This document shows positions 1 to 64,000 of a DNA stretch of 64,000 nt, piece by piece (positions within the stretch are counted from its first letter, which is position 1; every line of letters starts with the position of its first letter). The translations under genes and the position numbers were made by a program. The stretch lies in the NCBI RefSeq assembly GCF_007970665.1, contig NZ_CP042430.1:3472001-3536000 (forward strand), in the 5' to 3' direction. Origin of the DNA: Baekduia soli. GTDB lineage: Bacteria; Actinomycetota; Thermoleophilia; Solirubrobacterales; Solirubrobacteraceae. The notes beneath the pieces were generated by a model. It saw only the letters and a program-made list of their open reading frames with translations. It had not been told where the DNA came from and did not search any database.

Positions 1-394
1 GGTCGAAGCGCAGGCGGATCGCGCCGAAGCCGACGGGCGCGTCGCGGTCGACGCCGAGCGTGCCGCGGAAGTCGAGGTCGCCCTCCGCCGTCACGGTCCC
101 GCCGGTGACCGGGATCGCCAGCGAGGTGGCCACGGCCTGCAGCGTCACCCCGGCGCAGGCCACGAGCGCCTCGAGCAGCATGTCGCCCGAGCACAGCAGC
201 GTGCCGTCGCCGCCCGACGCCGGATGCAGGCCGGCCGAGGCGAGCGCCGTGGCGGTCCGCACGGAGCAGCTGATGCCCTCCCCCAGCTCGCCGGCGGCGC
301 TGAGCGTGACGACGGCCGCCCCGGGGTCATCGCGGTAGCGCTGCTTGATCGGCGCCTGCAGGGCCCGGAGCTCGTCGGACTTCATGGGGTCCAT
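1..394 (-). CDS. OsmC family protein (3' end off window)
   Basis: Translating the minus strand gives an N-terminus reading KSDELRALQAPIKQRYRDD, followed by a GDGTLLCSGDMLLEALVAC-type stretch. The latter matches the cysteine-containing core of OsmC/Ohr thiol peroxidases, which reduce organic hydroperoxides or act on small thiols. Only about 130 residues are present because the C-terminal half lies beyond position 1, so the second catalytic cysteine cannot be checked. In-frame ATGs occur at 412, 394 and 385 and none has a Shine-Dalgarno sequence. I took 394, but 385 (MKSDELR) is equally plausible. It is transcribed alone, downstream of the terminator of the ferric-reductase operon. Confidence 0.8.
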   Translation of the reverse strand, partial: MDPMKSDELRALQAPIKQRYRDDPGAAVVTLSAAGELGEGISCSVRTATALASAGLHPASGGDGTLLCSGDMLLEALVACAGVTLQAVATSLAIPVTGGTVTAEGDLDFRGTLGVDRDAPVGFGAIRLRFD

Positions 395-516
395 GGTCGC
401 ACGCCGGACCATGGAGGCGGTCCGCGCCGCAATGCTGGTCTGGTGGCCAGGTCCGGCGCCCGGGGCGCGGCGTACCTTCACCTCACGGCCGGCCACGCGG
501 CTCTCCCAACGGGTCG

Positions 517-544
517 GGGCCCTGGGGACGGATTCCCAGGGCCC
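517..544 (-). terminator. Hairpin after the ferric reductase operon
   Basis: Perfect 10-bp inverted repeat (GGGCCCTGGG / CCCAGGGCCC) with an 8-nt loop, 80 nt past the stop of the reductase gene. There is no T-run, as is common in such GC-rich genomes. Confidence 0.5.
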
Positions 545-623
545 TGCACCCGGCCGCGCGTCAGGGGCGACGGGATCGGACCCGTCGTCCAGTCCGCCGG
601 AGCCGGCCGGCCGGCCCCGGCGC

Positions 624-1967
624 TCAGCGCCAGTCGAAGTACTCGCGGTGGATGCGGCGCGCCGGGACGCCGGCCGCCCGCAGCCCCGTCTGGAACGTGC
701 GCAGCATGCCCTGCGGGCCGCACATGAACACCGACAGCTCCGCCGGCCTGCCGCCCGCGACGGCCAGCACGCGCTCGGTGGTCAGCCGCCCCTCGACGCC
801 CGTGTCGACGAGGTGGGCCTCCAGCGACGGGAAGCGCGCCGCGATGGCGCGGATCTCGTCGGCGAAGGGCGCCTCGCCGTCGGCGGTGTAGAAGAAGTCC
901 ACGCGCCGGGCCGGCTCGCCGTCCAGCGCCCGCAGCCAGCTCAGGAACGGCGCGACGCCGACGCCGCCGGCGATCCAGAGCTGGCGGTCGGTGCCGCGCT
1001 CGTGGTTGAAGCGCCCGTGCGGCCCGCCGATGACCGCGGGCATCCCGGGCTCCAGGACCTCGCCCAGCCGCGCCGTGTAGTCGCCCAGCGCCTTGACCGT
1101 CACGCGCACCACGCCCTCGTGGGGCGCGCTGGTGATCGTGAACGGGTGGCGGTGCCAGCCGTCCTTGCCCTCGAGGTAGACCATCGCGAACTGCCCGGGG
1201 ACGTAGTCGACGTGCCGTCCGAGTGGGCGCAGGACGATCTCGGTGAGGTCGGCGTCCAGGCGACGCACCGAGTCGACCTCGTAGTCGTGCAGCGAGAGGA
1301 AGAACCGCGCGAGCAGCTCGCGGTAGACGTAGAAGCCCAGGCCCACCGCGCCGATCGCCACGTAGCTCCAGCGCAGCACGGGCGCACCCTCCCACGGGGT
1401 GCCGTCGAGCACGCCGTGCGCGAAGCCCGCCGCGACGAACACTCCGGTGGTGCGGTGCAGCGCGCGCCAGCGTTCGTAGCCGCCCAAGATCCGCCGCGCC
1501 TCCCGGATGCCGGGCGCGTCGCGCGCGGCGAGCACGAGCCCGCGCAGCGGCCGCGGCACGACGGACTGCCAGCGCGGCAGGATCGCCCACAGCGCCAGGC
1601 CGAGCATGCCGAGCGCGCCGAGCACGCCGAGCGGTCCGCCCAGCGCGGTGCCGTCCGGGTTGGACGACAGCAGGATGTGCGGCGCCAGGAGCACGAGCCC
1701 GGTGATCGCCGCCCGCCGGTGCCAGACCGCCGCGCGGTCGATCCCGTCGAACCACTCCTCGACCCAGGGCAGCGTGCTGATGAGCACCAGGGCCACCGAC
1801 AGCAGGAGCACGGACTCCGCCCCCAGCAGCTGACCGACGTGGCGCCCCGCCGGCTCGCCGGCCGGTCGCGCGATGAGCCAGAGCACGGCCACCGCGACGA
1901 CGAGCAGCACGATCGTCGCCGGGCCGACCTCCCGCGCGGCCAGGCGTGGCGGCCGCCGCGTCAGCAC
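624..1967 (-). CDS. Ferric reductase-like membrane flavocytochrome
   Basis: 447 residues from a GTG start. The N-terminal ~200 residues form about six hydrophobic helices with histidines suited to heme ligation (for example WHRRAA, APHILL, ALHRTTG, GFAHGV), as in ferric-reductase-like transmembrane domains. The C-terminal ~230 residues are a ferredoxin-reductase module: the FAD motif HPFTITSAP, the NAD(P)H motif IAGGVGVAPF and the terminal FMCGPQGML. Such proteins move electrons from cytoplasmic NAD(P)H across the membrane to ferric iron or quinone-like acceptors. The start overlaps the upstream stop as GTGCTGA, so translation is probably coupled. The ABM monooxygenase upstream suggests iron or heme handling, which is an inference. 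The exact acceptor is unknown. Confidence 0.85.
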   Translation of the reverse strand: MLTRRPPRLAAREVGPATIVLLVVAVAVLWLIARPAGEPAGRHVGQLLGAESVLLLSVALVLISTLPWVEEWFDGIDRAAVWHRRAAITGLVLLAPHILLSSNPDGTALGGPLGVLGALGMLGLALWAILPRWQSVVPRPLRGLVLAARDAPGIREARRILGGYERWRALHRTTGVFVAAGFAHGVLDGTPWEGAPVLRWSYVAIGAVGLGFYVYRELLARFFLSLHDYEVDSVRRLDADLTEIVLRPLGRHVDYVPGQFAMVYLEGKDGWHRHPFTITSAPHEGVVRVTVKALGDYTARLGEVLEPGMPAVIGGPHGRFNHERGTDRQLWIAGGVGVAPFLSWLRALDGEPARRVDFFYTADGEAPFADEIRAIAARFPSLEAHLVDTGVEGRLTTERVLAVAGGRPAELSVFMCGPQGMLRTFQTGLRAAGVPARRIHREYFDWR

Positions 1968-3070
1968 GGCGCCGGCGGCCCGCTGCTGCCCAGCGCGACG
2001 CACCGGCGCACCGCGCGCGGTGCGGCCCCGGCGGTTCCGCGCCAGCGGACGAGGGTCGTGTCGTAGCGGTGCGCCGCGACGCTGACCTCGAGCGTCTGGC
2101 CCGCTCGCAGGCGCAGCGCCGCGGGCGGCAGGCTGCCGGCCACGTCGACCCCCGTGACGCCGGCGGCCGGGGTGATCGTCAGGCGGCGCAGCACGCAGCG
2201 CGGGCCCGTGCAGCGCACGCGCACCCGCGCGCCCGGCGGCAGCCCGTCGACGCGCAGCCGGCGCAGCACGGGCACCGGCGCCCCCGTCCTCCAGCTCGCC
2301 GAGATCCGCGCCGGGTCGGCCAGCCCGAGCTCGTGCAGCCCCCAGGGCGGGTTGGCGTTGATGACGCGCCCCGGCCGGCACGTGGCCACGAAGCTCGCGA
2401 AGCGCGTCGAGGGGTGCTGGGCCCGGACGGTGTAGACGCCCGCCGGCACGCCGGTCCACACCACGCCGCCGTCGGCCGAGGAGACCGCCTGGGCGGGGTC
2501 GGGGATGACCTGGGCGTTGAAGTAGGTGGGCGGCGGCAGGGCCGGCGTCGTGCTCGCCGTCGCGCCCGCCACGCCGTGGGCGCCGTAGCCGATGAAGCCG
2601 GCAAAGCCGAGGTCGCGCACGTCGCGCGTGGAGAACGTCGAGACGATCGCGCAGGCGGCCGGGTCACCGGCGGCGTCGACCGGCACGCCGAGCAGCGCGA
2701 CGAGTGCGCGGTAGATGTCCTGCGACGGAGTCTGGAAGTTCACGTTGGCCAGGTCGGCGCCCGCCGTGCGGAAGGTCTGCAGGTGGATCGTGTGGTGGCC
2801 GGCGGCGGTGATGTACGGCGTGACGGTCGCGTGGGCGGGCACGGCGAGGTCGTAGGTCCCGTCGGCGGCGGCGCGCGCGGTGACCGCCGGCAGCTCGGCG
2901 ACGTGGATCGTCGCGCCGGCCAGCCGCACGCCGACGTTGTCGAACTCGTACGCCGTGCCGCGCAGGTGCACCCGGGCGGGCGCCGGGCCGGCCGTCGCGG
3001 TCGTAGCCAGGGCGCCCACCGCCGTGACGGCCGCGGTGAGCACGGCCGCCGCGCGGCGAGCGGTCCTCAC
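1961..3070 (-). CDS. Secreted protein with carboxypeptidase-regulatory-like beta domain
   Basis: 369 residues beginning at GTG, which overlaps the preceding stop as GTGA. The N-terminus is a Sec-type signal peptide (RTARR, a hydrophobic run, then cleavage near ATAGPA). Residues ~30-110 look like an Ig-like CarboxypepD_reg fold (GTAYEFDNVGVRLAGATIHV, then GTYDLAVPA). Residues ~200-255 contain VWTGVPAGVYTVRAQHP, a second such strand pattern, and the C-terminus is cysteine-bearing and beta-rich. I see no catalytic motif. Its place between the ABM monooxygenase and the ferric reductase suggests an exported partner of the electron-transfer protein, for example a binding protein, but nothing in the sequence proves that. 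Confidence 0.7.
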   Translation of the reverse strand: MRTARRAAAVLTAAVTAVGALATTATAGPAPARVHLRGTAYEFDNVGVRLAGATIHVAELPAVTARAAADGTYDLAVPAHATVTPYITAAGHHTIHLQTFRTAGADLANVNFQTPSQDIYRALVALLGVPVDAAGDPAACAIVSTFSTRDVRDLGFAGFIGYGAHGVAGATASTTPALPPPTYFNAQVIPDPAQAVSSADGGVVWTGVPAGVYTVRAQHPSTRFASFVATCRPGRVINANPPWGLHELGLADPARISASWRTGAPVPVLRRLRVDGLPPGARVRVRCTGPRCVLRRLTITPAAGVTGVDVAGSLPPAALRLRAGQTLEVSVAAHRYDTTLVRWRGTAGAAPRAVRRCVALGSSGPPAPC

Positions 3071-3381
3071 GCGGCCGGGCCCTCCTGCTCGAGGACGTCG
3101 AAGGACCAGATCTCGCTCGTGGTGCCGACCGGTCCGTCCTGGCGGTGCTGGGCGTGGCCGGCGGCGAAGTCCGGGCTCTGCACCCAGGCGCGGAAGTCCT
3201 CCTCCGAGCGCCAGCGCGTGACGACGAGGCAGACCTCGCGCTCGTCGTTGGGGCGCAGGAGCTCGAAGCTCTCGAAGCCGGGGGCCGCCGCGACCCGCCC
3301 GGCCCGCGTGGCGAACCGCTGCGCGAAGACGTCGAAGCGGTCGCGCGGGACGGTGATGGCGTTGATCTTGACGACGCTCAC
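3067..3381 (-). CDS. Antibiotic biosynthesis monooxygenase (ABM) domain protein, HmoA-like
   Basis: 104 residues, GTG start. It has the compact ABM fold pattern: VVKINAITVPRDRFDVFAQRF at the start, PGFESFELLRP in the middle, VTRWRSEEDFRAWVQSPDF and a C-terminal SEIWSFDVLE strand. ABM proteins are dimeric ferredoxin-like enzymes that include heme-degrading and quinol monooxygenases. As first gene of a three-gene operon ending in a ferric reductase, a heme-degrading role is attractive. The family is too broad to decide from sequence alone. Confidence 0.8.
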   Translation of the reverse strand: MSVVKINAITVPRDRFDVFAQRFATRAGRVAAAPGFESFELLRPNDEREVCLVVTRWRSEEDFRAWVQSPDFAAGHAQHRQDGPVGTTSEIWSFDVLEQEGPAA

Positions 3382-3387
3382 GGGCCG

Positions 3388-3393
3388 ATCCTA
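3388..3393 (-). promoter_or_regulatory. -10 element TAGGAT
   Basis: Hexamer ends 6 nt before the GTG of the ABM gene; no Shine-Dalgarno lies between them, so a leaderless transcript is likely. Confidence 0.5.
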
Positions 3394-3522
3394 GGGCGCC
3401 CGGGCGGCCCTGCGCTCGCACAGCCGTGGGATACCGCAACGGTGGGATGGTGCCGATCACCCTGACCAGTCGCAGGAGTGCATCGGCGGCCGGTTCACCA
3501 GCCGGTCGGCGGTCGCGCGCGG

Positions 3523-4815
3523 TCAGGCGGACGGGTCGACCCGCAGGACGACGATCGCCACGTCGTCGTCCGAGCGGGGGCCCGCGAAGGCCCGCAGCGC
3601 GCCGCCGAGCGTCGCGGCGATCGCGCGCGCGTCACCGCCGGCGCCGCCCAGCGCGGCCGACAGGCGGCCCAGGCCGAACTGCTCCCGCCCCGGCCCGCGG
3701 GCCTCCGTGACGCCGTCGGTGCACAGCACCAGGACGTCGCCCGGCCGCAGGTCGAGCGCCACGTCGCGCAGCACGAGCTCGGGCAGGACGCCGAGCAGCG
3801 AGCCGGGCGCGTCGATGACGCGGCAGCCGCGGTCGTCGCGCAGCAGCGCCGGGACGTGCCCGGCGCTGCACAGCGTCGCCGCGAAGCCGCCGTCCCCCGG
3901 CGCCGGGTCCAGCGCGACCAGCAGCGCCGTGACGAAGCGCCCGTCGGTGCTGTCGTCGCGCTGCAGCGCCTCGTCCAGGAGGGCCAGGACGCGGCTGGGT
4001 CGCGCCTCGCGCATGGCGCCCGCCCGCAGCGTGTGGCGCGCCAGCGCCGTCAGCCGCGCCGCCTCGACGCCCTTGCCGCAGACGTCGCCGACGACGGCGT
4101 TCCAGCGGCGGTCGCGCGTCTCGAAGACGTCGTAGAAGTCGCCGATGAGCTCGTCCCCGGAGCCCGCCGCGCAGTAGTACGTCCCGACCTGCAGGCCGGG
4201 GACATGCGGCGCGACGGGGGGAAGCAGGGCCTGCTGGAGCGTGCGGGCCAGCATCGCGGACCGCTCGGCCGCGGCGCGCAGGGCGACCTCGCCGCTGGCG
4301 GCCTCGGCCAGCGTGCGCAGGACGTCGACGTCGTGGGTGGTCCACGTCCGCGGGACCGTGTCGACCACGCAGAAGGACCCCAGCACCTCGCCGCCCGGGG
4401 CGCGGACCGGGAAGCCCGCCCACGCCGCGACGCCCATCCCCGTGATCGCGGGGTTGTCGCGTGTGCGCGGATCGGAGGCGGCGTCGCCGACCACGAGCTC
4501 CGCGCCGGCGCCGACGACGTACTGGCAGAAGGACTCGTGCAGCGCGTTCTGGCGGTCCGCGGGGTCCTGGGCGTCGACGCCGATGCACGCCTTCCAGAAC
4601 GATCGGCGCTCGTCGACGACCGTCACGAACGCCAGCGGTGCGCCGAGCGTGACCGCGGCCAGGCGCGCGAGGCGGTCGAACGGCTCCTCGGCCGGCGTGT
4701 CCAGGAGCCCCGTGGCGCGCACGGCCGCCAGGCGGTCGCGGTCGCGCACGCGCCGGTCGATGACGGCCGCGTCCAGGGCGGCGGGCCCGGCCGGCGTGCT
4801 CGGCTCCACGGTCAC
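3523..4815 (-). CDS. GAF domain PP2C-type (SpoIIE/RsbU-like) serine phosphatase
   Basis: 430 residues. Residues ~25-180 are a GAF sensor domain ([20 protein letters not shown], then SFCQYVV and [19 protein letters not shown]). A short helix with QQALLPP leads into a PP2C phosphatase from ~210. Its metal-binding acidic residues are visible in [31 protein letters not shown] and [11 protein letters not shown]. These enzymes dephosphorylate anti-sigma antagonists in partner-switching stress pathways. No anti-sigma or antagonist gene is adjacent, so the partner is elsewhere. The ligand of the GAF domain is unknown. The start is a GTG directly behind a TACGCT element. Confidence 0.9.
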
Positions 4816-4821
4816 CGCCCG

Positions 4822-4827
4822 AGCGTA
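4822..4827 (-). promoter_or_regulatory. -10 element TACGCT
   Basis: Ends 6 nt before the GTG of the GAF-PP2C phosphatase. Confidence 0.5.
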
Positions 4828-4886
4828 GACCCTGCGGGGCCGCCGCCTACCATCCGGGTCGTGCTGCCGCCGACCGAGCCCCGCCG

Positions 4887-5921
4887 ATGACGACGCCGAC
4901 CCGCGTGCCGCTCTCGGTGCTCGACCTGGCCCCCATCCGCCAGGGCGGCACCGCCGCCCAGGCGCTCGAGCAGACCGTGCGCCTCGCCGCGCACGCCGAG
5001 GCGCTCGGCTACACGCGCTTCTGGCTGGCCGAGCACCACAACATCCCGGGAATCGCCAGCTCGGCCACCGCGGTGCTCATCGGCCGGGTGGCGGCGGCGA
5101 CGCAGCGCATTCGCGTCGGCTCGGGCGGCATCATGCTGCCCAACCACGCGCCGCTGGTCGTCGCCGAGCAGTTCGGCACGCTCGAGGCCCTGTTCCCCGG
5201 CCGCATCGACCTCGGCCTCGGCCGCGCGCCCGGGGCCGACATGCAGACCGCCCATGCCCTGCGCCGCGCTCAGGCCGGCGGCGGCGACTTCCCCTCCGAC
5301 CTGCAGGAGCTGCGCGGCTACCTCGCCCCGGCCGCCCCGGGCCAGCGGGTCCGCGCGGTTCCCGGGGAGGGCTCGGACCTGCCGATCTACCTGCTGGGGT
5401 CGAGCACGTACAGCGCGCAGCTGGCGGCCCACCTCGGCCTGGGCTTCGCGTTCGCCGCCCACTTCGCCCCCCAGGCGATGCTCGAGGCCTTCGACCTGTA
5501 CCGGTCGGGCTTCCGGCCCTCGGAGCAGCTGCAGGCGCCCCACGCGATCGTCGGCGCCTACGTCGTCGTCGCCGACACCGACGACGAGGCGCGCCGCGTG
5601 TTCAGCTCGACCCAGCAGAAGCACACGTGGCTCATCCGCGGGCGGCCCCAGGCCACGGCGCCGCCCGTCGACGACATCGACGAGTTCTGGACCCCGCGCG
5701 AGCGCGCCTCGATCGGGATCCAGCTCGGCGAGGCCGTCGTCGGGGACCCCGGCACGGTGCACGCGGGCGTGGAGGCGCTGCTGGCCCGCACGGGCGCCGA
5801 CGAGGTCATCGTCGCCACGGACGCCTACGACTTCACCGCGCGCCTGCGCTCCTACGAGCTGCTGGCCGAGCTGTGGGGCCTGGACGGCGCCGCCGCCGCG
5901 CAGGCGGCCGTGACGAGCTGA
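4887..5921 (+). CDS. LLM-class flavin-dependent oxidoreductase (MsnO8-like)
   Basis: 344 residues, the usual length of this bacterial-luciferase-like family. Family landmarks are SVLDLAPI at the start, the [19 protein letters not shown] segment, [24 protein letters not shown] and [12 protein letters not shown]. They form the TIM-barrel that binds reduced FMN. The C-terminus holds [19 protein letters not shown] and the ending [13 protein letters not shown]. The substrate cannot be read from the sequence. A related gene lies at 36702-37745. It is divergent from the phosphatase gene, with TACCAT at 4850 as a possible -10 for a short leader. Confidence 0.88.
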
Positions 5922-5933
5922 GGCCCGGGCGCG

Positions 5934-6284
5934 TCAGAGCTGGCGCGAGGACCAGAGCATGGCGGCCAGGATGACCGACGTCAGGCCGATGGCGAGGCCG
6001 ACGATCCAGCCCGCGACGTCCTGGCCCACGAGGATGGCGCCGAGCGCGACGGCGATGCCGATGATGCCGCCGGTCGCCACGAGGCGCATGAACCCGCGCT
6101 CGACCTTCGTGCGCCGCCGCTCGCGCGCGGGCACCATGCCCCGGGCGGCCGGCTCGGCCGAGCGCCCGCGGCGGCGCCCCTGGCCGGCGGGCGTCTCCTC
6201 GGGCGGGTAGGTCTGGGGGGCCTCGGCGGTCGCCGGCCGGGGCGCGCCGGACGTCAGGGGCTCGGCGGGGTCATGGGTGTCCAC
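5934..6284 (-). CDS. Small two-helix membrane protein
   Basis: 116 residues if the GTG at 6284 (VDTHDPAEPL) is used. The open frame continues upstream but would then run into the divergent gene. The N-terminal ~60 residues are proline/arginine-rich and probably disordered. Residues ~75-112 form two hydrophobic helices (FMRLVATGGIIGIAVALGAI, then GWIVGLAIGLTSVILAAMLW) ending in SSRQL. I recognise no family. The pattern resembles small actinobacterial integral membrane proteins of unknown role. Confidence 0.6.
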   Translation of the reverse strand: MDTHDPAEPLTSGAPRPATAEAPQTYPPEETPAGQGRRRGRSAEPAARGMVPARERRRTKVERGFMRLVATGGIIGIAVALGAILVGQDVAGWIVGLAIGLTSVILAAMLWSSRQL

Positions 6285-6356
6285 GGTGAGGTGGTACCCC
6301 GTGGCGGCGCATTCGAGCGCGGCGACCCTGCGCTTGCGGCGTCGCGGGGCCGCGGC

Positions 6357-6362
6357 TAGCGT
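6357..6362 (+). promoter_or_regulatory. -10 element TAGCGT
   Basis: Ends 10 nt before the ATG of the YciI-like gene and has no Shine-Dalgarno behind it. Confidence 0.45.
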
Positions 6363-6372
6363 GGGCCGCGCC

Positions 6373-6654
6373 ATGAACGCGATCCTCTCCTACGACTACG
6401 GCCCCGACGTCCTGGAGCTCCGCACGCCGCATCGCGACGCGCACTTCGCGCTGGTCCACGCCGCGCACGCCTCCGGCGAGCTGCTCCTCGCCGGCCCGGT
6501 GGGCGAGCCCACGCCGACCGGCGCGGTCCTCGTCTTCACCTCCGAGCAGGCCGCCTCGGACTTCGCCGCCAAGGACCCCTACGTCCAGGCCGGCGTGGCC
6601 ACCGCGCACCGCGTGGAGCCGATGCACGTCGTCGTCCCGGCGACGGAGGGCTAG
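6373..6654 (+). CDS. YciI-like protein
   Basis: 93 residues from ATG (MNAILSYDYGPD). The pattern of an early DYGPDVLELRTPHRDAH, then GELLLAGPVGEPTPTGAVLVF and DPYVQAGVATAHRVEPM is that of YCII-related ferredoxin-like dimers, small proteins of uncertain enzymatic role. The longer in-frame extension to 6277 overlaps the divergent gene and lies upstream of the -10, so I rejected it. The stop overlaps the convergent glycosylase stop at CTAG. Confidence 0.8.
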   Translation: MNAILSYDYGPDVLELRTPHRDAHFALVHAAHASGELLLAGPVGEPTPTGAVLVFTSEQAASDFAAKDPYVQAGVATAHRVEPMHVVVPATEG

Positions 6655-7922
6655 AGCGCGGACCGCAGCGCGGGCGCCAGGCCCCCGTGCGGCCGGGCGA
6701 CGACGTCGCCGCCGAGGCCGAGCCACGCCGAGAGCCGGTGCAGCTGCGCCGCGAGGACCTCGGCGGTCTCCTCCGGAGCGCCGGGCTCGGCGTGGGCGGC
6801 CTGCACGCGCAGGACGCCGCCGGCGCGATCGCTCTTGAGGTCCACGCGCGCCACGAGCCGGTCGCCGAGCAGCAGCGGCAGCACGTAGTAGCCGTGCACC
6901 CGCCGCTCCTTGGGCACGTAGATCTCGATCCGGTAGCGGAACCCGAAGAGGCGCTGCACGCGCGGACGCTCCCAGATCAGCGAGTCGAACGGGCCGACGA
7001 GCGCCTGCGCGTCGACCCGGCGCGGCACACGCGCCCCGGGCGCCAGGTAGGCCGGGGCCGTCCAGCCCTCCACCGCCACCGGCAGCAGCTCGCCCGCCTC
7101 GACGAGCTCGGCGACGCGCAGCTTGGACTCCGCGCTGGGCAGGCGGAAGTAGTCGCGCAGGTCGGGCTCGGTCGCCACGCCGAGGGCCTTGGCCGCCACG
7201 CGCAGCAGCGTGCGCTGGGCCTCGTCGTCGTCGGGCGTGGGCGCCGACAGCACGGTGGCGGGGAGCACGCGCTCGATCACGTCGTAGTGGCGCTCGAAGC
7301 GCCGGCGGCGGGCGCTGGTGACCTCGCCGCTCCAGAACAGGAACTCCAGCGCGCGCTTGACGTCGGACCAGTCCCACCACGTGCCCTTGGGGCCCCGCGG
7401 CGCGTCGAGGTGGGCCAGGTCGCCGGCGGTCAGCGGGCCGCGGTCGCGCAGGTCCTCCAGCACCGCCGCGACGAGGTCGGGGCGCTCGGTCGCGATGCGG
7501 CGCATGCCGCCCCAGGCGTCGTCGTGGGCGCGGCGCATGCGCCAGCGCAGGTGCGGCTGCAGCTCGACGCCGATGAGCGACGCCTCGTGGCCCCAGTACT
7601 CGAACAGGCGGCGCGGCGCGTGGTGCGACAGGCGGTCCAGCAGTCCGGTGTCGTAGGCGCCCAGGCGGCTGAACGCGGGAAGGTAGTGCGCGCGCTGCAG
7701 CACGTTGACGGAGTCGATCTGCAGCAGCCCGACACGGTCGAGCACGCGCGTGCGCAGCGCGCGGCCGTCGACGTCGCGGCCCAGCGGCGGGTCGGCGAAG
7801 CCCTGCGCCGCCAGCGCGACGCGGCGGGCCTGGGCGGCCGACAGCCGCTCCCGGCGGCGGGGCGCGGCGGCGACGGGCGACGACGGCGGGGAGGCGGGGT
7901 CCACCACCCCATCTTGCCCCAC
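6651..7922 (-). CDS. AlkX/YcaQ-type winged-helix DNA glycosylase
   Basis: 423 residues. The family (HTH_42, YcaQ/AlkZ) excises bulky or crosslinked purine adducts. The catalytic segment VGLLQIDSVNVLQRAHY, with Gln68-Ile-Asp70, fits the QxD motif of the E. coli YcaQ (AlkX) branch that unhooks interstrand crosslinks, rather than the QxQ of AlkZ. Other landmarks are RLFEYWGHEASLI, LTAGDLAHLDAPRGPKGTWW and a C-terminal FGFRYRIEIYVPKERRVHGY region carrying YVLPLLLGDRLVARVDLK. The N-terminal 25 residues are an Ala/Pro tail, and the true start could be nearer RERLSAAQARR. Confidence 0.85.
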   Translation of the reverse strand: MGQDGVVDPASPPSSPVAAAPRRRERLSAAQARRVALAAQGFADPPLGRDVDGRALRTRVLDRVGLLQIDSVNVLQRAHYLPAFSRLGAYDTGLLDRLSHHAPRRLFEYWGHEASLIGVELQPHLRWRMRRAHDDAWGGMRRIATERPDLVAAVLEDLRDRGPLTAGDLAHLDAPRGPKGTWWDWSDVKRALEFLFWSGEVTSARRRRFERHYDVIERVLPATVLSAPTPDDDEAQRTLLRVAAKALGVATEPDLRDYFRLPSAESKLRVAELVEAGELLPVAVEGWTAPAYLAPGARVPRRVDAQALVGPFDSLIWERPRVQRLFGFRYRIEIYVPKERRVHGYYVLPLLLGDRLVARVDLKSDRAGGVLRVQAAHAEPGAPEETAEVLAAQLHRLSAWLGLGGDVVARPHGGLAPALRSAL

Positions 7923-7981
7923 CGCCCAGCGGACCCGCGGCGGCGCGGACGGCCGGCGCGCCGGCGGCGTCGGGCGTGGCC

Positions 7982-7987
7982 TAGCCT
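7982..7987 (+). promoter_or_regulatory. -10 element TAGCCT
   Basis: Ends 8 nt before the GTG of the MFS gene; it supports that start over the longer open frame. Confidence 0.5.
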
Positions 7988-7995
7988 GCCCCGCG

Positions 7996-9225
7996 GTGGC
8001 GTGGTCCGGGCATCTCGGGGTCCTGCGCGAGCGGCCCTACCGGCTCCTGTTCGCCGGGCAGGCGGTCTCGCTGTTCGGCGACGCCATGGTCGACGTCGCG
8101 CTGGCGTTCGCGGTCATCAAGCTCGGCGCCTCCCCGGCCCAGCTCGGCCTCGTGTTCACGGCGCGGTCGATCGCGATGGTCGCCGCGCTGCTGGCCGGCG
8201 GCGTCCTGGCCGACCGCCTCGACCGCCGGGCGATCCTCGTGGCCTGCGACCTCGTGCGGCTCGCTGCGCAGGGCGCCCTGGCCGCCGCGCTCATCGCCGG
8301 CCATCCCGCGATCTGGGTCCTGGCCGCGCTGTCGGCGGTCACGGGTGCGGCGACCGGCGTGTTCAACCCGACCTCGACGGGCTTCCTGCCCAGCGTCGTC
8401 AGCGCCGAGGGCCTGCAGCCCGCCAACGCACTGCGCGGGCTCTCGGCGTCGGCGGGCCGGATGGCCGGGCCCGTCCTGTCCGGCGTGCTCGTGGCCACCG
8501 TGGGGGCCGGCTGGGCGCTGGCCGCCGACGCCGCGACGTTCGCGCTCAGCGCCGCGTTCCTGGGCCGCATCCCGGCCATCGCGCGCACGGGCCCGGCGGC
8601 GGCGACCTCGTACCTGGCCGACCTGCGGGAGGGCTGGCAGGCGTTCCGCAGCCGCACCTGGCTCTGGGCCTTCGTCGCCTGGGCGTCGTTCTCCAACATG
8701 CTCTTCGGCTGCTGGACGGTCGTGGGGCCGCTGACCGCCGAGCGCGACCTCGGCGGCGCGGCGGCGTGGGGCGCGATCCTCGGCGCCTCGGGCGTGGGCG
8801 GGCTGATCGGCGGCGTCCTGGCCCTGCGGCTGCGCCCGCAGCGGCCGCTCGTCTTCTCGGTCCTGGCCTTCGCGATCTTCTTCCTGCCGCTCGCGCTGCT
8901 GGCCCTCGGCCTGCCGGTGGTCCCCGTGGCCGCCGGAGCGCTGGTCGGCGAGATCGGCCTCGTGCTGACGATCACGGTGTGGGAGTCGACGCTGCAGCGT
9001 CACGTCGCGCCCGCGGTCCTCTCGCGCGTCAGCGCCTACGACTGGTTCGGCTCGCTGGCCTTCCAGCCCCTCGGGCTCGCGCTCTGGGGCCCCGTCGCGG
9101 CCACGATCGGCTACCACGGCGCGCTCTGGGTGGCGTTCGTCGGCCACCTCGCCGGCGTCGCGGTGATCCTCACCGTGCGCGACGTCCGGCGCCTGCCGCC
9201 CGTGCCCCGCCCCACCCCGGGCTGA
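7996..9225 (+). CDS. MFS transporter
   Basis: 409 residues with about twelve hydrophobic segments. It begins GVLRERPYRLLFAGQAVSLFGD, typical of the enterobactin-exporter/MFS_3 subgroup, with loop motif ADRLDRRAILVACDLVR between helices 2 and 3. The GTG at 7996 was chosen because it lies just behind TAGCCT; the frame stays open 290 bases further upstream inside the divergent gene. The substrate is unknown. The DedA operon starts 48 nt downstream and may be read through. Confidence 0.85.
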   Translation: MAWSGHLGVLRERPYRLLFAGQAVSLFGDAMVDVALAFAVIKLGASPAQLGLVFTARSIAMVAALLAGGVLADRLDRRAILVACDLVRLAAQGALAAALIAGHPAIWVLAALSAVTGAATGVFNPTSTGFLPSVVSAEGLQPANALRGLSASAGRMAGPVLSGVLVATVGAGWALAADAATFALSAAFLGRIPAIARTGPAAATSYLADLREGWQAFRSRTWLWAFVAWASFSNMLFGCWTVVGPLTAERDLGGAAAWGAILGASGVGGLIGGVLALRLRPQRPLVFSVLAFAIFFLPLALLALGLPVVPVAAGALVGEIGLVLTITVWESTLQRHVAPAVLSRVSAYDWFGSLAFQPLGLALWGPVAATIGYHGALWVAFVGHLAGVAVILTVRDVRRLPPVPRPTPG

Positions 9226-9273
9226 GCGCCGTTCAGGAGCGCTTCAGGCCCGGGCCCGCATCCTGGCGGTCTC

Positions 9274-9939
9274 GTGCACCCCTTCGTCCTCGCCTCGCTC
9301 ACCGGCACCCTGACCGACTGGATCGGCCACCACGGCGCCTACGCGGTCTTCGTGATCATGGCCATCGACGCCGTGTTCCCGGCCGGCGGGGAGCTCACGA
9401 TGCTCTACGCGGGGGCGCTGGCCGCCGGCGCGGTCTCTGACCGCCACGCGATCCTCTTCGGCCACGTGCTGCACAGCGGCCTGGAGGCCTACCTCGTCCT
9501 GGCCGCCGTCGGCACCGCCGGCTACCTCGCCGGCGCGCTCATCGGCTGGGGCGTCGGGCGCTTCGGCGGCCGGCCGCTGCTGGAGCGCCACGGCCGCTGG
9601 CTGCACCTCGGCCCCGACAACCTGGCCCGGGCCGAGCACTGGTTCGCGCGCCACGGCCGCGCCGCGGTACTGTGGGGGCGCCTGACCCCCGTCGTGCGCT
9701 CATTCATCTCGATCCCCGCCGGCGCGCTGGAGAGCCCGCCCGCCTCCTACGCCGTGCTGACGCTGATCGGCTCGGCGATCTGGTGCTTCGCGTTCGCCGG
9801 CGCCGGCTGGGCGCTGGGCTCGAGCTATGACCAGGTCCACCATGCCTTCACCGGCGTGGAGGTCGCGGTCGTCGCCCTCGCCGTGCTGGCAGCCGGGCTG
9901 CTCGTGCACCGCCGGCGCCGCGCCGCGCCGAGCACGTGA
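9274..9939 (+). CDS. DedA family membrane protein
   Basis: 221 residues, GTG start. It carries the DedA/SNARE-associated core: FPAGGELTMLYAGAL near the first re-entrant helix, the GYLAGALIGWGVGRFGG segment and RHGRAAVLWGRLTPVVRSFISIPAGA with its conserved arginines. DedA proteins are linked to phospholipid or undecaprenyl-phosphate flipping and to membrane homeostasis. Four to five further hydrophobic helices follow, and the C-terminus ends HRRRRAAPST. Its stop overlaps the next GTG as GTGA, so the following lipoprotein is probably co-translated. Confidence 0.88.
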   Translation: MHPFVLASLTGTLTDWIGHHGAYAVFVIMAIDAVFPAGGELTMLYAGALAAGAVSDRHAILFGHVLHSGLEAYLVLAAVGTAGYLAGALIGWGVGRFGGRPLLERHGRWLHLGPDNLARAEHWFARHGRAAVLWGRLTPVVRSFISIPAGALESPPASYAVLTLIGSAIWCFAFAGAGWALGSSYDQVHHAFTGVEVAVVALAVLAAGLLVHRRRRAAPST

Positions 9940-10928
9940 GAGCCCGCGCCGGCGCCCTGGTCCTCCTCTGCGGCGCCGTCGCCGGCTGCGGATCGGCCGG
10001 CGGAGCCCCGACGACGACCGCGGGGCGCGCCGGCGCGACGACCGCACGGGCGGCCGGGGCCGCCGCACCGGCGGCCCACCTGCGCCTGGCGGGCCGCGCG
10101 GCGCTCCCGGCGCCCGTCCAGCTCCCGGCCCTGGTGGCCGTCGGCACCCGCGTCCTGGCGATCGGCGGCCTGGACGCCGCCGACGGATCGGTGGCCGGCA
10201 TCGTCCGCGTCTGGCCCGGGACGCCACGACGTGTCGGCGTGCTGCCCGCCGCGGCGCACGACATCGGCGGCGCGGCACTGGGCGCCCGGGCCTACGCGTT
10301 CGGCGGCGGCACCGCCGGCGGGCCGGTCGCGACGATCACGGCGATCACCGCCGCCGGGGCCACGTCGCCCGCCGGGCGCCTGCCCGCCGCGATCTCCGAC
10401 ACCGCCGCCGTGACGATCGGCTCCACGGCCTACATCGTGGGCGGCTACACGACGACGACCCCGCTGCGCTCCGTGCTCGCGTTCCGGCCGGGTCACGCGG
10501 TGCGCGACGTCGCCACCCTCCCCCATCAGCTGCGCTACGCCGCGGTCGCCGCGATCGGCGGCCGGATCCTCGTCGCCGGCGGGACCGACGGCGTGCACGG
10601 TCGCCGCGAGATCCTCTCCGTCGACCCCGTCGGCCACCGGGTCCGGGTCCTCGCCCGCCTGCCCGGCCCGCTGTCGCACGCCGCGGGCGTCGCCGCCGGC
10701 GGCACGTTCTTCGTCCTGGGGGGCCGCGGCGACGCCCTCACCTCCCAGCGCGCCGCGATCCTGGCCGTCGACCCCTCCACCGGCCGCGTGCGGCCGGCCG
10801 GTCGCCTGCCCGTCGCGCTGTCGGACCTCGCCGCGGTGCAGGTCGGCGGGCGCGTCCTGGTCGTCGGCGGCCGCGACGCGGCCGGCGGCGTGCACGCCGA
10901 GCGCTGGACCCTGCAGGTGCGGCCGTGA
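9936..10928 (+). CDS. Kelch-repeat beta-propeller lipoprotein
   Basis: 330 residues. The lipobox VAGC (Cys18) marks a lipoprotein attached to the outer face of the membrane. A Thr/Ala linker precedes six kelch-type blades, each with a hydrophobic strand and a Gly-Gly pair: AIGGLD, AFGGGT, IVGGYT, VAGGTD, VLGGRG and VVGGRD. The predicted fold is a closed six-bladed propeller. Sandwiched by GTGA overlaps between DedA and a second propeller lipoprotein, it looks like one element of a cell-surface unit. No enzymatic motif is visible. Confidence 0.82.
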   Translation: MRARAGALVLLCGAVAGCGSAGGAPTTTAGRAGATTARAAGAAAPAAHLRLAGRAALPAPVQLPALVAVGTRVLAIGGLDAADGSVAGIVRVWPGTPRRVGVLPAAAHDIGGAALGARAYAFGGGTAGGPVATITAITAAGATSPAGRLPAAISDTAAVTIGSTAYIVGGYTTTTPLRSVLAFRPGHAVRDVATLPHQLRYAAVAAIGGRILVAGGTDGVHGRREILSVDPVGHRVRVLARLPGPLSHAAGVAAGGTFFVLGGRGDALTSQRAAILAVDPSTGRVRPAGRLPVALSDLAAVQVGGRVLVVGGRDAAGGVHAERWTLQVRP

Positions 10929-12097
10929 GGGGAGCGGCCGCCGTGCTCGTGGCCGCCGGCGCGCTCGCGCTCGCCGGCTGCGGCGGCACGGCCCACAGGG
11001 CCACCACGACGACGACCGCGCGGGGCACCGGAGGCGCCGGGCCCGACCCGGCCTCGGCCACCCCGCCCCGCGCGGGTCGCATCCCTCCGCTGCTGTCGCG
11101 CTCCGACGTCTACGCCGCCGGCCGGCCCGGACGGCTCATGCCGGTCGCGCGGCGCGCCCTGTCGCGGATCTACGTGCCGGCGAGCAGGAGCAACGCGGTC
11201 GACGTCATCGACCCACGCACCGCGCGCGTCGTCGGCCACTTCGCCGTCGGCGCGCTGCCGCAGCACATCACGCCCTCGTGGGACCTCAGGACGCTCTGGG
11301 TCACCAACGACCTGGGCAACTCGCTCACGCCGATCGACCCGCAGACCGGCCGGCCCGGGCGGCCCGTGCCGGTGCTCGACCCCTACAACCTGTACTTCAC
11401 CGCCGACGGGCGCCGCGCCATCGTCGTGGCCGAGGCCCACCGGCAGCTGGACTTCCGCGAGCCGCACACGATGCGGCTCGTCCACACGCTGCCCGTGCCG
11501 CAGTGCGCCGGGGTCGACCACATGGACTACACCGCCGACGGGCGCACGGCGCTGGTCTCGTGCGAGTTCGCCGGGCGGATGATCGTCGTCGACCTCGTCC
11601 ACGAGCGCGTGGTCAAGACCATCGAGCTCAAGCCGGGCGCGATGCCCCAGGACGTCAAGCTCTCGCCCGATGGGCGCACGTTCTACGTCGCCGACATGAT
11701 GAACAACGGCGTCTGGCTCATCGACGCCCGCCGAATGCGCGAGATCCGCCTGCAGCCCACGGGCGCCGGCGCGCACGGCCTCTATCCCAGCCGCGACTCC
11801 CGGGTGCTGTTCGTGTCCAACCGCGGGGCCGGCTCGATCACCCGCATCTCGTTCCGGACGCGGCGTCCCATCGGCACCTGGCACCTCCCCGGCGGCGGCT
11901 CGCCGGACATGGGCGGCGTCTCGGCCGACGGCAGGGTCCTCTGGCTCAGCGGCCGCTACAACGCCGAGGTGTACGCCATCTCGACGACCACCGGACGCCT
12001 GCTGCACCGCATCAAGGTCGGGCTCGGGCCGCACGGCCTGTGCGTCTGGCCCCAGCCCGGCCGCTACTCCATCGGCCACACGGGCATCCTGCGCTGA
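10925..12097 (+). CDS. YVTN/NHL-type beta-propeller lipoprotein
   Basis: 390 residues from the GTG that overlaps the upstream stop. The signal peptide ends in lipobox LAGC (Cys19), followed by a Thr-rich linker. From ~80 the repeats are of the YVTN type (IYVPASRSNAVDVIDPRTARV, then LWVTNDLGNSLTPIDPQTG, YFTADGRRAIVVAEAHR, SPDGRTFYVADMMNNGVWLID and VLFVSNRGAGSITRI). They make about seven blades. Such proteins act as extracellular scaffolds or binding proteins. It shares the operon with DedA and the kelch lipoprotein and ends convergently with the substrate-binding protein gene. Confidence 0.82.
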   Translation: MRGAAAVLVAAGALALAGCGGTAHRATTTTTARGTGGAGPDPASATPPRAGRIPPLLSRSDVYAAGRPGRLMPVARRALSRIYVPASRSNAVDVIDPRTARVVGHFAVGALPQHITPSWDLRTLWVTNDLGNSLTPIDPQTGRPGRPVPVLDPYNLYFTADGRRAIVVAEAHRQLDFREPHTMRLVHTLPVPQCAGVDHMDYTADGRTALVSCEFAGRMIVVDLVHERVVKTIELKPGAMPQDVKLSPDGRTFYVADMMNNGVWLIDARRMREIRLQPTGAGAHGLYPSRDSRVLFVSNRGAGSITRISFRTRRPIGTWHLPGGGSPDMGGVSADGRVLWLSGRYNAEVYAISTTTGRLLHRIKVGLGPHGLCVWPQPGRYSIGHTGILR

Positions 12098-12103
12098 GCC
12101 GCG

Positions 12104-12131
12104 GCGGCCGGCGGCCGGCGGCCGGCGGCCG
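12104..12131. repeat. Four tandem copies of GCGGCCG
   Basis: Exact 7-bp tandem repeat in the 35-bp gap between two convergent stops. Each unit is nearly self-complementary, so the tract may fold and help termination in both directions. Confidence 0.6.
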
Positions 12132-12132
12132 C

Positions 12133-13113
12133 TCAGCTCGCGCGCAGGAACCCGAAGGCGAACGCGCGGCCGACGTCGAGCGGACGGCCGATGATGCCGA
12201 TCCGTGCGTCGAAGGCCGCCCAGCGGTCCAGGACGGCCCGGTCCAGGGCCAGGTCGCGGGCGAAGATCGGCCGCACGGCGGCCAGCTGGGCGGCGATGAG
12301 CCCGGTGTCGGGCGTCTGGGCCTCGTGGGCGATCTGCGTGACGGCGGCGCGCGGGTCGCGGTCCACCGCGGCCATGCCGTCGCGGACCGCCAGCAACGCG
12401 GCGCGGATCCGGCCCGGCTCGCGTTGCAGCGTGCGCCGCGCCGTGACGAGCACGACCTCGGGGTAGGCCGGCGCGCCGTAGTCCTCGATGCGGAACTCGC
12501 GGATCGCGACATGCCGGCGGCGCAGGGCGACGCCCTCGGCGTTCCAGAACACCGGGGCTGCGTCCACGCGCCCGGTGAACAGGCTGGACACCGCGTTGAA
12601 GCCGATCGTCACCTCCTTGATCCGCGACGGGTCGCCGCCGTCGTGGCGGACGATCGCGTCCACGAACGCGGGATCGGACGGCAGGCCCGAGACCCCGACG
12701 GCGTGGCCCTCGAGGTCGCGCGGGCGGCGGATGCGCGAGCGCGCGACGAGCGCGGCCAGCGGGCTGCGGACCAGGGCGCCGACGGCCACGACGTCGATGC
12801 CGCGCTCCCGGGCGATGGCGAGGTCCTGGATGTCGAGCACGCCGAGGTCCAGGCGGCCGGCGGCGACGAGCTTGAGCGCGTCGGGGCCGCCCGCGGGCCG
12901 GCGGATGACCAGGTCGATCCCGTGGGCGTGGTCGGCGTGGGTGCGGACCGCGGCGAACAGCGGCGCGTGCACGGCGTTGGCGGTGAAGTCCAGCGCGAGC
13001 TGCACCCGCGGGCGCCCGCCCGCGCCGCTGCCCGACCCGCCGCAGGCCGACAGCGAGACGGCGGCGGCCAGGGCGGCGACCAGGGCGGCGGTGGGGCGAC
13101 GGCGACGCGGCAT
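12133..13113 (-). CDS. ABC transporter substrate-binding lipoprotein (NMT1/SsuA-like)
   Basis: 326 residues. The N-terminal RRRR-hydrophobic signal ends in lipobox LSAC (Cys24). The core RVQLALDFTANAVHAPLFAA, LKLVAAGRLDLGVLDIQDLA and RPRDLEGHAVGVSGLPSDPAFV is the pattern of ThiY/NMT1/SsuA periplasmic binding proteins for pyrimidine precursors, sulfonates or similar small molecules. No permease or ATPase gene is adjacent, so it is an orphan component here. I chose the ATG at 13113 because the longer frame overlaps the divergent gene. The divergent neighbour 43 bp away is the queuosine-salvage gene, so a nucleobase-like ligand is conceivable but unproven. Confidence 0.8.
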   Translation of the reverse strand: MPRRRRPTAALVAALAAAVSLSACGGSGSGAGGRPRVQLALDFTANAVHAPLFAAVRTHADHAHGIDLVIRRPAGGPDALKLVAAGRLDLGVLDIQDLAIARERGIDVVAVGALVRSPLAALVARSRIRRPRDLEGHAVGVSGLPSDPAFVDAIVRHDGGDPSRIKEVTIGFNAVSSLFTGRVDAAPVFWNAEGVALRRRHVAIREFRIEDYGAPAYPEVVLVTARRTLQREPGRIRAALLAVRDGMAAVDRDPRAAVTQIAHEAQTPDTGLIAAQLAAVRPIFARDLALDRAVLDRWAAFDARIGIIGRPLDVGRAFAFGFLRAS

Positions 13114-13142
13114 GCGGCGCGTCAGTCTGGCGCACGCGGCCC

Positions 13143-13148
13143 TACGGT
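13143..13148 (+). promoter_or_regulatory. -10 element TACGGT
   Basis: Ends 8 nt before the ATG of the queuosine-salvage gene. Confidence 0.5.
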
Positions 13149-13156
13149 GTCCTGCC

Positions 13157-14026
13157 ATGCCGTCCCCCACGCTGCCCGACGAGGTTCGCCGCCACTGCGC
13201 CGCCGTCGCGGCGTCGGCGCGCCACATCCGCATCGACGTCGGCGCGGCCGCCTACACCGCGGGCACCGCCGGCCTGCACGCCGGCGACCACTTCCTGGAG
13301 GGCGAGCCCGACGACGTCGCCCGCTACGTCCTGATCCTCGACGCCATCAACTTCGGCTCGGGGTGGTTCCCCACGCTGCGCGACGGCAGCACGAACGGGA
13401 TGACCCGGCGGCTGACCGCCCACGCCCGCGCCCACGGCGGCCCCTGGGACGCCCTGGCGCTGCGCGCGATGGACGCCGCCACGGTCGCCGGCGTGCTCGG
13501 CGAGGACCCCGCCCACCCGCTCATGGCGCTCTACGCCCGCGGCCTGGCCCAGCTCGGGGCCCTGCTCGGCGACCGCCGGGCGCTCGACCTCGTCGCCGAC
13601 GCGCGGGGCTCGGCCGCCCGGCTGGCCCGCATGCTGGCCGACGGCCTGCCGTTCTACGCCGACCACGGCTTCTACAAGCGCGCCCAGATCACCGCCAACG
13701 ACCTCGCGCTGGCCGGCGTCGCGGCGTTCGCCGACCTCGACTCGCTCACGGTCTTCGCCGACAACCTGCTGCCCCACGTGCTGCGCACCGACGGCGTCCT
13801 GGTCCTGGACGCCGGCCTGCAGCGCCGCCTGGACGCCGGCGTGCCGCTGGCGGCCGGCAGCCGCGAGGAGGTCGAGATGCGAGCCTGCGCGGTCCACGCG
13901 TGCGAGGGGCTGGCCCGCGCCGCAGGGGTTCCGCCGCGGCTGCTGGACAACTGGCTCTGGCACCGCGGGCTGCAGCCCCGCTACGCCGCGCGGCCCGCGC
14001 ACCGCACGCAGACCGTCTTCTACTGA
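13157..14026 (+). CDS. Queuosine 5'-phosphate N-glycosylase/hydrolase (DUF2419, Qng1-like)
   Basis: 289 residues, near the family length. Landmarks are AGLHAGDHFLEG, YVLILDAINFGSGWFPTL, LPFYADHGFYKRAQITANDL, a FADLDSLTVFADNLLPHVLR segment and the final DNWLWHRGLQPRY. This family releases queuine from queuosine 5'-monophosphate so that the base can be reused for tRNA. It is found in eukaryotes and in some bacteria that lack de novo queuosine synthesis. There is no tgt or transporter gene beside it. The catalytic acid cannot be assigned with certainty from one sequence. Confidence 0.82.
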   Translation: MPSPTLPDEVRRHCAAVAASARHIRIDVGAAAYTAGTAGLHAGDHFLEGEPDDVARYVLILDAINFGSGWFPTLRDGSTNGMTRRLTAHARAHGGPWDALALRAMDAATVAGVLGEDPAHPLMALYARGLAQLGALLGDRRALDLVADARGSAARLARMLADGLPFYADHGFYKRAQITANDLALAGVAAFADLDSLTVFADNLLPHVLRTDGVLVLDAGLQRRLDAGVPLAAGSREEVEMRACAVHACEGLARAAGVPPRLLDNWLWHRGLQPRYAARPAHRTQTVFY

Positions 14027-14036
14027 CGGCCCGGCG

Positions 14037-14061
14037 GGCCGGCCTCGGCGGACCGCCGGCC
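14037..14061 (+). terminator. GC-rich hairpin after queuosine-salvage gene
   Basis: GGCCGGC and GCCGGCC arms 11 nt apart, starting 11 nt past the stop. Confidence 0.35.
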
Positions 14062-14094
14062 GGCGGCCTGACACGACGGCGCTCGGGCGGGCGC

Positions 14095-14100
14095 TAGCGT
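14095..14100 (+). promoter_or_regulatory. -10 element TAGCGT
   Basis: Ends 14 nt before the ATG at 14115, slightly longer than the other sites. Confidence 0.4.
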
Positions 14101-14114
14101 GCGGGGCGTCGCCC

Positions 14115-14600
14115 ATGTCCGAGCACCGCGACGACGAGCCCCTCCTCCCCTCGCCGGCCGAGCGCCACATCGCCCGCAGCCGCATCGACGAACGGCCCGC
14201 CGGGCCGCTCAGCGAGCAGCAGCTGCACACCCAACGCTCGGTGGAGTCCTACCTGCGCGGCGCGGTCATGCCCCGCTACATGACGCGGCTCCGCGACATC
14301 CACAAGGCCACGGGCCGCCACCGCGAGGCGCTGGCCGAGGCCTACGACGAGCTGGTCGCCGAGCTCGGCGGCGACCCCGACGCCTTCGCGCTGGCCTGGA
14401 CCGAGCGCGTGCGCGCCTGGTCCTTCGATGCCGTCAACGAGCTCATCCGCCAGCACAACGAGTGGTACCCCATCGAGCGCCAGCTGCCGCTGGACCTGCG
14501 CACCCGCGACTACGTGCTCATCGCCGGGCGTTCCTACCGCCGCGACGAGCTCGACGCGGCGTGGGCGCTGGCGCAGTTCCCCGCCCGGCCCCCGGGCTGA
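14115..14600 (+). CDS. Conserved-looking hypothetical protein
   Basis: 161 residues, not recognised. It is charged and mostly helical, with the pattern SVESYLRGAVMPRYMTRLRD, a HREALAEAYDELVAEL helix and RAWSFDAVNELIRQHNEWYP near the centre. The C-terminus reads RDYVLIAGRSYRRDELDAAW. It has no membrane segment, signal or cysteine motif. Codon use matches its neighbours, supporting a real gene. It has its own promoter and ends 10 nt before the convergent methyltransferase stop. Confidence 0.65.
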   Translation: MSEHRDDEPLLPSPAERHIARSRIDERPAGPLSEQQLHTQRSVESYLRGAVMPRYMTRLRDIHKATGRHREALAEAYDELVAELGGDPDAFALAWTERVRAWSFDAVNELIRQHNEWYPIERQLPLDLRTRDYVLIAGRSYRRDELDAAWALAQFPARPPG

Positions 14601-14610
14601 GCGGACGGGC

Positions 14611-15120
14611 TCAGGCCGGGGGCGGCCGCCAGGGCGTCAGCCGCGGCCACCAGGCCGGCACCGCGGCGCGGTAGGCGTCGTAGGCCGGGCCGAAGCGGCG
14701 CGCCAGCCGGGGCTCCTCGACGAGGCGGCCGAACGTGCCCAGCGCCGCCAGGTAGAGCGCCGCCGCGCCCAGCAGCACGGGCTGGGCGAAGGCCAGGGCC
14801 TCCCCGGCGATGACCGTCGCGGTCGCCAGGTACATCGGGTGGCGCACGTGACGGTAGGCGCCGGTGACGATGAGGCGCGTCGTCGGCGCCGCCGGCGACG
14901 GCGTCCCCGCCCCGTGGGTCACGAAGCGCAGCAGCACGCCCGCCAGCACCGCGAGGCCCGCGACCATCAGGACGACCCCCGCGGCGCGCAGCGCCGCCGG
15001 CCAGTCCCCGCCGCCGCCCACGTCCGTGCGCGTGAGCAGCCACGGGCCGACGCCGGCCTCGAGTCCCGGGCCGAGCAGCACGAACAGGGTGGTGCCCCTC
15101 GCGGCCTGGGTCCGGTGCAC
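14611..15120 (-). CDS. Isoprenylcysteine carboxyl methyltransferase (ICMT/PEMT) family membrane protein
   Basis: 169 residues from the GTG at 15120. Hydrophobic helices precede the SAM-binding signature TGAYRHVRHPMYLATATVIAG, and the C-terminus has EEPRLARRFGPAYDAYRAAV, the conserved basic loop of this family. Members methylate lipids or thiols at the membrane; the bacterial substrates are mostly unknown. The open frame upstream of 15120 overlaps the divergent GroES-like gene and was rejected. Confidence 0.8.
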   Translation of the reverse strand: MHRTQAARGTTLFVLLGPGLEAGVGPWLLTRTDVGGGGDWPAALRAAGVVLMVAGLAVLAGVLLRFVTHGAGTPSPAAPTTRLIVTGAYRHVRHPMYLATATVIAGEALAFAQPVLLGAAALYLAALGTFGRLVEEPRLARRFGPAYDAYRAAVPAWWPRLTPWRPPPA

Positions 15121-15150
15121 GGCGCAGATCTTGCCGGAGTCCGCTCGGTC

Positions 15151-15156
15151 TAGGCT
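15151..15156 (+). promoter_or_regulatory. -10 element TAGGCT
   Basis: Ends 9 nt before the ATG of the GroES-like gene. Confidence 0.5.
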
Positions 15157-15165
15157 GCGTGGTGC

Positions 15166-15525
15166 ATGAAGCACCACCTGCGACCGCTGTTCGACCGCAT
15201 CGTCATCAAGGAGCTCGAGCCCGAGCGCTTCCGGCGCTCCGGCCTGCTGGTGCCGCCCGGCACGAACGAGCCGCCCCCGCAGCACGGGATCGTGCTCGCG
15301 GTCGGGCAGGGCCTGGACTGGTGGGAGCACGTCGGGGTCAGCATGCCGGTCACGCCCGGCGACCACGTCGTCTTCCCCGCCTCGGCCGGCGTCTGGATCG
15401 ACGTCGACGAGGAGCGCCTGCTCGTCTGCCGCGTGGGGGAGATCCTCGGCGTGCTCGAGGAGGCGCGGTCGGGCGGCGACCGCGCGCCGCTGCCCGACCA
15501 CCCCGAGGACGTCGAACCGGACTAG
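15166..15525 (+). CDS. GroES-like co-chaperonin-fold protein
   Basis: 119 residues. The chaperonin-10 beta-barrel is visible: LRPLFDRIVIKELEPERFRR, a GLLVPPGTNEPPPQHGIVLA mobile-loop region, VTPGDHVVFPASAGVWIDV and ERLLVCRVGEILGVLEE. It differs from housekeeping GroES in its LLVPPGTNE loop, an insertion around LDWWEHVGVS and an acidic tail, and no groEL gene is adjacent. It may be a divergent paralogue rather than the main co-chaperonin. It is transcribed alone and closed by a strong hairpin. Confidence 0.8.
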   Translation: MKHHLRPLFDRIVIKELEPERFRRSGLLVPPGTNEPPPQHGIVLAVGQGLDWWEHVGVSMPVTPGDHVVFPASAGVWIDVDEERLLVCRVGEILGVLEEARSGGDRAPLPDHPEDVEPD

Positions 15526-15558
15526 GGCGAACACCGGCCCCGCGGGGCCGGGTTCGCC
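15526..15558 (+). terminator. Long hairpin directly after the GroES-like stop
   Basis: Fifteen paired bases in two blocks (GGCGAAC/GTTCGCC and CCGGCCCC/GGGGCCGG), with one bulged A and a 2-nt tip. A second short inverted repeat (TCGGCCC/GGGCCGA) lies at 15566-15582. Confidence 0.6.
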
Positions 15559-15610
15559 GCGGGTGTCGGCCCAGGGGGCCGAACCCGAACCCCCGGATGG
15601 ACCGACGCCG

Positions 15611-15970
15611 CTAGACGGGCTCCAGGAAGCCCGTCACCGCGCGCAGCCGCCCGTCGTCGTCGAGCGTCGCGAAGTCGATCCCGATGGCCGCGGGCGCGCC
15701 GCCGTCCTCCGGTACGAGGTGCCACGCGAAGCGCACGCGGTCGTGGTGGGCGTCGGGGGCGCCGGCCAGGACGAAGCGGTGGCCGGGGAACTGCGCCTGC
15801 GCCCCGGCGACCATCGCATCGATGCCGTCGTGGCCGCGGCCCTCCATGAGCGGGTCGAGGTAGGCGGCGTCGGGCGAGAAGGCCTGCGCGACGAGCGCGC
15901 GGCGCCGGTCCGCGTCGCCCTCGTTCCAGACGGCGATGTAGGTCGTGACGAGGTCGGTGATGTCGGTCAT
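15611..15970 (-). CDS. SnoaL-like/NTF2-fold protein
   Basis: 119 residues. The cone-like alpha+beta NTF2 pattern is clear: LVTTYIAVWNEGDADRRRAL, FSPDAAYLDPLMEGRGHDGI, FPGHRFVLAGAPDAHHDRVR and a final FATLDDDGRLRAVTGFLEP. The fold serves isomerases, hydratases and binding proteins, so no reaction can be assigned. It stands alone, convergent with the GroES-like gene. Confidence 0.8.
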   Translation of the reverse strand: MTDITDLVTTYIAVWNEGDADRRRALVAQAFSPDAAYLDPLMEGRGHDGIDAMVAGAQAQFPGHRFVLAGAPDAHHDRVRFAWHLVPEDGGAPAAIGIDFATLDDDGRLRAVTGFLEPV

Positions 15971-16010
15971 GGGCCCACCGTCCCAGCCCGCCGGCGGCGC
16001 GGCGATGACC

Positions 16011-16913
16011 TCACAGGTAGGGATGGGCGCCCAGGTGCGCCACGGCTCGCGCCCCGGTCGCGCACCCCGCGCGCAGCGCCCGGGCGGGCTCCCGGCCCGC
16101 GCGGCGGGCGGCCAGCCAGCCCGCCGCGAACGCGTCGCCCGCGCCCGTGCTGTCGAGCACCGCCGCGGGGGGCGCGGCGCAGCGCTGCACCGACCGGCCG
16201 TCGGTCCACAGCGCCCCGGCGGCGCCCAGCGTGACGACCACCTCGGCCGCGCCGGTCGCCGCGGCCAGCGCGCGCGCCGCGGCCTCGGGCTCCGCCTCGC
16301 CGGTGAGCACCCGGGCCTCGTCGAGGTTGGGCAGCAGCAGGTCGGCGCCCGCCAGCCAGGCCAGGGCGGCCTCGGCGCCGCAGGCCGCCAGCGGGCCGGC
16401 CGACGCCGGGTCGACCGAGGTCGTCATGCCCGCCGCCCGGGCGCGCGCCAGGGCGGCCAGGCCCGCGGCGCGCCCGCCGGCGTCGAGCAGGACGTAGCCC
16501 GAGAGGTGCAGGTGGCCGCCGGCGGTCAGGGCCTCCCCGGGCAGGTCGGCGGGCGACAGGGCGAGGTTGGCGCCGCGGTCGGTCAGCATCGTGCGCTCCG
16601 CGTCGCCGCCGACGAGCACGACGCAGGTCCCCGTCGGGCGCTGCGGGGTGGCCGTGGCGCGGACGTCGACGCCGGCCTCGCGCAGCTCGGCGACCGCCGC
16701 GCGCCCGGCCACGTCGTCGCCCACGCGGGCGACGAGAACCACGGGCACGCCGCCGTCGGCCAGCCAGGCGGCGACGTTGGCCGCCGCGCCGCCGCCCGCC
16801 CAGCGCACACGCGCGGGCGTGTCGGTCCCGGGCTCGGGCGGCCAGGCGTCCGGGAGCGCCACCACGTCGACCATGACGTCGCCCACGACGACGATCGGCG
16901 CGCCCGCGCTCAT
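16011..16913 (-). CDS. psuK: PfkB-family sugar kinase, probable pseudouridine kinase
   Basis: 300 residues. Ribokinase-fold signatures are present: [15 protein letters not shown] at the start, [19 protein letters not shown] as the first PfkB motif and [20 protein letters not shown] as the second, with catalytic Asp in GAGD. PfkB kinases have many substrates. Here its start overlaps the psuG stop as ATGA, which makes pseudouridine kinase by far the best guess: it would phosphorylate pseudouridine to the 5'-phosphate that PsuG cleaves. Confidence 0.82.
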
Positions 16914-17812
16914 CCGGCGGCGGCGACCGCGATCTCGGCCGCCAGCCGGGCGTTGGCGAGCACGAGCGCCACGTTGGCCCGCAGGCTCTCGCCGCCCGTG
17001 CGCTCGTGCAGGCGCGCGAGCAGGAACGGCGTGACGTCGCGGCCGCGGACGCCGTCGCGCTCCGCGTCGCGCAACGCCTCGCCGACCACCTGCTCGTGCA
17101 GCGCGGGGTCGAGCTGCGCGCCGGGCGCCAGCGGGTTGGCCACGACGAGCGCGCTGCCGTCCAGGCCCAGCCCGGCGCGCGCCGCCAGCACGGCGGCGAT
17201 CTCCTGCGGGGAGTCCAGCCGCCACGGCAGGTCGTGGCCGCTGTCGGTGAGGTAGAAGGCCGGGAAGCGCGAGGTCCGGTAGCCCGCGACCGCGACGCCG
17301 AGCGTCTCCAGCCGCTCGAGGGTCGCGGGGATGTCCAGGATCGACTTCACGCCGGCGCACACGACGCAGATGCGGGTGCGGGCCAGCGCGACGAGGTCGG
17401 CGGACTCGTCCCAGGTGTCGCGGGCCTCGCGGTGCACGCCGCCCAGCCCGCCGGTGGCGAACAGGCCGATCCCGGCCCGGGAGGCGACGTGCGCCGTGGC
17501 GGCGACCGTCGTCGCGCCGGTGGCGCCGCGGGCCGCCGCGATGGCCAGGTCGCGCGCGCTGCACTTCACGACGTCCTCGCGGTCGGCGATCGCCGCCAGG
17601 CCCTCGTCGTCGAGCCCGACGCGCACCCGGCCGTCGACGAGCGCGATCGTCGCCGGCACCGCGCCCGCGTCGCGCACGGCCTGCTCGATCTCACGCGCGA
17701 TCCGGGCGTTGTCGGGGCGCGGCAGGCCATGGGAGATGATCGTGGACTCGAGGGCCACGACCGCGCGGCCCCGATCCAGGGCGGCGGCGACCTCGTCGGC
17801 GACGGTGAGCAT
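16910..17812 (-). CDS. psuG: Pseudouridine-5'-phosphate glycosidase
   Basis: 300 residues, the normal family length. Diagnostic segments are [88 protein letters not shown] and a C-terminal [20 protein letters not shown]. PsuG is a manganese enzyme that splits pseudouridine 5'-phosphate into uracil and ribose 5-phosphate, recycling the base from degraded RNA. It is the first gene of a two-gene operon with the kinase and has a TACCGT element 9 nt ahead. Confidence 0.95.
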
Positions 17813-17821
17813 CGCCGCGGC

Positions 17822-17827
17822 ACGGTA
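17822..17827 (-). promoter_or_regulatory. -10 element TACCGT
   Basis: Ends 9 nt before the psuG ATG. Confidence 0.45.
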
Positions 17828-17868
17828 GCGCCGCGGCCAGAGGCGTACGGTGCGACCACACGCCGCCC

Positions 17869-18531
17869 ATGTCGCTCCGCCCCCGCCCCGCCTCCCCGTT
17901 CGCCGACCGCACCGCGGCCGGCGACGTCCTGGGCGCCGAGGTCGCCCGCCTGCTGGCCGGCGAGCCCGCCCCCGTCGTCCTCGGGCTGCCGCGCGGCGGG
18001 GTGCCGGTCGCCGCCGGGGTCGCCCGGGCGCTGGGCGCGCCGCTCGACGTCCTCGTCGTGCGCAAGCTCGGCGTGCCCGGCCACGAGGAGCTGGCGTTCG
18101 GGGCGCTGGCCTCCGGCGGCGTGCGGGTCCTCAACGACGACGTCGTCGCCGAGGCCGGGCTCGGCGAGGACGAGATGGCCGAGGTGGCCCGGCGCGAGGG
18201 CGCCGAGCTCGAGCGCCGCGAGCACCGCTACCGGCCCGGGCGCCCGCCCGTCGAGGTCCAGGGGCGCACCGTCGACCTCGTCGACGACGGGTTGGCGACC
18301 GGCGCGACGATGTCGGCCGCCGTGCACGCCGTCCGCGTCCGCGCCGCGCGCCGCGTCGTGGTCGCCGTGCCCGTCGGGTCGGCCTTCGCATGCGACCGCC
18401 TGGCCGCCGAGGCCGACGCCCTGCTCTGCTGCCTGGAGCCGGTCCGCTTCCAGGCCGTGGGCCGCTGGTACCGGGACTTCACCGCGGTCGGCGACGACGC
18501 CGTCGCGGCGATCCTCGCGTCGGGCGGCTGA
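17869..18531 (+). CDS. Phosphoribosyltransferase-fold protein
   Basis: 220 residues. The PRT fold is seen in [20 protein letters not shown], the [19 protein letters not shown] segment and the PRPP loop [18 protein letters not shown], followed by [16 protein letters not shown]. This type often sits fused or adjacent to dienelactone-hydrolase or erythromycin-esterase genes; here it is alone, divergent from psuG. Whether it uses a purine, a pyrimidine or neither is not evident. Proximity to pseudouridine recycling is suggestive only. Confidence 0.85.
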
Positions 18532-18717
18532 CGCCCTGGCGAGCGCAGTTCCCGGAGCTCGAGCCCGACGTCATGACCCTGGACCTCACCAGGGCCGAGA
18601 AGGGGGGCCTGACGGCCCTGCGCGAGATCATCGTGCTGGACCCCGGCGCCCGCGTCGTCATGTGCTCGGCCCTCAGCCAGGAGCCCAAGCCGCTGTCGGC
18701 GATCGCCGAAGCCTCGG
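18519..18717 (+). pseudogene. Relic of a CheY-like response regulator
   Basis: In the +3 frame, overlapping the end of the phosphoribosyltransferase, the translation contains ELEPDVMTLDLTRAEKGGLT, then REIIVLDPGARVVMCSALSQ and a short AIAEA. This is the middle of a CheY receiver: the phospho-acceptor Asp of TLDL, the GLTAL helix and the CSAL strand. The MP after the Asp is altered to RA, the N-terminal DD pair is absent, no start codon fits, and the conserved lysine and C-terminal helix are missing. It is a decayed fragment rather than a gene. Confidence 0.6.
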
Positions 18718-18733
18718 CCTGGCCGCACCCGCC

Positions 18734-18757
18734 GGCCGGCCCGTCCGCGGGCCGGCC
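18734..18757 (-). terminator. Perfect 10-bp hairpin after the anti-sigma gene
   Basis: Arms GGCCGGCCCG and CGGGCCGGCC with a TCCG loop, 10 nt past the anti-sigma stop. Confidence 0.5.
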
Positions 18758-18767
18758 CGCGGCAGCC

Positions 18768-19457
18768 TCAGCTCAGCGTCGCGAAGCGCACGAGCTGCGC
18801 CACGCCCGCCGTCCGGCTGGCCAGCACGCACGTGTGGCCGGCCAGCCGCCACGTCATGACGGTCGCGCCGTCGCGGCGCACGACCGCGAGGTCCAGCCCG
18901 CCCCGGCGCAGGTGCCGTGCGCCGGCCGGGACCGCCAGCGGCGCCCCGCCGACGATCGTGTACCCCACGTCCCCCACCGGGCCGCGGTAGGTGACGGTGA
19001 CGGCGTCCCGGTCGCCGACGTCGTCGTAGCGCGCGCCGGTGGCCCGCCAGTTCGGCCACACGTGCCCGTAGTTGGGGAACGCGATGCCGCCGATCTCGGC
19101 GCGGGTCAGGCGCGCGTCGGTGGCGCTGACGGCGGGCGCCGGCGCGTCGGGCCGCGAGAGCGCCAGCGCGGCCGCGTCGGCCACCGACGGCGCACCGGGG
19201 CCGCCGGCGGGCAGCGCGATCAGGACGACGGCCAGCGCGACGGCCAGCGCCCCGAGCGCGCCCGCGAGCACCGCGGGGCGGCGCAGGCCGCGCCGGACGG
19301 CGGCGCCCGCCTGGGAGCGCTCCTGCTGCTCGGCCAGCCGCACGCGCAGCGTCTGGGGCGCCTGCACGGTCCGCATCGCGGCCTGCACGGCGCGCCCGAC
19401 GGCCTCCGTGTCGGCGTCGGGACGGGGGTCGCCGGGATCGGGGGGCATGGTGGTCAT
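18768..19457 (-). CDS. Membrane-anchored anti-sigma-like protein
   Basis: 229 residues. The cytoplasmic N-terminus (~60 residues, helical, AVQAAMRTVQAPQTLRVRLA) is followed by one membrane helix near 65-82 (LAGALGALAVALAVVLIALP) and an external domain of ~145 residues. That domain includes IGGIAFPNYGHVWPNWRATG and VGYTIVGGAPLAVPAGARHL. No zinc-finger HxxxCxxC is visible. Its ATG overlaps the sigma factor stop as ATGA, the usual layout for a co-translated anti-sigma. The identity as anti-sigma rests mainly on that context. Confidence 0.72.
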   Translation of the reverse strand: MTTMPPDPGDPRPDADTEAVGRAVQAAMRTVQAPQTLRVRLAEQQERSQAGAAVRRGLRRPAVLAGALGALAVALAVVLIALPAGGPGAPSVADAAALALSRPDAPAPAVSATDARLTRAEIGGIAFPNYGHVWPNWRATGARYDDVGDRDAVTVTYRGPVGDVGYTIVGGAPLAVPAGARHLRRGGLDLAVVRRDGATVMTWRLAGHTCVLASRTAGVAQLVRFATLS

Positions 19458-19990
19458 CGGTACGAGGCGCCCGGGGCGGGGTCGGCGGCGCCGAGCAGGC
19501 CGGCCAGGCGTGCCCGGCCGCGGTGCAGGCGGGTGGTGATCGTGGCCTCCTTGGCCTGCAGGGCCCGCGCCGCCTCACGGTAGGACAGCCCGACGACGTC
19601 GATGGCGATGACCGCGTCGCGCTGGTCGCCGGGCAGCGCACCGATCGCCGCGAGGAGCTCGCTGATGCGCAGCGCGGCCTCGGGGTCGCGGGGGTCGCCG
19701 GGCCGCGTGCCGGGATGGCGCTCGGGGTCGAGCTCCACCGGCGCCGGGCGGCGCTGCGCGGTGCGGATGCGGTTGAGGAACGTGTTGCGCAGGACCCGCA
19801 GCAGGTAGCCCAGGTCGTCGTCGCGGCGCAGCAGCCGCGGCTTGGCCAGCACGCGGGCGTAGGTGTCCTGGACGAGGTCCTCGGCGTCGTGGCGGTTGCC
19901 GCAGAGGGCGAGCGCGGCGCGGTAGAGCCGGTCGACGTGGTCGCCGAGCCGGGCGGGGTCCAGCAGCCTGGGCGGCCCGTCGGGCTCCAT
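19454..19990 (-). CDS. ECF-type RNA polymerase sigma factor
   Basis: 178 residues. Sigma region 2 is seen as LYRAALALCGNRHDAEDLVQ followed by DTYARVLAKPRLLRRDDDLG and YLLRVLRNTFLNRIRTAQRR. Region 4 is LLAAIGALPGDQRDAVIAID, then GLSYREAARALQAKEATITT and RLHRGRARLAGLL. Paired with a membrane anti-sigma, it probably reports an envelope stress. The ATG at 19990 is preferred because TACAGT ends 7 nt before it; an in-frame start further upstream is possible. Confidence 0.9.
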   Translation of the reverse strand: MEPDGPPRLLDPARLGDHVDRLYRAALALCGNRHDAEDLVQDTYARVLAKPRLLRRDDDLGYLLRVLRNTFLNRIRTAQRRPAPVELDPERHPGTRPGDPRDPEAALRISELLAAIGALPGDQRDAVIAIDVVGLSYREAARALQAKEATITTRLHRGRARLAGLLGAADPAPGASYR

Positions 19991-19997
19991 CGAGCCG

Positions 19998-20003
19998 ACT
20001 GTA
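19998..20003 (-). promoter_or_regulatory. -10 element TACAGT
   Basis: Ends 7 nt before the sigma-factor ATG at 19990. Confidence 0.5.
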
Positions 20004-20145
20004 ACGGCGATCGCGACGGCCGACGTCATCAGCTCATCGTCCGTGCGGCGCCGGCGGGAGACATGCCCGGGAAGACCCCGTCGCGCCGGAGTCCTTCCCG
20101 AGGGCGCCGTCCGGGGGTCAGGCGGCGAACGACCGGCGGCGGCGC

Positions 20146-20151
20146 TAGCGT
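20146..20151 (+). promoter_or_regulatory. -10 element TAGCGT
   Basis: Ends 7 nt before the ATG of the HTH-TOBE gene and fixes that start. Confidence 0.5.
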
Positions 20152-20158
20152 CGCCGAC

Positions 20159-20530
20159 ATGCAGAACCTCGTGCGCATCGGGGCCGCCGCCTCGGCGCTG
20201 GGCGTCAGCGTCGACACGCTGCGCCGCTGGGAGCGTGACGGCCGCGTCGTCTTCGAGCGCCAGGGCGGCCAGCGCTACCTGCGCTCCGACCAGCTCGCCG
20301 CGCTCCTGCGCGAGCGCCCCGCCCCGGAGCACACGAGCGCGCGCAACCGCCTGACCGGCGTCGTGGTCGCCGTCAAGCGCGACGGCGTGATGGCCCAGGT
20401 CGACCTCGCCTGCGGGCCGTTCCGGATCGTCTCGCTCATGTCGCGCGAGGCCGCCGACGAGCTGGGCCTCGAGCCCGGCGTGCCGGCCACGGCGATCGTC
20501 AAGGCCACCAACGTGATCGTCGACGCCTGA
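20159..20530 (+). CDS. MerR-like HTH protein with TOBE (molybdate-binding type) domain
   Basis: 123 residues. Residues 1-55 are a MerR/excisionase-type winged helix (LVRIGAAASALGVSVDTLRR, then WERDGRVVFERQGGQRYL). Residues ~60-123 are a TOBE/Mop domain (NRLTGVVVAVKRDGVMAQVD and a final GVPATAIVKATNVIVDA) that in relatives binds molybdate or tungstate. Single-TOBE HTH proteins usually control modABC, but no mod gene is in this window. Confidence 0.85.
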   Translation: MQNLVRIGAAASALGVSVDTLRRWERDGRVVFERQGGQRYLRSDQLAALLRERPAPEHTSARNRLTGVVVAVKRDGVMAQVDLACGPFRIVSLMSREAADELGLEPGVPATAIVKATNVIVDA

Positions 20531-20549
20531 GCTCCGAGGGAGCCGCGCG

Positions 20550-20654
20550 TCAGTGCGGGCGCAGGGCCCCGCCGCAGTGCGGGCAGGAGCTGCGTTGCTG
20601 CTCGTCGCGCCGGGCGAACCAGAGACGCAGGCAGCGGTTGCAGATGTGACGCAT
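20550..20654 (-). CDS. Tiny zinc-ribbon protein
   Basis: A 34-residue frame starting MRHICNRCLRLWFARRDEQQ and ending in SCPHCGGALRPH. The two CxxC knuckles are 18 residues apart and make a complete treble-clef or rubredoxin-like zinc site. A start codon and stop bound it exactly, and it is convergent with the HTH-TOBE gene. I see no Shine-Dalgarno; a real but very small gene is the best reading. Confidence 0.5.
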   Translation of the reverse strand: MRHICNRCLRLWFARRDEQQRSSCPHCGGALRPH

Positions 20655-20720
20655 GCCCGGGTGATCGGCGTCGCTCAGCGATCCTGAAGGCGCCGGCCAC
20701 GCGGGCGGGCCGGCGCCCGT

Positions 20721-20726
20721 TAGGCT
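20721..20726 (+). promoter_or_regulatory. -10 element TAGGCT
   Basis: Ends 8 nt before the ATG of the TetR gene at 20735. Confidence 0.5.
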
Positions 20727-20734
20727 CCTCGCGG

Positions 20735-21370
20735 ATGGCGCGGCCAGCCCCGAGCACCGACCAGCGCGGCGGGCAGGAGCTGCTGCACCGCCGGCGCCTG
20801 CTGCAGGCCATGGCCTCCGTGGTGGCCGAGCACGGCTACGCGGCGACGACGATCGCCGACGTCGTGCGGGTCGCTCGGGTCTCCAAGTCGACGTTCTACG
20901 CGCACTTCGACGACAAGGAGCACTGCTACGTCGCGCTGTACTCCACCGCCACCGACAAGGTCATCGAGGCCATGCGCGAGGCCGACGAGCAGGCCGGCGC
21001 GCTCGGCCTGCCCTGGCGCGGGCACCTCCTGGCCGTCAACCGCGCCCACCTCGGCGCGCTGGCCGCGGGCGGGCCGCTGACGCGGTCGATGCTCATCGAG
21101 GTCCAGACCGCCGGCCCGTCGGCCCAGGCCATGCGCCGTGACGTCTTCGGCCGCTACGCGCGGCTGATGTGCGAGCTGGGCGAGGCCGTGCGCCGCGACG
21201 AGCCGCGCCTGCGCCGGCTGTCGCCCGGGATCGCGCTCGGGATCGTCGGCGGCGTCAACGAGCTCATGATGGAGGCCATCGAGCGCGGACCGGTCGAGGC
21301 GATCACCGGCCTCGTCGACGTCGCCACGGAGCTGTGGGCCGCGGTGCTCACGGCGCCGGGGCCCGGCTGA
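20735..21370 (+). CDS. TetR/AcrR family regulator
   Basis: 211 residues. The N-terminal HTH is clear (LLQAMASVVAEHGYAATTIA, then DVVRVARVSKSTFYAHFDDK). The C-terminal helical ligand domain is not of a recognisable subtype. It converges on and overlaps by 23 bp the second TetR gene, so the two may interfere with each other's transcription. The target is unknown. Confidence 0.88.
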   Translation: MARPAPSTDQRGGQELLHRRRLLQAMASVVAEHGYAATTIADVVRVARVSKSTFYAHFDDKEHCYVALYSTATDKVIEAMREADEQAGALGLPWRGHLLAVNRAHLGALAAGGPLTRSMLIEVQTAGPSAQAMRRDVFGRYARLMCELGEAVRRDEPRLRRLSPGIALGIVGGVNELMMEAIERGPVEAITGLVDVATELWAAVLTAPGPG

Positions 21371-22028
21371 GCAGCCGGCGCTCGACGTCGACCACGGCGT
21401 CCAGCAGGCCAGGCAGGCTCGCGGCGCCCTGGGTCAGCAGGCGGTCGGTGACGAGCTCGTCGATCGCCCCGACGGCGGCGCGGAAGACGTGCGCCGGCGG
21501 CTGCGGCTCCCCCGTGCGCAGCGCCGTGGCCAGGTGGCGCTCGGCCAGGAAGCCGGCGAAGCGCTCGCGCACGGCGGCCCGGCGCTGCAGCGCCCGCGGA
21601 CCCGCGGCGAGCACCTCGACGAGGAACGCGCGGGCGAACGCCGGGTTGTCGGCCAGGAGACCGAGGTAGGTGCCTGCGGCCGCGCGCCGGGCGCGCTCGG
21701 GATCGTCGGCGGTGGGGCCCGGCGACGCGGCGATGGCGTGCAGGAGGCTCTGGACCCCGGCGTCGTAGGCGGCCAGGAAACACTCCTCCTTGTTGGCGAA
21801 GTGCTCGTAGAACGTGCGACGCGAGACGCGGGCGCCCTCGATGACGTCGGCGACCGACGTCGCCCCGTAGCCCTTCTCCGCCACGACCTCGGCCAGCGCG
21901 ACGAGCATCCGGCGGCGCTGGGACTCGGCGACGACCTCGCGCGAGGCGGCGTGGCGGCCGCGCGGCAGGACGTCCGGGGGTTCGGGATCCTCGTCGATCA
22001 AAGAAACGTTACTGTACCATCGAGACAT
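21348..22028 (-). CDS. TetR/AcrR family regulator, divergent to the flavin monooxygenase
   Basis: 226 residues if the ATG at 22028 is used. The HTH is RRRMLVALAEVVAEKGYGAT followed by SVADVIEGARVSRRTFYEHF. The ATG shares its bases with the ATG of the divergent monooxygenase (CATG), so either both mRNAs are leaderless or the real start is the in-frame TTG at 22001, just inside an AT-rich island. The island contains a palindrome, so local repression of the monooxygenase and of itself is likely. The inducer is unknown, probably a ketone-like substrate. Confidence 0.85.
   Translation of the reverse strand: MSRWYSNVSLIDEDPEPPDVLPRGRHAASREVVAESQRRRMLVALAEVVAEKGYGATSVADVIEGARVSRRTFYEHFANKEECFLAAYDAGVQSLLHAIAASPGPTADDPERARRAAAGTYLGLLADNPAFARAFLVEVLAAGPRALQRRAAVRERFAGFLAERHLATALRTGEPQPPAHVFRAAVGAIDELVTDRLLTQGAASLPGLLDAVVDVERRLLSRAPAP
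22002..22013. promoter_or_regulatory. Candidate TetR operator overlapping divergent promoters
   Basis: AGAAACGTTACT is an imperfect palindrome (five of six pairs) in the only AT-rich stretch between the regulator and the monooxygenase. TACTGT at 22010-22015 may serve as the monooxygenase -10, 11 nt before its ATG. Confidence 0.4.
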
Positions 22029-23514
22029 GGATGTTCCTACGACGACGCCGCCGCGTCACGTCCGCGTGGCGATCATCGGCGCCGGCTTCGGCGGGCTGGG
22101 CACCGCGATCCGCCTGGACCGGCAGGGCGACGACGACTTCCTCGTCTTCGAGCGCGCCGAGGACGTCGGCGGCACGTGGTGGGCCAACACGTATCCCGGC
22201 TGCCAGTGCGACATCCCCTCGCACCTGTACTCGTTCTCCTTCGCCCCCAACCCGGAGTGGACGCGCACCTACCCCGAGCAGCCCGAGATCCGCGACTACC
22301 TGCGCGCCTGCGTCACGCGCTTCGGGATCGCCGACCGCATCCGGCTGCGCACGGAGGTCACCGGCGCCGACTGGGACGAGGCGGCCGGGCGCTGGGCCCT
22401 GCAGACCTCGGCCGGGCCCTTCACCGCCGACGTGCTCGTCGCCGCGCCGGGGCCGCTCAGCGCTCCGTCGGTCCCCGACCTGCCCGGCCTGGCGGACTTC
22501 GCGGGCACGGTGTTCCACACCGCGCGCTGGAACCACGACCACGACCTCACGGGCCGCCGCGTGGCGTTCGTGGGGACGGGCGCCTCGGCGATCCAGGCCG
22601 TGCCGGAGGTCCAGCGCGTCGCCGGCCACCTCGACGTCTTCCAGCGCACCCCGCCGTGGGTCGTCCCCCATCGCGACCGGCCGATCACCCGCGCCGAGCG
22701 CGCGCTGTATCGGCGCGTCCCGGTCGCCCAGCGCCTCGTGCGCTCGGTGGTCTACGGGCTGCGCGAGCTGCTCGTGCCGGGTCTGGCCTACCGACCCGCG
22801 CTCATGGGCGCCGTGCAGCGCCTGGCGCTCAAGCACCTGGCCGACCAGGTCCCCGACCCCGCGCTGCGCGCCAGGGTCACCCCGGACTATGCCATCGGCT
22901 GCAAGCGCATCCTGCCGTCCAACCGCTGGTATCCGGCGCTCGGCGCCCCGAACGTCGACCTCGTGACCTCGGCGATCGCCGCGGTGCGCCCCGACGGCGT
23001 CGTCTCGGCCGACGGGGCGTTCCACCCCGCCGACACCATCATCTTCGGCACCGGCTTCCACGTGACCGACATCCCCCTGGCCGGGATCGTTCGCGGCGTC
23101 GGCGGCCGGCGGCTGGCCGACGTCTGGGACCGCTCGCCGCAGGCCTACCGCGGCACGGCGGTCGCCGGGTTCCCGAACCTCTTCCTGCTCGTGGGCCCCA
23201 ACGTGGGCCTGGGCCACAACTCGATCGTCTTCATGATCGAGGCGCAGATCACCTACCTGCTCGGCGCGCTGGCCGAGATGCGCCGGCGCGGCGCGGGGCG
23301 GGTCGAGGTGCGCCCGGCCGCCCAGGCGGCCTACAACGTGGGCCTGCAGGGCCGGATGGGGCGCACGGTCTGGAACACGGGCGGCTGCTCGAGCTGGTAC
23401 CTGGACGCCACGGGCCGCAACACGACGATCTGGCCGGACTTCACCTGGCGCTTCTGGGCGCAGGCGCGGCGCTTCGACGCCGCGGCCTACGACCTGGCCC
23501 CGGCCGTCCCGTAG
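22027..23514 (+). CDS. FAD-dependent Baeyer-Villiger-type monooxygenase
   Basis: 495 residues. The FAD Rossmann motif is VAIIGAGFGGLGTAIRLDRQ, the VGGTWWANTYPGCQCDIPSH segment is typical of this class, and the NADPH motif is AFVGTGASAIQAVPEVQ. The Baeyer-Villiger fingerprint FAGTVFHTARW spans Phe158-Trp168. These enzymes insert oxygen next to a carbonyl or oxygenate heteroatoms, consuming NADPH and O2. It is divergent from a TetR gene that probably controls it. The substrate range cannot be predicted. Confidence 0.92.
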   Translation: MDVPTTTPPRHVRVAIIGAGFGGLGTAIRLDRQGDDDFLVFERAEDVGGTWWANTYPGCQCDIPSHLYSFSFAPNPEWTRTYPEQPEIRDYLRACVTRFGIADRIRLRTEVTGADWDEAAGRWALQTSAGPFTADVLVAAPGPLSAPSVPDLPGLADFAGTVFHTARWNHDHDLTGRRVAFVGTGASAIQAVPEVQRVAGHLDVFQRTPPWVVPHRDRPITRAERALYRRVPVAQRLVRSVVYGLRELLVPGLAYRPALMGAVQRLALKHLADQVPDPALRARVTPDYAIGCKRILPSNRWYPALGAPNVDLVTSAIAAVRPDGVVSADGAFHPADTIIFGTGFHVTDIPLAGIVRGVGGRRLADVWDRSPQAYRGTAVAGFPNLFLLVGPNVGLGHNSIVFMIEAQITYLLGALAEMRRRGAGRVEVRPAAQAAYNVGLQGRMGRTVWNTGGCSSWYLDATGRNTTIWPDFTWRFWAQARRFDAAAYDLAPAVP

Positions 23515-23873
23515 GCCGACGCCGCGTCGGCCGCCCGCAGCCACCGCAGCGGCACCTGGCGCGTGACGAAGTCGGCGGCGTCGTCGCAGTCGGGGGACGT
23601 GACGAGCGCGTCGGGCTGCACCTGGGCGACGTGGCGCTGGAGGTCGACGACGGCGCGGGCCCGGCGCCCGAGTGCCCGGTCGGGGACCGTCGTACCGGCC
23701 ACCAGCGGCGAGCAGTGCACGGCACCGGCCTCCAGGACGAGGGCGCGGTGCTCGCGCGGCGCGAGCCAGAACACCTCGTGGCCGTCACCGCGCAGGCCGG
23801 CGCAGAGGTCGGCCAGCGCCGCGCGGTCGGTCTCGGCGGCGTCGGCGGAGGAGGCGAGGAGGTACCGGGACAT
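23487..23873 (-). CDS. Short protein resembling an N-terminal GT-B glycosyltransferase domain
   Basis: 128 residues from ATG (MSRYLLASSADAAET). The stretch LRGDGHEVFWLAPREHRALV and the following LEAGAVHC resemble the first Rossmann half of family-1 glycosyltransferases, and VQPDALVTSPDCDDAADF could be the later strand. The UDP-sugar half is absent. Its end overlaps the monooxygenase by 28 bp. It may be a truncated relic or a free-standing domain; I cannot tell which. Confidence 0.45.
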   Translation of the reverse strand: MSRYLLASSADAAETDRAALADLCAGLRGDGHEVFWLAPREHRALVLEAGAVHCSPLVAGTTVPDRALGRRARAVVDLQRHVAQVQPDALVTSPDCDDAADFVTRQVPLRWLRAADAASAYGTAGARS

Positions 23874-24090
23874 GGGCGCAGCATGCTCCTGTCGGCTGGC
23901 CCCGGCATCGGGGATCTCCCTGGGCGTGGCCCGGGGTACGGGCACCCGCACCCGGCCCCGCTCAGCGTGGCGCCGCGGTGGCCGCCGTGTCGCGCACGTC
24001 GCCGGCCGGCCGCTCGGCAGGCCGATGGCCAGGGCCGCCGGCAGCGCCCAGTACCAGCGCTCGGGCCCGTGGTCGCGCTCGGCGGCGTGC
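23874..24090. other. Gap with possible decayed coding sequence
   Basis: On the minus strand, just past the TetR stop, one frame reads GPERWYWALPAALAIGLP, which looks like the start of a membrane helix. It has no start codon and loses coding character within 30 codons. It could be what remains of an exporter once controlled by the adjacent TetR gene. Nothing else is evident. Confidence 0.3.
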
Positions 24091-24765
24091 TCACGCCCGG
24101 CCGCCGGGCGCGGCCCGGCGGCTGAGGGCCAGCGCGTCGAGCGTCAGCTCGAGCTCGCGGTCGGTCAGCGGCCGCCCGGGCAGCGGGTCGCCGCCGGGGC
24201 GCAGCGCGTCGAGCTGCAGCGCCAGGAAGCGGCGCGAGTAGGCCTTGGCCGTGTCGACCGTGCCCTCGCTGACGCGCGCGGTCGCCAGGAGGACCATGAG
24301 CACGTCGGACGCGGCGACGTCGTCGCGCAGGTCCCCGTCGGCCTGGCCGCGGGCGACGAGCTCGCGCAGCAGCGCGCGCAGGCGGGCCGAGAGCAGCCGG
24401 GGCATCGGCTCGCTCGCGTCGCGGGCGGCGAGCACGTTGATGAACGCGCGGTTGGCCGCGCCCCACTCGGCCGCCTCGGCCATCCAGGCCAGGAAGGCCC
24501 GCTCGCCCTCGGGCAGCGCGAGCGCGCGCTGCGCCGCGTCGGCCATGCGCTCGGCCTCCTCGGCCAGGATGCCCGCGAAGAGCTCGTCCTTGGTCGGCAC
24601 CATGCGGTACAGCGAGCCGACGCCGACGCCGGCGCGCGCGGCGATGTCCTCCATCGTGGCGCCGACGCCGCGCTCGGCGACGACCTCGCGTGCGGCGGTC
24701 AGGATGCGCTCGCGGTTGCGCTGGGCGTCGCGACGGGGGGCGCGTCGTGTGGCGGGTGGGGTCAC
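24091..24765 (-). CDS. TetR/AcrR family regulator
   Basis: 224 residues from the GTG at 24765. The HTH reads NRERILTAAREVVAERGVGA, then TMEDIAARAGVGVGSLYRMV, and the ligand domain has ERAFLAWMAEAAEWGAANRA, a common subtype (TetR_C_33-like). The GTG was chosen because TAGGCT ends 7 nt upstream; longer frames run into the divergent stress-protein gene. The regulated gene may have been lost from the degraded stretch downstream. Confidence 0.88.
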   Translation of the reverse strand: MTPPATRRAPRRDAQRNRERILTAAREVVAERGVGATMEDIAARAGVGVGSLYRMVPTKDELFAGILAEEAERMADAAQRALALPEGERAFLAWMAEAAEWGAANRAFINVLAARDASEPMPRLLSARLRALLRELVARGQADGDLRDDVAASDVLMVLLATARVSEGTVDTAKAYSRRFLALQLDALRPGGDPLPGRPLTDRELELTLDALALSRRAAPGGRA

Positions 24766-24772
24766 GGACGCA

Positions 24773-24778
24773 AGCCTA
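24773..24778 (-). promoter_or_regulatory. -10 element TAGGCT
   Basis: Ends 7 nt before the GTG of the TetR gene. Confidence 0.5.
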
Positions 24779-24876
24779 GTGCGGCCGGCGCGCCGCATCC
24801 GGGACCCGCTCATCCCCTTGGCTGCGGACCCGGGCGGCGGCGCGCCCCGCGCGCCCGCCGGGTAGAACCCCTGGGG

Positions 24877-25341
24877 ATGGACGACCGCGACGCGCCGTTC
24901 CGCAGCATCCTGGTGGCCGTCGACGGCTCCGCGCACAGCGAGCTGGCGCTCAGGCGCGCGATCCGACTGGCCGCCGCCGACCACGCGCGCCTGACGGTGA
25001 TGACGGTCGTGCCCAACGTGCGCGAGGGGGCCGCCTCGACGTGGAGCGTGCCCGTCGACCCGGCCGCCCTGCAGGAGGAGGCCGACCGCGAGGGCCAGCG
25101 CACCCTGCGCGCGGCGGTCGACCAGATCCCCGGCGACCAGCCCGTGCGCTCCGTGCTGCGCCACGGCCACGCCGGGCCCGAGATCCTGGCCGAGGTCGCC
25201 GAGTCCGGCCACGACGTGATCATCCTCGGCGCCCGCGGGCTCGGGCGCATCGGGTCCATGGCGGGCAGCGTCAGCCGCCACGTGCTGCACCACGCCAAGG
25301 TCGCGGTCTTCGTGGCCCACGCGCCGCCGCCGGCGCCCTGA
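24877..25341 (+). CDS. Universal stress protein (UspA family)
   Basis: 154 residues. It opens with RSILVAVDGSAHSELALRRA and carries the ATP-binding pattern LGARGLGRIGSMAGSVSRHV with the following VLHHAKVAVFV (the GxxGx9GS/T form). Such proteins bind ATP and accumulate under stress. It is monocistronic, next to the truncated VOC gene. Confidence 0.92.
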   Translation: MDDRDAPFRSILVAVDGSAHSELALRRAIRLAAADHARLTVMTVVPNVREGAASTWSVPVDPAALQEEADREGQRTLRAAVDQIPGDQPVRSVLRHGHAGPEILAEVAESGHDVIILGARGLGRIGSMAGSVSRHVLHHAKVAVFVAHAPPPAP

Positions 25342-25343
25342 GC

Positions 25344-25621
25344 TCAGCCGGGCCGGTGGGTCCCAGAGGACCGGACGTCGCCGGCCGGGTCGGCTGCGGC
25401 GTACTCGCACGATCCGTCGTCCTGATCGATGAGCTCGCCGACGACGGTCGCGCCGGCGGCCACGGCGCGGGCGTGGTGGGCGCCGGGGTCCTCCACGACG
25501 ACGTGGACCGTCGAGGGCCCCGACGGCAGCGGCGCACCCCGCCGCTGCTCGCCGACCGTCACCCGGCCGTCGGCGGCGCGCAGCTCGACGTGGGCGAGGA
25601 GCCCGTCGGGCGCGAGCCTAG
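25344..25621 (-). pseudogene. VOC/glyoxalase-fold protein truncated by an insertion sequence
   Basis: The frame runs from the edge of the IS to 25344 with LAPDGLLAHVELRAADGRVT, then STVHVVVEDPGAHHARAVAA and GDVRSSGTHRPG. That is the C-terminal two thirds of a VOC (glyoxalase/bleomycin-resistance) fold. The first ~35-40 residues and the start codon are missing at exactly the IS border. They do not reappear on the other side of the IS, so this is deletion as well as insertion. Confidence 0.75.
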
Positions 25622-25622
25622 G

Positions 25623-25648
25623 TGACGTGCCTCGGGACGTTCCGAACG
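25623..25648 (+). repeat. Left terminal inverted repeat of the IS
   Basis: Begins TGACGTGCCTCGGGACGTTC and ends CGAACG; the inner CGTTCCGAACG is identical to the right repeat. Confidence 0.85.
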
Positions 25649-25736
25649 TCTGAGGGCTGAAGTTGAGGCATCCGGGCTGAGACAGAGGCTGTGGGTCTTC
25701 TCAAGGATCCAACGGCCTCGGAGGTCATCAGCCCGG

Positions 25737-26705
25737 ATGCAGTGCAAGCGTAGGTGGCTGCCCAGCTGGCAGCGTGTCGAGCTGGTTGATTGGTGTCTTG
25801 GCGAGGGACTTCCTCGACGCCAGGCAGCGGCCCGTCGGCGGGTGAGCGTGTCGACGGTGCAGTACTGGATCGACCGGTACCGCAACGCCTCAGACGCCGA
25901 GCGAGCGTCGGGCGCGTGGGCGCAGGATCGACCCTCGACGCCGCATCGCCAGCCGACGCGGTCCAGCGACGAGCTGCACGACCGTGTCTGCCAGGCGCGG
26001 ACGCGGACGGGCTGGGGGCCGCGCCTGATCGCCTCCGAGCTCGGCATCGCGCACGCGACGGTCTCGCGCTGTCTGAAGCGGCGCGGCATGTCGCGCCAGC
26101 CGCCGGCGCCCCGAGAGGCGGTGCAGCGCTTTGAGTGGCCGTGCCCTGGGGCGTTGATCCAAAACGACGTCAAGCGTTTCGCGCGGTTCTCCTCACCCGG
26201 CCATGCCGTCACCGGCAACCGTCACCGCACGGGCGCCGAGAAGCGCCAGCGTGTCGGCTACGAGTTCGCCCACAGCGCGATCGACGACCACAGCCGCCTG
26301 GCCTACACCGAGCTGCACCGCGACGAGAAGGCCGCCACCGTCATCGGCTTCACCGAGCGGGCGATCGCGTTCTTCGCTGCGCACGGCATCATCATCGAGC
26401 GCTGGCAGACCGACAACGCCTGGACCTACACCCACAACAAGGCGCTGGCCGCCCTGTTTGACAGCCACGGCATCCGGCATCGCACGATCGCGCCCCGCAC
26501 GCCGCGCCACAACGGCAAGGTCGAGCGCTACCAGCAGACCCTCAAACGCGAATGGGGCCTGGGACAGCGCTACCGCTCAAGCGACGCCAGAGCCGCAGCG
26601 CTGCCACACTGGCTGCACCACTACAACAACGAGCGGAACCACAGCTCGCTCGGCAACCGGCCGCCCATCACCCGCGTTCGGAACGACCTGAGGCAGAACA
26701 ACTAG
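25737..26705 (+). CDS. IS481-family DDE transposase
   Basis: 322 residues and apparently intact. The N-terminal HTH region (WQRVELVDWCLGEGLPRRQA, then RRVSVSTVQYWIDRY) binds the ends. The catalytic core shows Asp in LIQNDVKRF, Asp in ERWQTDNAWTY and Glu in PRHNGKVERYQQTLK, followed by HHYNNERNHSSLGNRPP. All three catalytic acids are present, so it may still move. Its TAG stop is provided by the CTAG flank, i.e. the last codon lies in target DNA. Confidence 0.95.
   Translation: MQCKRRWLPSWQRVELVDWCLGEGLPRRQAAARRRVSVSTVQYWIDRYRNASDAERASGAWAQDRPSTPHRQPTRSSDELHDRVCQARTRTGWGPRLIASELGIAHATVSRCLKRRGMSRQPPAPREAVQRFEWPCPGALIQNDVKRFARFSSPGHAVTGNRHRTGAEKRQRVGYEFAHSAIDDHSRLAYTELHRDEKAATVIGFTERAIAFFAAHGIIIERWQTDNAWTYTHNKALAALFDSHGIRHRTIAPRTPRHNGKVERYQQTLKREWGLGQRYRSSDARAAALPHWLHHYNNERNHSSLGNRPPITRVRNDLRQNN
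26675..26700 (-). repeat. Right terminal inverted repeat of the IS
   Basis: On the minus strand it begins TGTTCTGCCTCAGGTCGTTC and ends CGAACG. It lies inside the last codons of the transposase. Confidence 0.85.
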
Positions 26706-27235
26706 CCCGCGCCCGGCGCCGGGTCTTGGACGGATGGGAGCGGCGCGGCCCCGGGCAGCCCGTGGTCGGCGAGGTAGGCGTCGAAGGCGACCGTCCGGTG
26801 CGTGTCCTCGTAGACCTCATAGGCCTGTAGCCGGCCCCAGGCGATGCGTGCATAGATGACGCCCTGGTTCTCGTAGGGGACGCTGCCGTCGGCGGCGACG
26901 TGGCGGTCGGTGAACCGCAGGCAGGCGCGTGTGGCCCACGGCGGCCCGTCGACGACGATCGCCTCCGGCGTCAGCTCGAGGCCGGCGGCGATGAAGCGCC
27001 GCACCCACGGCTCGACCTCGGCGCGGCCCCGGAAGGTGCCGCCCCAGGAGCTGTGGCCCGGGAACGTCAGCACGACGTCCTCGGCGTAGGTGCGCAAGAG
27101 CGGCTCGGGGTCGCCGGCGTTGACGCGCGCGACGTTGCGGCGCAACAGCCGGCGGACCGCCTCGGCGTACAGCGTCGGCAGCGCGGCGCCGGCGACGAGG
27201 CCGGCCAGGGCGCTGCGGCGGGGCGATGCGGGCAT
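26702..27235 (-). CDS. Exported or membrane-associated SnoaL-like protein
   Basis: 177 residues. The N-terminus RRSALAGLVAGAALPTLYAE is a possible signal or anchor. From ~35 an NTF2/SnoaL fold follows: NVARVNAGDPEPLLRTYAED, VVLTFPGHSSWGGTFRGRAE and the final TVAFDAYLADHGLPGA. The stop TAG is the CTAG flanking the IS, so the last residues (after PLPSVQDP) may not be the original end. The function is unknown. Confidence 0.75.
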   Translation of the reverse strand: MPASPRRSALAGLVAGAALPTLYAEAVRRLLRRNVARVNAGDPEPLLRTYAEDVVLTFPGHSSWGGTFRGRAEVEPWVRRFIAAGLELTPEAIVVDGPPWATRACLRFTDRHVAADGSVPYENQGVIYARIAWGRLQAYEVYEDTHRTVAFDAYLADHGLPGAAPLPSVQDPAPGAG

Positions 27236-27281
27236 GGTGCCCTCCGTTCTCGGTAGATCGCTCTAGCGGATCCTTCGGAGG

Positions 27282-27482
27282 CTACCGGCTCAGGCCGCGA
27301 CCTTCGATGGGCGGCCCGAGGTCGAGGAGCACCGTGATGCGTGGATGGGGCACCTCGAGGCGCCGCAGCGGCGCCGGGCGCTCGGTGGAGCCCAGGCAGC
27401 CGCGCCGACCAGCCCGGCCAGCGCCGGGTGCGGCGAGCGCTCGACCGTCTCCCGGTCCCCGTCGGGCGACCGGCGGTGCACG
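27282..27482 (-). pseudogene. Relic of an AraC-family regulator N-terminus
   Basis: One minus-strand frame starts VHRRSPDGDRETVERSPHPA and continues LAGLVGAA. A second frame then continues as GSTERPAPLRRLEVPHPRIT followed by VLLDLGPPIEG before a TAG at 27282. Together they read as the sensor-domain start of an AraC regulator (PHPALAGLV, later PHPRITVLLDLGPP), with a one-base frameshift near 27390 and no DNA-binding domain. It is a decayed 5' fragment. Confidence 0.55.
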
Positions 27483-27491
27483 ACGATCGCG

Positions 27492-29273
27492 TCAGGGGCG
27501 GGTGACGTGCGCCGTCGCGCTCGGCCGCTCGCGGACGGGCAGGGCGACGCGGACCTTCGTCAGCGTGGCGCGGAACGCCGCGGGCGACGGCCCGTAGGTG
27601 GGGTCGTCGCGGCCGAGGAGCTCGACGACGATGCGGTGGCCCTTGGCGAAGCGCCAGCCGTTGCCGTCCAGCGTGAACCTCACGCGGCCCTGCTGATGGT
27701 CGGTCAGCCGGTAGGCGCCGCGCGTGATGAGCCGCTGCCGCCCCGTCCCGGGGTCGCGGTCCCACACGCGAGCGTCGAGCTGGCCGTCGCGCCCCTTCGT
27801 GGCCACCGTCGCCGTGATGACCGGGAGCCCGAGCAGCGTCAGGCCCGGCGAGACGGCCGAGACGATCGCGTGGCTCGTGCGGTCCGGCGCCCGCGGCGTG
27901 CAGAGCGCCCCGGCCGGGCTCAGGCCGGCGACGGCCGCGGCGAGCTTGGCGCTCGCGCCGTTCGACGTGATCCGCAGCGCCCCGGTCGCGGCCAGCGTGA
28001 ACCGCCCGCGGGCCAGCGCGGCGAACGACGCGGCGGTGTACGGCCCGCCGCCCGAGCGCGCGCTCGCCGGGCAGACCATGGTGTAGGCCGTGGCGCTGCC
28101 CGGCGCCGGCCTGCCGGCCGCCGTGGCCTTCAGCCAGGCGTCGAAGAACGCCAGCCCCTGGCGGTCGAAGGCGGCGACGTCGGCGGGGTGGTTGACCCCG
28201 GGGCCGTGCCCGAGGTCGGCGACCTGCAGCGCGACGGGTGCCGACGGGTCGGCCTTGCGCAGCGCGTCGTAGGCGCCGAGCGACTGGCCGACGGGGAACA
28301 GCGCGTCGGTCCAGCCCGACTGCAGCAGCAGCGGCGCGGCGCCGCCGGCGGCGCGCGTCATCCCCGCCACCCCGTGGTAGGCGTAGGCGTTGTCGAGCGT
28401 GGCCTGCGTCGCGCCGCCGAACGTGCCCGCGTCGAGCTGCTGCTTCCAGAGGTGGACGTCGGCCGACAGGTCGCCGCCCGTGGGTGCGACGTTGCCGCCG
28501 AAGGCCACGCTGAAGATGCCGTTGGCGTAGGACTTGGCCTCCACGCCGGTCGGCGTCCGCGACCACGCCCCGCGGCCGTTGCGCGTGAAGATGCTCTCGC
28601 CGTTGGATCACAGCCAGCGCGGCCAGGCCGCCGTCAGGCGGATCGGCGTGCCCGCCGGGCTCGTCCACGGGGCGTAGCCGCCGTCGGGCAGCCGCACCCG
28701 GTCCTTCAGGAAGGCCAGCATGGTGGAGAAGCCGCCGCCGTAGGAGATGCCGGTCGCGCCGATCGCGTCGGGCCGCGCGATGCCCTCATCGACCAGCCGG
28801 CCGACGAGCGTCTGCACGTCGCGCACCTCGTAGCGCATGTCGCCGAGGCGCGTCCAGCCCGCGGCGCAGCCGGGCGAGGCCGCCGACGCCGGGCCGCAGG
28901 AGCCGCCGAAGCCGCGCGCCGTCGGCGTGAGGACGGCGTAGCCCTTGGAGGCGAAGAACCAGTTCGTGTAGGGCTCGGTGCTCGAAGCGTCCTCGAAGGA
29001 CGTCTTCGTGCCGCCGAGCCCGTGCAGCAGCAGGATGGTGGGAAACGGCCCGTCGCCGGTGGCCGGCAGCGTGACGTCGGCGTCGATCGGCGTGCCGTCG
29101 AAGCTCAGCGGCCGCGACGCCAGGTCGGTCGTCGGGCAGAAGCGCACGCCGTTGGCGGGTGCGCACGCGTGGCCGAACGGTGCGGGGTCGGCGGCCCGAG
29201 CCACAGCGGGGACGCAGGCGACGAGGGCCGAGACGGCGGCGCCCAGCAGCGTTGGGCGTGAGGCTCGGGACAT
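27492..29273 (-). pseudogene. Secreted CocE/X-Pro dipeptidyl-peptidase-like hydrolase, interrupted by TGA
   Basis: A Sec signal (LLGAAVSALVACVPAVARA) leads an S15/CocE alpha/beta hydrolase: LPATGDGPFPTILLLHGLGG, the nucleophile elbow GATGISYGGGFSTML, then LLLQSGWTDALFPVG with the acid region and DLGHGPGVNHP with the histidine. A C-terminal jelly-roll (RVRFTLDGNGWRFAKGHRIV) follows. The frame is open for 593 codons except one TGA at 28608-28610 (WPRWL-stop-SNGESIFTRN). Relatives commonly have Trp here, so TGG to TGA is the likely change. It splits the protein into 221 and ~370 residues. Confidence 0.75.
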
Positions 29274-29280
29274 GCAGCGC

Positions 29281-29286
29281 ACCCTA
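29281..29286 (-). promoter_or_regulatory. -10 element TAGGGT
   Basis: Ends 7 nt before the ATG at 29273 of the interrupted hydrolase; favours that start over the GTG at 29282. Confidence 0.5.
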
Positions 29287-29331
29287 ACCGGCCGCCTGGC
29301 CGCCCCGCGCGCGTGCCGGTCCGGCGCGGCC

Positions 29332-29991
29332 CTAGCCGCCCAGGCGCTCCAGCGGCACGCCCCAGGCCGCCAGGTCGGTGGGCGGCGGCACGGCGTAGCC
29401 CAGGTTGAGGTTGACGCCGATGTCGCCGGTCGCCCACTTCGCGAAGCTCTCGGCGAAGATCTCCTCGGGCTGGGCGCAGGCGCCGCTGACGCCGTCGTCG
29501 CAGCCGAAGCCGCGCGGGACCTGCGCGACGAGCTGGTCGCGCACGGCGACCGGCACGAGCGCGAAGCGCACGACGTGGCCGAGCTCGTGCAGGACGAGGC
29601 GGTCGATCGCCCGCCGGCCGCCGGCGCGCGCGGCCTTGGCGAGATCGAGGGTGACCTTGAAGCGCGCTCCCTCCGACTGCGTGAGGCCGACGGTGCCGGC
29701 GCCGGGGTCGGCCACCTCCAGGTCGACGAGCCCGTCGACGATCCCGATCAGGCGGCGCGCCTGGGGGCCGGCGTCGGCGATGGCGGCGCTGATCGCCTGG
29801 CGGTCGTAGGGTCCGACGTCGGGCGCGAACGTGAGGCCCTGCGCGCGCTCGGCCGCCGACACCCGGCCGATGACGCGCCCGTCGCCCTGCGCGGCGGCGC
29901 GGACGTCGTGGGCACGGCTGCGCGCCAGCGGCACCGCGACGACGAGCAGCAGCAGGGCCAGCACCACGGCGATCCGCGTCCTCTGGTGCAT
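29332..29991 (-). CDS. Secreted zinc metallopeptidase-like protein
   Basis: 219 residues with an N-terminal signal or anchor (IAVVLALLLLVVAVPLARS). The metal site is RLVLHELGHVVRF (HExxH-type), and EEIFAESFAKW about 45 residues later could supply the third ligand. Cysteines in GFGCDDGVSGACAQ may form a disulfide. The layout suits an extracytoplasmic gluzincin-like peptidase. No substrate clue is present. Confidence 0.75.
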   Translation of the reverse strand: MHQRTRIAVVLALLLLVVAVPLARSRAHDVRAAAQGDGRVIGRVSAAERAQGLTFAPDVGPYDRQAISAAIADAGPQARRLIGIVDGLVDLEVADPGAGTVGLTQSEGARFKVTLDLAKAARAGGRRAIDRLVLHELGHVVRFALVPVAVRDQLVAQVPRGFGCDDGVSGACAQPEEIFAESFAKWATGDIGVNLNLGYAVPPPTDLAAWGVPLERLGG

Positions 29992-30031
29992 GTCCCCCGT
30001 GTATCGGCGCCTGGGACGCTAGTTTGGAGGG

Positions 30032-30379
30032 GTGACGTCGAGCACCGACGCTCCGAGGTTCGCCTACGCCCTCCATCCCCTGCCGCCGAGCCGTATCGGC
30101 CTGCGGCGCTGGCGCTGGGAGCTGTGGCACGCGGGCGCCCTGGTGGCGGCGGGCTGGCGCATCACCCAGGAACATGCCGTGCGCGCCCTGTGCACCGCGG
30201 CCTCGCGCCGCGGCCACGCCCAGCTCGGCCTGCACCCGCTGCGCCCCGAGCGTGCCGCCACCGGGGCGGCCTTCGGCGCCGGGCGCCCCGTGCGGCTCGA
30301 CTGCGGCGCCTTCGAGTGCCTGCTGGTGCCCCGTCTGCCCGGCGCCGCCGGGTGGACGCCCGCGATGGCCGCGCGGTAG
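30032..30379 (+). CDS. Hypothetical protein
   Basis: 115 residues from GTG, with TAGTTT ending 6 nt before it and GGAGG in between, so either start mode is possible. It is rich in Arg, Leu and Trp (IGLRRWRWELWHAGALVAAG, then WRITQEHAVRALCTAASRRG). It has no membrane helix or known motif. A hairpin and a CRP-type palindrome follow immediately. Confidence 0.55.
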   Translation: MTSSTDAPRFAYALHPLPPSRIGLRRWRWELWHAGALVAAGWRITQEHAVRALCTAASRRGHAQLGLHPLRPERAATGAAFGAGRPVRLDCGAFECLLVPRLPGAAGWTPAMAAR

Positions 30380-30383
30380 CCCC

Positions 30384-30404
30384 GCCGCCGCTGCGCGCGG
30401 CGGC
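30384..30404 (+). terminator. Perfect 8-bp hairpin
   Basis: GCCGCCGC and GCGGCGGC around TGCGC, 4 nt past the hypothetical gene's stop and abutting the CRP-type site. Confidence 0.5.
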
Positions 30405-30422
30405 CTGTGACCCACCTCACAG
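30405..30422. promoter_or_regulatory. Perfect CRP/FNR-superfamily operator
   Basis: CTGTGA-CCCACC-TCACAG: both half-sites match the cAMP-receptor-protein consensus TGTGA-N6-TCACA exactly. If TACCTT at 30445-30450 is the -10, the palindrome centre lies near -43, where a CRP-type activator contacts polymerase. Confidence 0.6.
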
Positions 30423-30444
30423 CCTCCGGGCTCACCGGGGCGCC

Positions 30445-30450
30445 TACCTT
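30445..30450 (+). promoter_or_regulatory. Candidate -10 TACCTT for the PQ-loop gene
   Basis: Placed 23 nt after the CRP-type site, giving a leader of about 37 nt before the GTG at 30494. Confidence 0.35.
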
Positions 30451-30493
30451 GTCGACCTCCCTGCTCGACCGGTCCCCCGGCCTCCCCTCCCCC

Positions 30494-30874
30494 GTGACGC
30501 TCCTCGCCCTCTGCTCCTCCGCCGCCATCGTGATCGGCCTCGGTGCCGCGCTGCCCCAGCTGGCCGCGATGCTGCGCTCCCGCTCGGCCGCGGGCCAGTC
30601 CACCCTGGGCTGGTGCCTCGGCGCGTTGGTGAACTCCCTCATGGCCTACGTCAACCTCGCGGGCTATCACGCCGTCGCCCTGGCCGCGGGCAACGTCGCG
30701 AGCGTGGCGATCTGCCTGGCCGCCGTCGGGCTCGTGCTGCGCTTCGGCGACCGCGCCCCGGGCCCCGCCCCGGCCGTCGACGGCCTGGCGACCTCGGAGT
30801 TCTGGGCCCTGCGCGACGCGCTGGAGCACGAGGCCCACCGGCGCCACGAGCGCGCCGCTCTCGCCGCAGCCTGA
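30494..30874 (+). CDS. PQ-loop (SemiSWEET-like) membrane protein
   Basis: 126 residues from the GTG at 30494. Earlier in-frame starts (GTG 30407, TTG 30449) would overlap the operator or promoter. Three hydrophobic helices are visible: LLALCSSAAIVIGLGAALPQ with the PQ motif, GWCLGALVNSLMAYVNLAGY and ALAAGNVASVAICLAAVGLV. A charged ~40-residue tail follows. A single three-helix unit is the SemiSWEET size, and these dimers carry sugars. A CRP-type operator in front fits a carbon-regulated sugar carrier, by inference. Confidence 0.72.
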   Translation: MTLLALCSSAAIVIGLGAALPQLAAMLRSRSAAGQSTLGWCLGALVNSLMAYVNLAGYHAVALAAGNVASVAICLAAVGLVLRFGDRAPGPAPAVDGLATSEFWALRDALEHEAHRRHERAALAAA

Positions 30875-30885
30875 GCCCCGGTCTC

Positions 30886-30891
30886 TAGGGT
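30886..30891 (+). promoter_or_regulatory. -10 element TAGGGT
   Basis: Ends 8 nt before the ATG at 30900, but only 2 nt before the alternative GTG at 30894; it therefore decides the start. Confidence 0.5.
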
Positions 30892-30899
30892 CCGTGACG

Positions 30900-31694
30900 A
30901 TGGCCCGCCGGCGCGCCACCCCCGAGATCCTCGCCGCCGTCGGCGACCTCGTCGTCTCCCGGGACGCCGGGCGCCCGTCGGGGCGCCTGCTGCGCCAGGG
31001 CGACATGGACGCCTCCTACGTCGACCTGGCCGATCCGCGCCACCTCGAGTTCGACTACCTGCGGCGCGTGCGCGACCTCGCCGAGGCCCTGCGCGCGCGG
31101 CGGATCGTCCACATCGGCGGTGCGGGCTGCGCGCTGGCCCGCGCGCTGGCCGCGGCCGACGGCGCCCGCCGCCAGATCGTCGTCGAGGTCGACGCCGACG
31201 TCCTGGAGATCGCCCGCGCGCACCTGGGCCTGCGCCGCGCCCACGGGCTGCGCATCCGCCACGATGACGGCCGCCGCTTCCTGGCCGGGCGCGCCGACGC
31301 CAGCGCCGACCTCATCGTCCTCGACGCCTTCGTCGGCGCGCGCGTCCCGCGCCACCTGGCGACCGTGCAGGCCCTGGCCGACGCCGCCCGCGTCCTCGCG
31401 CCCGCCGGCGCATTGGCCGTCAACGTCGTCGACGTGCCGCCGCTGGCCGACGTGTGCGCCGTGGCCGCCGGGCTGCGCGCCTGCCTGCCGCAGGTCGCGG
31501 CGCTGGGCGCCGGCCCCGTGCTGCGCGGGCGCCGGGCCGGCAACGTGGTGCTCGTCGCCGGCCGCCGGCCGCTGCCGCTGGAGCGCCTGCGCATCCGGGC
31601 CGCGGCCGACCCCGAACCCGCCGCGCTGATGACCCCGGTCGAGCTGGCCGCGCGCTGGGACGACGGCGCGCCCTGGGAGGACGCCGGGCCCTGA
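30900..31694 (+). CDS. Spermidine synthase-like SAM-fold protein
   Basis: 264 residues. The Rossmann methyltransferase/polyamine synthase core is visible: LEFDYLRRVRDLAEALRARR, the first SAM loop IVHIGGAGCALARALAA, VVEVDADVLEIARAHLGLR, HDDGRRFLAGR and ADLIVLDAFVGARVPRHL. Fused and stand-alone relatives are annotated as spermidine synthases, but many lack that activity. No speD-like gene is near. A methyltransferase role is equally possible. Confidence 0.8.
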   Translation: MARRRATPEILAAVGDLVVSRDAGRPSGRLLRQGDMDASYVDLADPRHLEFDYLRRVRDLAEALRARRIVHIGGAGCALARALAAADGARRQIVVEVDADVLEIARAHLGLRRAHGLRIRHDDGRRFLAGRADASADLIVLDAFVGARVPRHLATVQALADAARVLAPAGALAVNVVDVPPLADVCAVAAGLRACLPQVAALGAGPVLRGRRAGNVVLVAGRRPLPLERLRIRAAADPEPAALMTPVELAARWDDGAPWEDAGP

Positions 31695-31736
31695 CGGCCA
31701 CGCATGCCGCGGGCGCGATGCGGTACAGGAGGGGGG

Positions 31737-33242
31737 ATGCACCTCTCCCTCGCCTCCGTCCTGCAGGAATCCGCCCAGCGCCGGCCCGACGCCATCGCAG
31801 CCGTCGAGGGCGACCGGCGCGCCACCTACGCGCAGCTGTGGGACGCGGCCCGGCGCCGCGCCGGCGCGCTCGCCGAGCACGGGATCGCCGCCGGCGACCG
31901 CGTCGCGCTGCTGGCGCCCAACACCGTCGACTTCATCACGGCCTACTACGGGATCCTGGCCCACGGCGCCGTCGTCGTCCCCGTCGCCCCGATGCTCGTG
32001 CAGGACGAGATCGCCCACCTGCTGCGCGACAGCGGCGCGCGGCTGGCGCTCGTGGCCGGCGAGGCGGCCGCGACGGGCGCCGCGGCCGCCGCGCGGGCGG
32101 GCGTCGCCGCGCTGGACCTCGCCGACCCGGCGGCGCTCGCGCGGCCGGCGCCGGCCCGGGCGGCCCGCGCACCACTGGATCCCGCGGTGCTGTTCTACAC
32201 CTCGGGCACGACCGGGCGGCCCAAGGGCGCGGTGCTCACCCACCTCAACCTCGTCATGAACGCGTTCGTCAACGCGTTCACCGCCAACCACATCCACGCC
32301 GACGACGTCATGTTCGGCTGCCTGCCGCTCTTCCACACGTTCGGCCAGACCGTCGCCCTGAACGGGACGTTCCTGGCCGGCGGCACGCTGGTCCTGCAGC
32401 CGCGCTTCGACCCGCACGAGGCGCTGGCGCTCATGGCCGAGCACCGCGTCACCGCGTTCCTCGGCGTGCCGACCATGTACATGGGCCTGCTGGCCGCCGC
32501 CCGCGACGGCGCCCCCGTCCCGCGCCTGCGCCTGTGCGTCTCGGGCGGCGCGCCGCTGCCCGTCCGGGTGCTGGAGGAGTTCGAGGCGACGTTCGGCGTC
32601 CGCGTCCAGGAGGGCTACGGCCTCTCGGAGACCTCTCCGACGGCGACGGTCAACCAGCTCGAGTACGGCATCGAGCCCGGCTCCATCGGGCACCCGATCT
32701 GGGGCGTGGAGGCCGAGATCGCCGACGCCGAGGTCGAGGACGAGGTCGTGCTGATGGGCCCGGGCGAGGTCGGTGAGATCGTCATCCGCGGCCACAACGT
32801 CTTCGCCGGCTACCACGAGCGGCCCGAGGCGACCGCCGCGGCGATCGTCGACGGGTGGTTCCGCTCGGGCGACCTGGGGACGAAGGACGACCGCGGCTTC
32901 CTGCGGATCGTCGACCGCAAGAAGGACCTCATCCTGCGTGGCGGCTACAATGTCTACCCGCGCGAGGTCGAGGAGGTCCTGGTGCGCCACCCGGCCGTCG
33001 ACCAGGTCGCGGTCGTCGGCATCCCCCACTCCAGCCACGGCGAGGAGGTGCTGGCCGTGGTGGTCCGGGCCGGCGGGGCCGAGGCCGGCGAGGACGAGCT
33101 GCTGGCCTGGGCCGGCGAGCGCATCGCCCGCCACAAGCGCCCGCGGCACGTCGCCTTCGTCGACGAGCTGCCCCTGGGCCCCAGCCGCAAGGTGCTCAAG
33201 CGCGAGCTGCGCGACCGCTTCGCCGACCTGGGGCGGGCATGA
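31737..33242 (+). CDS. Long-chain fatty-acid--CoA ligase (AMP-forming)
   Basis: 501 residues. The adenylate-forming motifs are intact: A3 LFYTSGTTGRPKGAVLTHLN, A5 VQEGYGLSETSPTATVN, A7 GWFRSGDLGTKDDRGFLRIV, A8 DRKKDLILRGGYNVYPREVE and the catalytic Lys of A10 in GPSRKVLKREL. The length is typical. An unusually good Shine-Dalgarno (AGGAGG at 31727-31732) stands 4 nt before the ATG, in contrast to its leaderless neighbours. It probably activates medium/long-chain acids and overlaps the next gene as ATGA. Confidence 0.93.
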   Translation: MHLSLASVLQESAQRRPDAIAAVEGDRRATYAQLWDAARRRAGALAEHGIAAGDRVALLAPNTVDFITAYYGILAHGAVVVPVAPMLVQDEIAHLLRDSGARLALVAGEAAATGAAAAARAGVAALDLADPAALARPAPARAARAPLDPAVLFYTSGTTGRPKGAVLTHLNLVMNAFVNAFTANHIHADDVMFGCLPLFHTFGQTVALNGTFLAGGTLVLQPRFDPHEALALMAEHRVTAFLGVPTMYMGLLAAARDGAPVPRLRLCVSGGAPLPVRVLEEFEATFGVRVQEGYGLSETSPTATVNQLEYGIEPGSIGHPIWGVEAEIADAEVEDEVVLMGPGEVGEIVIRGHNVFAGYHERPEATAAAIVDGWFRSGDLGTKDDRGFLRIVDRKKDLILRGGYNVYPREVEEVLVRHPAVDQVAVVGIPHSSHGEEVLAVVVRAGGAEAGEDELLAWAGERIARHKRPRHVAFVDELPLGPSRKVLKRELRDRFADLGRA

Positions 33243-33676
33243 CCACCGTCTGGACCATCGGCTACGAGCGCCTGCTGGCGCCCGAGCTCGTCGCCGAGCT
33301 GCAGGTCGCCGGCGTGCGCCGCCTGATCGACGTGCGCGAGCGGGCGCAGTCCCGCCGCGCGGGCCTGTCCAAGACGCGGCTGGGCGAGCTGCTGGGCGAG
33401 CACGGCATCGCCTACGAGCACCGCCGCGCGCTCGGCACGCCGCCCGACATCCGGTGGTTCTACAAGCACCACCGGCTGGCCGAGGGTGAGGCCGCGTTCC
33501 GCGCCCACGTCACGTCGGCCGCGGCGGAGGACCTCGACGACCTGGCGCGCGAGCTGCCCACCGCGCCGCCCACGGCGCTCATGTGCCTGGAGGCCGATCC
33601 GGCGACCTGCCACCGCCGTGTCCTGACCGACGAGCTGCGCCGCCGGATCCCCGGGCTGGCCGTCGTCGACCTCTGA
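33239..33676 (+). CDS. DUF488 family protein
   Basis: 145 residues. DUF488 landmarks are VWTIGYERLLAPELVAELQ, VRRLIDVRERAQSRRAGLSK, LGTPPDIRWFYKHHRLAEG and MCLEADPATCHRRVLTDELR, the last with the conserved CxH-type pair. The family is uncharacterised. Co-translation with the acyl-CoA ligase (ATGA) is probably an expression device rather than a pathway link. Confidence 0.88.
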   Translation: MTTVWTIGYERLLAPELVAELQVAGVRRLIDVRERAQSRRAGLSKTRLGELLGEHGIAYEHRRALGTPPDIRWFYKHHRLAEGEAAFRAHVTSAAAEDLDDLARELPTAPPTALMCLEADPATCHRRVLTDELRRRIPGLAVVDL

Positions 33677-33683
33677 GGGCGGC

Positions 33684-34241
33684 TCAGCCCGCGGGGCGGC
33701 GATCCAGCCCGGCGGCGACGACGACCACGAGCCGGCGGAAGGACTCCTCGACGTCGACGGGGATCCCGAACCCGCCGGCGGCCTCCAGCGTGACGAAGCC
33801 GTGCACCGCCGAGCGGAACGCGCGCGCCGCGTGGACGCCGTCGTCCTCACCGAGGTCGTAGCCGCGCAGTGCGTCGAGCACGGTCTGCACGACCTCGCGC
33901 GCCTCGCCGGCCAGCGCCGGGTCCGGGGTCTGGACGAGCGCGTAGCCGCCGGGGTGCGCCCGCGCGTAGGCGCGGTAGGCCGTGGCGACGGCCATCAGCG
34001 CGTCGGGCCCCGAGCGGCCGGTGGCGGCGGCCCGCAGCTCGGCGCCGAGCTCGCGCAGCGCCCGCCGTGCGATGCCGCGCCGCAGGCCCTCGAGCCCGTC
34101 GACGTGGTTGTAGAGCGACGGCGGGCGCACGCCGAGCACCGTCGCCACGCGGGCGAGCGTGAGCGCCTCGGGCCCCTCGGCGTCCGCGAGCTGCGCGGCG
34201 GCGGCGACCACCCGGTCGTGGTCGAGCCCGGGACGGGCCAC
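33684..34241 (-). CDS. TetR family regulator (WHG-domain subtype)
   Basis: 185 residues from the GTG at 34241. The HTH is VVAAAAQLADAEGPEALTLA, then RVATVLGVRPPSLYNHVDG, and the ligand domain has RSAVHGFVTLEAAGGFGIPV followed by DVEESFRRLV, as in the TetR_C_33/WHG group. It follows the MBL gene by 5 nt in the same direction, so the pair is an operon. The palindrome at 34934 in front of the MBL gene is its likely operator, giving autorepression. Confidence 0.9.
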   Translation of the reverse strand: MARPGLDHDRVVAAAAQLADAEGPEALTLARVATVLGVRPPSLYNHVDGLEGLRRGIARRALRELGAELRAAATGRSGPDALMAVATAYRAYARAHPGGYALVQTPDPALAGEAREVVQTVLDALRGYDLGEDDGVHAARAFRSAVHGFVTLEAAGGFGIPVDVEESFRRLVVVVAAGLDRRPAG

Positions 34242-34246
34242 GGCGG

Positions 34247-34927
34247 TCAGGCCGCCTTGGCGATCGCGGCGTCCATCGCGGCGACCGGCGAGGCCACGAC
34301 GCCACCGTGCCCCGGGGCCAGGACGGACGGGCCCAGCGCGCGCAGCGCCCGCGCGCTGGCGAGGTCGATCTCCCCGTTCCACGTGCCCATGGACGCCAGC
34401 GGGAACCGCCAGTTGGCCTGCGACGTCGTCGCGACCCCGCCGACTGTGGTGAACACGTCGCCACACAGCAGCGTGCCGTCGCGCGTGTCCAGGAACGCGA
34501 CATGGCCCGGCGTGTGGCCGGGCGTGGCGACGACCTCCAGCGAGCCGACGCGGTCGCCGTGGGCCAGCGTCCGCGTGGGCCGGGTCTTCGCGCCGGGCAG
34601 GCCGCCGCGCAGCTTGTCCCGGGGCTCCCCCGGGTCCAGCGTGCGGTCCTTGGCCAACAGCCGCGCGTCGCGGGCCGAGATGCAGACCTCGGCGTCGGGC
34701 AGCGCCGCGGCCAGCGCGTCGAGCGACCCGATGTGATCGCCGTGGGCGTGGGTCAGCGCGATGCACGTGATCGGCAGTCCGATCGCCCGGGCCGCGGCGA
34801 GGATGTGCCTCTGGCTACCGGGGAGCATCGTGTCCACCACCGTGAGCCCGTCGTCCTCGCGCACGAGGTAGGCGTTGACGAGGCCCAGGCGGGAGATCCT
34901 GGTGAGGTTTGCGAGGTTAGTGTTCAT
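34247..34927 (-). CDS. MBL-fold metallo-hydrolase
   Basis: 226 residues from the ATG at 34927 (MNTNLANLTRIS). The di-metal motif is LTHAHGDHIGSLDAL, with further ligands in VVATPGHTPGHVAFLD, LLCGDVFTT and LAPGHGG. The upstream in-frame ATG at 34948 lies inside the operator-like palindrome, so 34927 is preferred. Relatives include lactonases, glyoxalase II and other hydrolases. Operon partner TetR suggests control by the substrate. Confidence 0.88.
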   Translation of the reverse strand: MNTNLANLTRISRLGLVNAYLVREDDGLTVVDTMLPGSQRHILAAARAIGLPITCIALTHAHGDHIGSLDALAAALPDAEVCISARDARLLAKDRTLDPGEPRDKLRGGLPGAKTRPTRTLAHGDRVGSLEVVATPGHTPGHVAFLDTRDGTLLCGDVFTTVGGVATTSQANWRFPLASMGTWNGEIDLASARALRALGPSVLAPGHGGVVASPVAAMDAAIAKAA

Positions 34928-34933
34928 AGCGTA

Positions 34934-34954
34934 GAAACTAATATCCATAGTCTC
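34934..34954. promoter_or_regulatory. Candidate TetR operator, 21-bp palindrome
   Basis: GAAACTA and TAGTCTC (six of seven bases complementary) flank 7 nt, in an AT-rich island 7 nt ahead of the MBL start. Confidence 0.55.
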
Positions 34955-34959
34955 GGCGG

Positions 34960-35679
34960 TCAACCGAGGAAGACGAACGAGGCGAGCACGGTCCCGTCGG
35001 CGGCGACGATCCACCGGCGCGACCCGTCACGCACCACGATGTGCTCCCCCGGCTGGCCGGGCGTGCGGTACTCGAGCTCGACGTCCACGCGCGCGGGCTC
35101 TTCGCCGGCCAGCAGCTCCTCCTCCAGCGGCGTCCAGTAGGCGGCGTTGTTGATGTGGTCGGCGAGGTCGAGCTCCGTGGCGCGGAACGTCCACGGGCGG
35201 ACGGGCGCACCCTCGGGCGGCGGCGGGTGACGCAGCGAGGCCTTGACCCGGCGGCCCTGAGCCGACGGCCCGTAGACGCCCAGCTCCTCCTCGTCCAGGC
35301 GGGCCGGCATGGCGGTGACGGGATCGAGGTGCACCCAGATCGCGGCGGCCTCCACGTGCCCGCCGGCCTCGGTCGACACGCGCGTGCGCCGCTCGGCCCA
35401 CAGCGAGCCCAGTCCACTGCCCCAGGTCTGCACGGTCGCCCGCTCGCCGAAGCGCGGAAAGCGCCGGACGCACAGCCGGGCCTTGCGCACCACCCACAGC
35501 GCGCGATCCTGCAGGCCGGCGTCGGTCACGTCGGCATGGGCGACGTCCTGCAGCCAGCGGGCCAGCGCGTCGAGGCGGACGCGGCCGCCCGGCGCCGCGT
35601 CGTGCAGCCCCGGGGTCAGCTCGCGGGCGAAGACGCGGCCCGAGGGCGGCAGGTCGACGAGCTCGGGCGCCGCGCTCAT
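34960..35679 (-). CDS. Acyl-ACP thioesterase family protein
   Basis: 239 residues. Two hot-dog halves are visible: RVRLDALARWLQDVAHADVT with the following WVVRKARLCVRRFPRFGERA, and the second with FRATELDLADHINNAAYWTP followed by LEEELL. The DxxxHxNN-like pattern (DLADHINNAAYW) corresponds to the FatA/FatB active-site region. The plausible role is release of fatty acids from acyl-ACP. The start overlaps the EamA stop as ATGA. Confidence 0.87.
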   Translation of the reverse strand: MSAAPELVDLPPSGRVFARELTPGLHDAAPGGRVRLDALARWLQDVAHADVTDAGLQDRALWVVRKARLCVRRFPRFGERATVQTWGSGLGSLWAERRTRVSTEAGGHVEAAAIWVHLDPVTAMPARLDEEELGVYGPSAQGRRVKASLRHPPPPEGAPVRPWTFRATELDLADHINNAAYWTPLEEELLAGEEPARVDVELEYRTPGQPGEHIVVRDGSRRWIVAADGTVLASFVFLG

Positions 35680-36647
35680 GCGTGCGCACCGGCCGCCCGG
35701 GCGTCGGTCGGGCCCGCCGGGCCGCTCGCGCCCGCAGCCGCGGGGCGCACGGCCCGGCGGCGGCCGAGGCTCCGCAGCGCCGGTGGGAGGCGCCCGTCGG
35801 TCGACAGCCAGGAGCCCGCCAGGATGAGCAGCAGGCCGGCCACCGCGCCGGCGCCCGGGCGCTCGCCGAGGACGGTGACGCCCAGGGCCACGGCGACGAT
35901 CGGCGCGACGTAGGTGATGACCGTCGCCCGTCCCGCGCCGACCTCGGCGATGAGGGTCCCGAACAGGACGAAGGCCATCGCCGTGCACAGCAGGCCGAGC
36001 ACGACGATGGAGGCCAGCGCCTCCCCGGACGGCGTGTGGCGGGGGGGTGCCAGCAGCGCCGCGGGGGTCAGGATGACCGCCGCGAAGCTCAGCGCGACGG
36101 CCATGAGGGCCCGCGGGTCCAGGCCCGTCAGATGACGGCTGAGGATCATCGGACCCGCGGCGTAGCCGACTGCGGCCAGCAGGATCGCCAGCGCGCACAG
36201 CAGCGCCGACCCGTCGCCCGTGACGTCGAGCCCCACGAGGGCGACGACGCCCGCGAAGCCGACGACGAGGCCGACCGCCCGGGCGCCCGTGGCGCGCTCG
36301 GCGGGGTCGAACCGGAGCGCCAGCAGCGCGACGAGCATCGGCACGGCGGCGATGAGGATCGCCGCCAGCGAGGAGGAGACGTGCTGCTCGCCGGCCGCGA
36401 TGAGCGGGAACGGGATGCAGATCTCGATGACCGCGTAGAGCGCCAGGCGCCCGAGGTGCGCGCGGGCGGGCGCCAGCACACCCGCGCGGTGGCTGAGGAG
36501 GAGCAGGACGACCGCGGCCAGCGTCACGCGCGACCAGGCCAGGAACACGGGCGGGACGCCATCGTCGACCGCGATCTTGATGAACAGGTACGGGATGCCC
36601 CAGAGGGTCGAGATCGCGGCGAAGGCCGACCAGGCGCGAGCGCTCAT
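35676..36647 (-). CDS. EamA/DMT family transporter
   Basis: 323 residues with ten hydrophobic helices in two EamA repeats (AFAAISTLWGIPYLFIKIAV at the start; AMAFVLFGTLIAEVGAGRAT, then VITYVAPIVAVALGVTVLGE in the second). The last ~40 residues are a polar Arg/Ala tail. It may export amino acids or other metabolites. The ATG follows TAGCAT by 7 nt. It heads an operon with the thioesterase. Confidence 0.88.
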   Translation of the reverse strand: MSARAWSAFAAISTLWGIPYLFIKIAVDDGVPPVFLAWSRVTLAAVVLLLLSHRAGVLAPARAHLGRLALYAVIEICIPFPLIAAGEQHVSSSLAAILIAAVPMLVALLALRFDPAERATGARAVGLVVGFAGVVALVGLDVTGDGSALLCALAILLAAVGYAAGPMILSRHLTGLDPRALMAVALSFAAVILTPAALLAPPRHTPSGEALASIVVLGLLCTAMAFVLFGTLIAEVGAGRATVITYVAPIVAVALGVTVLGERPGAGAVAGLLLILAGSWLSTDGRLPPALRSLGRRRAVRPAAAGASGPAGPTDARAAGAHA

Positions 36648-36654
36648 GGCGGCG

Positions 36655-36660
36655 ATGCTA
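36655..36660 (-). promoter_or_regulatory. -10 element TAGCAT
   Basis: Ends 7 nt before the EamA ATG. Confidence 0.5.
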
Positions 36661-36689
36661 GGCGGCGCGGGGCGCCGCACGCGCGCTGC

Positions 36690-36695
36690 TAGCGT
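36690..36695 (+). promoter_or_regulatory. -10 element TAGCGT
   Basis: Ends 6 nt before the GTG of the flavin oxidoreductase gene. Confidence 0.5.
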
Positions 36696-36701
36696 CGGGG
36701 C

Positions 36702-37745
36702 GTGCTCCGTCTCAGCGTGCTGGACCAGTCGCCGGTCCCCGAGGGCTCCACGGGATCGCAGGCGCTGCGCAACACGATCGACCTCGCGCGGCTGGCCGAC
36801 GACCTCGGCTACCACCGCTACTGGGTGGCCGAGCACCACGGCGGCGCGATGCTCGCCGGGCCCAGCCCCGAGGCGCTCATCGGCCCGATCGCCGCCGCCA
36901 CGACGCGGCTGCGCGTAGGCAGCGGCGGCGTGATGCTGCCTCACTACAGCCCGCTCAAGGTGGCCGAGACGTTCAGCGTGCTGGCGGGCCTCTTCCCCGA
37001 GCGCATCGACCTCGGCCTGGGTCGGGCGTCGGGGACCGACCCGATGACGACGTTCGCGCTGCAGCGCGACCGGCGGACCGCCGCCCCCGACGACTTCCCC
37101 GAGCAGCTCGTCGAGCTGCTGGCCTACCTCGACGACCGCTTCCCCGAGGGCCACCAGTTCGCCCGCCTCGCCGCGCTGCCCGGCCTGCCCGAGCGGCCTG
37201 AGCCGTGGCTGCTGGGCTCCTCGGCCCAGAGCGCGATCTGGGCCGCCCAGCTCGGGCTCCCCTACGCGTTCGCCGACTTCATCAACCCCGACGGCAGGCA
37301 CATCGCCGCCGACTACCGCGCGCGCTTCGAGCGTTCCGAGCGGCTGGTGGCGCCGCAGGTCGCGGTGGCCGCCTGGGTGCTGGCGGCCGACAGCGAGGAC
37401 GAGGCCCAGCGCCTGGCCTCCTCGCACCGCATGGCCTTCACGATGCTGCGCCGCGGCCGGCCGATCCCGGTGCCCGCCCCGGAGAAGGCCGTGCGGTTCC
37501 TGGCCGCCGAGGGCAGCGGCCCGTCCCAGGGCGTGCGCGGGCGCCGCGCGATCGTCGGGGGCATCGACAAGGTCCGCGCCCAGGTCGAGCAGATCGCGGC
37601 CGACTACGGCGCCGAGGAGGTGATCGTGGTGACGATCACCCACGACCACCAGGCCCGGCGGCGCTCCTACGAGCTGCTGGCCGACGCCTTCGAGCTCGGC
37701 GCCGCCGGCGGCGCCGCCGCACCGGCGGGCGCGGCCGCGCGCTGA
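36702..37745 (+). CDS. LLM-class flavin-dependent oxidoreductase (MsnO8-like)
   Basis: 347 residues, GTG start. It is a paralogue of the gene at 4887: RLSVLDQSPVPEGSTGSQAL, RYWVAEHHGGAMLAGPSPEA, RVGSGGVMLPHYSPLKVAET and [17 protein letters not shown]. The C-terminal ~20 residues are an Ala/Gly tail. It should use reduced FMN supplied by a separate reductase. The substrate is unknown. Confidence 0.9.
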   Translation: MLRLSVLDQSPVPEGSTGSQALRNTIDLARLADDLGYHRYWVAEHHGGAMLAGPSPEALIGPIAAATTRLRVGSGGVMLPHYSPLKVAETFSVLAGLFPERIDLGLGRASGTDPMTTFALQRDRRTAAPDDFPEQLVELLAYLDDRFPEGHQFARLAALPGLPERPEPWLLGSSAQSAIWAAQLGLPYAFADFINPDGRHIAADYRARFERSERLVAPQVAVAAWVLAADSEDEAQRLASSHRMAFTMLRRGRPIPVPAPEKAVRFLAAEGSGPSQGVRGRRAIVGGIDKVRAQVEQIAADYGAEEVIVVTITHDHQARRRSYELLADAFELGAAGGAAAPAGAAAR

Positions 37746-37808
37746 CGGCCGGGCGGGCGGGCCGCCACCGCACGGCGCCGGGCCCGGGCGGGCTGAAAGG
37801 CTGCCGGG

Positions 37809-38492
37809 GTGAGCGTGCCCCGCCTGCGATCGTCCCCGGCTCTGCGGTCCGGCGCACGCGACTCGCTCCCCGTCGCCGTCGCGAGCCTGCTCATCGGCAT
37901 CTCGTTCGGCATCTCGGCGCACGCGGCGGGGATGCCGGGCCTGGCCGCCGTGGTGATGTCGGCCATCGTCTTCGCCGGGTCGGCGCAGTTCGCCGCGGTC
38001 GCGGTCCTCAGCCAGGGCGGCTCGGTCGTGGCCGCGGTGCTGGCCGCGACGCTCATGAACGCGCGCTACCTGGCGATGGGCTTCGCGCTGGGGCCGTGGC
38101 TGAAGGGCGGGCCCGTGCGCCGCGCGTTCGAGGGCCAGATCGTCAGCGACGCGGCGTGGGCGATCGCCAACCTCGGCCAGGGGCGCTTCGACCGCCACCG
38201 GCTCTTCGGGTCCACGGCGGTCCAGTACGTGACCTGGATCCCGGGCACCGCCCTGGGTGTGCTGGCCGGCGGCGTCGTGCCCGATCCACAGGCGCTGGGC
38301 ATCGACGCCGTGTTCCCGGCGATGTTCCTGGCCCTGCTGGCCGGCGAGATGCGCGACGCCGAGGCGTTCGGCGTCGCCGTGGCCGGAGCGGTCGTCGCGG
38401 TCGTGCTGACGATCACCGCGCCGGCCGGCATCGGCATCCTGGCCGCGGCGGTCGTGTCGCTCGTCGGCCTGCGTCCGAGGCGCGTCGCGTGA
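37809..38492 (+). CDS. azlC: AzlC family branched-chain amino acid exporter, large subunit
   Basis: 227 residues with about six to seven hydrophobic helices. AzlC features are VASLLIGISFGISAHAAGMP, VVMSAIVFAGSAQFAAVAVL and ATLMNARYLAMGFALGPWLK. With AzlD it exports branched-chain amino acids and analogues. It overlaps azlD as GTGA. Confidence 0.92.
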   Translation: MSVPRLRSSPALRSGARDSLPVAVASLLIGISFGISAHAAGMPGLAAVVMSAIVFAGSAQFAAVAVLSQGGSVVAAVLAATLMNARYLAMGFALGPWLKGGPVRRAFEGQIVSDAAWAIANLGQGRFDRHRLFGSTAVQYVTWIPGTALGVLAGGVVPDPQALGIDAVFPAMFLALLAGEMRDAEAFGVAVAGAVVAVVLTITAPAGIGILAAAVVSLVGLRPRRVA

Positions 38493-38806
38493 GCACGGCG
38501 GAGAAGTCCTGGCTCGTGGTCGGCCTCTGCACGCTGACGGCGTTCGGGACCCGTGCGTTCGGCCCGGCGGCGGTCACGCGCGTGCCGCTGAGCCCGCGCC
38601 TGTTGCGCGTGCTCTCGCTGCTGCCCGCCGCGCTGCTGGCCGCGCTGGTGGCGACGAACACGATCGTCTCCGACGCCGCGGTGCAGGTCGGCCCGCGCGC
38701 CGGGGGCGTCGCGTTCGCCGGCGTGCTCATCTGGCGCCGCGCGTCGATCATCACGATCGTCGTGGGCGCGGCCGCGATGGCGGCGCTGCTGCGGCTGGTG
38801 ACCTGA
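38489..38806 (+). CDS. azlD: AzlD family transporter subunit
   Basis: 105 residues, GTG start overlapping azlC. Three to four helices are visible with RAFGPAAVTRVPLSPRLLRV, the LLPAALLAALVATNTIV segment and a C-terminal ASIITIVVGAAAMAALLRL. It is the small partner of AzlC. Confidence 0.9.
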   Translation: MSTAEKSWLVVGLCTLTAFGTRAFGPAAVTRVPLSPRLLRVLSLLPAALLAALVATNTIVSDAAVQVGPRAGGVAFAGVLIWRRASIITIVVGAAAMAALLRLVT

Positions 38807-38916
38807 GCCGTCGTCGTCCTGAGCCTGCGCTGCATGACCAGGGCGGCAGCAGCGACCATCCACGCCCGATCGACCCCGCGCGTGCCGCCGGCCCGGGGAC
38901 GGGGGGCGACGAAGCC

Positions 38917-39138
38917 TCAGGCTCCCCGCGCCACCCGCAGCTCCTCGCCCGCGACACGGACGACGTCACCGGGGTGCAGCTGACGTCCACGGCGCGACTC
39001 GGTCTCCCCGTTGACGACGACCCGCTCGGCGGCCAGGACGTCCTTGACCTCGCTGCCCGCGTCGACCACGCCGCTGAGCTTCAGCAGCTGGCCGAGGCGG
39101 ATCATCTCCCCCCGGATCTCCACGTCGCGCGCGGGCAT
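38917..39138 (-). CDS. S4-domain RNA-binding protein (YbcJ-like)
   Basis: 73 residues, an S4 domain and little else: IRLGQLLKLSGVVDAGSEVK, then AERVVVNGETESRRGRQLHP and GDVVRVAGEELRVA. Free-standing S4 proteins bind structured RNA, often on the ribosome. It starts 7 nt after the end of the DEAD-box helicase gene in the same direction, so the two RNA proteins probably share a transcript. Confidence 0.87.
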   Translation of the reverse strand: MPARDVEIRGEMIRLGQLLKLSGVVDAGSEVKDVLAAERVVVNGETESRRGRQLHPGDVVRVAGEELRVARGA

Positions 39139-39145
39139 CGCGCCC

Positions 39146-40447
<1,302 letters not shown>

Positions 40448-40596
40448 GGGGTTCTCCAGTGCGGCGCCGTGCGGCGGCCGCTGACGATTCGGGAGGCGAC
40501 GGCTGACCCGAACCGCACTCTGGCGGGACCCAAGCGAGCTGCCTCGCGGCAGGCAGAGGTGCCCGACCGCACCCCTGAATCTAGCAGCCGCCCGGC

Positions 40597-40602
40597 TACC
40601 AT
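40597..40602 (+). promoter_or_regulatory. -10 element TACCAT
   Basis: Ends 12 nt before the GTG of the kinase-ASCH gene. Confidence 0.4.
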
Positions 40603-40614
40603 CCTGGGATCGCC

Positions 40615-42264
40615 GTGTCGAGAACCGCCGCCCCCGACCCGGACGCCGCCCGCCGTCCCGCCGAACGCGACCTGCTGCGCCGGCTGGCCACGGGCACGGC
40701 CGGCGTGGTCGGCGATGCGTTCTGCCGCGCGCTGGTCCGGCACCTGGCCGGGGCCTTCGGCGCCGAGCTGGCCTTCGTCGCCGAGCACCTCCCCGAGCCC
40801 GCCGGGCGCGTCCGCGTGCTCGCCTCGTGGCAGACGGGCGTGCCGCTGCCCGAGGGCTATGAGTTCGACCTCAGCGACGCGATGCCGTGCTCCGTCGTCG
40901 CCCACGACGGACTGCTCGTGCTGCCCGAGGGCACGTGCGCGCGCTACCCGGGCGACCACGTCGTCTCGACCTACGGGCTGGACGCCTACCTCGGCGTCGC
41001 GCTCGACGGCGCCGACGGCGCCCGCGTCGGCTACCTGGCGGTCATGGCCTCCCGGCCGCTGGAGCCCGACGACGACGAGATCGCGGTCCTGCGGATCTTC
41101 GCGGCGCGGGCCGCCGCCGAGGTCGAGCGCCGCCGCCACCAGGGCGCGCTGCGCGCGCGGGACGCCGAGGTCGCCTCGGCGCGCGCCCGCGTCCTGGACG
41201 CCGCCGACGGGGAGCGCCAGCGCATCGGGCGCGACCTGCACGACGGCGCCCAGCAGCGCATCGTCGCCCTGACGCACCTCATCGGCCTCGCCCGGCGCAA
41301 GCTCGGCGACGACGTGCCCGCCGACGCGGCCGCGCTGCTGGACCGCGCCCACGAGGAGGCGCGCCTGGCCACCGACGAGCTGCGCGAGCTGGCCCGCGGC
41401 CTGCACCCGGCCGGTCTGACCGAGAAGGGGCTCGTGGCCGCGCTGGAGGCGCTGGCCGCCCGCGCGCCGCTGCCGCTGCGGCTCGGCCGCATGCCCGAGC
41501 GCCGCCTGCCCGCGCCCCTGGAGCTCACGGCGTTCTACCTGGCCTCGGAGGGCCTGACCAACGCGGTGAAGTACGCGGGCGCCACCGAGGTGCGCATCGA
41601 CGTCCTCCAGCGCCCCGACGCCGCGGTGATCGAGTTCGCCGACGACGGCGCCGGAGGCGCCGACCCGGGCGCGGGCAGCGGCCTGAGCGGCCTGCGCGAC
41701 CGCGTCGCCGCGCTCGGGGGCCGCCTCGAGGTCCACAGCCCGCCGGGCGACGGCACCCGGCTGGTGGCGACGATCCCGCTCGCGCCGTTCCGCTCCGCGC
41801 ACGAGCCGTTCCTGGAGTTCGGCCACGCTCAGGACGGCGGGCGCGGAGAGCGCAACATCCAGGCCGTGATCGCCGGGCGCAAGAGCCTGTCGGTCACCCT
41901 GGCCCGCGAGTGGGAGCTCGAGGGCGGGATCCCGCGCATCGGCCAGCGCCTGCCCGTCATGGACCACGAGGGGCGCCGCCGCGCGACCGTCGAGGTCCAG
42001 CGCGTCGCGTCGCTGCCGTTCGCCGACATCGACGAGACCGTGATCGAGCCCGCCACGCTGGACGCGACGTCGCTGTCGGAGTGGGCCGCCCGCCAGCAGC
42101 GCTTCTACGACGAGTGCCGCGACGAGCTGGCGCTGCTGTTCGGCGAGCCCGGCTGGCGGTTCTGCGCCGAGGAGCCGATGGTCCTCACCTGGTACCGGCC
42201 CGTCGCCGGCGACGACGACGGCGGGCCCGAGGCTCAGACCGGGCCTTCCTCGCTCTCGGCGTAG
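40615..42264 (+). CDS. GAF-histidine kinase (HisKA_3) fused to a C-terminal ASCH domain
   Basis: 549 residues, GTG start, soluble. Residues ~30-175 are a GAF-like sensor. The HisKA_3 dimerisation helix reads QRIGRDLHDGAQQRIVALTH with the phospho-acceptor His209, as in NarL/DesK-type kinases. The HATPase has Asn316 in GLTNAVKYAG and the G box ADDGAGGADPGAGSGLSGLR. The catalytic domain ends near 390. Residues ~400-535 are an ASCH (PUA-like) domain: AVIAGRKSLSVTLAREWELE with Lys423, PRIGQRLPVMDHEGRRRATV, then LSEWAARQQRFYDECRDELA and EEPMVLTWYRPV. No response regulator is adjacent. The ASCH part is in the same frame without any break, so the fusion is real in this sequence. Confidence 0.85.
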   Translation: MSRTAAPDPDAARRPAERDLLRRLATGTAGVVGDAFCRALVRHLAGAFGAELAFVAEHLPEPAGRVRVLASWQTGVPLPEGYEFDLSDAMPCSVVAHDGLLVLPEGTCARYPGDHVVSTYGLDAYLGVALDGADGARVGYLAVMASRPLEPDDDEIAVLRIFAARAAAEVERRRHQGALRARDAEVASARARVLDAADGERQRIGRDLHDGAQQRIVALTHLIGLARRKLGDDVPADAAALLDRAHEEARLATDELRELARGLHPAGLTEKGLVAALEALAARAPLPLRLGRMPERRLPAPLELTAFYLASEGLTNAVKYAGATEVRIDVLQRPDAAVIEFADDGAGGADPGAGSGLSGLRDRVAALGGRLEVHSPPGDGTRLVATIPLAPFRSAHEPFLEFGHAQDGGRGERNIQAVIAGRKSLSVTLAREWELEGGIPRIGQRLPVMDHEGRRRATVEVQRVASLPFADIDETVIEPATLDATSLSEWAARQQRFYDECRDELALLFGEPGWRFCAEEPMVLTWYRPVAGDDDGGPEAQTGPSSLSA

Positions 42265-42569
42265 GTCTCCTCGACGACCTCGATGTACTGGAACAGCCGC
42301 CTGAGGCTGCCCGGCTCGGAGACCTTGAACACCGCCCGGCGGTCGGCCTCCGAGCGGGTGACGATGAAGACGCGCTCGCCCTCGATCGGCGCCCGGAGCA
42401 GGCGCTTGGCGTGGTCGCCCGCGTGGGAGAACCCCGCGTAGATCGGCGAGGTCTGCACGGTGCCCGAGGGGTCGAGCGCGGCGACGACATGGGCCGGGTT
42501 GCCCGCCGTCTCGAGGTCCAACCGGACGCCGTTGATGATCCGCATGAACTCGGCGTCGGAGTCGTTCAT
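42234..42569 (-). CDS. Hypothetical protein
   Basis: 111 residues from ATG (MNDSDAEFMRIINGVRLDLE). It is alpha/beta with THR-like strands: HVVAALDPSGTVQTSPIYAG, LLRAPIEGERVFIVTRSEAD and RLFQYIEVVEETYAE. Not recognised. The last 31 bp overlap the end of the kinase-ASCH gene on the opposite strand. The start has TACGAT 6 nt ahead, which supports it over the longer frame. Confidence 0.65.
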   Translation of the reverse strand: MNDSDAEFMRIINGVRLDLETAGNPAHVVAALDPSGTVQTSPIYAGFSHAGDHAKRLLRAPIEGERVFIVTRSEADRRAVFKVSEPGSLRRLFQYIEVVEETYAESEEGPV

Positions 42570-42575
42570 GAACGC

Positions 42576-42581
42576 ATCGTA
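42576..42581 (-). promoter_or_regulatory. -10 element TACGAT
   Basis: Ends 6 nt before the ATG at 42569. Confidence 0.5.
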
Positions 42582-42675
42582 CGCCGACCGGGGACCGCGA
42601 CGCCCTCGGTGCGCGTGGGTCGTCGCGCGCAGGAGGGAGGGCGTCGCGCCCCTCGGATCAGACCGCGGCCTGCGG

Positions 42676-42930
42676 TCAGCTCGCCGCGCGGCGGCGCGGG
42701 CCACCGCGCTTGACGGGCGCCCACTTGGTGCCCTTGGCCAGCGTCTCGACGGCCTCGAGCTTGACGCTGCGGGCGGCGCCGAGGTCCTTGCGCAGACGCG
42801 TGAGCGCGAGGCGCACGAGGTCGCTCTGGGTCAGCTTGGTCTTGCCCGACGCCGTCTCCAGCCAGGAGATCTCATCGGCACCGATGAGGTATGAGCGCTG
42901 CTTGAGCCCACTGGGTCGATCTGTTGCCAC
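42676..42930 (-). CDS. Small basic protein, possible ribbon-helix-helix regulator
   Basis: 84 residues. RSYLIGADEISWLETASGKT followed by KLTQSDLVRLALTRLRKDLG has the strand-helix-turn-helix spacing of CopG/Arc-type repressors. The C-terminus is basic (KWAPVKRGGPRRRAAS). A Shine-Dalgarno (AAGGAGG at 42939-42945) precedes the ATG. It is divergent from the DsbA-like gene, whose promoter holds paired palindromes, making it a candidate to bind them. The family call is tentative. Confidence 0.6.
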   Translation of the reverse strand: MATDRPSGLKQRSYLIGADEISWLETASGKTKLTQSDLVRLALTRLRKDLGAARSVKLEAVETLAKGTKWAPVKRGGPRRRAAS

Positions 42931-43012
42931 GGGGTCCTCCTTCGTGAATGGATGGGATTGCTCCCGGCCCGGGTGTTCGGCACGCGAGGAGCAAATCCTT
43001 GCCTATGACTCG

Positions 43013-43024
43013 TTGCTAGTGCAA
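43013..43024. promoter_or_regulatory. Palindromic site TTGCTAGTGCAA
   Basis: TTGC-N4-GCAA, upstream copy of a pair. It lies just ahead of the AT-rich candidate -10 (TATATC, 43029-43034). Confidence 0.5.
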
Positions 43025-43059
43025 GGCATATATCACAAGTCCGTGCCGGTACCCCTCCG

Positions 43060-43071
43060 TTGCACGTGCAA
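43060..43071. promoter_or_regulatory. Palindromic site TTGCACGTGCAA
   Basis: Perfect 12-bp palindrome, 47 bp downstream of its partner and 10 nt before the DsbA-like ATG, i.e. in the presumed leader. Confidence 0.55.
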
Positions 43072-43081
43072 TCATCGTCGT

Positions 43082-43972
43082 ATGCCCGCTCCGATCCGGA
43101 CCATCCACTTCAGCGACCCGGGATGCCCCTGGGCCTACTCGGCCTGGCCGGCCCACAGCGTCCTGCGCTGGCGCTTCGGCGCGCAGCTCGACTGGCGCCT
43201 GGTGCTCATTGGCCTGGCCGAGACCCCCGACCGCTATGTCAACTCGGGCTACACGCCGGCGCGCAGCGCGCAGGGCTACCGCCGCTTCGCCCGGTTCGGC
43301 ATGCCGTTCGGCGGCCAGCCGCGGGCCCGCATCACCGCGACCTCGCCGGCCTGCCGCACCATCGTCGCGGCGCGCCTGGCCCACCCCGGCGACGACACCG
43401 ACCTGAAGGTCTTCCGCGCGCTCGCGCTCGCCATGTTCACCAGCACCGCGCTGCTCGACACCGAGGAGGGGCTGCGCGACGCGCTGGCCCGCCTGGGCGA
43501 CGCCATCGACGCCGCCGCGCTCGTCGGGGCGATCGAGGACCCGGCCGTGCGCGAGGCCTACGAGGAGGACCGCGCGCTGGCACGCACCGCCGCGGGCCGG
43601 CCGATCGACGTGCAGGGCCGCGCCGCGGACACCGACGGCGCCGTGCGCTACACCGCGCCGTCGGTCCGCTTCACCGACGAGGCCGACGCCACGCTGGAGG
43701 TCGGCGGCTTCCAGCCGTGGGAGGCCTACGACACCGCGCTGGCCAACCTCGCGCCGGGCCTGCAGCGCCGCCCGCCCGCCGAGGATCCCGTCGACGTCCT
43801 GCGCGAGCTGCCCTACGCGCCGTGCACGCGCGAGGTCGCGGCCTGCATGGCGGGCAACCTCGACGCGCCCGACGACGCGGCGGCCGAGGCCGCGCTCATC
43901 GACGCCGCCGCCCAGGGCGTGGTCGTGCGCCAGGCCGTCGGCAACGGCGCGCTCTGGCACCTGGCCGCCTGA
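43082..43972 (+). CDS. DsbA/FrnE-like thioredoxin-fold oxidoreductase
   Basis: 296 residues. The start IRTIHFSDPGCPWAYSAWPA places a Cys at the DsbA active-site position, but as PGCPW rather than CxxC, as in FrnE and 2-hydroxychromene isomerase-like members. The helical insert (LKVFRALALAMFTSTALLDT) is typical. The C-terminus has YAPCTREVAACMAG and a winged-helix-like end. It may be a glutathione- or mycothiol-linked isomerase or dehalogenase-like enzyme. The promoter with two palindromes implies specific control. Confidence 0.75.
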   Translation: MPAPIRTIHFSDPGCPWAYSAWPAHSVLRWRFGAQLDWRLVLIGLAETPDRYVNSGYTPARSAQGYRRFARFGMPFGGQPRARITATSPACRTIVAARLAHPGDDTDLKVFRALALAMFTSTALLDTEEGLRDALARLGDAIDAAALVGAIEDPAVREAYEEDRALARTAAGRPIDVQGRAADTDGAVRYTAPSVRFTDEADATLEVGGFQPWEAYDTALANLAPGLQRRPPAEDPVDVLRELPYAPCTREVAACMAGNLDAPDDAAAEAALIDAAAQGVVVRQAVGNGALWHLAA

Positions 43973-43985
43973 GCCGCGGAGGGGC

Positions 43986-44654
43986 TCAGGGCGCCAGCCG
44001 CCGCACGGCCCACGCCCCGTCGCCGCCCAGGCGGTAGACGAGCCGGTCGTGCAGGCGGTCGCGCCGCCCCTGCCAGAACTCGACGGACTCGGGCTCCAGG
44101 CGCCAGCCGACCCAGCCCTCGGGGCGCGGGACGGGCCCGCCCTCGGGGTGCCGGCGGGCGAGCTCGTCCCGCGCCGCCTCGAGGACCGCGCGCGAGGCGA
44201 CGACCTCGGACTGCGGGCTGGCCAGCGCGCTGATCTGCGAGCCCCACGGGCGCGAGGAGAAGTAGGCCTCGATGTCGGCGTCGGGCAGCCGGTGCACCGG
44301 GCCGGCCAGGCGCACCTGGCGCTGGAGGTCGTGCCACGGGAAGACGATGGCGGCGCGCGGCGTGGCCGCCAGCGCGCGGCCCTTGGCGGAGCCCGCCCCG
44401 CCGAAGAACCGCAGCCCGTCGGCGCCCAGGCCCTTGAGCAGGACGAAGCGCGCGTCGGGCGCCCCGTCGTCGCCGACGGTGGACAACACCATGGCGCTGG
44501 GCTCCCCCACGCCGCCGGACGCGGCGTCGGCCAGCCAGCGCTCGAACTGCTCCAGCCACGTCGGCGCCAGGTCGCCCTCGTCCAGCCCGCCGAGCTCGTA
44601 GCTGCGGCGCATGGCGGCGAGATGCTGGGCGTCGGGCTGCGGCGGCGTCGTCAC
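43986..44654 (-). CDS. pdxH: Pyridoxamine 5'-phosphate oxidase
   Basis: 222 residues, GTG start. FMN/PLP-binding family landmarks are MRRSYELGGLDEGDLAPTWL, PDARFVLLKGLGADGLRFFG, AIVFPWHDLQRQVRLAGPVH, EAYFSSRPWGSQISALASPQ and the C-terminal WVGWRLEPESVEFWQGRRDR followed by LHDRL. It oxidises pyridoxine/pyridoxamine phosphate to pyridoxal phosphate. TATGCT ends 6 nt before the GTG. Confidence 0.95.
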   Translation of the reverse strand: MTTPPQPDAQHLAAMRRSYELGGLDEGDLAPTWLEQFERWLADAASGGVGEPSAMVLSTVGDDGAPDARFVLLKGLGADGLRFFGGAGSAKGRALAATPRAAIVFPWHDLQRQVRLAGPVHRLPDADIEAYFSSRPWGSQISALASPQSEVVASRAVLEAARDELARRHPEGGPVPRPEGWVGWRLEPESVEFWQGRRDRLHDRLVYRLGGDGAWAVRRLAP

Positions 44655-44660
44655 GGGCCG

Positions 44661-44666
44661 AGCATA
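44661..44666 (-). promoter_or_regulatory. -10 element TATGCT
   Basis: Ends 6 nt before the pdxH GTG. Confidence 0.5.
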
Positions 44667-44681
44667 GTCCGGCGGCGCGGC

Positions 44682-45074
44682 TCAGCCCGCGGCGCGCGCG
44701 CCCGGCGGCAGGAGCCGGCGCACCTGGAAGACCATCGCGTCGGGGTCCGGGTCCTTGATGATGAACGCGTCGGCGCCCGCATGGCGCGCGAGCGTGCGGT
44801 CGCGCTCGTCGTCCAGGCCCGTGACCATGGCGATGCGCACGCCGGCCAGCTCGGTCTCGGCCCGCAGGTGGCGGCACGTGGTGATCCCGCTCTGGCCGGG
44901 CATCCGCCAGTCGAGCAGGATGAGGTCCGGCCGCTCGCGCAGCGCGACGGTCACGGCGCTGCGGCCGTCGGCCGCCTCGACGACCCGGAAGCGCGGGATC
45001 TCGAGCGCGGCACGGACGTACGCGCGGAAGCCCGCATCATCGTCGACCACGAGCACGGTCGCCGCCTCAGCCAT
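44682..45074 (-). CDS. Single-domain response regulator (CheY-like)
   Basis: 130 residues, receiver only. The acidic pair is VLVVDDDAGFRAYV, the phospho-acceptor Asp is in RPDLILLDWRMPGQSG, Thr is in RIAMVTGLDDERD and Lys in ADAFIIKDPDPDAM. With no output domain it must work by protein contact. It lies 2.4 kb from the orphan kinase-ASCH gene, so it is a candidate partner, but that is only proximity. Confidence 0.93.
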   Translation of the reverse strand: MAEAATVLVVDDDAGFRAYVRAALEIPRFRVVEAADGRSAVTVALRERPDLILLDWRMPGQSGITTCRHLRAETELAGVRIAMVTGLDDERDRTLARHAGADAFIIKDPDPDAMVFQVRRLLPPGARAAG

Positions 45075-45082
45075 TCGCGCGG

Positions 45083-45088
45083 ATTCTA
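45083..45088 (-). promoter_or_regulatory. -10 element TAGAAT
   Basis: Ends 8 nt before the response-regulator ATG. Confidence 0.5.
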
Positions 45089-45111
45089 CGGGGCCCGCCG
45101 CGGTCCCCCGG

Positions 45112-46296
45112 TCAGCGCCGCGCCGCGGTGGCCGCCGCCAGGCGACCGGCGGCCTCCGCGAGGTCGGCGTCGGGCACCGCGAGCGACAGCCGCGCCCATC
45201 CGGCGCCCCGCGCCCCGAAGCCCTCGCCCGGCGCCACCCCGACGCGGGCCTCGGCGATCAGGCGCTCGGGCGTCAGCCCGTCGGGCAGGCGCCACCACAC
45301 GTAGAACGACCCCTCGGCGGGCGCGACGTGGGCGCCGGCGCCGCGCAGGGCCCCGACGAGCAGGTCGCGGCGCGCGCGGTAGGTCTCGCGCCGTTGCGCG
45401 ACGTCGGCCTGGTCGGAGCGCAGGGCGGCCGAGAGCCCGCGCTGCAGTCCGGTCCACACGCCGCAGGCCAGATGGTCGAGCAGGAGCTGGATCCGCGCGA
45501 TGAGCTCGTGGGCGCCGACGGCGAAGCCCACCCGCCAGCCGGCCATGCCGTAGATCTTCGACGGCGACCACAGCTCGATGGCGACCTCGCGCGCGCCGGG
45601 GACCTCGAGCACGCTGCGCGCGCGGCGCTCGAACCCCAGGAAGCCGTAGGCGAGGTCGTGCATGAGCCAGCAGCCGCGGTCGTGCGCGAAGGCCACGGCC
45701 GCCTCGAACGTGCCGGGGCGCTCGCAGGCCGACGTCGGGTTGGAGGGGTAGTTGAGGACGGCCAGCGCCGGGTCGGGGCCGCCCGCCACGGCGTCGAGGT
45801 CGGGCTGGAAGCCCGTGCTCTCGTCGAGCGGCAGCGGCCGGATCGTCGCGCCGGCCAGCGCCACTCCCGAGGGGTAGTCGGGGTAGCCGGGATCGGGGAG
45901 CAGGATCGTGTCGCCGCGGTCGGCCGCCGCCAGGCAGGCGAGCATGATCCCCGTCTTGGTGCCGGGGACGACGGCGATCTCGCGCTCGGCGTCGAGCTCC
46001 ACGCCGTGGTCGGCGCGGTAGCGCAGCGCGATGGCCTCGCGCAGGTCGTCGTGGCCGGCGAACGGCGGGTAGCCGTGCACCACCGGCGTGGCGATCTCGC
46101 CCGCGGCCGCCTGCAGCGCGGCGATCGCGTGCGTCGGCGGCGGGAGGTCGGGGTTGCCGCGGCCGAGGTCGATGAACGGCGCCAGGCCCGGCGCCGGATC
46201 GGCCCGGGCGCGGGCGGCGGCGGCGAGGATGGCGCCGAAGAACTGCTCGGGCAGCCGGTCCAGGCGCTCGGGGCGGATGTCGCGGTGGTCGGTCAT
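45112..46296 (-). CDS. Class I/II PLP-dependent aminotransferase
   Basis: 394 residues. Fold-type I landmarks are FIDLGRGNPDLPPPTHAIAA, YPPFAGHDDLREAIALRYRA, LPDPGYPDYPSGVALAGA, LNYPSNPTSA (PLP-ring Asn) and the Schiff-base lysine in ELWSPSKIYGMAGWRVGF, then a C-terminal LSLAVPDADLAEA. It resembles LL-diaminopimelate/MalY-like aminotransferases. The amino acid substrate is unclear. The start overlaps the LtrA stop as ATGA. Confidence 0.92.
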   Translation of the reverse strand: MTDHRDIRPERLDRLPEQFFGAILAAAARARADPAPGLAPFIDLGRGNPDLPPPTHAIAALQAAAGEIATPVVHGYPPFAGHDDLREAIALRYRADHGVELDAEREIAVVPGTKTGIMLACLAAADRGDTILLPDPGYPDYPSGVALAGATIRPLPLDESTGFQPDLDAVAGGPDPALAVLNYPSNPTSACERPGTFEAAVAFAHDRGCWLMHDLAYGFLGFERRARSVLEVPGAREVAIELWSPSKIYGMAGWRVGFAVGAHELIARIQLLLDHLACGVWTGLQRGLSAALRSDQADVAQRRETYRARRDLLVGALRGAGAHVAPAEGSFYVWWRLPDGLTPERLIAEARVGVAPGEGFGARGAGWARLSLAVPDADLAEAAGRLAAATAARR

Positions 46297-47468
46297 GTCA
46301 GCTGCCGGCGCAGGCGGCGGCGCAGGTCGTGGTAGCGGACGCGCTCGTAGGCCAGCGGCGCGACCATGACCGCGGCCGTCAGCCCGAGCGTGAGCAGCGC
46401 GTCGGCGTGCCGGGCGGGCACGATGAGCACGACGAGCGCGGCGGCGGCGATGAGCCGGGCGACGTTGAGGCGGTGCACGTTGCGCAGGCGGAACGCGACG
46501 AGCGCGACCAGGTAGAGCGCCACCCCGCCGCACAGGCCGACCGCCGGGACGGTCTCCAGCGGATCGGAGATGTGGGCCAGCGTCTTCTTGACGCCGAGCG
46601 CGAACAGGATGATCCCGGCGACCATCGGCAGGTGCAGGTAGGTGTAGGAGTCGCGGGCGATGAGCACGCGGTCGCGCCCCGTCGCGCGGCTGAACCGCCG
46701 CTGGGCGACGAGCGCGACGACGTCGAAGTAGGCCCACCACAACGCGGCCGCCACCGTGATGCCGAGCAGGACGCCCCCGATGAGGCCCGCGTGCAGCGGC
46801 AGGCCCTCGGCGCCCACGCCCAGCGCGACGATCGACTCGCCGAGGGCGATGATGAGGATGCCGCTGTAGCGCTCGGCGAGGTGGCCGGCCTCGACGCGCC
46901 AGCCGTCGACGCCGAACAGCCACAGGCCGCCGACGTCGATGACGATGGCGGCGACCCAGCACGCGGTGCGCCCCGGCCCGTGGAGCAGGCCCGCGGTCAG
47001 CAGCAGCAGCCCGACGGGGATCATCGACCGCGCGAGGCCCGCGACGGCGGCGCGCAGGGCCGGGTCGGGTCGGGCGAGCACGACGTAGGCGGCGATGTGC
47101 AGGATGCGCACGACGCAGTAGGCCGCGCCGAAGGCCACGGCGTCCTTGCCGAACGCGTGCGGCACCGCGATGGCGACCACGAGCATCGCGGCCATCGCCG
47201 ACAGCAGGGCCACGCGGAACAGCCCGTCGTCGGAGGCCGCGTTGTTGCCCAGCCAGGCGTAGCACCCCCACGCCCACCAGAGCATCGTGAGGATCGCCAT
47301 CCCCTCGGCCAGGCGCGTCCAGTCCGGGTGGGCGGAGACGAACCCGGTGACCTGGGTGATGGCGAACACGAAGACCAGGTCGAAGAAGAGCTCCAGCGCC
47401 GTGACGCGCTGCTCGGGCGGCACGGCGGGCGGTGCCCCGGGCGCCGGCGCCGCGGCGCCGACGCTCAT
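46293..47468 (-). CDS. Low temperature requirement protein A (LtrA) family membrane protein
   Basis: 391 residues with about ten helices. The signature VTALELFFDLVFVFAITQVT opens the family, and SYTYLHLPMVAGIILFALGV with AERYSGILIIALGESIVALG are conserved blocks. The role is unknown beyond cold growth in Listeria. It overlaps both the GNAT gene (ATGA) and the aminotransferase, making a three-gene operon. Confidence 0.92.
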   Translation of the reverse strand: MSVGAAAPAPGAPPAVPPEQRVTALELFFDLVFVFAITQVTGFVSAHPDWTRLAEGMAILTMLWWAWGCYAWLGNNAASDDGLFRVALLSAMAAMLVVAIAVPHAFGKDAVAFGAAYCVVRILHIAAYVVLARPDPALRAAVAGLARSMIPVGLLLLTAGLLHGPGRTACWVAAIVIDVGGLWLFGVDGWRVEAGHLAERYSGILIIALGESIVALGVGAEGLPLHAGLIGGVLLGITVAAALWWAYFDVVALVAQRRFSRATGRDRVLIARDSYTYLHLPMVAGIILFALGVKKTLAHISDPLETVPAVGLCGGVALYLVALVAFRLRNVHRLNVARLIAAAALVVLIVPARHADALLTLGLTAAVMVAPLAYERVRYHDLRRRLRRQLT

Positions 47469-48019
47469 GCGAGGTCCTCGGGCAGCAGCGAGCTGACGGC
47501 CAGCGTCCAGTGGCGGCCCTTCTCCTCGATCACCGACTGCAGGACGCCCTCCTCGACGAAGCCCGCCCGCGCGGAGACCCGGCGGCTGGCGGCGTTGTCG
47601 ACGGCGATCTCCAGCGTCACGCGGGCCAGGCCCATCGCCCCGAGCGCCCAGCGCGACAGGAGCCGCGTGCTGCGCGTGGCGACGCCCCGGCCGCGGGCCC
47701 ATGGGGCGACGAGGTAGCCGATCTCGGCCGAGCGGTGCTCCCACCGCGGGCGCAGCAGGCCCGTGGTCCCCAGGACGGCGTCGTCATCGGCCGACGCGAT
47801 GACCAGCCGCAGCTCCTCCCCGGCCTCCCGTGCGGCCGCCGCGCCGTCGATCCAGCCGTGGGCGTGCTCGGGCCCGTACGGCGACGGCACGAACGTCCAG
47901 TGCCGGATGTCGGGGTCGCGGCAGGCCTCGGTGAGCGCCGCGGCGTCGCGCAGCGCGGGCGGGCGCAGGCGCACGCGCTCGTCGCGCAGCTCGGGGTCGG
48001 GGAGGGGGAACGACGCCAC
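47465..48019 (-). CDS. GNAT family N-acetyltransferase (RimJ/RimL-like)
   Basis: 184 residues, GTG start. It begins ELRDERVRLRPPALRDAAAL, has the acetyl-CoA loop LVAPWARGRGVATRSTRLLS and later VTLEIAVDNAASRRVSARAG, then FVEEGVLQ. It is close to ribosomal-protein alanine acetyltransferases, though many members modify antibiotics or unknown targets. It heads the operon with LtrA and the aminotransferase. Confidence 0.92.
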   Translation of the reverse strand: MASFPLPDPELRDERVRLRPPALRDAAALTEACRDPDIRHWTFVPSPYGPEHAHGWIDGAAAAREAGEELRLVIASADDDAVLGTTGLLRPRWEHRSAEIGYLVAPWARGRGVATRSTRLLSRWALGAMGLARVTLEIAVDNAASRRVSARAGFVEEGVLQSVIEEKGRHWTLAVSSLLPEDLA

Positions 48020-48027
48020 CAGGACGC

Positions 48028-48037
48028 ACGCTAGCGT
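48028..48037. promoter_or_regulatory. Symmetric bidirectional -10 (ACGCTAGCGT)
   Basis: A perfect 10-bp palindrome gives TAGCGT on both strands: 9 nt before the ATG at 48047 on the plus strand and 8 nt before the GTG at 48019 on the minus strand. Confidence 0.55.
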
Positions 48038-48046
48038 TGGAGGCCG

Positions 48047-48247
48047 ATGGCAGGGGCCCGCAAGATGAAGGTCAAGGGCCGCTGTTGCAGGAGCGACCCG
48101 CGCTGCCGGCGCTGCCCCGTCGTCGCCAAGCGGCTGGCGGCCGCCGGGCTGGCCGAGCGCACGGGCCGGCGCACCTACGTCGTCGACGCGCCGAAGAAGG
48201 CCGTCAGGCGCGCACGGCGGTTCAAGGCCGTGCCCGTGGTGCGCTGA
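48047..48247 (+). CDS. Small conserved-looking cysteine-rich protein
   Basis: 66 residues, very basic. The N-terminus MKVKGRCCRSDPRCRRCPVV holds four cysteines that could bind a metal. The rest (ERTGRRTYVVDAPKKAVRRA) is helical and basic. I have the impression of a small actinobacterial family of this pattern but cannot name a function. RNA or DNA binding is possible. Confidence 0.7.
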   Translation: MAGARKMKVKGRCCRSDPRCRRCPVVAKRLAAAGLAERTGRRTYVVDAPKKAVRRARRFKAVPVVR

Positions 48248-48262
48248 GGGCGCGCACCGCCC

Positions 48263-49042
48263 CTACCGCCCGTCGACGTACAGCGACTGCGCCCCGGTCC
48301 CGACGCGACCGCGGGCGTCCAGCAGCGTCGACGTCGCCTGGCCGGTGCCCGTCGGGTCGAGGTCCGTGCGGGCGTCGACTCCCACCCACTCCCCCACGGG
48401 CTCGCGGTGCAGGTGGACGGTCAGGTCCGTGTTGACGAACAGGTGCGTGGCGAAGTCCAGCGCCCGGCTGACGCCGTTGCCGAAGTCCGCCGCGGCCACC
48501 GCCCGCTGCAGCGCCGACGGCTCCTCGCCGGCCACGAGCGGCATCCGCAGCCGGAACCACGCCAGCGCTGCGCCGCGCTCCCAGTCGCCGCGCGCGAAGC
48601 GCAGCTCCATCCCCGTGAGGTGGAACCCGGCCGGGTGCTCGCCGCCGCCCGTCCAGCGCGCGGGCGCCGCCTCCTCGGGGCCCGGCGGGGGCGGCTCCTG
48701 CGGCGCCGGCGGCAGGTCGACCGCGCCGGTGCGCAGCAGCGTCGCCGTCGCGCGCAGCACCTCGGTGTCGCCGGCGCGCAGCGTCGCATCGGCCAGCCCC
48801 AGCCGCCGTCCGCCGCGCCGCAGCGTGGCCGACACGGTCACCGGCGCCAGCGGCACGGCGGCGGCGAACTCCACCGACAGCCGCACGCAGCGCATCGGGA
48901 CCGCCGTCGGCAGCCGCTCGACAGCGCGGGCCAGCAGCGCGCAGGGGGCTCCGCCGTGCATCGCGCCCGGGTCCCACGGGCCGCGGGCGTGCTCGCTGGG
49001 GATCAATGCGTCGCCGTCGGGCGTGAAGATCGCGTCGCTCAC
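48263..49042 (-). CDS. Acyl-CoA thioesterase family protein (double hot-dog)
   Basis: 259 residues from the GTG at 49042. The N-terminal hot-dog has RGPWDPGAMHGGAPCALLAR and AAVPLAPVTVSATLRRGGRR. The C-terminal half has VSRALDFATHLFVNTDLTVH and GQATSTLLDARGRVGTGAQS, as in TesB-like 4HBT_3 proteins. An alternative ATG at 49084 would overlap the DUF3052 gene by 14 bp. It probably hydrolyses acyl-CoA. Confidence 0.85.
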   Translation of the reverse strand: MSDAIFTPDGDALIPSEHARGPWDPGAMHGGAPCALLARAVERLPTAVPMRCVRLSVEFAAAVPLAPVTVSATLRRGGRRLGLADATLRAGDTEVLRATATLLRTGAVDLPPAPQEPPPPGPEEAAPARWTGGGEHPAGFHLTGMELRFARGDWERGAALAWFRLRMPLVAGEEPSALQRAVAAADFGNGVSRALDFATHLFVNTDLTVHLHREPVGEWVGVDARTDLDPTGTGQATSTLLDARGRVGTGAQSLYVDGR

Positions 49043-49070
49043 GACCCGCGCCTCCCGCGCCGGCCCGCCC

Positions 49071-49499
49071 TCATCGCAGCTCACGGCGCACGACGAGCTT
49101 GAGACCCGACCACGTCGCGTCGATCGCGCACACCTTGACGTCGACCAGTCCGGCCGGCAGGGCGACCTCGCGCACGACGTCCTCGGTGACGTCGGTCGCC
49201 ACGCCCGAGGCGCGCTTGGGCCACGCGATCCAGGCCATGCCCGCCGGCGCGATCGCGCGCCGCAGCGCGACGACCCGCCGGGCCAGCACCGCCCGCGAGG
49301 TGACGAAGGCCATGACGAGGTCCTCGCCCGGGCCCAGCCGGCGGGCCACCGTCACGCCCTCGGGCAGCGGGCCGACCAGGGCCTCGAAGCCCTCGGGGGC
49401 GTCGAGGAGCACGGCGCGCATGCCCGGCGCGAAGCCGAGCTTGCGCACCAGCGGCGTGACGCTGTAGGCCAGTCCCGGCCCGGTGGGCGAGGTGCTCAT
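49071..49499 (-). CDS. DUF3052 family protein
   Basis: 142 residues. The DUF3052 pattern is SVTPLVRKLGFAPGMRAVLL, then APEGFEALVGPLPEGV, the LVMAFVTSRAVLARRVVALR segment and AWIAWPKRASGVATDVTEDV with VCAIDATWSGLKLVVRR. The function is unknown; the gene is widespread in actinobacteria. It lies 28 nt upstream of the thioesterase gene, likely the same transcript. Confidence 0.9.
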   Translation of the reverse strand: MSTSPTGPGLAYSVTPLVRKLGFAPGMRAVLLDAPEGFEALVGPLPEGVTVARRLGPGEDLVMAFVTSRAVLARRVVALRRAIAPAGMAWIAWPKRASGVATDVTEDVVREVALPAGLVDVKVCAIDATWSGLKLVVRRELR

Positions 49500-49509
49500 G
49501 GCGCGTGCA

Positions 49510-49515
49510 ACCCTA
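49510..49515 (-). promoter_or_regulatory. -10 element TAGGGT
   Basis: Ends 10 nt before the DUF3052 ATG. Confidence 0.45.
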
Positions 49516-49657
49516 GCCGCTGCGCCCGGCCTCCCGCCCGCCTCCCATGCCCGGCGTCCAGGTCCGGCTGCGCTCGTCGGGACCGTCAAGGGGCGCATCC
49601 CCCCTCTGCCCGTGGCGCTCGGACACCGAAGAGCTGCGCGCCGCCTGCTGACGCGCA

Positions 49658-49687
49658 GCCGGCGGCGCGCGCGTCCGCGCCGCCGGC
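49658..49687 (-). terminator. Perfect 12-bp hairpin
   Basis: GCCGGCGGCGCG and CGCGCCGCCGGC around a 6-nt loop, 9 nt past the stop of the 94-residue gene. Confidence 0.6.
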
Positions 49688-49696
49688 CTCCCGGCC

Positions 49697-49981
49697 CTAC
49701 GCGCCGGTGACGACCTCGAACGTCGTCTCGTCCGGCGGCCCGGCGAACCCGCCGTCGATCCCGGCCTGCATCGTCGGCATCAGCGTGCCGTCCCGGAACT
49801 GCTCCCAGCTCTCCCGGCTGTCGTGGACGGCGACGATGATCCAGCCGTCGTCGGTCGGGCCGGCCAGGTGGGTGATCTGACCCGCCGGGAGGCCGCCGCC
49901 GGCGGGGTGCACCGCGCCGACCGAGGCCTCGTACTGGGACTGCGTGCCACCGGGGAAGCGGTGGATGACGCCGTACGCCAT
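49697..49981 (-). CDS. Small ABM-like (ferredoxin-fold) protein
   Basis: 94 residues. MAYGVIHRFPGGTQSQYEAS, GWIIVAVHDSRESWEQFRDG and FAGPPDETTFEVVTGA suggest a dimeric alpha+beta-barrel protein, as seen beside monooxygenase-type families, without a catalytic signature. A strong Shine-Dalgarno AAAGGAG stands 8 nt before the ATG, unusual in this window, implying high or conventional translation. It is monocistronic. Confidence 0.75.
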   Translation of the reverse strand: MAYGVIHRFPGGTQSQYEASVGAVHPAGGGLPAGQITHLAGPTDDGWIIVAVHDSRESWEQFRDGTLMPTMQAGIDGGFAGPPDETTFEVVTGA

Positions 49982-50080
49982 GGGTGGTGCTCCTTTGTGT
50001 AGGACAACCGGCTGCCTCTCCGCGCGTTGTCCGCGCGCCGACACTACCTCCTCCGGCGGGGCCGCGTGGCATGTCGGCGC

Positions 50081-50998
50081 TCAGCCGGCCTGCTCCCCCG
50101 TCCGGACGCGCGGGTCCAGCCACGACAGGAACAGGTCGAAGAGCATCGTCGTCACCCCGATGAGCACGGCGCCGACCGCCGTCATCCCGTAGATCAAGGG
50201 GTAGTTGGAGGCCCCGATCGAGCGCGTGAAGTCGCTGAACAGCCCCGGGATGGCGAAGACCTGCTCGACGAGCACGGCATTCGTGAGCAGCAGCGGCATC
50301 GACGCGGAGGCGAACATCGTCGTCGGGCCCAGCGCCGCCGGGAGCACGTGACGGCGTAGCACCGCGCCCTCACCCAGGCCCTTCGCGCGGGCCATGCGCA
50401 CGTAGTCCTCCCCCGCGACCTCGACGAGCTCGCCGAGCATGACGCGCAGCGTCATCGACGCCAGCGGCAGGCCGAGCACGATCCACGGCGCGACGAGCGA
50501 GCCCGCCCAGCGCAGCGGCCCGTCGCCGAAGGGCACGTAGTCCAGCGGGATGCCGAGGCCGAGCGGCACGACCCCGATGTCGGCGCCGAAGAACAGCAGC
50601 GCCATCAGCCCCACGACGTACACGGGCGCGCACAGGCCGACCATCGCCAGCGCCTGCAGCACGCGGGAGAGCAGGCCGCGCGGGCGCCGGGCGCACACCA
50701 GCGCGCCGGCGATGCCCAGCGTCATGCCGCAGGCCAGGCCGCCGGCCAGCAGGCTGACGTCGGCGGGCGCGCCCTCGCGGATGCGCGTGGCGACCGGGCG
50801 CCGGCTGCCGGCGTTGGACATGCCGAAGTCGAAGTGCAGGAACGCGCGGTCCAGGAAGTGCCAGAACCGGGCGGGCAGCGACCCCGTCTCGCCCGCGAAC
50901 AGCGAGGGGCGCAGCCCGTGCACCAGCAGCCACGCGCTGGCGGTCGCCGCGACGGCGACCCCGGCGACCCCGGCCAGCCGGAGCGCCACCGGCCTCAC
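50081..50998 (-). CDS. ABC transporter permease (DppB/OppB-type), orphan
   Basis: 305 residues, GTG start overlapping the preceding hydrolase stop as GTGA. Six helices are visible, with FLHFDFGMSNAGSRRPVATR near the N-terminus and the EAA loop EDYVRMARAKGLGEGAVLRR followed by HVLPAALGP, as in peptide/nickel permeases. The partner permease, ATPases and binding protein are not in the flanking genes (a small ABM-like gene and a broken hydrolase). It either works with distant subunits or is a remnant of a larger locus. Confidence 0.87.
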   Translation of the reverse strand: MRPVALRLAGVAGVAVAATASAWLLVHGLRPSLFAGETGSLPARFWHFLDRAFLHFDFGMSNAGSRRPVATRIREGAPADVSLLAGGLACGMTLGIAGALVCARRPRGLLSRVLQALAMVGLCAPVYVVGLMALLFFGADIGVVPLGLGIPLDYVPFGDGPLRWAGSLVAPWIVLGLPLASMTLRVMLGELVEVAGEDYVRMARAKGLGEGAVLRRHVLPAALGPTTMFASASMPLLLTNAVLVEQVFAIPGLFSDFTRSIGASNYPLIYGMTAVGAVLIGVTTMLFDLFLSWLDPRVRTGEQAG

Positions 50999-51794
50999 GC
51001 CGAGGGCTGCCCCGCGCTCCGTGAGACGACGTCGGCGATGACCTTGGACAGCCGGGCGCCCGACCATGCGATCGGGCTGGTGCCCTCGTCCTCGACGACC
51101 ATCGTGGCGCCGGGGATCCGCGAGGCCCACAACTCGCCGATCGCCAGCGGGTGGCCGGGGTCGGGCTCGTCGCGGTCGGCGACGACGACCGTCGGGACCG
51201 CGATGCGGCCGAGGTCCTCGCGCGTGGCGAACGGGCGCGACCGCGGCGTGGCGCGCAGCGCGTCGGCCAGCGCCTCCGGGTGCTCGTGGGCGGCCAGCCG
51301 CTGGCGCAGGACCGTCTGCAGCGTCTCGCGCCACTGCGGCGCGCCCTGGTCGTCGCCGTAGGCCGCCACGAAGCCCTCCACGCCGCCGGTGCGCAGGCCC
51401 TCGCTCAGGGCGTCCCAGCGGTCGAGGTCGCCTGGGAACCCGTCGGGGTCGTAGGCCGGCGTGATGAGCACCAGGCCGGCGACGCGATCGGGGTGCTCCA
51501 ACGCGGCCCGGACGGCCGTGTGCGCCCCCATGGAGGCCCCGCGAGCACCGCCCGGTCGATGCCCTCCTCGTCGAGCAGGTCGACGAGGTCGGCCGTGAGG
51601 TCGGCGTAGGTGTAGGCCTCGGGGTCGGGCGCGGGGTCCGAGGCGCCGTGGCCGCGCGCGTCGTAGGCCAGGACGTCGTGCCCGGAGCGCTCGAGCGCGC
51701 GCGAGCCCATGACGACGTAGCGGTGGGTGGCCGTGAGGCCGTGCAGGAGGACGACGGCGGGCCCCTGCCCGGCGCGCGTTCGGTGGAGCATCAC
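50995..51794 (-). pseudogene. Alpha/beta hydrolase with a -1 frameshift in the nucleophile elbow
   Basis: The N-terminal frame (LHRTRAGQGPAVVLLHGLTA, AYDARGHGASDPAPD, then LVDLLDEEGIDRAVLAG) loses its homology at ~51540. The C-terminal frame resumes at once with ASMGAHTAVRAALEHPDRVA, then VPTVVVADRDEPDPGHPLAI and a final histidine region. Adding one base at 51537-51543 would restore GASMG and a 266-residue protein. The lesion hits the catalytic serine motif, so the present sequence cannot encode an active enzyme. A sequencing error is an alternative. Confidence 0.75.
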
Positions 51795-51801
51795 ACCGTC
51801 G

Positions 51802-51808
51802 TACCCTA
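51802..51808. promoter_or_regulatory. Overlapping divergent -10 elements (TACCCTA)
   Basis: TACCCT on the plus strand ends 7 nt before the thioredoxin ATG. Its complement TAGGGT ends 8 nt before the ATG of the frameshifted hydrolase. Confidence 0.5.
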
Positions 51809-51814
51809 GGGGCC

Positions 51815-52558
51815 ATGGCCGTGATCGACGTCAGCGAGCAGGACTTCCAGCAGCAGGTCATCGAGGCGTCCAAGGAGCGCCCGGTGGTCGTGGACTACTG
51901 GGCGGAATGGTGCGGGCCCTGCCGCGCCCTGGGACCCATCCTCGAGCGCGAGGCCGCCGAGCGCGACGGCGCGGTGACGCTGGCCAAGCTCGACACGGAC
52001 GCCAACCAGCGGCTGGCGGCCGAGCACGGCATCCAGGGCATCCCGGCGGTCAAGGCGTTCCGCGACGGCAAGGTCGTCGCCGAGTTCGTGGGCGCCCAGC
52101 CGCCCGCCCAGGTCAAGGCCTTCTTCGACAGCCTGCTGCCCAGCGAGGCCGACGGCCTCGTCGCCGCCGGCGACGAGGACTCGCTGCGCCGCGCGATTGA
52201 GCTCGAGCCCGCCCGCGCCGACGCGAAGGTCGCCCTGGCCATCCTGCTGCGCAGGCGCGGCGACGTCGGCGAGGCGCTCGTCACGCTGGAGAACGCCGAG
52301 GGCGACTTCGCCGCCGACGGGCTGGCCGCGCGGATCCGGCTCGAGCGCGCCGAGGCGCCCGGCACGCTCGAGGCCTTCGCGCTCCTGGACGGCGGCGACC
52401 CACAGGGCGCCGTCGACGGGCTCATCGAGGCGATCGGCCAGGCGCCCGACCACAAGGACGACCTGCGCCGGGTCGTCGTCGCGATCCTCGACGCGTTCGG
52501 CGTCGACCACCCGTTCGCGCGCGACGCGCGACGCCGGCTGGCCGGCGCCCTGTACTAG
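51815..52558 (+). CDS. Thioredoxin-TPR protein (CnoX/YbbN-like)
   Basis: 247 residues. Residues 1-110 are a thioredoxin domain with an intact redox motif in YWAEWCGPCRALGPI and the cis-proline in GIQGIPAVKAFRDG. Residues ~115-247 are TPR-like helices (LRRAIELEPARADAKVALAI, then AVDGLIEAIGQAPDHKDDLR). This is the CnoX (YbbN) layout, a holdase that also shields proteins from oxidation and cooperates with GroEL. Its end overlaps the convergent hydrolase stop. Confidence 0.92.
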   Translation: MAVIDVSEQDFQQQVIEASKERPVVVDYWAEWCGPCRALGPILEREAAERDGAVTLAKLDTDANQRLAAEHGIQGIPAVKAFRDGKVVAEFVGAQPPAQVKAFFDSLLPSEADGLVAAGDEDSLRRAIELEPARADAKVALAILLRRRGDVGEALVTLENAEGDFAADGLAARIRLERAEAPGTLEAFALLDGGDPQGAVDGLIEAIGQAPDHKDDLRRVVVAILDAFGVDHPFARDARRRLAGALY

Positions 52559-53385
52559 CCCCCCGCCCCCGTCCTCCCCGGCGCGCCGGCCGCCGCGCCC
52601 TCGGCGACCAGCTCGGCGCTGCGCTGCGGCTGCTCCCACCAGAACAGGTGGCCGACGCCCGGGAGCTCCTCGTAGCGGGCGCCCGGGATCAGGCCGGCGA
52701 TGAGCCGTCCGTTGGCGACGGGCAGCATGATGTCCTCGTCGCCGTGGACCACGAGCGTGGGGACCCGCAGCCCGGGCAGCCGCGCGCTCGTGTCGTGCCC
52801 GAAGATGGCCTGCATCTGCAGCATCACCACGGGGACCGGGGCGGGCAGGGACTTCGCCATCGCCCGGAACGCCTCGTACGCACCCGGCCGCGCGGCGAAG
52901 GCGGCCGAGACGTTGACGTCGAACATCGCGCGGATCGACCGCTCGCGGTCGCCCGAGAGCATCGACGCGCTCAGGCGCGCCAGCACGGCGTCGCCGACCA
53001 GCACCGAGCCGGGACCGCCGCAGTACGTGCAGCCCAGCGCCAGCGTGCGGACGCGGTCGGGGTGGCCGAGCGCGAGCTCCTGGGCCACCATCCCGCCCAT
53101 CGACACGCCGAGCACGTGCGCCGCCTCCAGGCCGAGCGCGTCGAGCAGGCCGGCGGCGTCGGCGGCCAGGTCGGCGATCGAGAACGGATCGTCGACGCGG
53201 GCCGAGCGCCCGACCCCGCGGTGGTCGTAGCTGATGACGTCGAACCCGTGGCCGGCCAGGGCCTCCAGGAACGGCTCGCCCCACGTCAGGTGCGTGCCGC
53301 TCATGCCCTGCACGAGCAGGAGCGGCTCGCCGTGGCCACGGCGCTGGTGGAAGAGCTCGCGCCCGGAGACCGTGATGTGGGCCAT
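52555..53385 (-). CDS. Alpha/beta hydrolase
   Basis: 276 residues. The catalytic set is present: oxyanion strand LLLVQGMSGTHLTWGEPFLE, VISYDHRGVGRSARVDDPFS, nucleophile HVLGVSMGGMVAQELALGHP, acid region VPTLVVHGDEDIMLPVANG and ELPGVGHLFWWEQP with the histidine. Unlike its neighbour at 51-52 kb it is intact. The substrate is unknown. Confidence 0.92.
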   Translation of the reverse strand: MAHITVSGRELFHQRRGHGEPLLLVQGMSGTHLTWGEPFLEALAGHGFDVISYDHRGVGRSARVDDPFSIADLAADAAGLLDALGLEAAHVLGVSMGGMVAQELALGHPDRVRTLALGCTYCGGPGSVLVGDAVLARLSASMLSGDRERSIRAMFDVNVSAAFAARPGAYEAFRAMAKSLPAPVPVVMLQMQAIFGHDTSARLPGLRVPTLVVHGDEDIMLPVANGRLIAGLIPGARYEELPGVGHLFWWEQPQRSAELVAEGAAAGAPGRTGAGG

Positions 53386-53391
53386 GCCCCG

Positions 53392-53397
53392 ACCGTA
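53392..53397 (-). promoter_or_regulatory. -10 element TACGGT
   Basis: Ends 6 nt before the ATG of the alpha/beta hydrolase. Confidence 0.5.
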
Positions 53398-53401
53398 GCG
53401 G

Positions 53402-54487
53402 TCAGACCGAGAGCGGCAGGCGCAGCTGGCCGGGCGGGGCCGAGCGCGGCTCGGGCGCCGGCGGCGGGTCGTCCTCGAAGGACGCCACCCGGACGCCGAG
53501 CAGCCGCACGGGCCGCGGCGGCGCGTAGGCGCGCAGGAGCTCGACCGCCACGCCGATGATCGTGGCCTCGTCGTTGACGTGCGTCTCGACCGTGCGCGCC
53601 CGCGTCACCGTCGTCCAGTCGTCGAGGCGCACCTTGATGGCGATGGTCCGCCCGCGCGTGCCCTTGCGCTGCAGCGCCTCGGCCAGCTCCTTGCCCATGC
53701 GGCGCAGGATCGCCTCGAGCTCGGCGTGGTCGGCGATGTCGGCGTCGAACGTCGTCTCGTTGGACCGCGACTTCGCCACGCGCTCGGTCACCACGGGCGA
53801 GTCGTCGTGCAGGTGCGAGCGGCGGTGCAGGTCGCGGCCCGAGTTCTCACCGAACCGCGCCTGGAGCTCCTTCACGGGCGCCCGCTGCAGGTGCCCGAGC
53901 GTCGGGTAGCCCATCTCGGCCAGCCGCGCCGCGGTCTTGGGCCCGATGCCGGGCACGACGCGCGGCGATCGGCCGGCCAGCCGGGCGGCGCAGTCCTCGC
54001 GGCCGATGGCCACGAAGCCCGCGGGCTTGCCCAGGTCGCTGGCGATCTTGGCGACCAGGCGGCTCGGCGCGATGCCCGCCGAGATCTGGATCCCGGTCTG
54101 CTCCTTGACGTCGGCGATGAGCGCGCGCAGCAGCGGCAGCGGGCGCTCGAGGCCGGTGAGGTCGGCGTAGGCCTCGTCGATGCCCGCCTGCTGGACGATC
54201 TCCAGGCGCTCGCGGACCAGGCCCCAGACCGTCCGCGAGACCTCGGAGTAGGCCTGGTGGTCCGGCGGGATCGTCACGGCCTGCGGGCAGCGCCGCCGCG
54301 CCTCGGCCGCGCTCATCGCCGAGCCCACGCCGAAGCGTCGCGCCTCGTAGCTGGCGGTGGTGACCACCGCGCGTGGCCCCGTGCCGGCCACGATGAGCGG
54401 CAGACCCCGCAGCTCGGGGCGTCGCAGCAGCTCGACCGATGCGTAGAACGCGTCGCAGTCGAGGTGGGCGATGACCCGCTTGGGCAC
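53402..54487 (-). CDS. dinB: DNA polymerase IV (Y-family)
   Basis: 361 residues, GTG start. Y-family motifs are RVIAHLDCDAFYASVELLRR (metal Asp, steric gate region), VVTTASYEARRFGVGSAMSA, QQAGIDEAYADLTGL (the second metal site; IDEAY varies from the usual SIDEA) and the helix-hairpin-helix VVPGIGPKTAARLAEMGYPT. The C-terminus GQLRLPLSV is a beta-clamp binding motif. It performs translesion synthesis. No LexA-type box is evident ahead of it, where a TACGCT element ends 6 nt before the GTG. Confidence 0.95.
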   Translation of the reverse strand: MPKRVIAHLDCDAFYASVELLRRPELRGLPLIVAGTGPRAVVTTASYEARRFGVGSAMSAAEARRRCPQAVTIPPDHQAYSEVSRTVWGLVRERLEIVQQAGIDEAYADLTGLERPLPLLRALIADVKEQTGIQISAGIAPSRLVAKIASDLGKPAGFVAIGREDCAARLAGRSPRVVPGIGPKTAARLAEMGYPTLGHLQRAPVKELQARFGENSGRDLHRRSHLHDDSPVVTERVAKSRSNETTFDADIADHAELEAILRRMGKELAEALQRKGTRGRTIAIKVRLDDWTTVTRARTVETHVNDEATIIGVAVELLRAYAPPRPVRLLGVRVASFEDDPPPAPEPRSAPPGQLRLPLSV

Positions 54488-54493
54488 CCTGCA

Positions 54494-54499
54494 AGCGTA
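54494..54499 (-). promoter_or_regulatory. -10 element TACGCT
   Basis: Ends 6 nt before the dinB GTG. Confidence 0.5.
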
Positions 54500-54512
54500 G
54501 GGGGCGCCAACG

Positions 54513-54544
54513 ACGCGACGGGCGCCCGTGGGCGCCCGTCGCGT
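54513..54544 (-). terminator. Perfect 15-bp inverted repeat after the RlpA-like gene
   Basis: ACGCGACGGGCGCCC and GGGCGCCCGTCGCGT separated by 2 nt, 33 nt past the stop. It has no T-run but a very stable stem. Confidence 0.6.
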
Positions 54545-54577
54545 GCTGCTCGGGAGGGCCGTGGAGGGCCCGCCGCC

Positions 54578-55282
54578 CTAGCGGGTGGTGAGCACCGTGC
54601 CGGTCGAGCCGAAGCCCAGGCGGGCCTTCGTCGCTGCGGTGAGGTCGAACTCGCGGCCGGCCACGAAGGGGCCGCGATCGATGACGGGCACGCGCACCGT
54701 GCGCCCGCGGTAGTGCAGCGTCACGAGCGTGCCGCAGGGCAGCGACTTGTGCGCGACGCCGAGCGTGCCGGACGTCAGCGTGCCGCCGCAGGCCAGGTGC
54801 TGGCCGTAGAGGCCGGGCCCGTACCAGGACGCGAACGCACGCCGGTACACGCGGGCGTTGCCGGCGGCGCGGCGCGCCGAGCTGAGCTCGCGCGTGCCGC
54901 CGAAGCCGACCCGCACGCGCTTGGTGCCGGTGCGCGCCGCGCGCCAGAGGAGCACGTAGCGTCCGCCGGCGTCGGTGCGGTCGTGGTCGACGGTGGTCCA
55001 GCCGCCGCCGGGCGCGCCGACCTGCAGCGCGACGGCGCGCCCGGCGCCCGCGGGGCTCAGGCGCCCGCGGACGATGATGCGCTCGCCCGCCAGCACCGTG
55101 CGGCGCACGCTGCGGATGCTCAGCGAGGTCGACGCCTTGGGTGCGGCGGCGCCCGCCGGGGCGACGGGCGCCGGGGTGGTCGAGGACGTGTCGGAGCTCG
55201 CCACGGCCGGCGTCGCGGCGAGGATGGTCGTGGTGAGCAGCGCGCCGGACAGACCCATGGCGCGCGGATGTCTGAGCCTCAA
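54578..55282 (-). CDS. RlpA-like (double-psi beta-barrel) secreted protein
   Basis: 234 residues starting at TTG, with AGGAGGT 9 nt upstream. A Sec signal ends near TPAVASSD. Residues ~50-130 form a beta domain (RTVLAGERIIVRGRLSPAGA) and residues ~145-234 a DPBB barrel of the RlpA/expansin-like type: FASWYGPGLYGQHLACGGTL, GVAHKSLPCGTLVTLHYRGR and VPVIDRGPFVAGREFDLTAA. The two cysteines and the DRGPF Asp match the lytic-transglycosylase RlpA family. It should act on the cell wall. Expression is probably gated by the c-di-AMP riboswitch in its leader. Confidence 0.85.
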   Translation of the reverse strand: MRLRHPRAMGLSGALLTTTILAATPAVASSDTSSTTPAPVAPAGAAAPKASTSLSIRSVRRTVLAGERIIVRGRLSPAGAGRAVALQVGAPGGGWTTVDHDRTDAGGRYVLLWRAARTGTKRVRVGFGGTRELSSARRAAGNARVYRRAFASWYGPGLYGQHLACGGTLTSGTLGVAHKSLPCGTLVTLHYRGRTVRVPVIDRGPFVAGREFDLTAATKARLGFGSTGTVLTTR

Positions 55283-55297
55283 GACGAGGCACCTCCT

Positions 55298-55480
55298 GGT
55301 TTCTCTGTGCCTACGGGGTTAGCTGTCGGGCTCGCAGCCCGCCGTCGCCCGCAGAAGCGTGCGGCAGCGGGGCGCTACCGGGCCATCAGGCCCCGATTCG
55401 CCCCAGCCGCCGGTGGTGTGCACTCGGCGGCGTTGGGTCCCCCGTCCGCCCCCTCGTGCGGGAACGGCTCGGCGTCTGTT
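55298..55480 (-). promoter_or_regulatory. c-di-AMP (ydaO/yuaA-type) riboswitch
   Basis: On the minus strand the leader contains in order GCCGAGCCGTTCCCG, GGGGGACCCA, GGGGCGAATCG and, near the 3' end, GACAGCTAACCCCGTAGGCA. The spacing and the last two blocks match the conserved core of the ydaO RNA class. In actinobacteria such RNAs precede rpf and other cell-wall hydrolase genes and turn expression off when c-di-AMP is high. The Shine-Dalgarno and TTG of the RlpA-like gene follow directly. Confidence 0.82.
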
Positions 55481-55564
55481 GCCCGGCACGGTACCCCGGG
55501 TCCGGGCCATCTGTGTGTTCCGCATCACACAGCGACCCTGTCCGGCCGCTGACCGGAACGGGCC

Positions 55565-56697
55565 CTAGCGGGCGTCGGCGGCGACGGTGCCGGCGAGGAT
55601 CATCGCCGTCATCGCGGCGTGCACCGCCGCGTAGGGCTCGGCCCCGCCGTCCAGGCGCTGCTCGGCGAGCGAGATGTAGGACTCGATCTCGCGCAGCGCG
55701 GCGTGGTGCTCGACGCCGTCGGGGGCCTGGCACGCCAGGCGGGCCAGGGCGTAGACCTCGCGGGGCTCCCCGCCGCGGAACGTGAGCTGCACCGCGCCCG
55801 TGAGGTAGGCGATGACCCGCTCGAAGGCCAGCACACGGGCCCCGAGCGCGCCGGGCCCCGGCGCGGGCCCCAGGTCCAGCAGGTCCTCCCCTCCGACGAC
55901 GCGGGCCAGTTGGGCGCCGGCCATCGGCGCGGTCTGCTCGGGGGTCAGCCCCACGGCGCGCGCGCAGCGCAGCAGCGCCATCGAGGCGTAGCGCGGACCG
56001 CCGTACGGCATGTCGGAGGCGTAGAGGATCTGCCCGGGCGGGACCGCGGCGTACAGCGTGAGCAGGTCGGAGACCATCCACCAGCTCGTGTCGAACAGGA
56101 CGTTGGGCAGCTCCGCGATGCGCGGCGCGAGCAGCCCGAGGTCGCTGATGCCCGCGTGGGCGAGGATGATCCGGGCGTCGGGGTGCGCGCGGGCCATCTC
56201 GACGACGCTCTCGCCCAGGTCGGGGATGCCGCGGCCCGCGTGGAAGAGCACCGGCAGGCGCTCGCGGCCCGCCATCCCGACGACCTGCTCGACGACCGGG
56301 TGCGGGAGGCCGAACGCGTCGCTGCGCGGGTGCAGCTTGAAGCCGCGTGCGCCGGACTCCAGGCCGCGGCGGGCCTCCTTGAGGGCGTCGGGCGCGTTGG
56401 GGTCCACGCGCCACAGGGGACCAACCGCCCGCCGGACTCCGCGCAGGAGCGCACGACCCAGTCGTTGGGCGCCGGATAGCCGTCGGGCTCCTGCATCGCG
56501 AAGAGCAGCGCGCGCTGCTGGCCGGCGGCGTCGAGGGCCTCGATCAGCTCGTGCGGATCGGCCTCGTAGCCGTCGGGGTCATGGTGGCCGATGTGGGTGT
56601 GGGCGTCGAACCACAGCACCCCGTCGCCGAGCCACTCCAGGTCGCGGGCGCGAAGCTCGGCGACGACGTCGTCATGGGCGAGGCCGCGGACGGGCAT
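55565..56697 (-). pseudogene. Amidohydrolase (TIM-barrel, amidohydrolase-2 type) with a frameshift
   Basis: The first frame reads VLWFDAHTHIGHHDPDGYEA with the HxH metal motif, then RALLFAMQEPDGYPAPNDWV. It runs out of homology at 56416-56419, a run of four C on the coding strand. The second frame begins RVDPNAPDALKEARRGLESG and continues GFKLHPR, LFHAGRG, ILAHAGI and ILYASDMPYGGPRYASM. One extra C would join them into 377 residues. Either the gene is newly inactivated or the homopolymer was miscalled. Confidence 0.75.
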
Positions 56698-56703
56698 GCC
56701 GCG

Positions 56704-56709
56704 ACCCTA
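56704..56709 (-). promoter_or_regulatory. -10 element TAGGGT
   Basis: Ends 6 nt before the ATG of the frameshifted amidohydrolase. Confidence 0.5.
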
Positions 56710-56727
56710 GCGTCCCAGTGCCCGCGC

Positions 56728-57276
56728 TCAGGCGGCCAGCACGGGCTGGTCGGCCCCCGCGGACAGCTCGGCGCGCAGCCGCGCGAGCCCAAGGCGGATC
56801 CGGCTCTTGGCCGTGCCGAGCGGTACGCCGGCGCGGCGGGCGATCTGGTCGGCGGTGAGGCCGCCCCAGTAGGCCAGCACGAGCGCCTCGCGCTGCGGGT
56901 CGGGCAGCGCGCGCAGCGCGGCCCGGATCGTGCTGCGGTCCGAGGCCTCCAGCGCCACGTGGTCGGGCCGGGCGTCCTCGTCGCGGGCGCCGTCGGTGGC
57001 CACGACGACCTTCAGGCGGTCGCTCGCGCGGCCGGCGGCCTGTCCCTCACGCCACAGGTCGACCGCGCGGCTGCGGGCCATGAGCCGCAGGTAGCTGCCG
57101 AGCTCCCCGCGCCGGGCGTCGAACTTCTGGGGGTTGCGCCACACGCGCAGGAAGACGTCCTGCACGACGTCCTGGGCGGGCGCGCTGCTGCCGAGCACCC
57201 GGAGGGCGGCGGCGTGGACGCCGCGGTGGTGCTTGTCGTAGATGCGGGCGAAGGTGTCGGGATCGCTGAGGTCCAT
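56728..57276 (-). CDS. ECF RNA polymerase sigma factor
   Basis: 182 residues. Region 2 is ARIYDKHHRGVHAAALRVLG, then APAQDVVQDVFLRVWRNPQK and SYLRLMARSRAVDLWRE. Region 4 is ALRALPDPQREALVLAYWGG, then LTADQIARRAGVPLGTAKSR with IRLGLARLR. It resembles SigK-type ECFs. No anti-sigma gene is adjacent; the RskA-like protein at 59913 is 2.6 kb away and could be a distant partner. The gap upstream (57277-57445) is relatively AT-rich and includes TAAGGT at 57331. Confidence 0.92.
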   Translation of the reverse strand: MDLSDPDTFARIYDKHHRGVHAAALRVLGSSAPAQDVVQDVFLRVWRNPQKFDARRGELGSYLRLMARSRAVDLWREGQAAGRASDRLKVVVATDGARDEDARPDHVALEASDRSTIRAALRALPDPQREALVLAYWGGLTADQIARRAGVPLGTAKSRIRLGLARLRAELSAGADQPVLAA

Positions 57277-57445
57277 CTCGGGGCTCCGAATCAGGGAGGG
57301 TGGTGGCGGGGACCTACCCGTCGTGCGACAACCTTACACACTCTGTTCAAGGTCGTCGAGCGTGTTGTGCAACCCGGTTCGGAAGCCCGGCGGGCGCCCC
57401 CGGCGACGCCTTGCGGTGCTCCGGCCCGAGTGCGAGCATCGGCCG

Positions 57446-58885
57446 GTGCCCTCCCGCCTGACCGCCCTCGACACCTCGTTCCTGCATCTCGAGGACGGGG
57501 GCGCGCACATGCACGTGGCGGCGGTGATGACGTTCGACGGCACGCCCCCCGGCTACGACGAGCTCGTCGGCGCGATCGAGGCCCGGCTGCACCTCGTGCC
57601 ACGCTACCGCCAGCGCCTGGCCTTCGTGCCGCTGGGCCAGGGCCGGCCGCGCTGGGTCGACGACCCGCACTTCAACGCCCGCTACCACATCCGTCACACC
57701 GCGCTGCCGTCCCCGGGCTCCCACGAGGAGCTCAAGCGGCTGGCGGCCCGCGTCTTCGGCCAGCGGCTGGACCGGGGCCGCCCGCTCTGGGAGCTGTGGC
57801 TCGTCGAGGGCCTGGACGGCGACCGCTTCGCGCTGCTCTCCAAGACCCATCACGCGCTGGTCGACGGCGTCAGCGGCGTCGACATCGTCTCCGTCCTGTT
57901 CGACACCGATCCCGACCCGGCGCCCACCGCGCCCACCGGATCGCCCTGGCTCCCCCGGCCGGTGCCGACCGGCACCGAGCTGCTGGCCGAGGCGCTGCTG
58001 GAGCGCGGGACCGTGCCGGGCGAGGCATTGCGCGGCCTGCGGGCGCTCACGCGGGCGCCGCGCCAGGCGACGCGCAACGTCGCCGGCGGGCTGGCGGGCA
58101 TCGGCGCCATGGCGTGGGCAGGCCTGCAGCCGGCGCCGCGCTCCCCGCTGAACGTCCCGATCGGGCCGCACCGGCGCTACACGTGGGTCGACGCCGACCT
58201 GCGGCGGTTCAAGGCCGTGAAGACCCAGCTGCACGGCACGGTCAACGACGTCGTGCTGACCGCCGTGGCGCTGGCGCTCGGTCGCTGGATGCGCGGCCGG
58301 GGCGAGCCGACCGACGGCATCACGCTCAAGGCGATGGTCCCCGTGTCGGTCCGCGCCACCGACGAGCGCGGCGCGCTGGGCAACCGGGTGGCCGCGATGT
58401 GGGCGCCGCTGCCGGTCGGGGTCGCCGACCCGATCGCCTGCTTCAACGAGATCCACCACGCGATGGCGGGGCTCAAGGAGTCCGGCCAGGCCGTCGGCGC
58501 CGAGGCCCTGACCCAGCTCGCGGACTTCGCGCCGCCGACGATCATGAGCCAGGCCGCCCGCCTGCAGGCGCGCCAGCGCTACTTCAACCTCGTGGTGACC
58601 AACGTGCCGGGCCCGCAGATCGAGCTCTTCCTGCTCGGCCGCCCGCTGCGCGGCCTCTACCCCGTCGTCCCGCTGGCCCAGCGCCAGGCGCTGGGCATCG
58701 CGATCATGTCCTACCACGGGCGCCTGGGCTTCGGGCTGCTCGCCGACTTCGACGCGCTGCCCGACCTCGACGACATCGCCGGGCACCTCGAGCGCGCCAT
58801 CGACGACCTCGCGCGCATCACCCACGCCGACGACCGGGCCGGCCGCACCGGGTCCCGCACCGCCCCGACCCGCGTGCCGAGCTGA
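57446..58885 (+). CDS. Wax ester synthase/diacylglycerol acyltransferase (WS/DGAT)
   Basis: 479 residues, GTG start. WS/DGAT landmarks are RLTALDTSFLHLEDGGAHMH, the catalytic LLSKTHHALVDGVSGVDIVS (HHxxxDG), the LHGTVNDVVLTAVALALGRW segment, LGNRVAAMWAPLPVGVADPI and FNLVVTNVPGPQIELFLLGR. These enzymes esterify acyl-CoA with fatty alcohol or diacylglycerol to make storage lipid. With the acyl-CoA ligase and the acyl-ACP thioesterase elsewhere in the window it supports an active neutral-lipid metabolism. Confidence 0.93.
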   Translation: MPSRLTALDTSFLHLEDGGAHMHVAAVMTFDGTPPGYDELVGAIEARLHLVPRYRQRLAFVPLGQGRPRWVDDPHFNARYHIRHTALPSPGSHEELKRLAARVFGQRLDRGRPLWELWLVEGLDGDRFALLSKTHHALVDGVSGVDIVSVLFDTDPDPAPTAPTGSPWLPRPVPTGTELLAEALLERGTVPGEALRGLRALTRAPRQATRNVAGGLAGIGAMAWAGLQPAPRSPLNVPIGPHRRYTWVDADLRRFKAVKTQLHGTVNDVVLTAVALALGRWMRGRGEPTDGITLKAMVPVSVRATDERGALGNRVAAMWAPLPVGVADPIACFNEIHHAMAGLKESGQAVGAEALTQLADFAPPTIMSQAARLQARQRYFNLVVTNVPGPQIELFLLGRPLRGLYPVVPLAQRQALGIAIMSYHGRLGFGLLADFDALPDLDDIAGHLERAIDDLARITHADDRAGRTGSRTAPTRVPS

Positions 58886-59310
58886 TCGGGCGGCTGCTGA
58901 GCACGGCGGGGCTGGCGCTCCTCGCGGTCGCGGGGGTGCTCGCCGCGCTGTGGTTCTTCACCACGCGCGACGACGCGACCACGAGCGCGCCCGTCGCGCC
59001 CGCCGAGCCGGGCACCGCGCTGACGGCCGCCACGCCCTACGACCGCGACCTGCGCCTGGGCAACGTCGTGCTCGCCGCGGCGCCGGCGCAGTTCGCCGCC
59101 GCCCACGCGCTGGCCGACGACCTCGCGGGACGCCCCACCGCGGCGCTGCGCCGTGCAGGCCAGGCCGTCCTCGTGCGCCACGCGCCCGACGGCGCCGCGG
59201 CGCCCGGCATCACCGCCTACGCCCGCGGGCGCACCGCGCAGGCGGACGCCGCGACGGACCCCGGGCTGCGGACGTTCGTCGACTACTGGCTCGGGCGCGC
59301 GGCGGGCTGA
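58882..59310 (+). CDS. Membrane-anchored hypothetical protein with apparent CTG start
   Basis: 142 residues if it starts at CTG 58882, whose bases overlap the WS/DGAT stop as CTGA. No ATG, GTG or TTG occurs in frame before the membrane helix (LLSTAGLALLAVAGVLAALW); the next possible start, GTG 58936, would cut that helix. The rest is an external, Ala-rich helical domain (VVLAAAPAQFAAAHALADDL, then TFVDYWLGRAAG). No family is recognised. Co-translation with WS/DGAT suggests a role at the lipid-synthesis site. Confidence 0.6.
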   Translation: MIGRLLSTAGLALLAVAGVLAALWFFTTRDDATTSAPVAPAEPGTALTAATPYDRDLRLGNVVLAAAPAQFAAAHALADDLAGRPTAALRRAGQAVLVRHAPDGAAAPGITAYARGRTAQADAATDPGLRTFVDYWLGRAAG

Positions 59311-59339
59311 GGGGCGACGCCGATCGGCGACACCGCCCC
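59311..59339 (+). terminator. Hairpin after the membrane protein gene
   Basis: Outer arms GGGGCG/CGCCCC enclose the 12-bp palindrome CGCCGATCGGCG, starting right at the stop codon. Confidence 0.45.
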
Positions 59340-59458
59340 GCGCAGCGCCCGCGGGAGGACCGCCCGCGCCGGAACCGCGGCGAACGGATGTCCCCTTCGT
59401 CGCCCTCCGCACGGCTTCCCGCACGCCGCGCACGGCGCACGAGCGCGCCAGGGCCCTT

Positions 59459-59863
59459 CTAGCCCTCCCGCACGGCGATGGTCATCCGCACGAGGGCGCA
59501 CAGGCGGTCCTCGTCGTCGGTGATCTCGACCTCCCACACCCAGGTCGTCCGCCCGCGGTGGCGCACGCGGCCCACGGCGTGGATCGTCCCGCCCAGCAGC
59601 GGGCGCAGGAACGACGTCTGGTTGCTCAGCCCCTGGGCGGTGCGCCCGTCGCCGCGCACGGCGAAGAACGTCGCCATGGACGTCGTGGACTCGGCGATGG
59701 ACGCGAGCACCCCGCCGTGCACGAGCCCGGCCGGCTGCTTGTGGTGGTCCAGCACGTCGACGTGGGCGCGGATCTCGCCCGCGTCGAGGTCGAGGCTGTC
59801 GACGACGAGGCCGTAGAGGCCGTCGAAGGTGCCGGGGAACGTGATCGGGAGCTCGACGTCCAT
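59459..59863 (-). CDS. PaaI-type hot-dog thioesterase
   Basis: 134 residues. The hot-dog helix VDVLDHHKQPAGLVHGGVLA carries the HGG motif, followed by ESTTSMATFFAVRGDGRTAQ, then GLSNQTSFLRPLLGGTIHAV and VWEVEITDDEDRLCALVRMT. These proteins hydrolyse aryl- or acyl-CoA. The ATG at 59863 is chosen over upstream frames that overlap the divergent gene. Confidence 0.9.
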   Translation of the reverse strand: MDVELPITFPGTFDGLYGLVVDSLDLDAGEIRAHVDVLDHHKQPAGLVHGGVLASIAESTTSMATFFAVRGDGRTAQGLSNQTSFLRPLLGGTIHAVGRVRHRGRTTWVWEVEITDDEDRLCALVRMTIAVREG

Positions 59864-59896
59864 GGAGGTGCCGGACGATAGCGACGGCTCCTCGGG

Positions 59897-59902
59897 TAGC
59901 CT
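59897..59902 (+). promoter_or_regulatory. -10 element TAGCCT
   Basis: Ends 10 nt before the ATG at 59913. Confidence 0.45.
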
Positions 59903-59912
59903 CCTGCGCCGC

Positions 59913-60860
59913 ATGGCCCCTTTCAGCGAGCTTCCCGCCGACCAGAAGGCCGTCCTGCAGCTCGTGCTGCGCCAGGGGCGCACGTACGACGAGATCGGCG
60001 GCCTGCTGCGCATCTCCCCCGAGGCGGTCCGCGAGCGCGCCCTGACCGCGCTGGGCGCCATCGGCCCGGCGGAGATGACCGACCTCGACGGCGACCGCCA
60101 GGACGAGATCGGCGACTACCTGCTCGGCCAGCAGTCGGCGTCCCAGCGCGCCGCTACACGCGCGCTGCTGCAGGACTCGGCCCCCGCCCGCAGCTGGGCG
60201 CGCCAGGTCGCGGGCGAGCTGCGCAGTGCCGGCGTCGGCGGCGACCAGGCGCTGCCCGACATCGCGGCCGACCCCGAGGAGGTCGACGAGGCGTTCGGCG
60301 CGCTGGAGGCCCGCCACCGCGCCCGCGCCGAGCACGAGCGCTCCTCGCGCTGGGGCGGCGCCCTGCTGCTCGTGGGCCTGGGGCTCATCGTCGCCGTGGC
60401 GATCCTCCTGCTGACCGGGACCCTCGGCGGCGGCGACAAGGGCGACAGCGGCTCGGTCGCCTCGACGCCGACGGCCGCGGACACCACGACGACGTCGACG
60501 ACCACCGGCGCGTCGGTCGAGGCCCAGATCAACCTCAACCCGCCCGCCGGCAGCTCCTCCGCGGCGCTGGGCGTGGCCAACGTCGTCTCCCAGGACGGCA
60601 AGCGCGCGCTGGCCGTCGTCGGCCAGAAGCTCGCCGCCAGCGGCCACTACGTGCTCTGGCTGCGTAACGGCACCAAGGTCAAGTTCCTGGGCTTCTTCCC
60701 GCCCGTCACCGGCAGCGGCTCGAGCAAGGGGCGCCTGCAGGGCCTGGTCGCGGCCCCGTCGGACCTGGCGAGCTACACGGAGATCCTCGTCTCCCGCGAG
60801 CCCGGCAGCAAGCCGACCAGGCCCACGGCCGTCGTGCTCACCGGCAAGCTGACCGGGTGA
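59913..60860 (+). CDS. Sigma-region-4-like HTH fused to a membrane RskA-type domain
   Basis: 315 residues. Residues 1-55 resemble sigma region 4 (LPADQKAVLQLVLRQGRTYD, then EIGGLLRISPEAVRERALTA). A helical ~90-residue stretch follows, then one membrane helix (ALLLVGLGLIVAVAILLLTG) near 150-170, a Thr-rich linker, and an external domain ending GSKPTRPTAVVLTGKLTG. That external part (VSQDGKRALAVVGQKLAASG, HYVLWLRNGTKVKFLGFF) matches the anti-sigma-K (RskA) C-terminal pattern. So an anti-sigma-like sensor appears to carry its own DNA/polymerase-type HTH. Confidence 0.75.
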   Translation: MAPFSELPADQKAVLQLVLRQGRTYDEIGGLLRISPEAVRERALTALGAIGPAEMTDLDGDRQDEIGDYLLGQQSASQRAATRALLQDSAPARSWARQVAGELRSAGVGGDQALPDIAADPEEVDEAFGALEARHRARAEHERSSRWGGALLLVGLGLIVAVAILLLTGTLGGGDKGDSGSVASTPTAADTTTTSTTTGASVEAQINLNPPAGSSSAALGVANVVSQDGKRALAVVGQKLAASGHYVLWLRNGTKVKFLGFFPPVTGSGSSKGRLQGLVAAPSDLASYTEILVSREPGSKPTRPTAVVLTGKLTG

Positions 60861-60870
60861 GCCGCGGCGC

Positions 60871-61317
60871 TCAGCCGGCGGCGCCGTGCAGCTCCGCCAG
60901 CGCGTCGAGCGCGCCGTCGAGCTGACGCCGCGCGGCGCGGCGGACGATGAGGCCGCCGAGGCGGGAGATCCCCTGCAGGCGCTGGTCCAGGACCAGCTCG
61001 ACCGCCGTGCCGCCGCCGGGGGCCTCGGCCAGCGCCACGCGCGTCTGCGACGAGCGCAGCAGCTTGGCGAACGGCGTGCCCTCGACGTCCTGGTCCCAGG
61101 ACACGGCCGTCGGCTTGTGCCGCACGCCGAAGCGGAAGTCCGCGCGCACCAGCACGCCGCGGTCGGAGCGCAGCACCTGCGTGAACCCGCGGCCGTCGGC
61201 GCCCTCCACCCGCTCCACGCGCGGCCACCAGCGCACGAGCTGCTGCGGATCGGCCACCGTCTGCCAGACGACGGGCGGCGGCGCGGCCAGGGTCCGCCGG
61301 CGCCGTGTCACCGGCAC
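60871..61317 (-). CDS. SRPBCC (START-like) domain protein
   Basis: 148 residues. The pattern TRRRRTLAAPPPVVWQTVAD, QQLVRWWPRVERVEGADGRG, AVELVLDQRLQGISRLGGLI and a final helix RQLDGALDALAEL is the hydrophobic-pocket polyketide-cyclase/START fold. Its ligand is unknown. It is 7 nt downstream of apt and likely shares its transcript. Confidence 0.87.
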   Translation of the reverse strand: MPVTRRRRTLAAPPPVVWQTVADPQQLVRWWPRVERVEGADGRGFTQVLRSDRGVLVRADFRFGVRHKPTAVSWDQDVEGTPFAKLLRSSQTRVALAEAPGGGTAVELVLDQRLQGISRLGGLIVRRAARRQLDGALDALAELHGAAG

Positions 61318-61324
61318 CGCGGCG

Positions 61325-61855
<531 letters not shown>

Positions 61856-61862
61856 CGGCGGC

Positions 61863-62633
61863 TCATGGGCTGACGATCTTGCGCAGGTCCCGGATGAGCA
61901 GCAGGTGCTTGAGGTGCGTGGTGACCGCGGCGAGGTTCTCCAGCGCCTCGACGGCCTCCTTGCGGCGCTCGGTGTTGCGCGACCGCAGCGCCGGGGCGAG
62001 GATCTGCTGCAGCAGCGCGGCCTCGCGGTCGGCCGAGGTCCGGAACGCGCGCAGGTTGCGCCCGCCGACGCCGTAGCGCGCCAGCTCGGTGACGGCGCGG
62101 ACGATCTCGCGCTCGGTCTCGTCGTAGTACTTCGTGCCGGCGCGGACCTCGCCCTTGATGACGCCGTAGTCCTCGAGCTCGGCCACCAGGCGCGGCTCGG
62201 CCCGCGTGTCCTCGACGACGTCCTCGAGCGTGTAGAGCGCGCCGCCGCCGGTGACCGACATGCTCGGCCGCCGCCGGGGGCGCGGCTCGCTGGCCGCCGC
62301 GGCGGGGATCGGCGGCTCGTCAGCGTCGACGCGCCCCGCCGCCAGCTCCTGGCGGATGACGCGCAGCGGCAGGAACTCGTCGCGCTGCATGCGCAGGATC
62401 GTGCGCAGCCGCGCGACGTCGACCGCCGCGTAGAGGCGGTAGCCGCCCGGCGTCCGCCGCGGCTCGAGGAGCTTCTGGTCCTCGAGGTAGCGGATCTTGG
62501 AGATCGAGATGTCGGGGAACTCCTGGCGCAGGGCCTTGCAGACCGCGCCGATCGTCATCGACTTCGACGGGCGCTCGTCGGCGCCGGGGTCGGGCGTCGC
62601 GATGGGGGGCTGGGACTCCGTCACGGCGGCCAT
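61863..62633 (-). CDS. MerR-family regulator, FtsR-like
   Basis: 256 residues. MerR HTH: MTIGAVCKALRQEFPDISIS, then KIRYLEDQKLLEPRRTPGGY and RLYAAVDVARLRTILRMQRD. The long C-terminal region (ALYTLEDVVEDTRAEPRLVA, then ELARYGVGGRNLRAFRTSAD) is characteristic of the FtsR type that activates ftsZ in corynebacteria and always follows the GarA gene. Its ATG overlaps the garA stop by one base (TGATG). Confidence 0.87.
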   Translation of the reverse strand: MAAVTESQPPIATPDPGADERPSKSMTIGAVCKALRQEFPDISISKIRYLEDQKLLEPRRTPGGYRLYAAVDVARLRTILRMQRDEFLPLRVIRQELAAGRVDADEPPIPAAAASEPRPRRRPSMSVTGGGALYTLEDVVEDTRAEPRLVAELEDYGVIKGEVRAGTKYYDETEREIVRAVTELARYGVGGRNLRAFRTSADREAALLQQILAPALRSRNTERRKEAVEALENLAAVTTHLKHLLLIRDLRKIVSP

Positions 62634-63109
62634 CAGCGCGACAGGAACGTGAGCTTGTACTTGCCGACCTGCAGCTCGTCGCCGTCGGCCAGGTGGTGGG
62701 ACTCGATGCGCCGACGGTTGACGTAGGTGCCGTTGAGGGACCCGAGGTCGTCGAGGTGGTACTCGTCGCCGCGGCGCACGATGAGCGCGTGGTCGCGCGA
62801 CACCGTCACGTCGTCGAGGAAGACGTCGCTGTCGGGGCGCCGGCCGATCGTCATGCGCTCGCCCTGCAGCGGGAAGCTCTCGCCCACGCGGCCGCCGCCG
62901 GCCCGCACGACCAGCGCCGCGCCGCCGCCCTGGGCGACGACGTCGTCGAGCTCGACGGGCACGAGCTCACCCGACTCGTCGATCCGGTAGGTCGCCGTCG
63001 ACGACTCCGGCGCGCCCGGGTCGGGCTGGCCGATGAACGCGCCGCAGCGCTGGCAGTAGTTCGCGCCCTCGGCGTTCGTGAACCCGCACTCGGGGCAGTG
63101 GCGTGCCAC
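62633..63109 (-). CDS. GarA-like FHA protein with N-terminal zinc ribbon
   Basis: 158 residues. Residues 1-25 form a zinc ribbon (HCPECGFTNAEGANYCQRCG). Residues ~65-155 are a complete FHA domain: GRRPDSDVFLDDVTVSRDHA, DLGSLNGTYVNRRRIES and ADGDELQVGKYKLTFL, close to mycobacterial GarA. GarA binds and inhibits 2-oxoglutarate enzymes until phosphorylated by PknB/PknG at N-terminal Thr residues. The linker here (SSTATYRIDESGE) has candidate Ser/Thr sites but not the usual ETT motif. Confidence 0.87.
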   Translation of the reverse strand: MARHCPECGFTNAEGANYCQRCGAFIGQPDPGAPESSTATYRIDESGELVPVELDDVVAQGGGAALVVRAGGGRVGESFPLQGERMTIGRRPDSDVFLDDVTVSRDHALIVRRGDEYHLDDLGSLNGTYVNRRRIESHHLADGDELQVGKYKLTFLSR

Positions 63110-63130
63110 CGTGCTGGACGTCCGCCGCGC

Positions 63131-63391
63131 CTACTCGCCCGTGGGCTCGTCGTTGGAGGCGCGACCGGCCAGGATGTCGGTGAGCCGCTGCACGTCGGCG
63201 CCGGTGATGACCTCTTCGCCGCCCTCGTGGCGCTTGCGCAGGCGGTTGACCAGCTCGGCCCGCAGGATGTCGATCTTGCCGTGCAGGATGCGCCGGCGGT
63301 ACGAGATGTCGACCTCTTCTTCCGTGAGCTGCTGGATCAGATCCTTCAGCTCCTGGTCCGACAGCGAGCCGAGATCGGGAAACGTGTCCAT
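63131..63391 (-). CDS. rsiG: RsiG-like c-di-GMP-binding anti-sigma factor
   Basis: 86 residues from ATG (MDTFPDLGSLSDQELKDLIQ). The second helix contains EEVDISYRRRILHGKIDIL. This matches the RsiG c-di-GMP signature E(X)3S(X)2R(X)3Q(X)3D at every position except His in place of Gln. Streptomyces RsiG has two such helices in one chain; Rubrobacter has one and works as a homodimer, which this length and single motif also suggest. The expected target is a WhiG-type sigma factor. Position next to pgsA and garA is not evidence of function. GGAGGAG lies 12 nt before the ATG. Confidence 0.75.
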   Translation of the reverse strand: MDTFPDLGSLSDQELKDLIQQLTEEEVDISYRRRILHGKIDILRAELVNRLRKRHEGGEEVITGADVQRLTDILAGRASNDEPTGE

Positions 63392-63455
63392 CGTGGTCCA
63401 TCTCCTCCTGGGTGCGGGCCGCGCGAGGATAGCAGCGAACGGCCACACGTAAAGC

Positions 63456-64000
63456 TCAACTTGAGGGTGCAGCCCGCGTTGCGGCCAACGCCTCGCGGGT
63501 GTACATCAGGGCTGCCATGAGCGACAGCGCGAGGCCGATGTAGATCAGCACCTCCGCGACGGTGGGCAGGCCGCAGAGCGCGAAGAAGATCGCGCTCATC
63601 GTCGGCCACACGCCCCAGCGCCCCCACCAGTTGATCCTGAGCTCGATGCCGCGCGACAGCGCGATGCGCCCGGCGACCAGCAGGTAGAGCTCGCGGGCCA
63701 CCAGCACGGCGATCGCCCAGCGCGGCAGGCTCTCGAACTTCCAGCAGATGACCAGGCCGCTCACGACGAGCAGGCGGTCCACGACGGGGTCCAGGAGCGC
63801 GCCGAAGCGGCTGTACTGCCCCGTGACCCGCGCGGCGATGCCGTCGGCGTAGTCGCTCCAGCCGATGACCGCGAACAGCACGGCCGGCAGCGCGTCGGTC
63901 CCCGAGTCCGAGGACAGGCCCGTGACGAGCAGCACGGGGATGAGCGCGAGGCGCACGAACCCGATGGCGTTGGGGATCGTCCAGACGTTCCACGGGGCGT
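63456..64000 (-). CDS. pgsA: CDP-alcohol phosphatidyltransferase, PgsA-like (5' end off window)
   Basis: About 180 residues are present, starting inside WNVWTIPNAIGFVRLALIPV. The active-site signature is complete: SDYADGIAARVTGQYSRFGA continuing LLDPVVDRLL, i.e. DGx2ARx8Gx3Dx3D with its four metal Asp residues. Several membrane helices follow. The enzyme probably makes phosphatidylglycerol phosphate or phosphatidylinositol phosphate from CDP-diacylglycerol; which head group is not evident. The start codon lies beyond position 64000. Confidence 0.9.
   Translation of the reverse strand, partial: APWNVWTIPNAIGFVRLALIPVLLVTGLSSDSGTDALPAVLFAVIGWSDYADGIAARVTGQYSRFGALLDPVVDRLLVVSGLVICWKFESLPRWAIAVLVARELYLLVAGRIALSRGIELRINWWGRWGVWPTMSAIFFALCGLPTVAEVLIYIGLALSLMAALMYTREALAATRAAPSS

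What the first reader, a model, noticed from the sequence alone, without database searches (positions are those of the whole stretch)
40615..42264. Histidine kinase with an ASCH domain fused to its C-terminus
One uninterrupted frame joins GAF, HisKA_3 (His209) and HATPase (Asn316) to a PUA-like ASCH domain (about residues 400-535, with the GRKS lysine at 423). ASCH domains are predicted RNA-binding domains, and the E. coli member YqfB is an N4-acetylcytidine amidohydrolase. I know of no described kinase with this output. It could couple a signal directly to RNA binding or nucleoside chemistry, without an adjacent response regulator.
Basis: partly seen in the sequence, partly recalled or inferred. 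Interest (0 to 1): 0.82.

Follow-up and report, generated by a model that had tools for sequence, protein, structure and literature searches.

The report
Histidine kinase carrying a remodelled ASCH domain
A soil actinobacterium and some of its relatives carry a signalling kinase joined to a small nucleic-acid/nucleoside-type domain whose usual active-site residues have been lost but whose new pattern is strongly conserved, so the domain more likely regulates the kinase than acts as an enzyme.

Summary
Window 40615-42264 (+) is one open frame of 549 aa joining GAF, HisKA_3 (His209), HATPase (Asn316) and an ASCH domain (residues ~399-532). Pfam ASCH scores 24.5 bits (cut-off 21.2); an AlphaFold2 model of that part (pLDDT 92) matches solved ASCH proteins EF3133 and 3s9x (Z 12) and YqfB (Z 11). 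The fusion is not an artefact: the same domain order recurs in three genera of the order (10 of 232 genomes held), and the kinase halves form one clade (100/99). One nested Solirubrobacter-type genome lost the ASCH at the syntenic locus. 'RNA output or N4-acetylcytidine chemistry' is not supported: 47 related stand-alone ASCH domains keep Lys (47/47), Thr (45/47), EG(E) and His (46/46); the 11 fused ones have Lys or Arg, Ser/Ala/Gly/Thr, no G481, no E482 and no His. Instead they share new invariant motifs (LAREW.LEGG, EPM) under purifying selection, and the domain is acidic. Best explanation: an orphan cytosolic kinase whose C-terminal ASCH barrel became a non-catalytic binding module that tunes the kinase or docks a partner. 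New variant of a known kind; ligand and partner unknown.

The parts
40615..42264 (+). CDS, 549 aa, GTG start: GAF-HisKA_3-HATPase-ASCH kinase
   Evidence: GTG start conserved as VSTA/VSRTA in close relatives
40717..41124 (+). GAF domain (residues 35-170), presumed input domain
   Evidence: Pfam GAF 3.2e-6 on the N-terminus alone; fold in model
41212..41415 (+). HisKA_3 dimerisation/phosphoacceptor domain (200-267), His209 at 41239-41241
   Evidence: Pfam 5.3e-13
41539..41784 (+). HATPase_c (309-390), N-box Asn316 at 41560-41562
   Evidence: Pfam 3.6e-9
41785..41808 (+). short linker (391-398), flexible in the model (pLDDT <50 at 394-396)
41809..42210 (+). ASCH domain (399-532), EF3133-like fold with remodelled pocket; Lys423 at 41881-41883
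42211..42261 (+). disordered C-terminal tail (533-549)
   Evidence: pLDDT <50 at 535-549

Best explanation
This is a cytosolic orphan HisKA_3 kinase. The GAF domain senses a first signal; a long helix carries it to the His209/ATPase core, which phosphorylates an unlinked response regulator. The C-terminal ASCH barrel, taken from an EF3133-type stand-alone protein in one fusion event, has lost the conserved pocket residues and works as a non-catalytic binding module, tethered by a short flexible linker, that tunes the kinase (second input) or helps choose its partner. Shown: the ORF, the domains, the fold (predicted), conservation of the fusion, its single origin, loss of pocket residues, purifying selection. 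Inferred: kinase activity, the partner regulator, the regulatory role and the ligand.
For: Domain profiles and kinase motifs. ASCH fold. Fusion in three genera, with fused kinases as one clade 100/99. In one nested Solirubrobacter-type genome (G017) the same-locus kinase lacks the ASCH with no remnant, so the kinase can apparently be kept without it: an accessory, not the sole output. Pocket residues invariant or nearly so in 47 stand-alone relatives are lost in the fused clade, while 34 columns are invariant in the 11 fused domains, most of them not so in the stand-alone ones. ASCH dN/dS is below 1 in every pair, 0.05-0.58, comparable to the kinase parts. A related GAF-HisKA_3 kinase without ASCH lies outside the fused clade (G006 paralogue).
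Against: No ligand, partner or activity was tested. In Ca. Solirubrobacter pratensis the copy lost 48 residues of the helical dimerisation region but kept the ASCH, which would fit a role of the ASCH apart from the kinase. ASCH absence in G017 is one genome. The linker is flexible in the model, so no cis interface with the ATPase domain is predicted with confidence.
Confidence: 0.5

Rival explanations
1. The ASCH is mainly a docking or assembly surface (for a response regulator, another kinase subunit or a ribonucleoprotein) and binds no small ligand.
For: Fused-specific invariant stretches around LAREW.LEGG, R502, GEP.W and EPM are long and not at the classical pocket positions; no adjacent regulator, so partner choice must be made in trans.
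Against: No partner gene is conserved across all fused loci; the neighbourhood is conserved only within a genus.
Confidence: 0.25
2. One reading: the ASCH is the output and couples the signal directly to RNA binding or nucleoside (ac4C) chemistry.
For: ASCH fold shared with YqfB (Z 11) and with the ZmASCH ribonuclease (Z 7.7); window copy keeps Lys423 and Ser426, and YqfB Thr24Ser stays active (PMC6972931); a DEAD-box RNA helicase is the divergent neighbour.
Against: Lys/Thr/EG(E)/His pattern broken in the fused clade; no Arg at the YqfB Arg26 position; acidic domain; helicase not found next to the fused genes outside the genus; ASCH lost cleanly in G017.
Confidence: 0.15
3. The ASCH is a decaying passenger with no role after an accidental fusion.
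For: Loss of ancestral pocket residues; loss of the domain in G017; frameshifted second copy in the window's genome.
Against: Purifying selection and 34 invariant columns across three genera; identity of the ASCH is comparable to that of GAF and HATPase.
Confidence: 0.07
4. The junction is an assembly artefact.
For: None found.
Against: Same in-frame fusion in independent genomes at about 50-74% identity.
Confidence: 0.01

Closest known systems
EF3133-like (DUF984) stand-alone ASCH proteins, PDB 1t62 and 3s9x
   Same: Same fold, Z 12 over 127-134 residues; best sequence match to a solved protein (E 0.005)
   Different: They keep the Lys, EGEG and WxxxH pattern (alignment); the fused domain does not, and they are single-domain proteins without an assigned function
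E. coli YqfB ac4C amidohydrolase
   Same: ASCH fold, Z 11; Lys and a hydroxyl residue at the Lys21 and Thr24 positions in the window copy
   Different: Arg26 and the Glu74-region acid are not there in the window copy; Lys and Ser/Thr not conserved among orthologues
HisKA_3 (NarX/LiaS/UhpB-type) sensor kinases
   Same: Phosphoacceptor and ATPase domains, His209 and Asn316
   Different: C-terminal ASCH after the ATPase domain; no paired NarL-type regulator next door

Membership tests
HisKA_3 histidine kinases (Pfam PF07730) | HisKA_3 profile over its cut-off with conserved His in the H-box | tested here: met
   49.8 bits against 24; His209 in RDLHDGAQQ
HisKA_3 histidine kinases (Pfam PF07730) | HATPase_c with N- and G-boxes | tested here: met
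   37.5 bits against 26.4; Asn316, DDGAGG, GSGLSGLRDR
HisKA_3 histidine kinases (Pfam PF07730) | Autophosphorylation and transfer to a response regulator | not testable with these tools
   needs protein; no adjacent regulator
ASCH superfamily (Pfam PF04266) | Profile match over the cut-off | tested here: met
   24.5 bits against 21.2 for residues 395-549; 21.1 in the whole protein, so a weak match
ASCH superfamily (Pfam PF04266) | PUA-like barrel of ASCH type | tested here: met
   model pLDDT 92; best PDB matches are ASCH proteins, Foldseek E down to 1.5e-9
ASCH superfamily (Pfam PF04266) | Octapeptide GxKxx[ETS]xR (as stated in PMC9599836) | tested here: inconclusive
   GRKSLSVT in the window: G, K and S fit, the final Arg does not; Lys is Arg in 4 of 11 fused domains. 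Stand-alone EF3133-like relatives, accepted ASCH proteins, also lack the final Arg, so this is not decisive for the superfamily
YqfB-type ac4C amidohydrolase | Lys21, Thr24, Arg26, Glu74 (PMC6972931) | tested here: not met
   window has Lys423, Ser426, Thr428; Ala480/Leu482 at the aligned acidic motif; not conserved in orthologues
YqfB-type ac4C amidohydrolase | Hydrolysis of ac4C | not testable with these tools
   needs an assay
ZmASCH-type ribonuclease | Positively charged RNA cleft and residues Tyr47, Lys53, Ser128 (PMC5615036) | tested here: inconclusive
   fold match Z 7.7 at 7% identity; domain net charge -7; no residue-level mapping of the cleft was made

The most novel reading that the evidence does not exclude
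A two-input kinase in which a former nucleoside/RNA-type ASCH pocket became a receptor, so that a nucleotide-like or RNA-linked signal is read by the C-terminal domain and fed into a classical phosphorelay (or, reversed, the kinase switches an ASCH binding activity).
Probability: 0.3. Interest if true: 0.7.

Novelty: new variant of a known kind. Interest (0 to 1): 0.42.

Why it matters
Sensor kinases are usually regulated by domains in front of the catalytic core; here a domain from a nucleic-acid/nucleoside-binding superfamily sits behind the ATPase domain and is conserved across three genera with its ancestral pocket remodelled. It offers a natural series (kinase never fused, fused, ASCH lost again, dimerisation helices lost) in which the role of an accessory domain can be tested, and a lead on what ASCH domains do when they are not enzymes.

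Tried and rejected
An out-of-frame slice of the C-terminus (window:41790-42264) gave meaningless results and was replaced by window:41797-42264. NCBIfam gave only sub-threshold kinase families for the whole protein, PADLOC nothing, PHROGs nothing for the ASCH part. A conserved partner gene was sought in the fused and related loci: a DEAD-box helicase, a DsbA-like and a PNPOx gene recur within the genus only, a Lrp/AsnC regulator in Solirubrobacter only, so no partner is proposed. A search for a paper on the recent YqfB-ac4C structure found none. The genome-contig scan used only two peptide patterns and returned five loci, so it is not a census; 396 Actinomycetota genomes sampled with the ASCH profile gave fused-type scores only in the window's genus; other phyla were not searched.

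Full report
What was checked. The frame at 40615-42264 (+) is open over 549 codons with a GTG start, and the start is conserved as VS(R)TA in close relatives. Pfam finds HisKA_3 (5.3e-13), HATPase_c (3.6e-9), GAF (3.2e-6 on the N-terminus alone) and ASCH. In the whole protein the ASCH match is 21.1 bits, a hair under the 21.2 cut-off; for residues 395-549 alone it is 24.5 bits. My first C-terminal slice was out of frame and its results are disregarded (second protein).

Fold. AlphaFold2 on the ASCH region with 32 aligned sequences gives pLDDT 92.3, pTM 0.84. Foldseek's best PDB matches are EF3133 (1t62, E 1.5e-9), the Lactobacillus crispatus ASCH 3s9x and E. coli YqfB (VIA-align Z 12.0, 12.1 and 11.1), with the ZmASCH ribonuclease lower (Z 7.7). 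The full-length model (pLDDT 86.7, pTM 0.56) shows GAF, a long signalling helix (153-233), the kinase core, a linker of low confidence (394-396) and the ASCH. The relative placing of ASCH and kinase is therefore unknown.

Is the fusion real and how old? Full-length relatives with the same order occur in the window's genus (74 and 71% identity in two genomes, further ones in others, some cut by contig ends), in another family of the order (54%) and in Solirubrobacter soli DSM 22325 and Ca. S. pratensis. In 232 genomes of the order 10 carry a fused-type ASCH, in 3 of 54 genera; in 396 genomes sampled over the phylum, fused-type scores were seen only in the window's genus, the rest being ASCH domains with far lower scores. 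A tree of the kinase halves puts all 11 fused proteins and one ASCH-less kinase (G017) in one clade (100/99), with G017 beside S. soli (95/92) and the ASCH-less G006 paralogue outside. G017 is at the syntenic place, between a Lrp/AsnC gene and the same other neighbour, and its kinase stops right after the ATPase domain with no ASCH remnant. The simplest history is one fusion, one later loss of the ASCH, and a second copy in the window's genome.

What the ASCH kept and lost. Across 47 stand-alone relatives from the same class and phylum the Lys is 47/47, the Thr three residues on 45/47, the EG pair 47/47, the next Glu 43/47 and the His of WRxxH 46/46. In the 11 fused domains these are Lys 7/Arg 4; Ser 5, Ala 4, Thr 1, Gly 1; no Gly481; no Glu482; no His494. 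The solved EF3133 and 3s9x sequences show the ancestral pattern in the alignments. YqfB needs Lys21, Thr24, Arg26 and Glu74 (PMC6972931); the window copy has Lys and Ser but Thr at the Arg26 position, and Ala/Leu at the acidic motif. At the same time the fused clade has 34 invariant columns, among them LAREW.LEGG, R.LP, R502, P512, W514 and PM at 521-522, and ASCH dN/dS by a Nei-Gojobori count is 0.05-0.58 in all pairs tested. The domain is acidic, net -7 here and -5 to -11 in the clade. So it is not decaying, and it is unlikely to be a YqfB-type enzyme or a general RNA binder.

How it most likely works. The kinase half has every motif of an active HisKA_3 kinase. The GAF domain is the likely first input. 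Because the ASCH can be lost while the kinase stays (G017), the ASCH is more likely an accessory than the only output; because it has a new, strongly conserved pattern with the old pocket residues gone, it probably binds something other than the ancestral ligand, or a protein. One observation points the other way: the S. pratensis copy lost 48 residues of the dimerisation helices and kept the ASCH.

Surroundings. No response regulator is adjacent. A receiver-only protein lies at 44682-45074 (-), a DEAD-box helicase is the divergent neighbour (39146-40447, -), and a small convergent protein of no Pfam family follows (42234-42704, -). None is conserved across all fused loci. Novelty: no paper held in the library was found to describe a kinase-ASCH fusion, but the library lacks most subscription journals, and domain databases were not consulted for architectures.

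Noticed in passing
L065:3424-4868 (-), own genome C1:3785423-3786867: Second kinase-ASCH copy whose kinase and ASCH lie in different frames because of what looks like a one-base deletion in the last part of the ATPase domain; the ASCH part is otherwise intact. Real pseudogene or sequencing error not decided.
   Followed up: partly
L034:4984-6432 (Ca. Solirubrobacter pratensis): Fused kinase lacking 48 residues of the helical dimerisation region while GAF, HATPase and ASCH are kept.
   Followed up: partly
window 44682-45074 (-): Receiver-only response regulator without output domain, 2.4 kb from the finding.
   Followed up: no
window 42234-42704 (-): Small protein without Pfam match, convergent with and slightly overlapping the kinase gene, conserved (about 40-50% identity) at the same place within the genus.
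   Followed up: partly
L001:1501-1815, own genome C1:595985-596299 (+): Separate stand-alone ASCH protein with an intact GRKTATIR motif (YqfB-like), the only other Pfam ASCH match in the genome.
   Followed up: no
L107:2540-3121 (read on the minus strand): Closest stand-alone relative of the fused ASCH (86-87 bits); shares the FGYDGDGGLGDRL start and keeps the EGEG and His pattern; a candidate for the ancestral form.
   Followed up: partly

What the first reader, a model, noticed from the sequence alone, without database searches (positions are those of the whole stretch)
43013..43071. Paired TTGC-N4-GCAA palindromes flanking the promoter of a DsbA/FrnE-like gene
Two 12-bp palindromes (TTGCTAGTGCAA and the perfect TTGCACGTGCAA) lie 47 bp apart, nearly five helical turns across long B-DNA, around an AT-rich -10. 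The divergent 84-residue ribbon-helix-helix-like protein is a candidate repressor that could bind both sites cooperatively.
Basis: partly seen in the sequence, partly recalled or inferred. Interest (0 to 1): 0.55.

Follow-up and report, generated by a model that had tools for sequence, protein, structure and literature searches.

The report
MarR operator on a leaderless promoter
One of the two DNA palindromes is a conserved switch site in front of a redox-protein gene, most likely bound by a MarR-type repressor encoded elsewhere in this soil actinobacterium and shared with quinone-detoxification genes, and not by the small neighbouring protein.

Summary
Both palindromes exist, but they are not an equal pair. 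Site 2 (43060-43071) is conserved. TTGC-N4-GCAA lies within 60 bp of the start in 13 of 30 dsbA-like orthologues exactly (15 with one mismatch; shuffles average 0.03 and 0.61). The start codon is 10-12 nt past the palindrome in 12 of 13 cases, with no Shine-Dalgarno and a CAT only on the gene side. This reads as an operator overlapping the -10 of a leaderless promoter. Site 1 is a palindrome only in this genome, 4.5 helical turns away. The 84-aa protein occurs in 5 of 61 genomes, all of this genus, so it cannot explain a family-wide motif. A MarR protein can: 136 of 146 family genomes have it, and 26 of 30 copies carry the motif upstream. Other motif-bearing genes are quinone-type: dioxygenases, MhqD-like esterase, WrbA, azoreductase, DoxX, efflux. 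The MarR is nearest to Streptomyces AbsC and SCO3205; the regulon resembles MhqR's. The DsbA-like protein folds like YjbH (Z 27). Binding, inducer and leaderless start are inferred, not shown.

The parts
43060..43071 (+). Site 2, TTGCACGTGCAA: conserved operator of the dsbA-like gene
   Evidence: Within 60 bp of the start, 13 of 30 orthologues exact and 15 with at most one mismatch; dinucleotide shuffles mean 0.03 and 0.61 (500 shuffles); 11 permuted half-sites give 0 exact. TTGCNNNTGCAANCAT: 37 strand matches against 4 of the reversed control in 146 family genomes.
43067..43075 (+). Inferred extended -10 (TGC AATCAT) of a leaderless promoter, overlapping the right half of site 2; start at the A of 43082
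   Evidence: Start codon 10-12 nt after the palindrome in 12 of 13 orthologues with an in-frame start; no Shine-Dalgarno in 13 of 13; A 13 of 15 and T 11 of 15 at the third and fourth base after the palindrome, left flank without such a signal. Start of transcription not mapped.
43013..43024 (+). Site 1, TTGCTAGTGCAA: palindrome in this genome only; possible weak second operator
   Evidence: In three genus relatives only the right half CTWGTGCAAG is kept; one mismatch in G003, no match in G001 and G006.
43082..43972 (+). DsbA-like gene, 296 aa: thioredoxin-fold domain with CPWA (one cysteine) and a C-terminal winged-helix-like domain; fold of YjbH
   Evidence: Pfam DSBA E 7e-7; AlphaFold2 mean pLDDT 95.5; YjbH 6ghb_D Z 27.0, rmsd 2.8, 260 residues, next different protein Z 20.8.
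42676..42930 (-). Divergent 84-aa protein, genus-restricted; not the regulator of the conserved site
   Evidence: 5 of 61 genomes, all same genus; no family hit above a cut-off; model pLDDT 59.
42994..43008 (.). Block AATCCTTGCCTATGA next to site 1, nearly unchanged in four genus genomes; probably part of the 84-aa gene's own promoter (inference)
   Evidence: Alignment of four intergenic regions.

Best explanation
Site 2 is the operator of a MarR-family repressor of the AbsC/SCO3205 group, encoded in trans (nearest orthologue in this genome at G000:C1:2136950, a second at 1539404; the window is at 3472001-3536000). Shown: the site is conserved across genera before dsbA-like genes, before the MarR gene itself and before genes for ring-cleaving dioxygenases, quinone reductases, a glutathione-transferase-like protein and efflux pumps; its right half lies where the -10 element of a leaderless promoter would be. 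Inferred: the MarR dimer binds TTG(C/T)-N4-GCAA and blocks RNA polymerase at the -10; a quinone or other phenolic electrophile bound in its Trp/His pocket releases it; the MarR represses its own gene in the same way; the induced DsbA-like (YjbH-fold, one-cysteine) protein then handles thiol damage or thiol adducts.
For: Motif before dsbA-like genes. MarR in 136 of 146 family genomes; motif with at most one mismatch upstream of 26 of 30 MarR loci, 12 exact (shuffle means 1.56 and 0.05). Of 80 MarR loci from named genomes 19 exact and 47 with at most one mismatch, best other half-sites 4 and 10. Own genus, 7 genomes: 22 matches of TTGN5GCAANCAT, control 0; in this genome they precede MarR1, MarR2, an MhqO-like dioxygenase, dsbA, an MFS pump and one unknown ORF. 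Exact geometry with start codon: 9 matches in 399 class genomes, all in this family, control 0. MarR divergent from a dioxygenase gene with the motif between in G081 and G083. Recognition-helix residues that read bases in SCO3205 (Arg72, Ser73, His77 contacting G8) correspond to R65, S66 and R70 here, invariant in 16; the ligand-pocket pair Trp/His is W9 and H112, also invariant.
Against: No binding, induction or start-site data. 15 of 30 dsbA orthologues lack the site, some of them in genomes with a strong MarR match (G012, G015, G018, G034; values collected). G137 and G144 have the dsbA site but no MarR match at E 1e-15; they are 82% and 58% complete. 94 of 133 motif sites in MarR-positive genomes had no regulon-type gene within 90 nt, so many matches of the short pattern are chance or unrelated. 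SCO3205's published consensus, TTnAAnnnTCAA, differs at the inner bases. Genome comparisons are not phylogenetically independent.
Confidence: 0.72

Rival explanations
1. The divergent 84-aa protein is the repressor and binds both palindromes cooperatively.
For: It is adjacent and divergent, and stays so in G001, G003 and G006; site 1 keeps a half-site near its promoter.
Against: No match in 56 of 61 genomes while the motif is conserved in other genera; site 1 not conserved as a palindrome; spacing 4.5 turns; no ribbon-helix-helix signature found.
Confidence: 0.04
2. The conserved element is a promoter of an alternative sigma factor, not an operator.
For: The right half plus CAT sits where a -10 would be, at a near-constant distance from the start codon.
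Against: The element is palindromic and the left half TTG is as conserved as the right; at MarR and dioxygenase genes the distance to the start varies widely and sites can be double.
Confidence: 0.1
3. Another regulator with the same half-site binds, and the AbsC/SCO3205-like MarR only shares the motif because it is itself one of the targets.
For: G137 and G144 carry the dsbA site without a detected MarR; several MarR paralogues exist per genome.
Against: The MarR upstream regions carry the motif more often (26 of 30) than those of the other gene examined in bulk, dsbA (15 or 16 of 30); sites in four genomes without the MarR precede no regulon-type gene (0 of 13).
Confidence: 0.12
4. The DsbA-like protein regulates itself through its C-terminal winged-helix-like domain.
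For: The model has a helix-helix-helix-strand-strand C-terminal domain.
Against: The closest fold over the full length is YjbH, solved in complex with Spx protein; 15 of 30 orthologues lack the motif; other, unrelated genes carry it.
Confidence: 0.02

Closest known systems
SCO3205 and AbsC, MarR-family regulators of Streptomyces coelicolor (PDB 3zpl, 3zmd)
   Same: Best matches of the MarR by sequence (profile E 2.7e-30 and 1.7e-30); 12-bp pseudopalindrome of the same layout; operators between the gene and a divergent dioxygenase-like gene, autoregulation proposed (passages of PMC3737563); Trp/His ligand pocket and Arg/Ser base contacts kept.
   Different: Inner operator bases are C/G here, A/T in the SCO3205 consensus; recognition-helix His77 is Arg here; the authors could ascribe no function to SCO3205, whereas the regulon here points to quinones.
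MhqR of Bacillus subtilis and Staphylococcus aureus
   Same: Regulon content: ring-cleaving dioxygenases, MhqD-type esterase, azo/quinone reductase (passages of PMC6798810); in S. aureus the operator overlaps the transcription start (-6 to +12).
   Different: Weaker sequence match (9qdr/9smz, E 1.6e-10); operator is a 9-9 repeat TATCTCGAA-ATCGAAATA; described from Firmicutes.
YjbH/SpxH, adaptor of Spx degradation (PDB 6ghb, 6gho)
   Same: Full-length fold of the DsbA-like protein including the C-terminal domain (Z 27.0).
   Different: 18-19% identity; CP[W/F][A/G] instead of CXXC in all 30 orthologues aligned.
FrnE of Deinococcus radiodurans (PDB 5xwh)
   Same: Thioredoxin-fold core, Z 18.1.
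   Different: Only residues 4-228 of the model align; the C-terminal domain is not covered.

Membership tests
MarR family | Pfam MarR/MarR_2 above the gathering score | tested here: met
   Own-genome MarR (L111): PF12802 40.2 bits against 27, PF01047 34.8 against 24.6.
AbsC/SCO3205 group | Closest relatives among solved MarR proteins | tested here: met
   3zmd and 3zpl rank first and second, far above the rest; no tree was built.
AbsC/SCO3205 group | Operator consensus TTnAAnnnTCAA | tested here: not met
   Half-site TTGA-N4-TCAA, one form of it: 0 exact, 3 with one mismatch of 80 upstream regions; TTGC 19 and 47.
AbsC/SCO3205 group | Trp/His ligand pair and Arg/Ser base contacts | tested here: met
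   W9, H112, R65, S66 invariant in 16 sequences, aligned to the published residues.
MhqR regulator | Operator 9-9 repeat TATCTCGAA-ATCGAAATA | tested here: not met
   The conserved motif here is TTG(C/T)-N4-GCAA.
MhqR regulator | Regulon of dioxygenase, MhqD-type esterase, azo/quinone reductase | tested here: met
   All present among motif-bearing genes or operons of the family, though in different genomes; the MhqD match is below the curated cut-off (38.8 of 325 bits).
MhqR regulator | Release by quinones | not testable with these tools
   Needs an experiment.
YjbH/SpxH | DsbA-like plus C-terminal domain fold | tested here: met
   Z 27.0 over residues 1-295.
YjbH/SpxH | CXXC motif | tested here: not met
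   No second cysteine in 30 of 30.
Ribbon-helix-helix (84-aa protein) | Strand-helix-helix fold or family hit | tested here: inconclusive
   No such family hit; model of low confidence.

The most novel reading that the evidence does not exclude
The AbsC/SCO3205-type MarR proteins of Solirubrobacteraceae are the actinobacterial counterpart of MhqR by convergence: a quinone- or phenol-sensing repressor that shuts leaderless promoters by sitting on their -10, and whose most widely kept target is a one-cysteine YjbH-like protein that acts as a redox adaptor or thiol-transfer enzyme in quinone stress.
Probability: 0.3. Interest if true: 0.65.

Novelty: new variant of a known kind. Interest (0 to 1): 0.5.

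Why it matters
SCO3205-type regulators are described as well represented in actinomycetes and were solved bound to DNA, and yet had no function that the 2013 paper could name. The regulon seen here gives a direct hypothesis (quinone or phenolic electrophile defence) and a concrete DNA site to test. It also ties a YjbH-fold protein, known in Firmicutes as the adaptor for Spx, to the same stress in actinobacteria, and gives a simple design in which one palindrome is both operator and part of a leaderless promoter.

Tried and rejected
Rejected: the 84-aa protein as regulator; cooperative pair with fixed spacing; CAT as an outer operator arm (the left flank of dsbA sites shows no matching ATG; the MFS site of this genome is symmetrical, so a small contribution is not excluded); self-regulation by the DsbA-like protein.

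Led nowhere: a text search for MarR with the half-sites (none); six motif 12-mers as text gave only three unrelated papers; searches for MarR regulons in Solirubrobacter or Conexibacter and for FrnE with MarR gave nothing on the subject in the titles and abstract starts listed. So any remark that this is not in print rests on these four searches of one open library only. The model of the 84-aa protein was too weak to search with. The VIA-align list is a second look at Foldseek's own hits. The regulon census is partly circular: the reference families were taken from earlier motif hits, the yes/no labels were set by hand from the output and typed into, and duplicate sites were dropped by the script. 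Two places in G169 (C172 and C197) were not fetched.

Full report
What is there. The two palindromes lie at 43013-43024 and 43060-43071, the only two TTGC-N4-GCAA of the window. In the whole 5.2-Mb genome there are 11, as many as the reversed control, so one such site means little; two within 60 bp are expected 0.0013 times. They are 47 bp apart start to start, 4.5 helical turns. The ATG of the 296-aa DsbA-like gene is at 43082, 10 nt after site 2.

Conservation before the DsbA-like gene. The gene was found in 49 of 61 related genomes; the 30 best loci were read, turned to the gene's strand. Within 60 bp of the aligned start, 13 of 30 have TTGC-N4-GCAA exactly and 15 with at most one mismatch; 500 dinucleotide shuffles average 0.03 and 0.61, with maxima 1 and 3, and each of the 11 other orders of the half-site gives 0 exact and at most 1. 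Of the 15, 13 have an in-frame start after the palindrome: at 10 nt in 8, at 11-12 in 4, at 19 in 1; none of the 13 has a Shine-Dalgarno-like stretch. After the palindrome follows N-C-A-T (C 10, A 13, T 11 of 15); before it nothing comparable. The right half TGC-AA plus NCAT thus has the place and look of an extended -10 element for a transcript that starts at the start codon. This is inference from position; no start was mapped.

Site 1. In the three genus relatives with the same gene neighbours only the right half CTWGTGCAAG is kept; the full palindrome is in this genome alone. A block beside it, AATCCTTGCCTATRA, is nearly unchanged in four of four and probably belongs to the promoter of the divergent gene.

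Not the small protein. The 84-aa protein is in 5 of 61 genomes, all of the same genus, whereas the dsbA site is found in other genera. No family names it and its model is poor (pLDDT 59).

How widely the element occurs. TTGCNNNTGCAANCAT: 37 strand matches in 146 family genomes, reversed control 4. With the start codon at 10 nt added: 9 in 399 class genomes, all in this family, control 0; one mismatch allowed and the inner G fixed, 23 against 3 in 146. TTGN5GCAANCAT: 22 against 0 in the 7 genus genomes and, by my addition of the table, 147 against 36 in 78 family genomes at least 90% complete.

What else carries it. In this genome: the MarR gene at C1:2136950; a second MarR at 1539404-1539829 and, directly after it, a dioxygenase gene followed by an MhqD-like esterase; dsbA; an MFS pump at 4184346; and one site before a 108-aa ORF without family hit. 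In relatives (families): dioxygenases, one with an MhqD-like esterase behind it, WrbA-type quinone oxidoreductase (divergent from MarR), glutathione-transferase-like protein, aldo-keto reductase, azoreductase, DoxX, PIG3-like quinone reductase, YceI, thiol peroxidase, luciferase-like monooxygenase, DHA2 efflux pump. By hand-set labels, a regulon-type gene lies within 90 nt of 39 of 133 distinct sites in genomes with the MarR and of 0 of 13 in four genomes without it (Fisher p 0.014); the labels are partly circular, and the 94 without show that many matches of this short pattern are not functional or not recognised.

The regulator. A MarR protein found beside the motif in G148 has orthologues or close relatives in 136 of 146 family genomes. 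Of the 30 best loci, 26 have the motif with at most one mismatch in the 250 bp upstream, 12 exactly; shuffles of 160 bp average 1.56 and 0.05. Of the 80 best loci from named genomes, mostly Solirubrobacteraceae, 47 and 19, including one Frankiaceae MAG (L216) but not five named Frankia or Parafrankia (L208, L210, L212, L213, L217). The consensus there is TTG(C/T)-N-C-G-(C/T)-GCAA. Genomes with a dsbA site have stronger MarR matches than those without (15 against 14, rank test p 0.0019; relatedness not corrected).

Nearest known. By sequence the MarR is closest to AbsC and SCO3205 of Streptomyces coelicolor. From passages of PMC3737563: SCO3205 has two operators between its gene and a divergent dioxygenase-like gene, consensus TTnAAnnnTCAA, base contacts by Arg72, Ser73 and His77 (to a G), and a pocket where AbsC holds salicylate with Trp and His; no function could be ascribed. 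Here Arg and Ser are invariant, His77 is replaced by an invariant Arg, and Trp and His are invariant in 16 sequences. The regulon resembles that of MhqR (passages of PMC6798810): dioxygenases MhqA/E/O, esterase MhqD, AzoR2; but MhqR is a weaker sequence match and has another operator (passages of PMC12893000). So it works like MhqR and is by descent nearer AbsC/SCO3205.

The target. The DsbA-like protein models well (pLDDT 95.5). Its best fold match over the whole length is YjbH (Z 27.0, 260 residues; the next different protein 20.8 over residues 3-228). Cys-Pro is invariant but the second cysteine of CXXC is absent in 30 of 30. An adaptor or thiol-transfer role is a guess.

Mechanism proposed. 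MarR dimers on site 2 cover the -10 and keep dsbA off; a quinone or phenolic electrophile frees the site; dsbA, MarR itself, dioxygenase and pump are induced together. Steps shown by sequence: the conserved site, its geometry, the shared gene set, the MarR's own site. Steps inferred: binding, block, ligand, leaderless start, role of the product.

Noticed in passing
40615-42264 (+): A histidine kinase (GAF, HisKA_3, HATPase) whose C-terminus matches the ASCH domain (E 0.0005, at the cut-off): an unusual fusion or two joined frames.
   Followed up: no
L070 (G000:C1:4182500-4186500): The MFS pump gene behind the second leaderless-type site of this genome reads 183 aa and then continues in another frame: frameshift or sequencing error.
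   Followed up: no
L111, upstream of 1501: The MarR1 gene of this genome shows no ATG or GTG start near the operator in the scan (first found 88 nt after the palindrome); three genus relatives have GTG 7-13 nt after it. Unusual start codon or changed start.
   Followed up: no
L219, L218, L221, L188, L211: Dioxygenase and MarR promoters can carry two sites 25-26 bp apart, unlike the 47 bp seen here.
   Followed up: partly
A1, residue C86 of the own MarR: A cysteine in the wing region is invariant in 16 of 16 and also present in AbsC and SCO3205; a thiol switch is a possible alternative to ligand binding.
   Followed up: no
L224 and L231 (G006, G001): A small protein of 92-99 aa behind TTGCGCGCGCAA sites in two genus genomes, without family hit for the one tested.
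   Followed up: no
42994-43008: Strongly conserved block AATCCTTGCCTATGA between site 1 and the 84-aa gene, function not explained.
   Followed up: no
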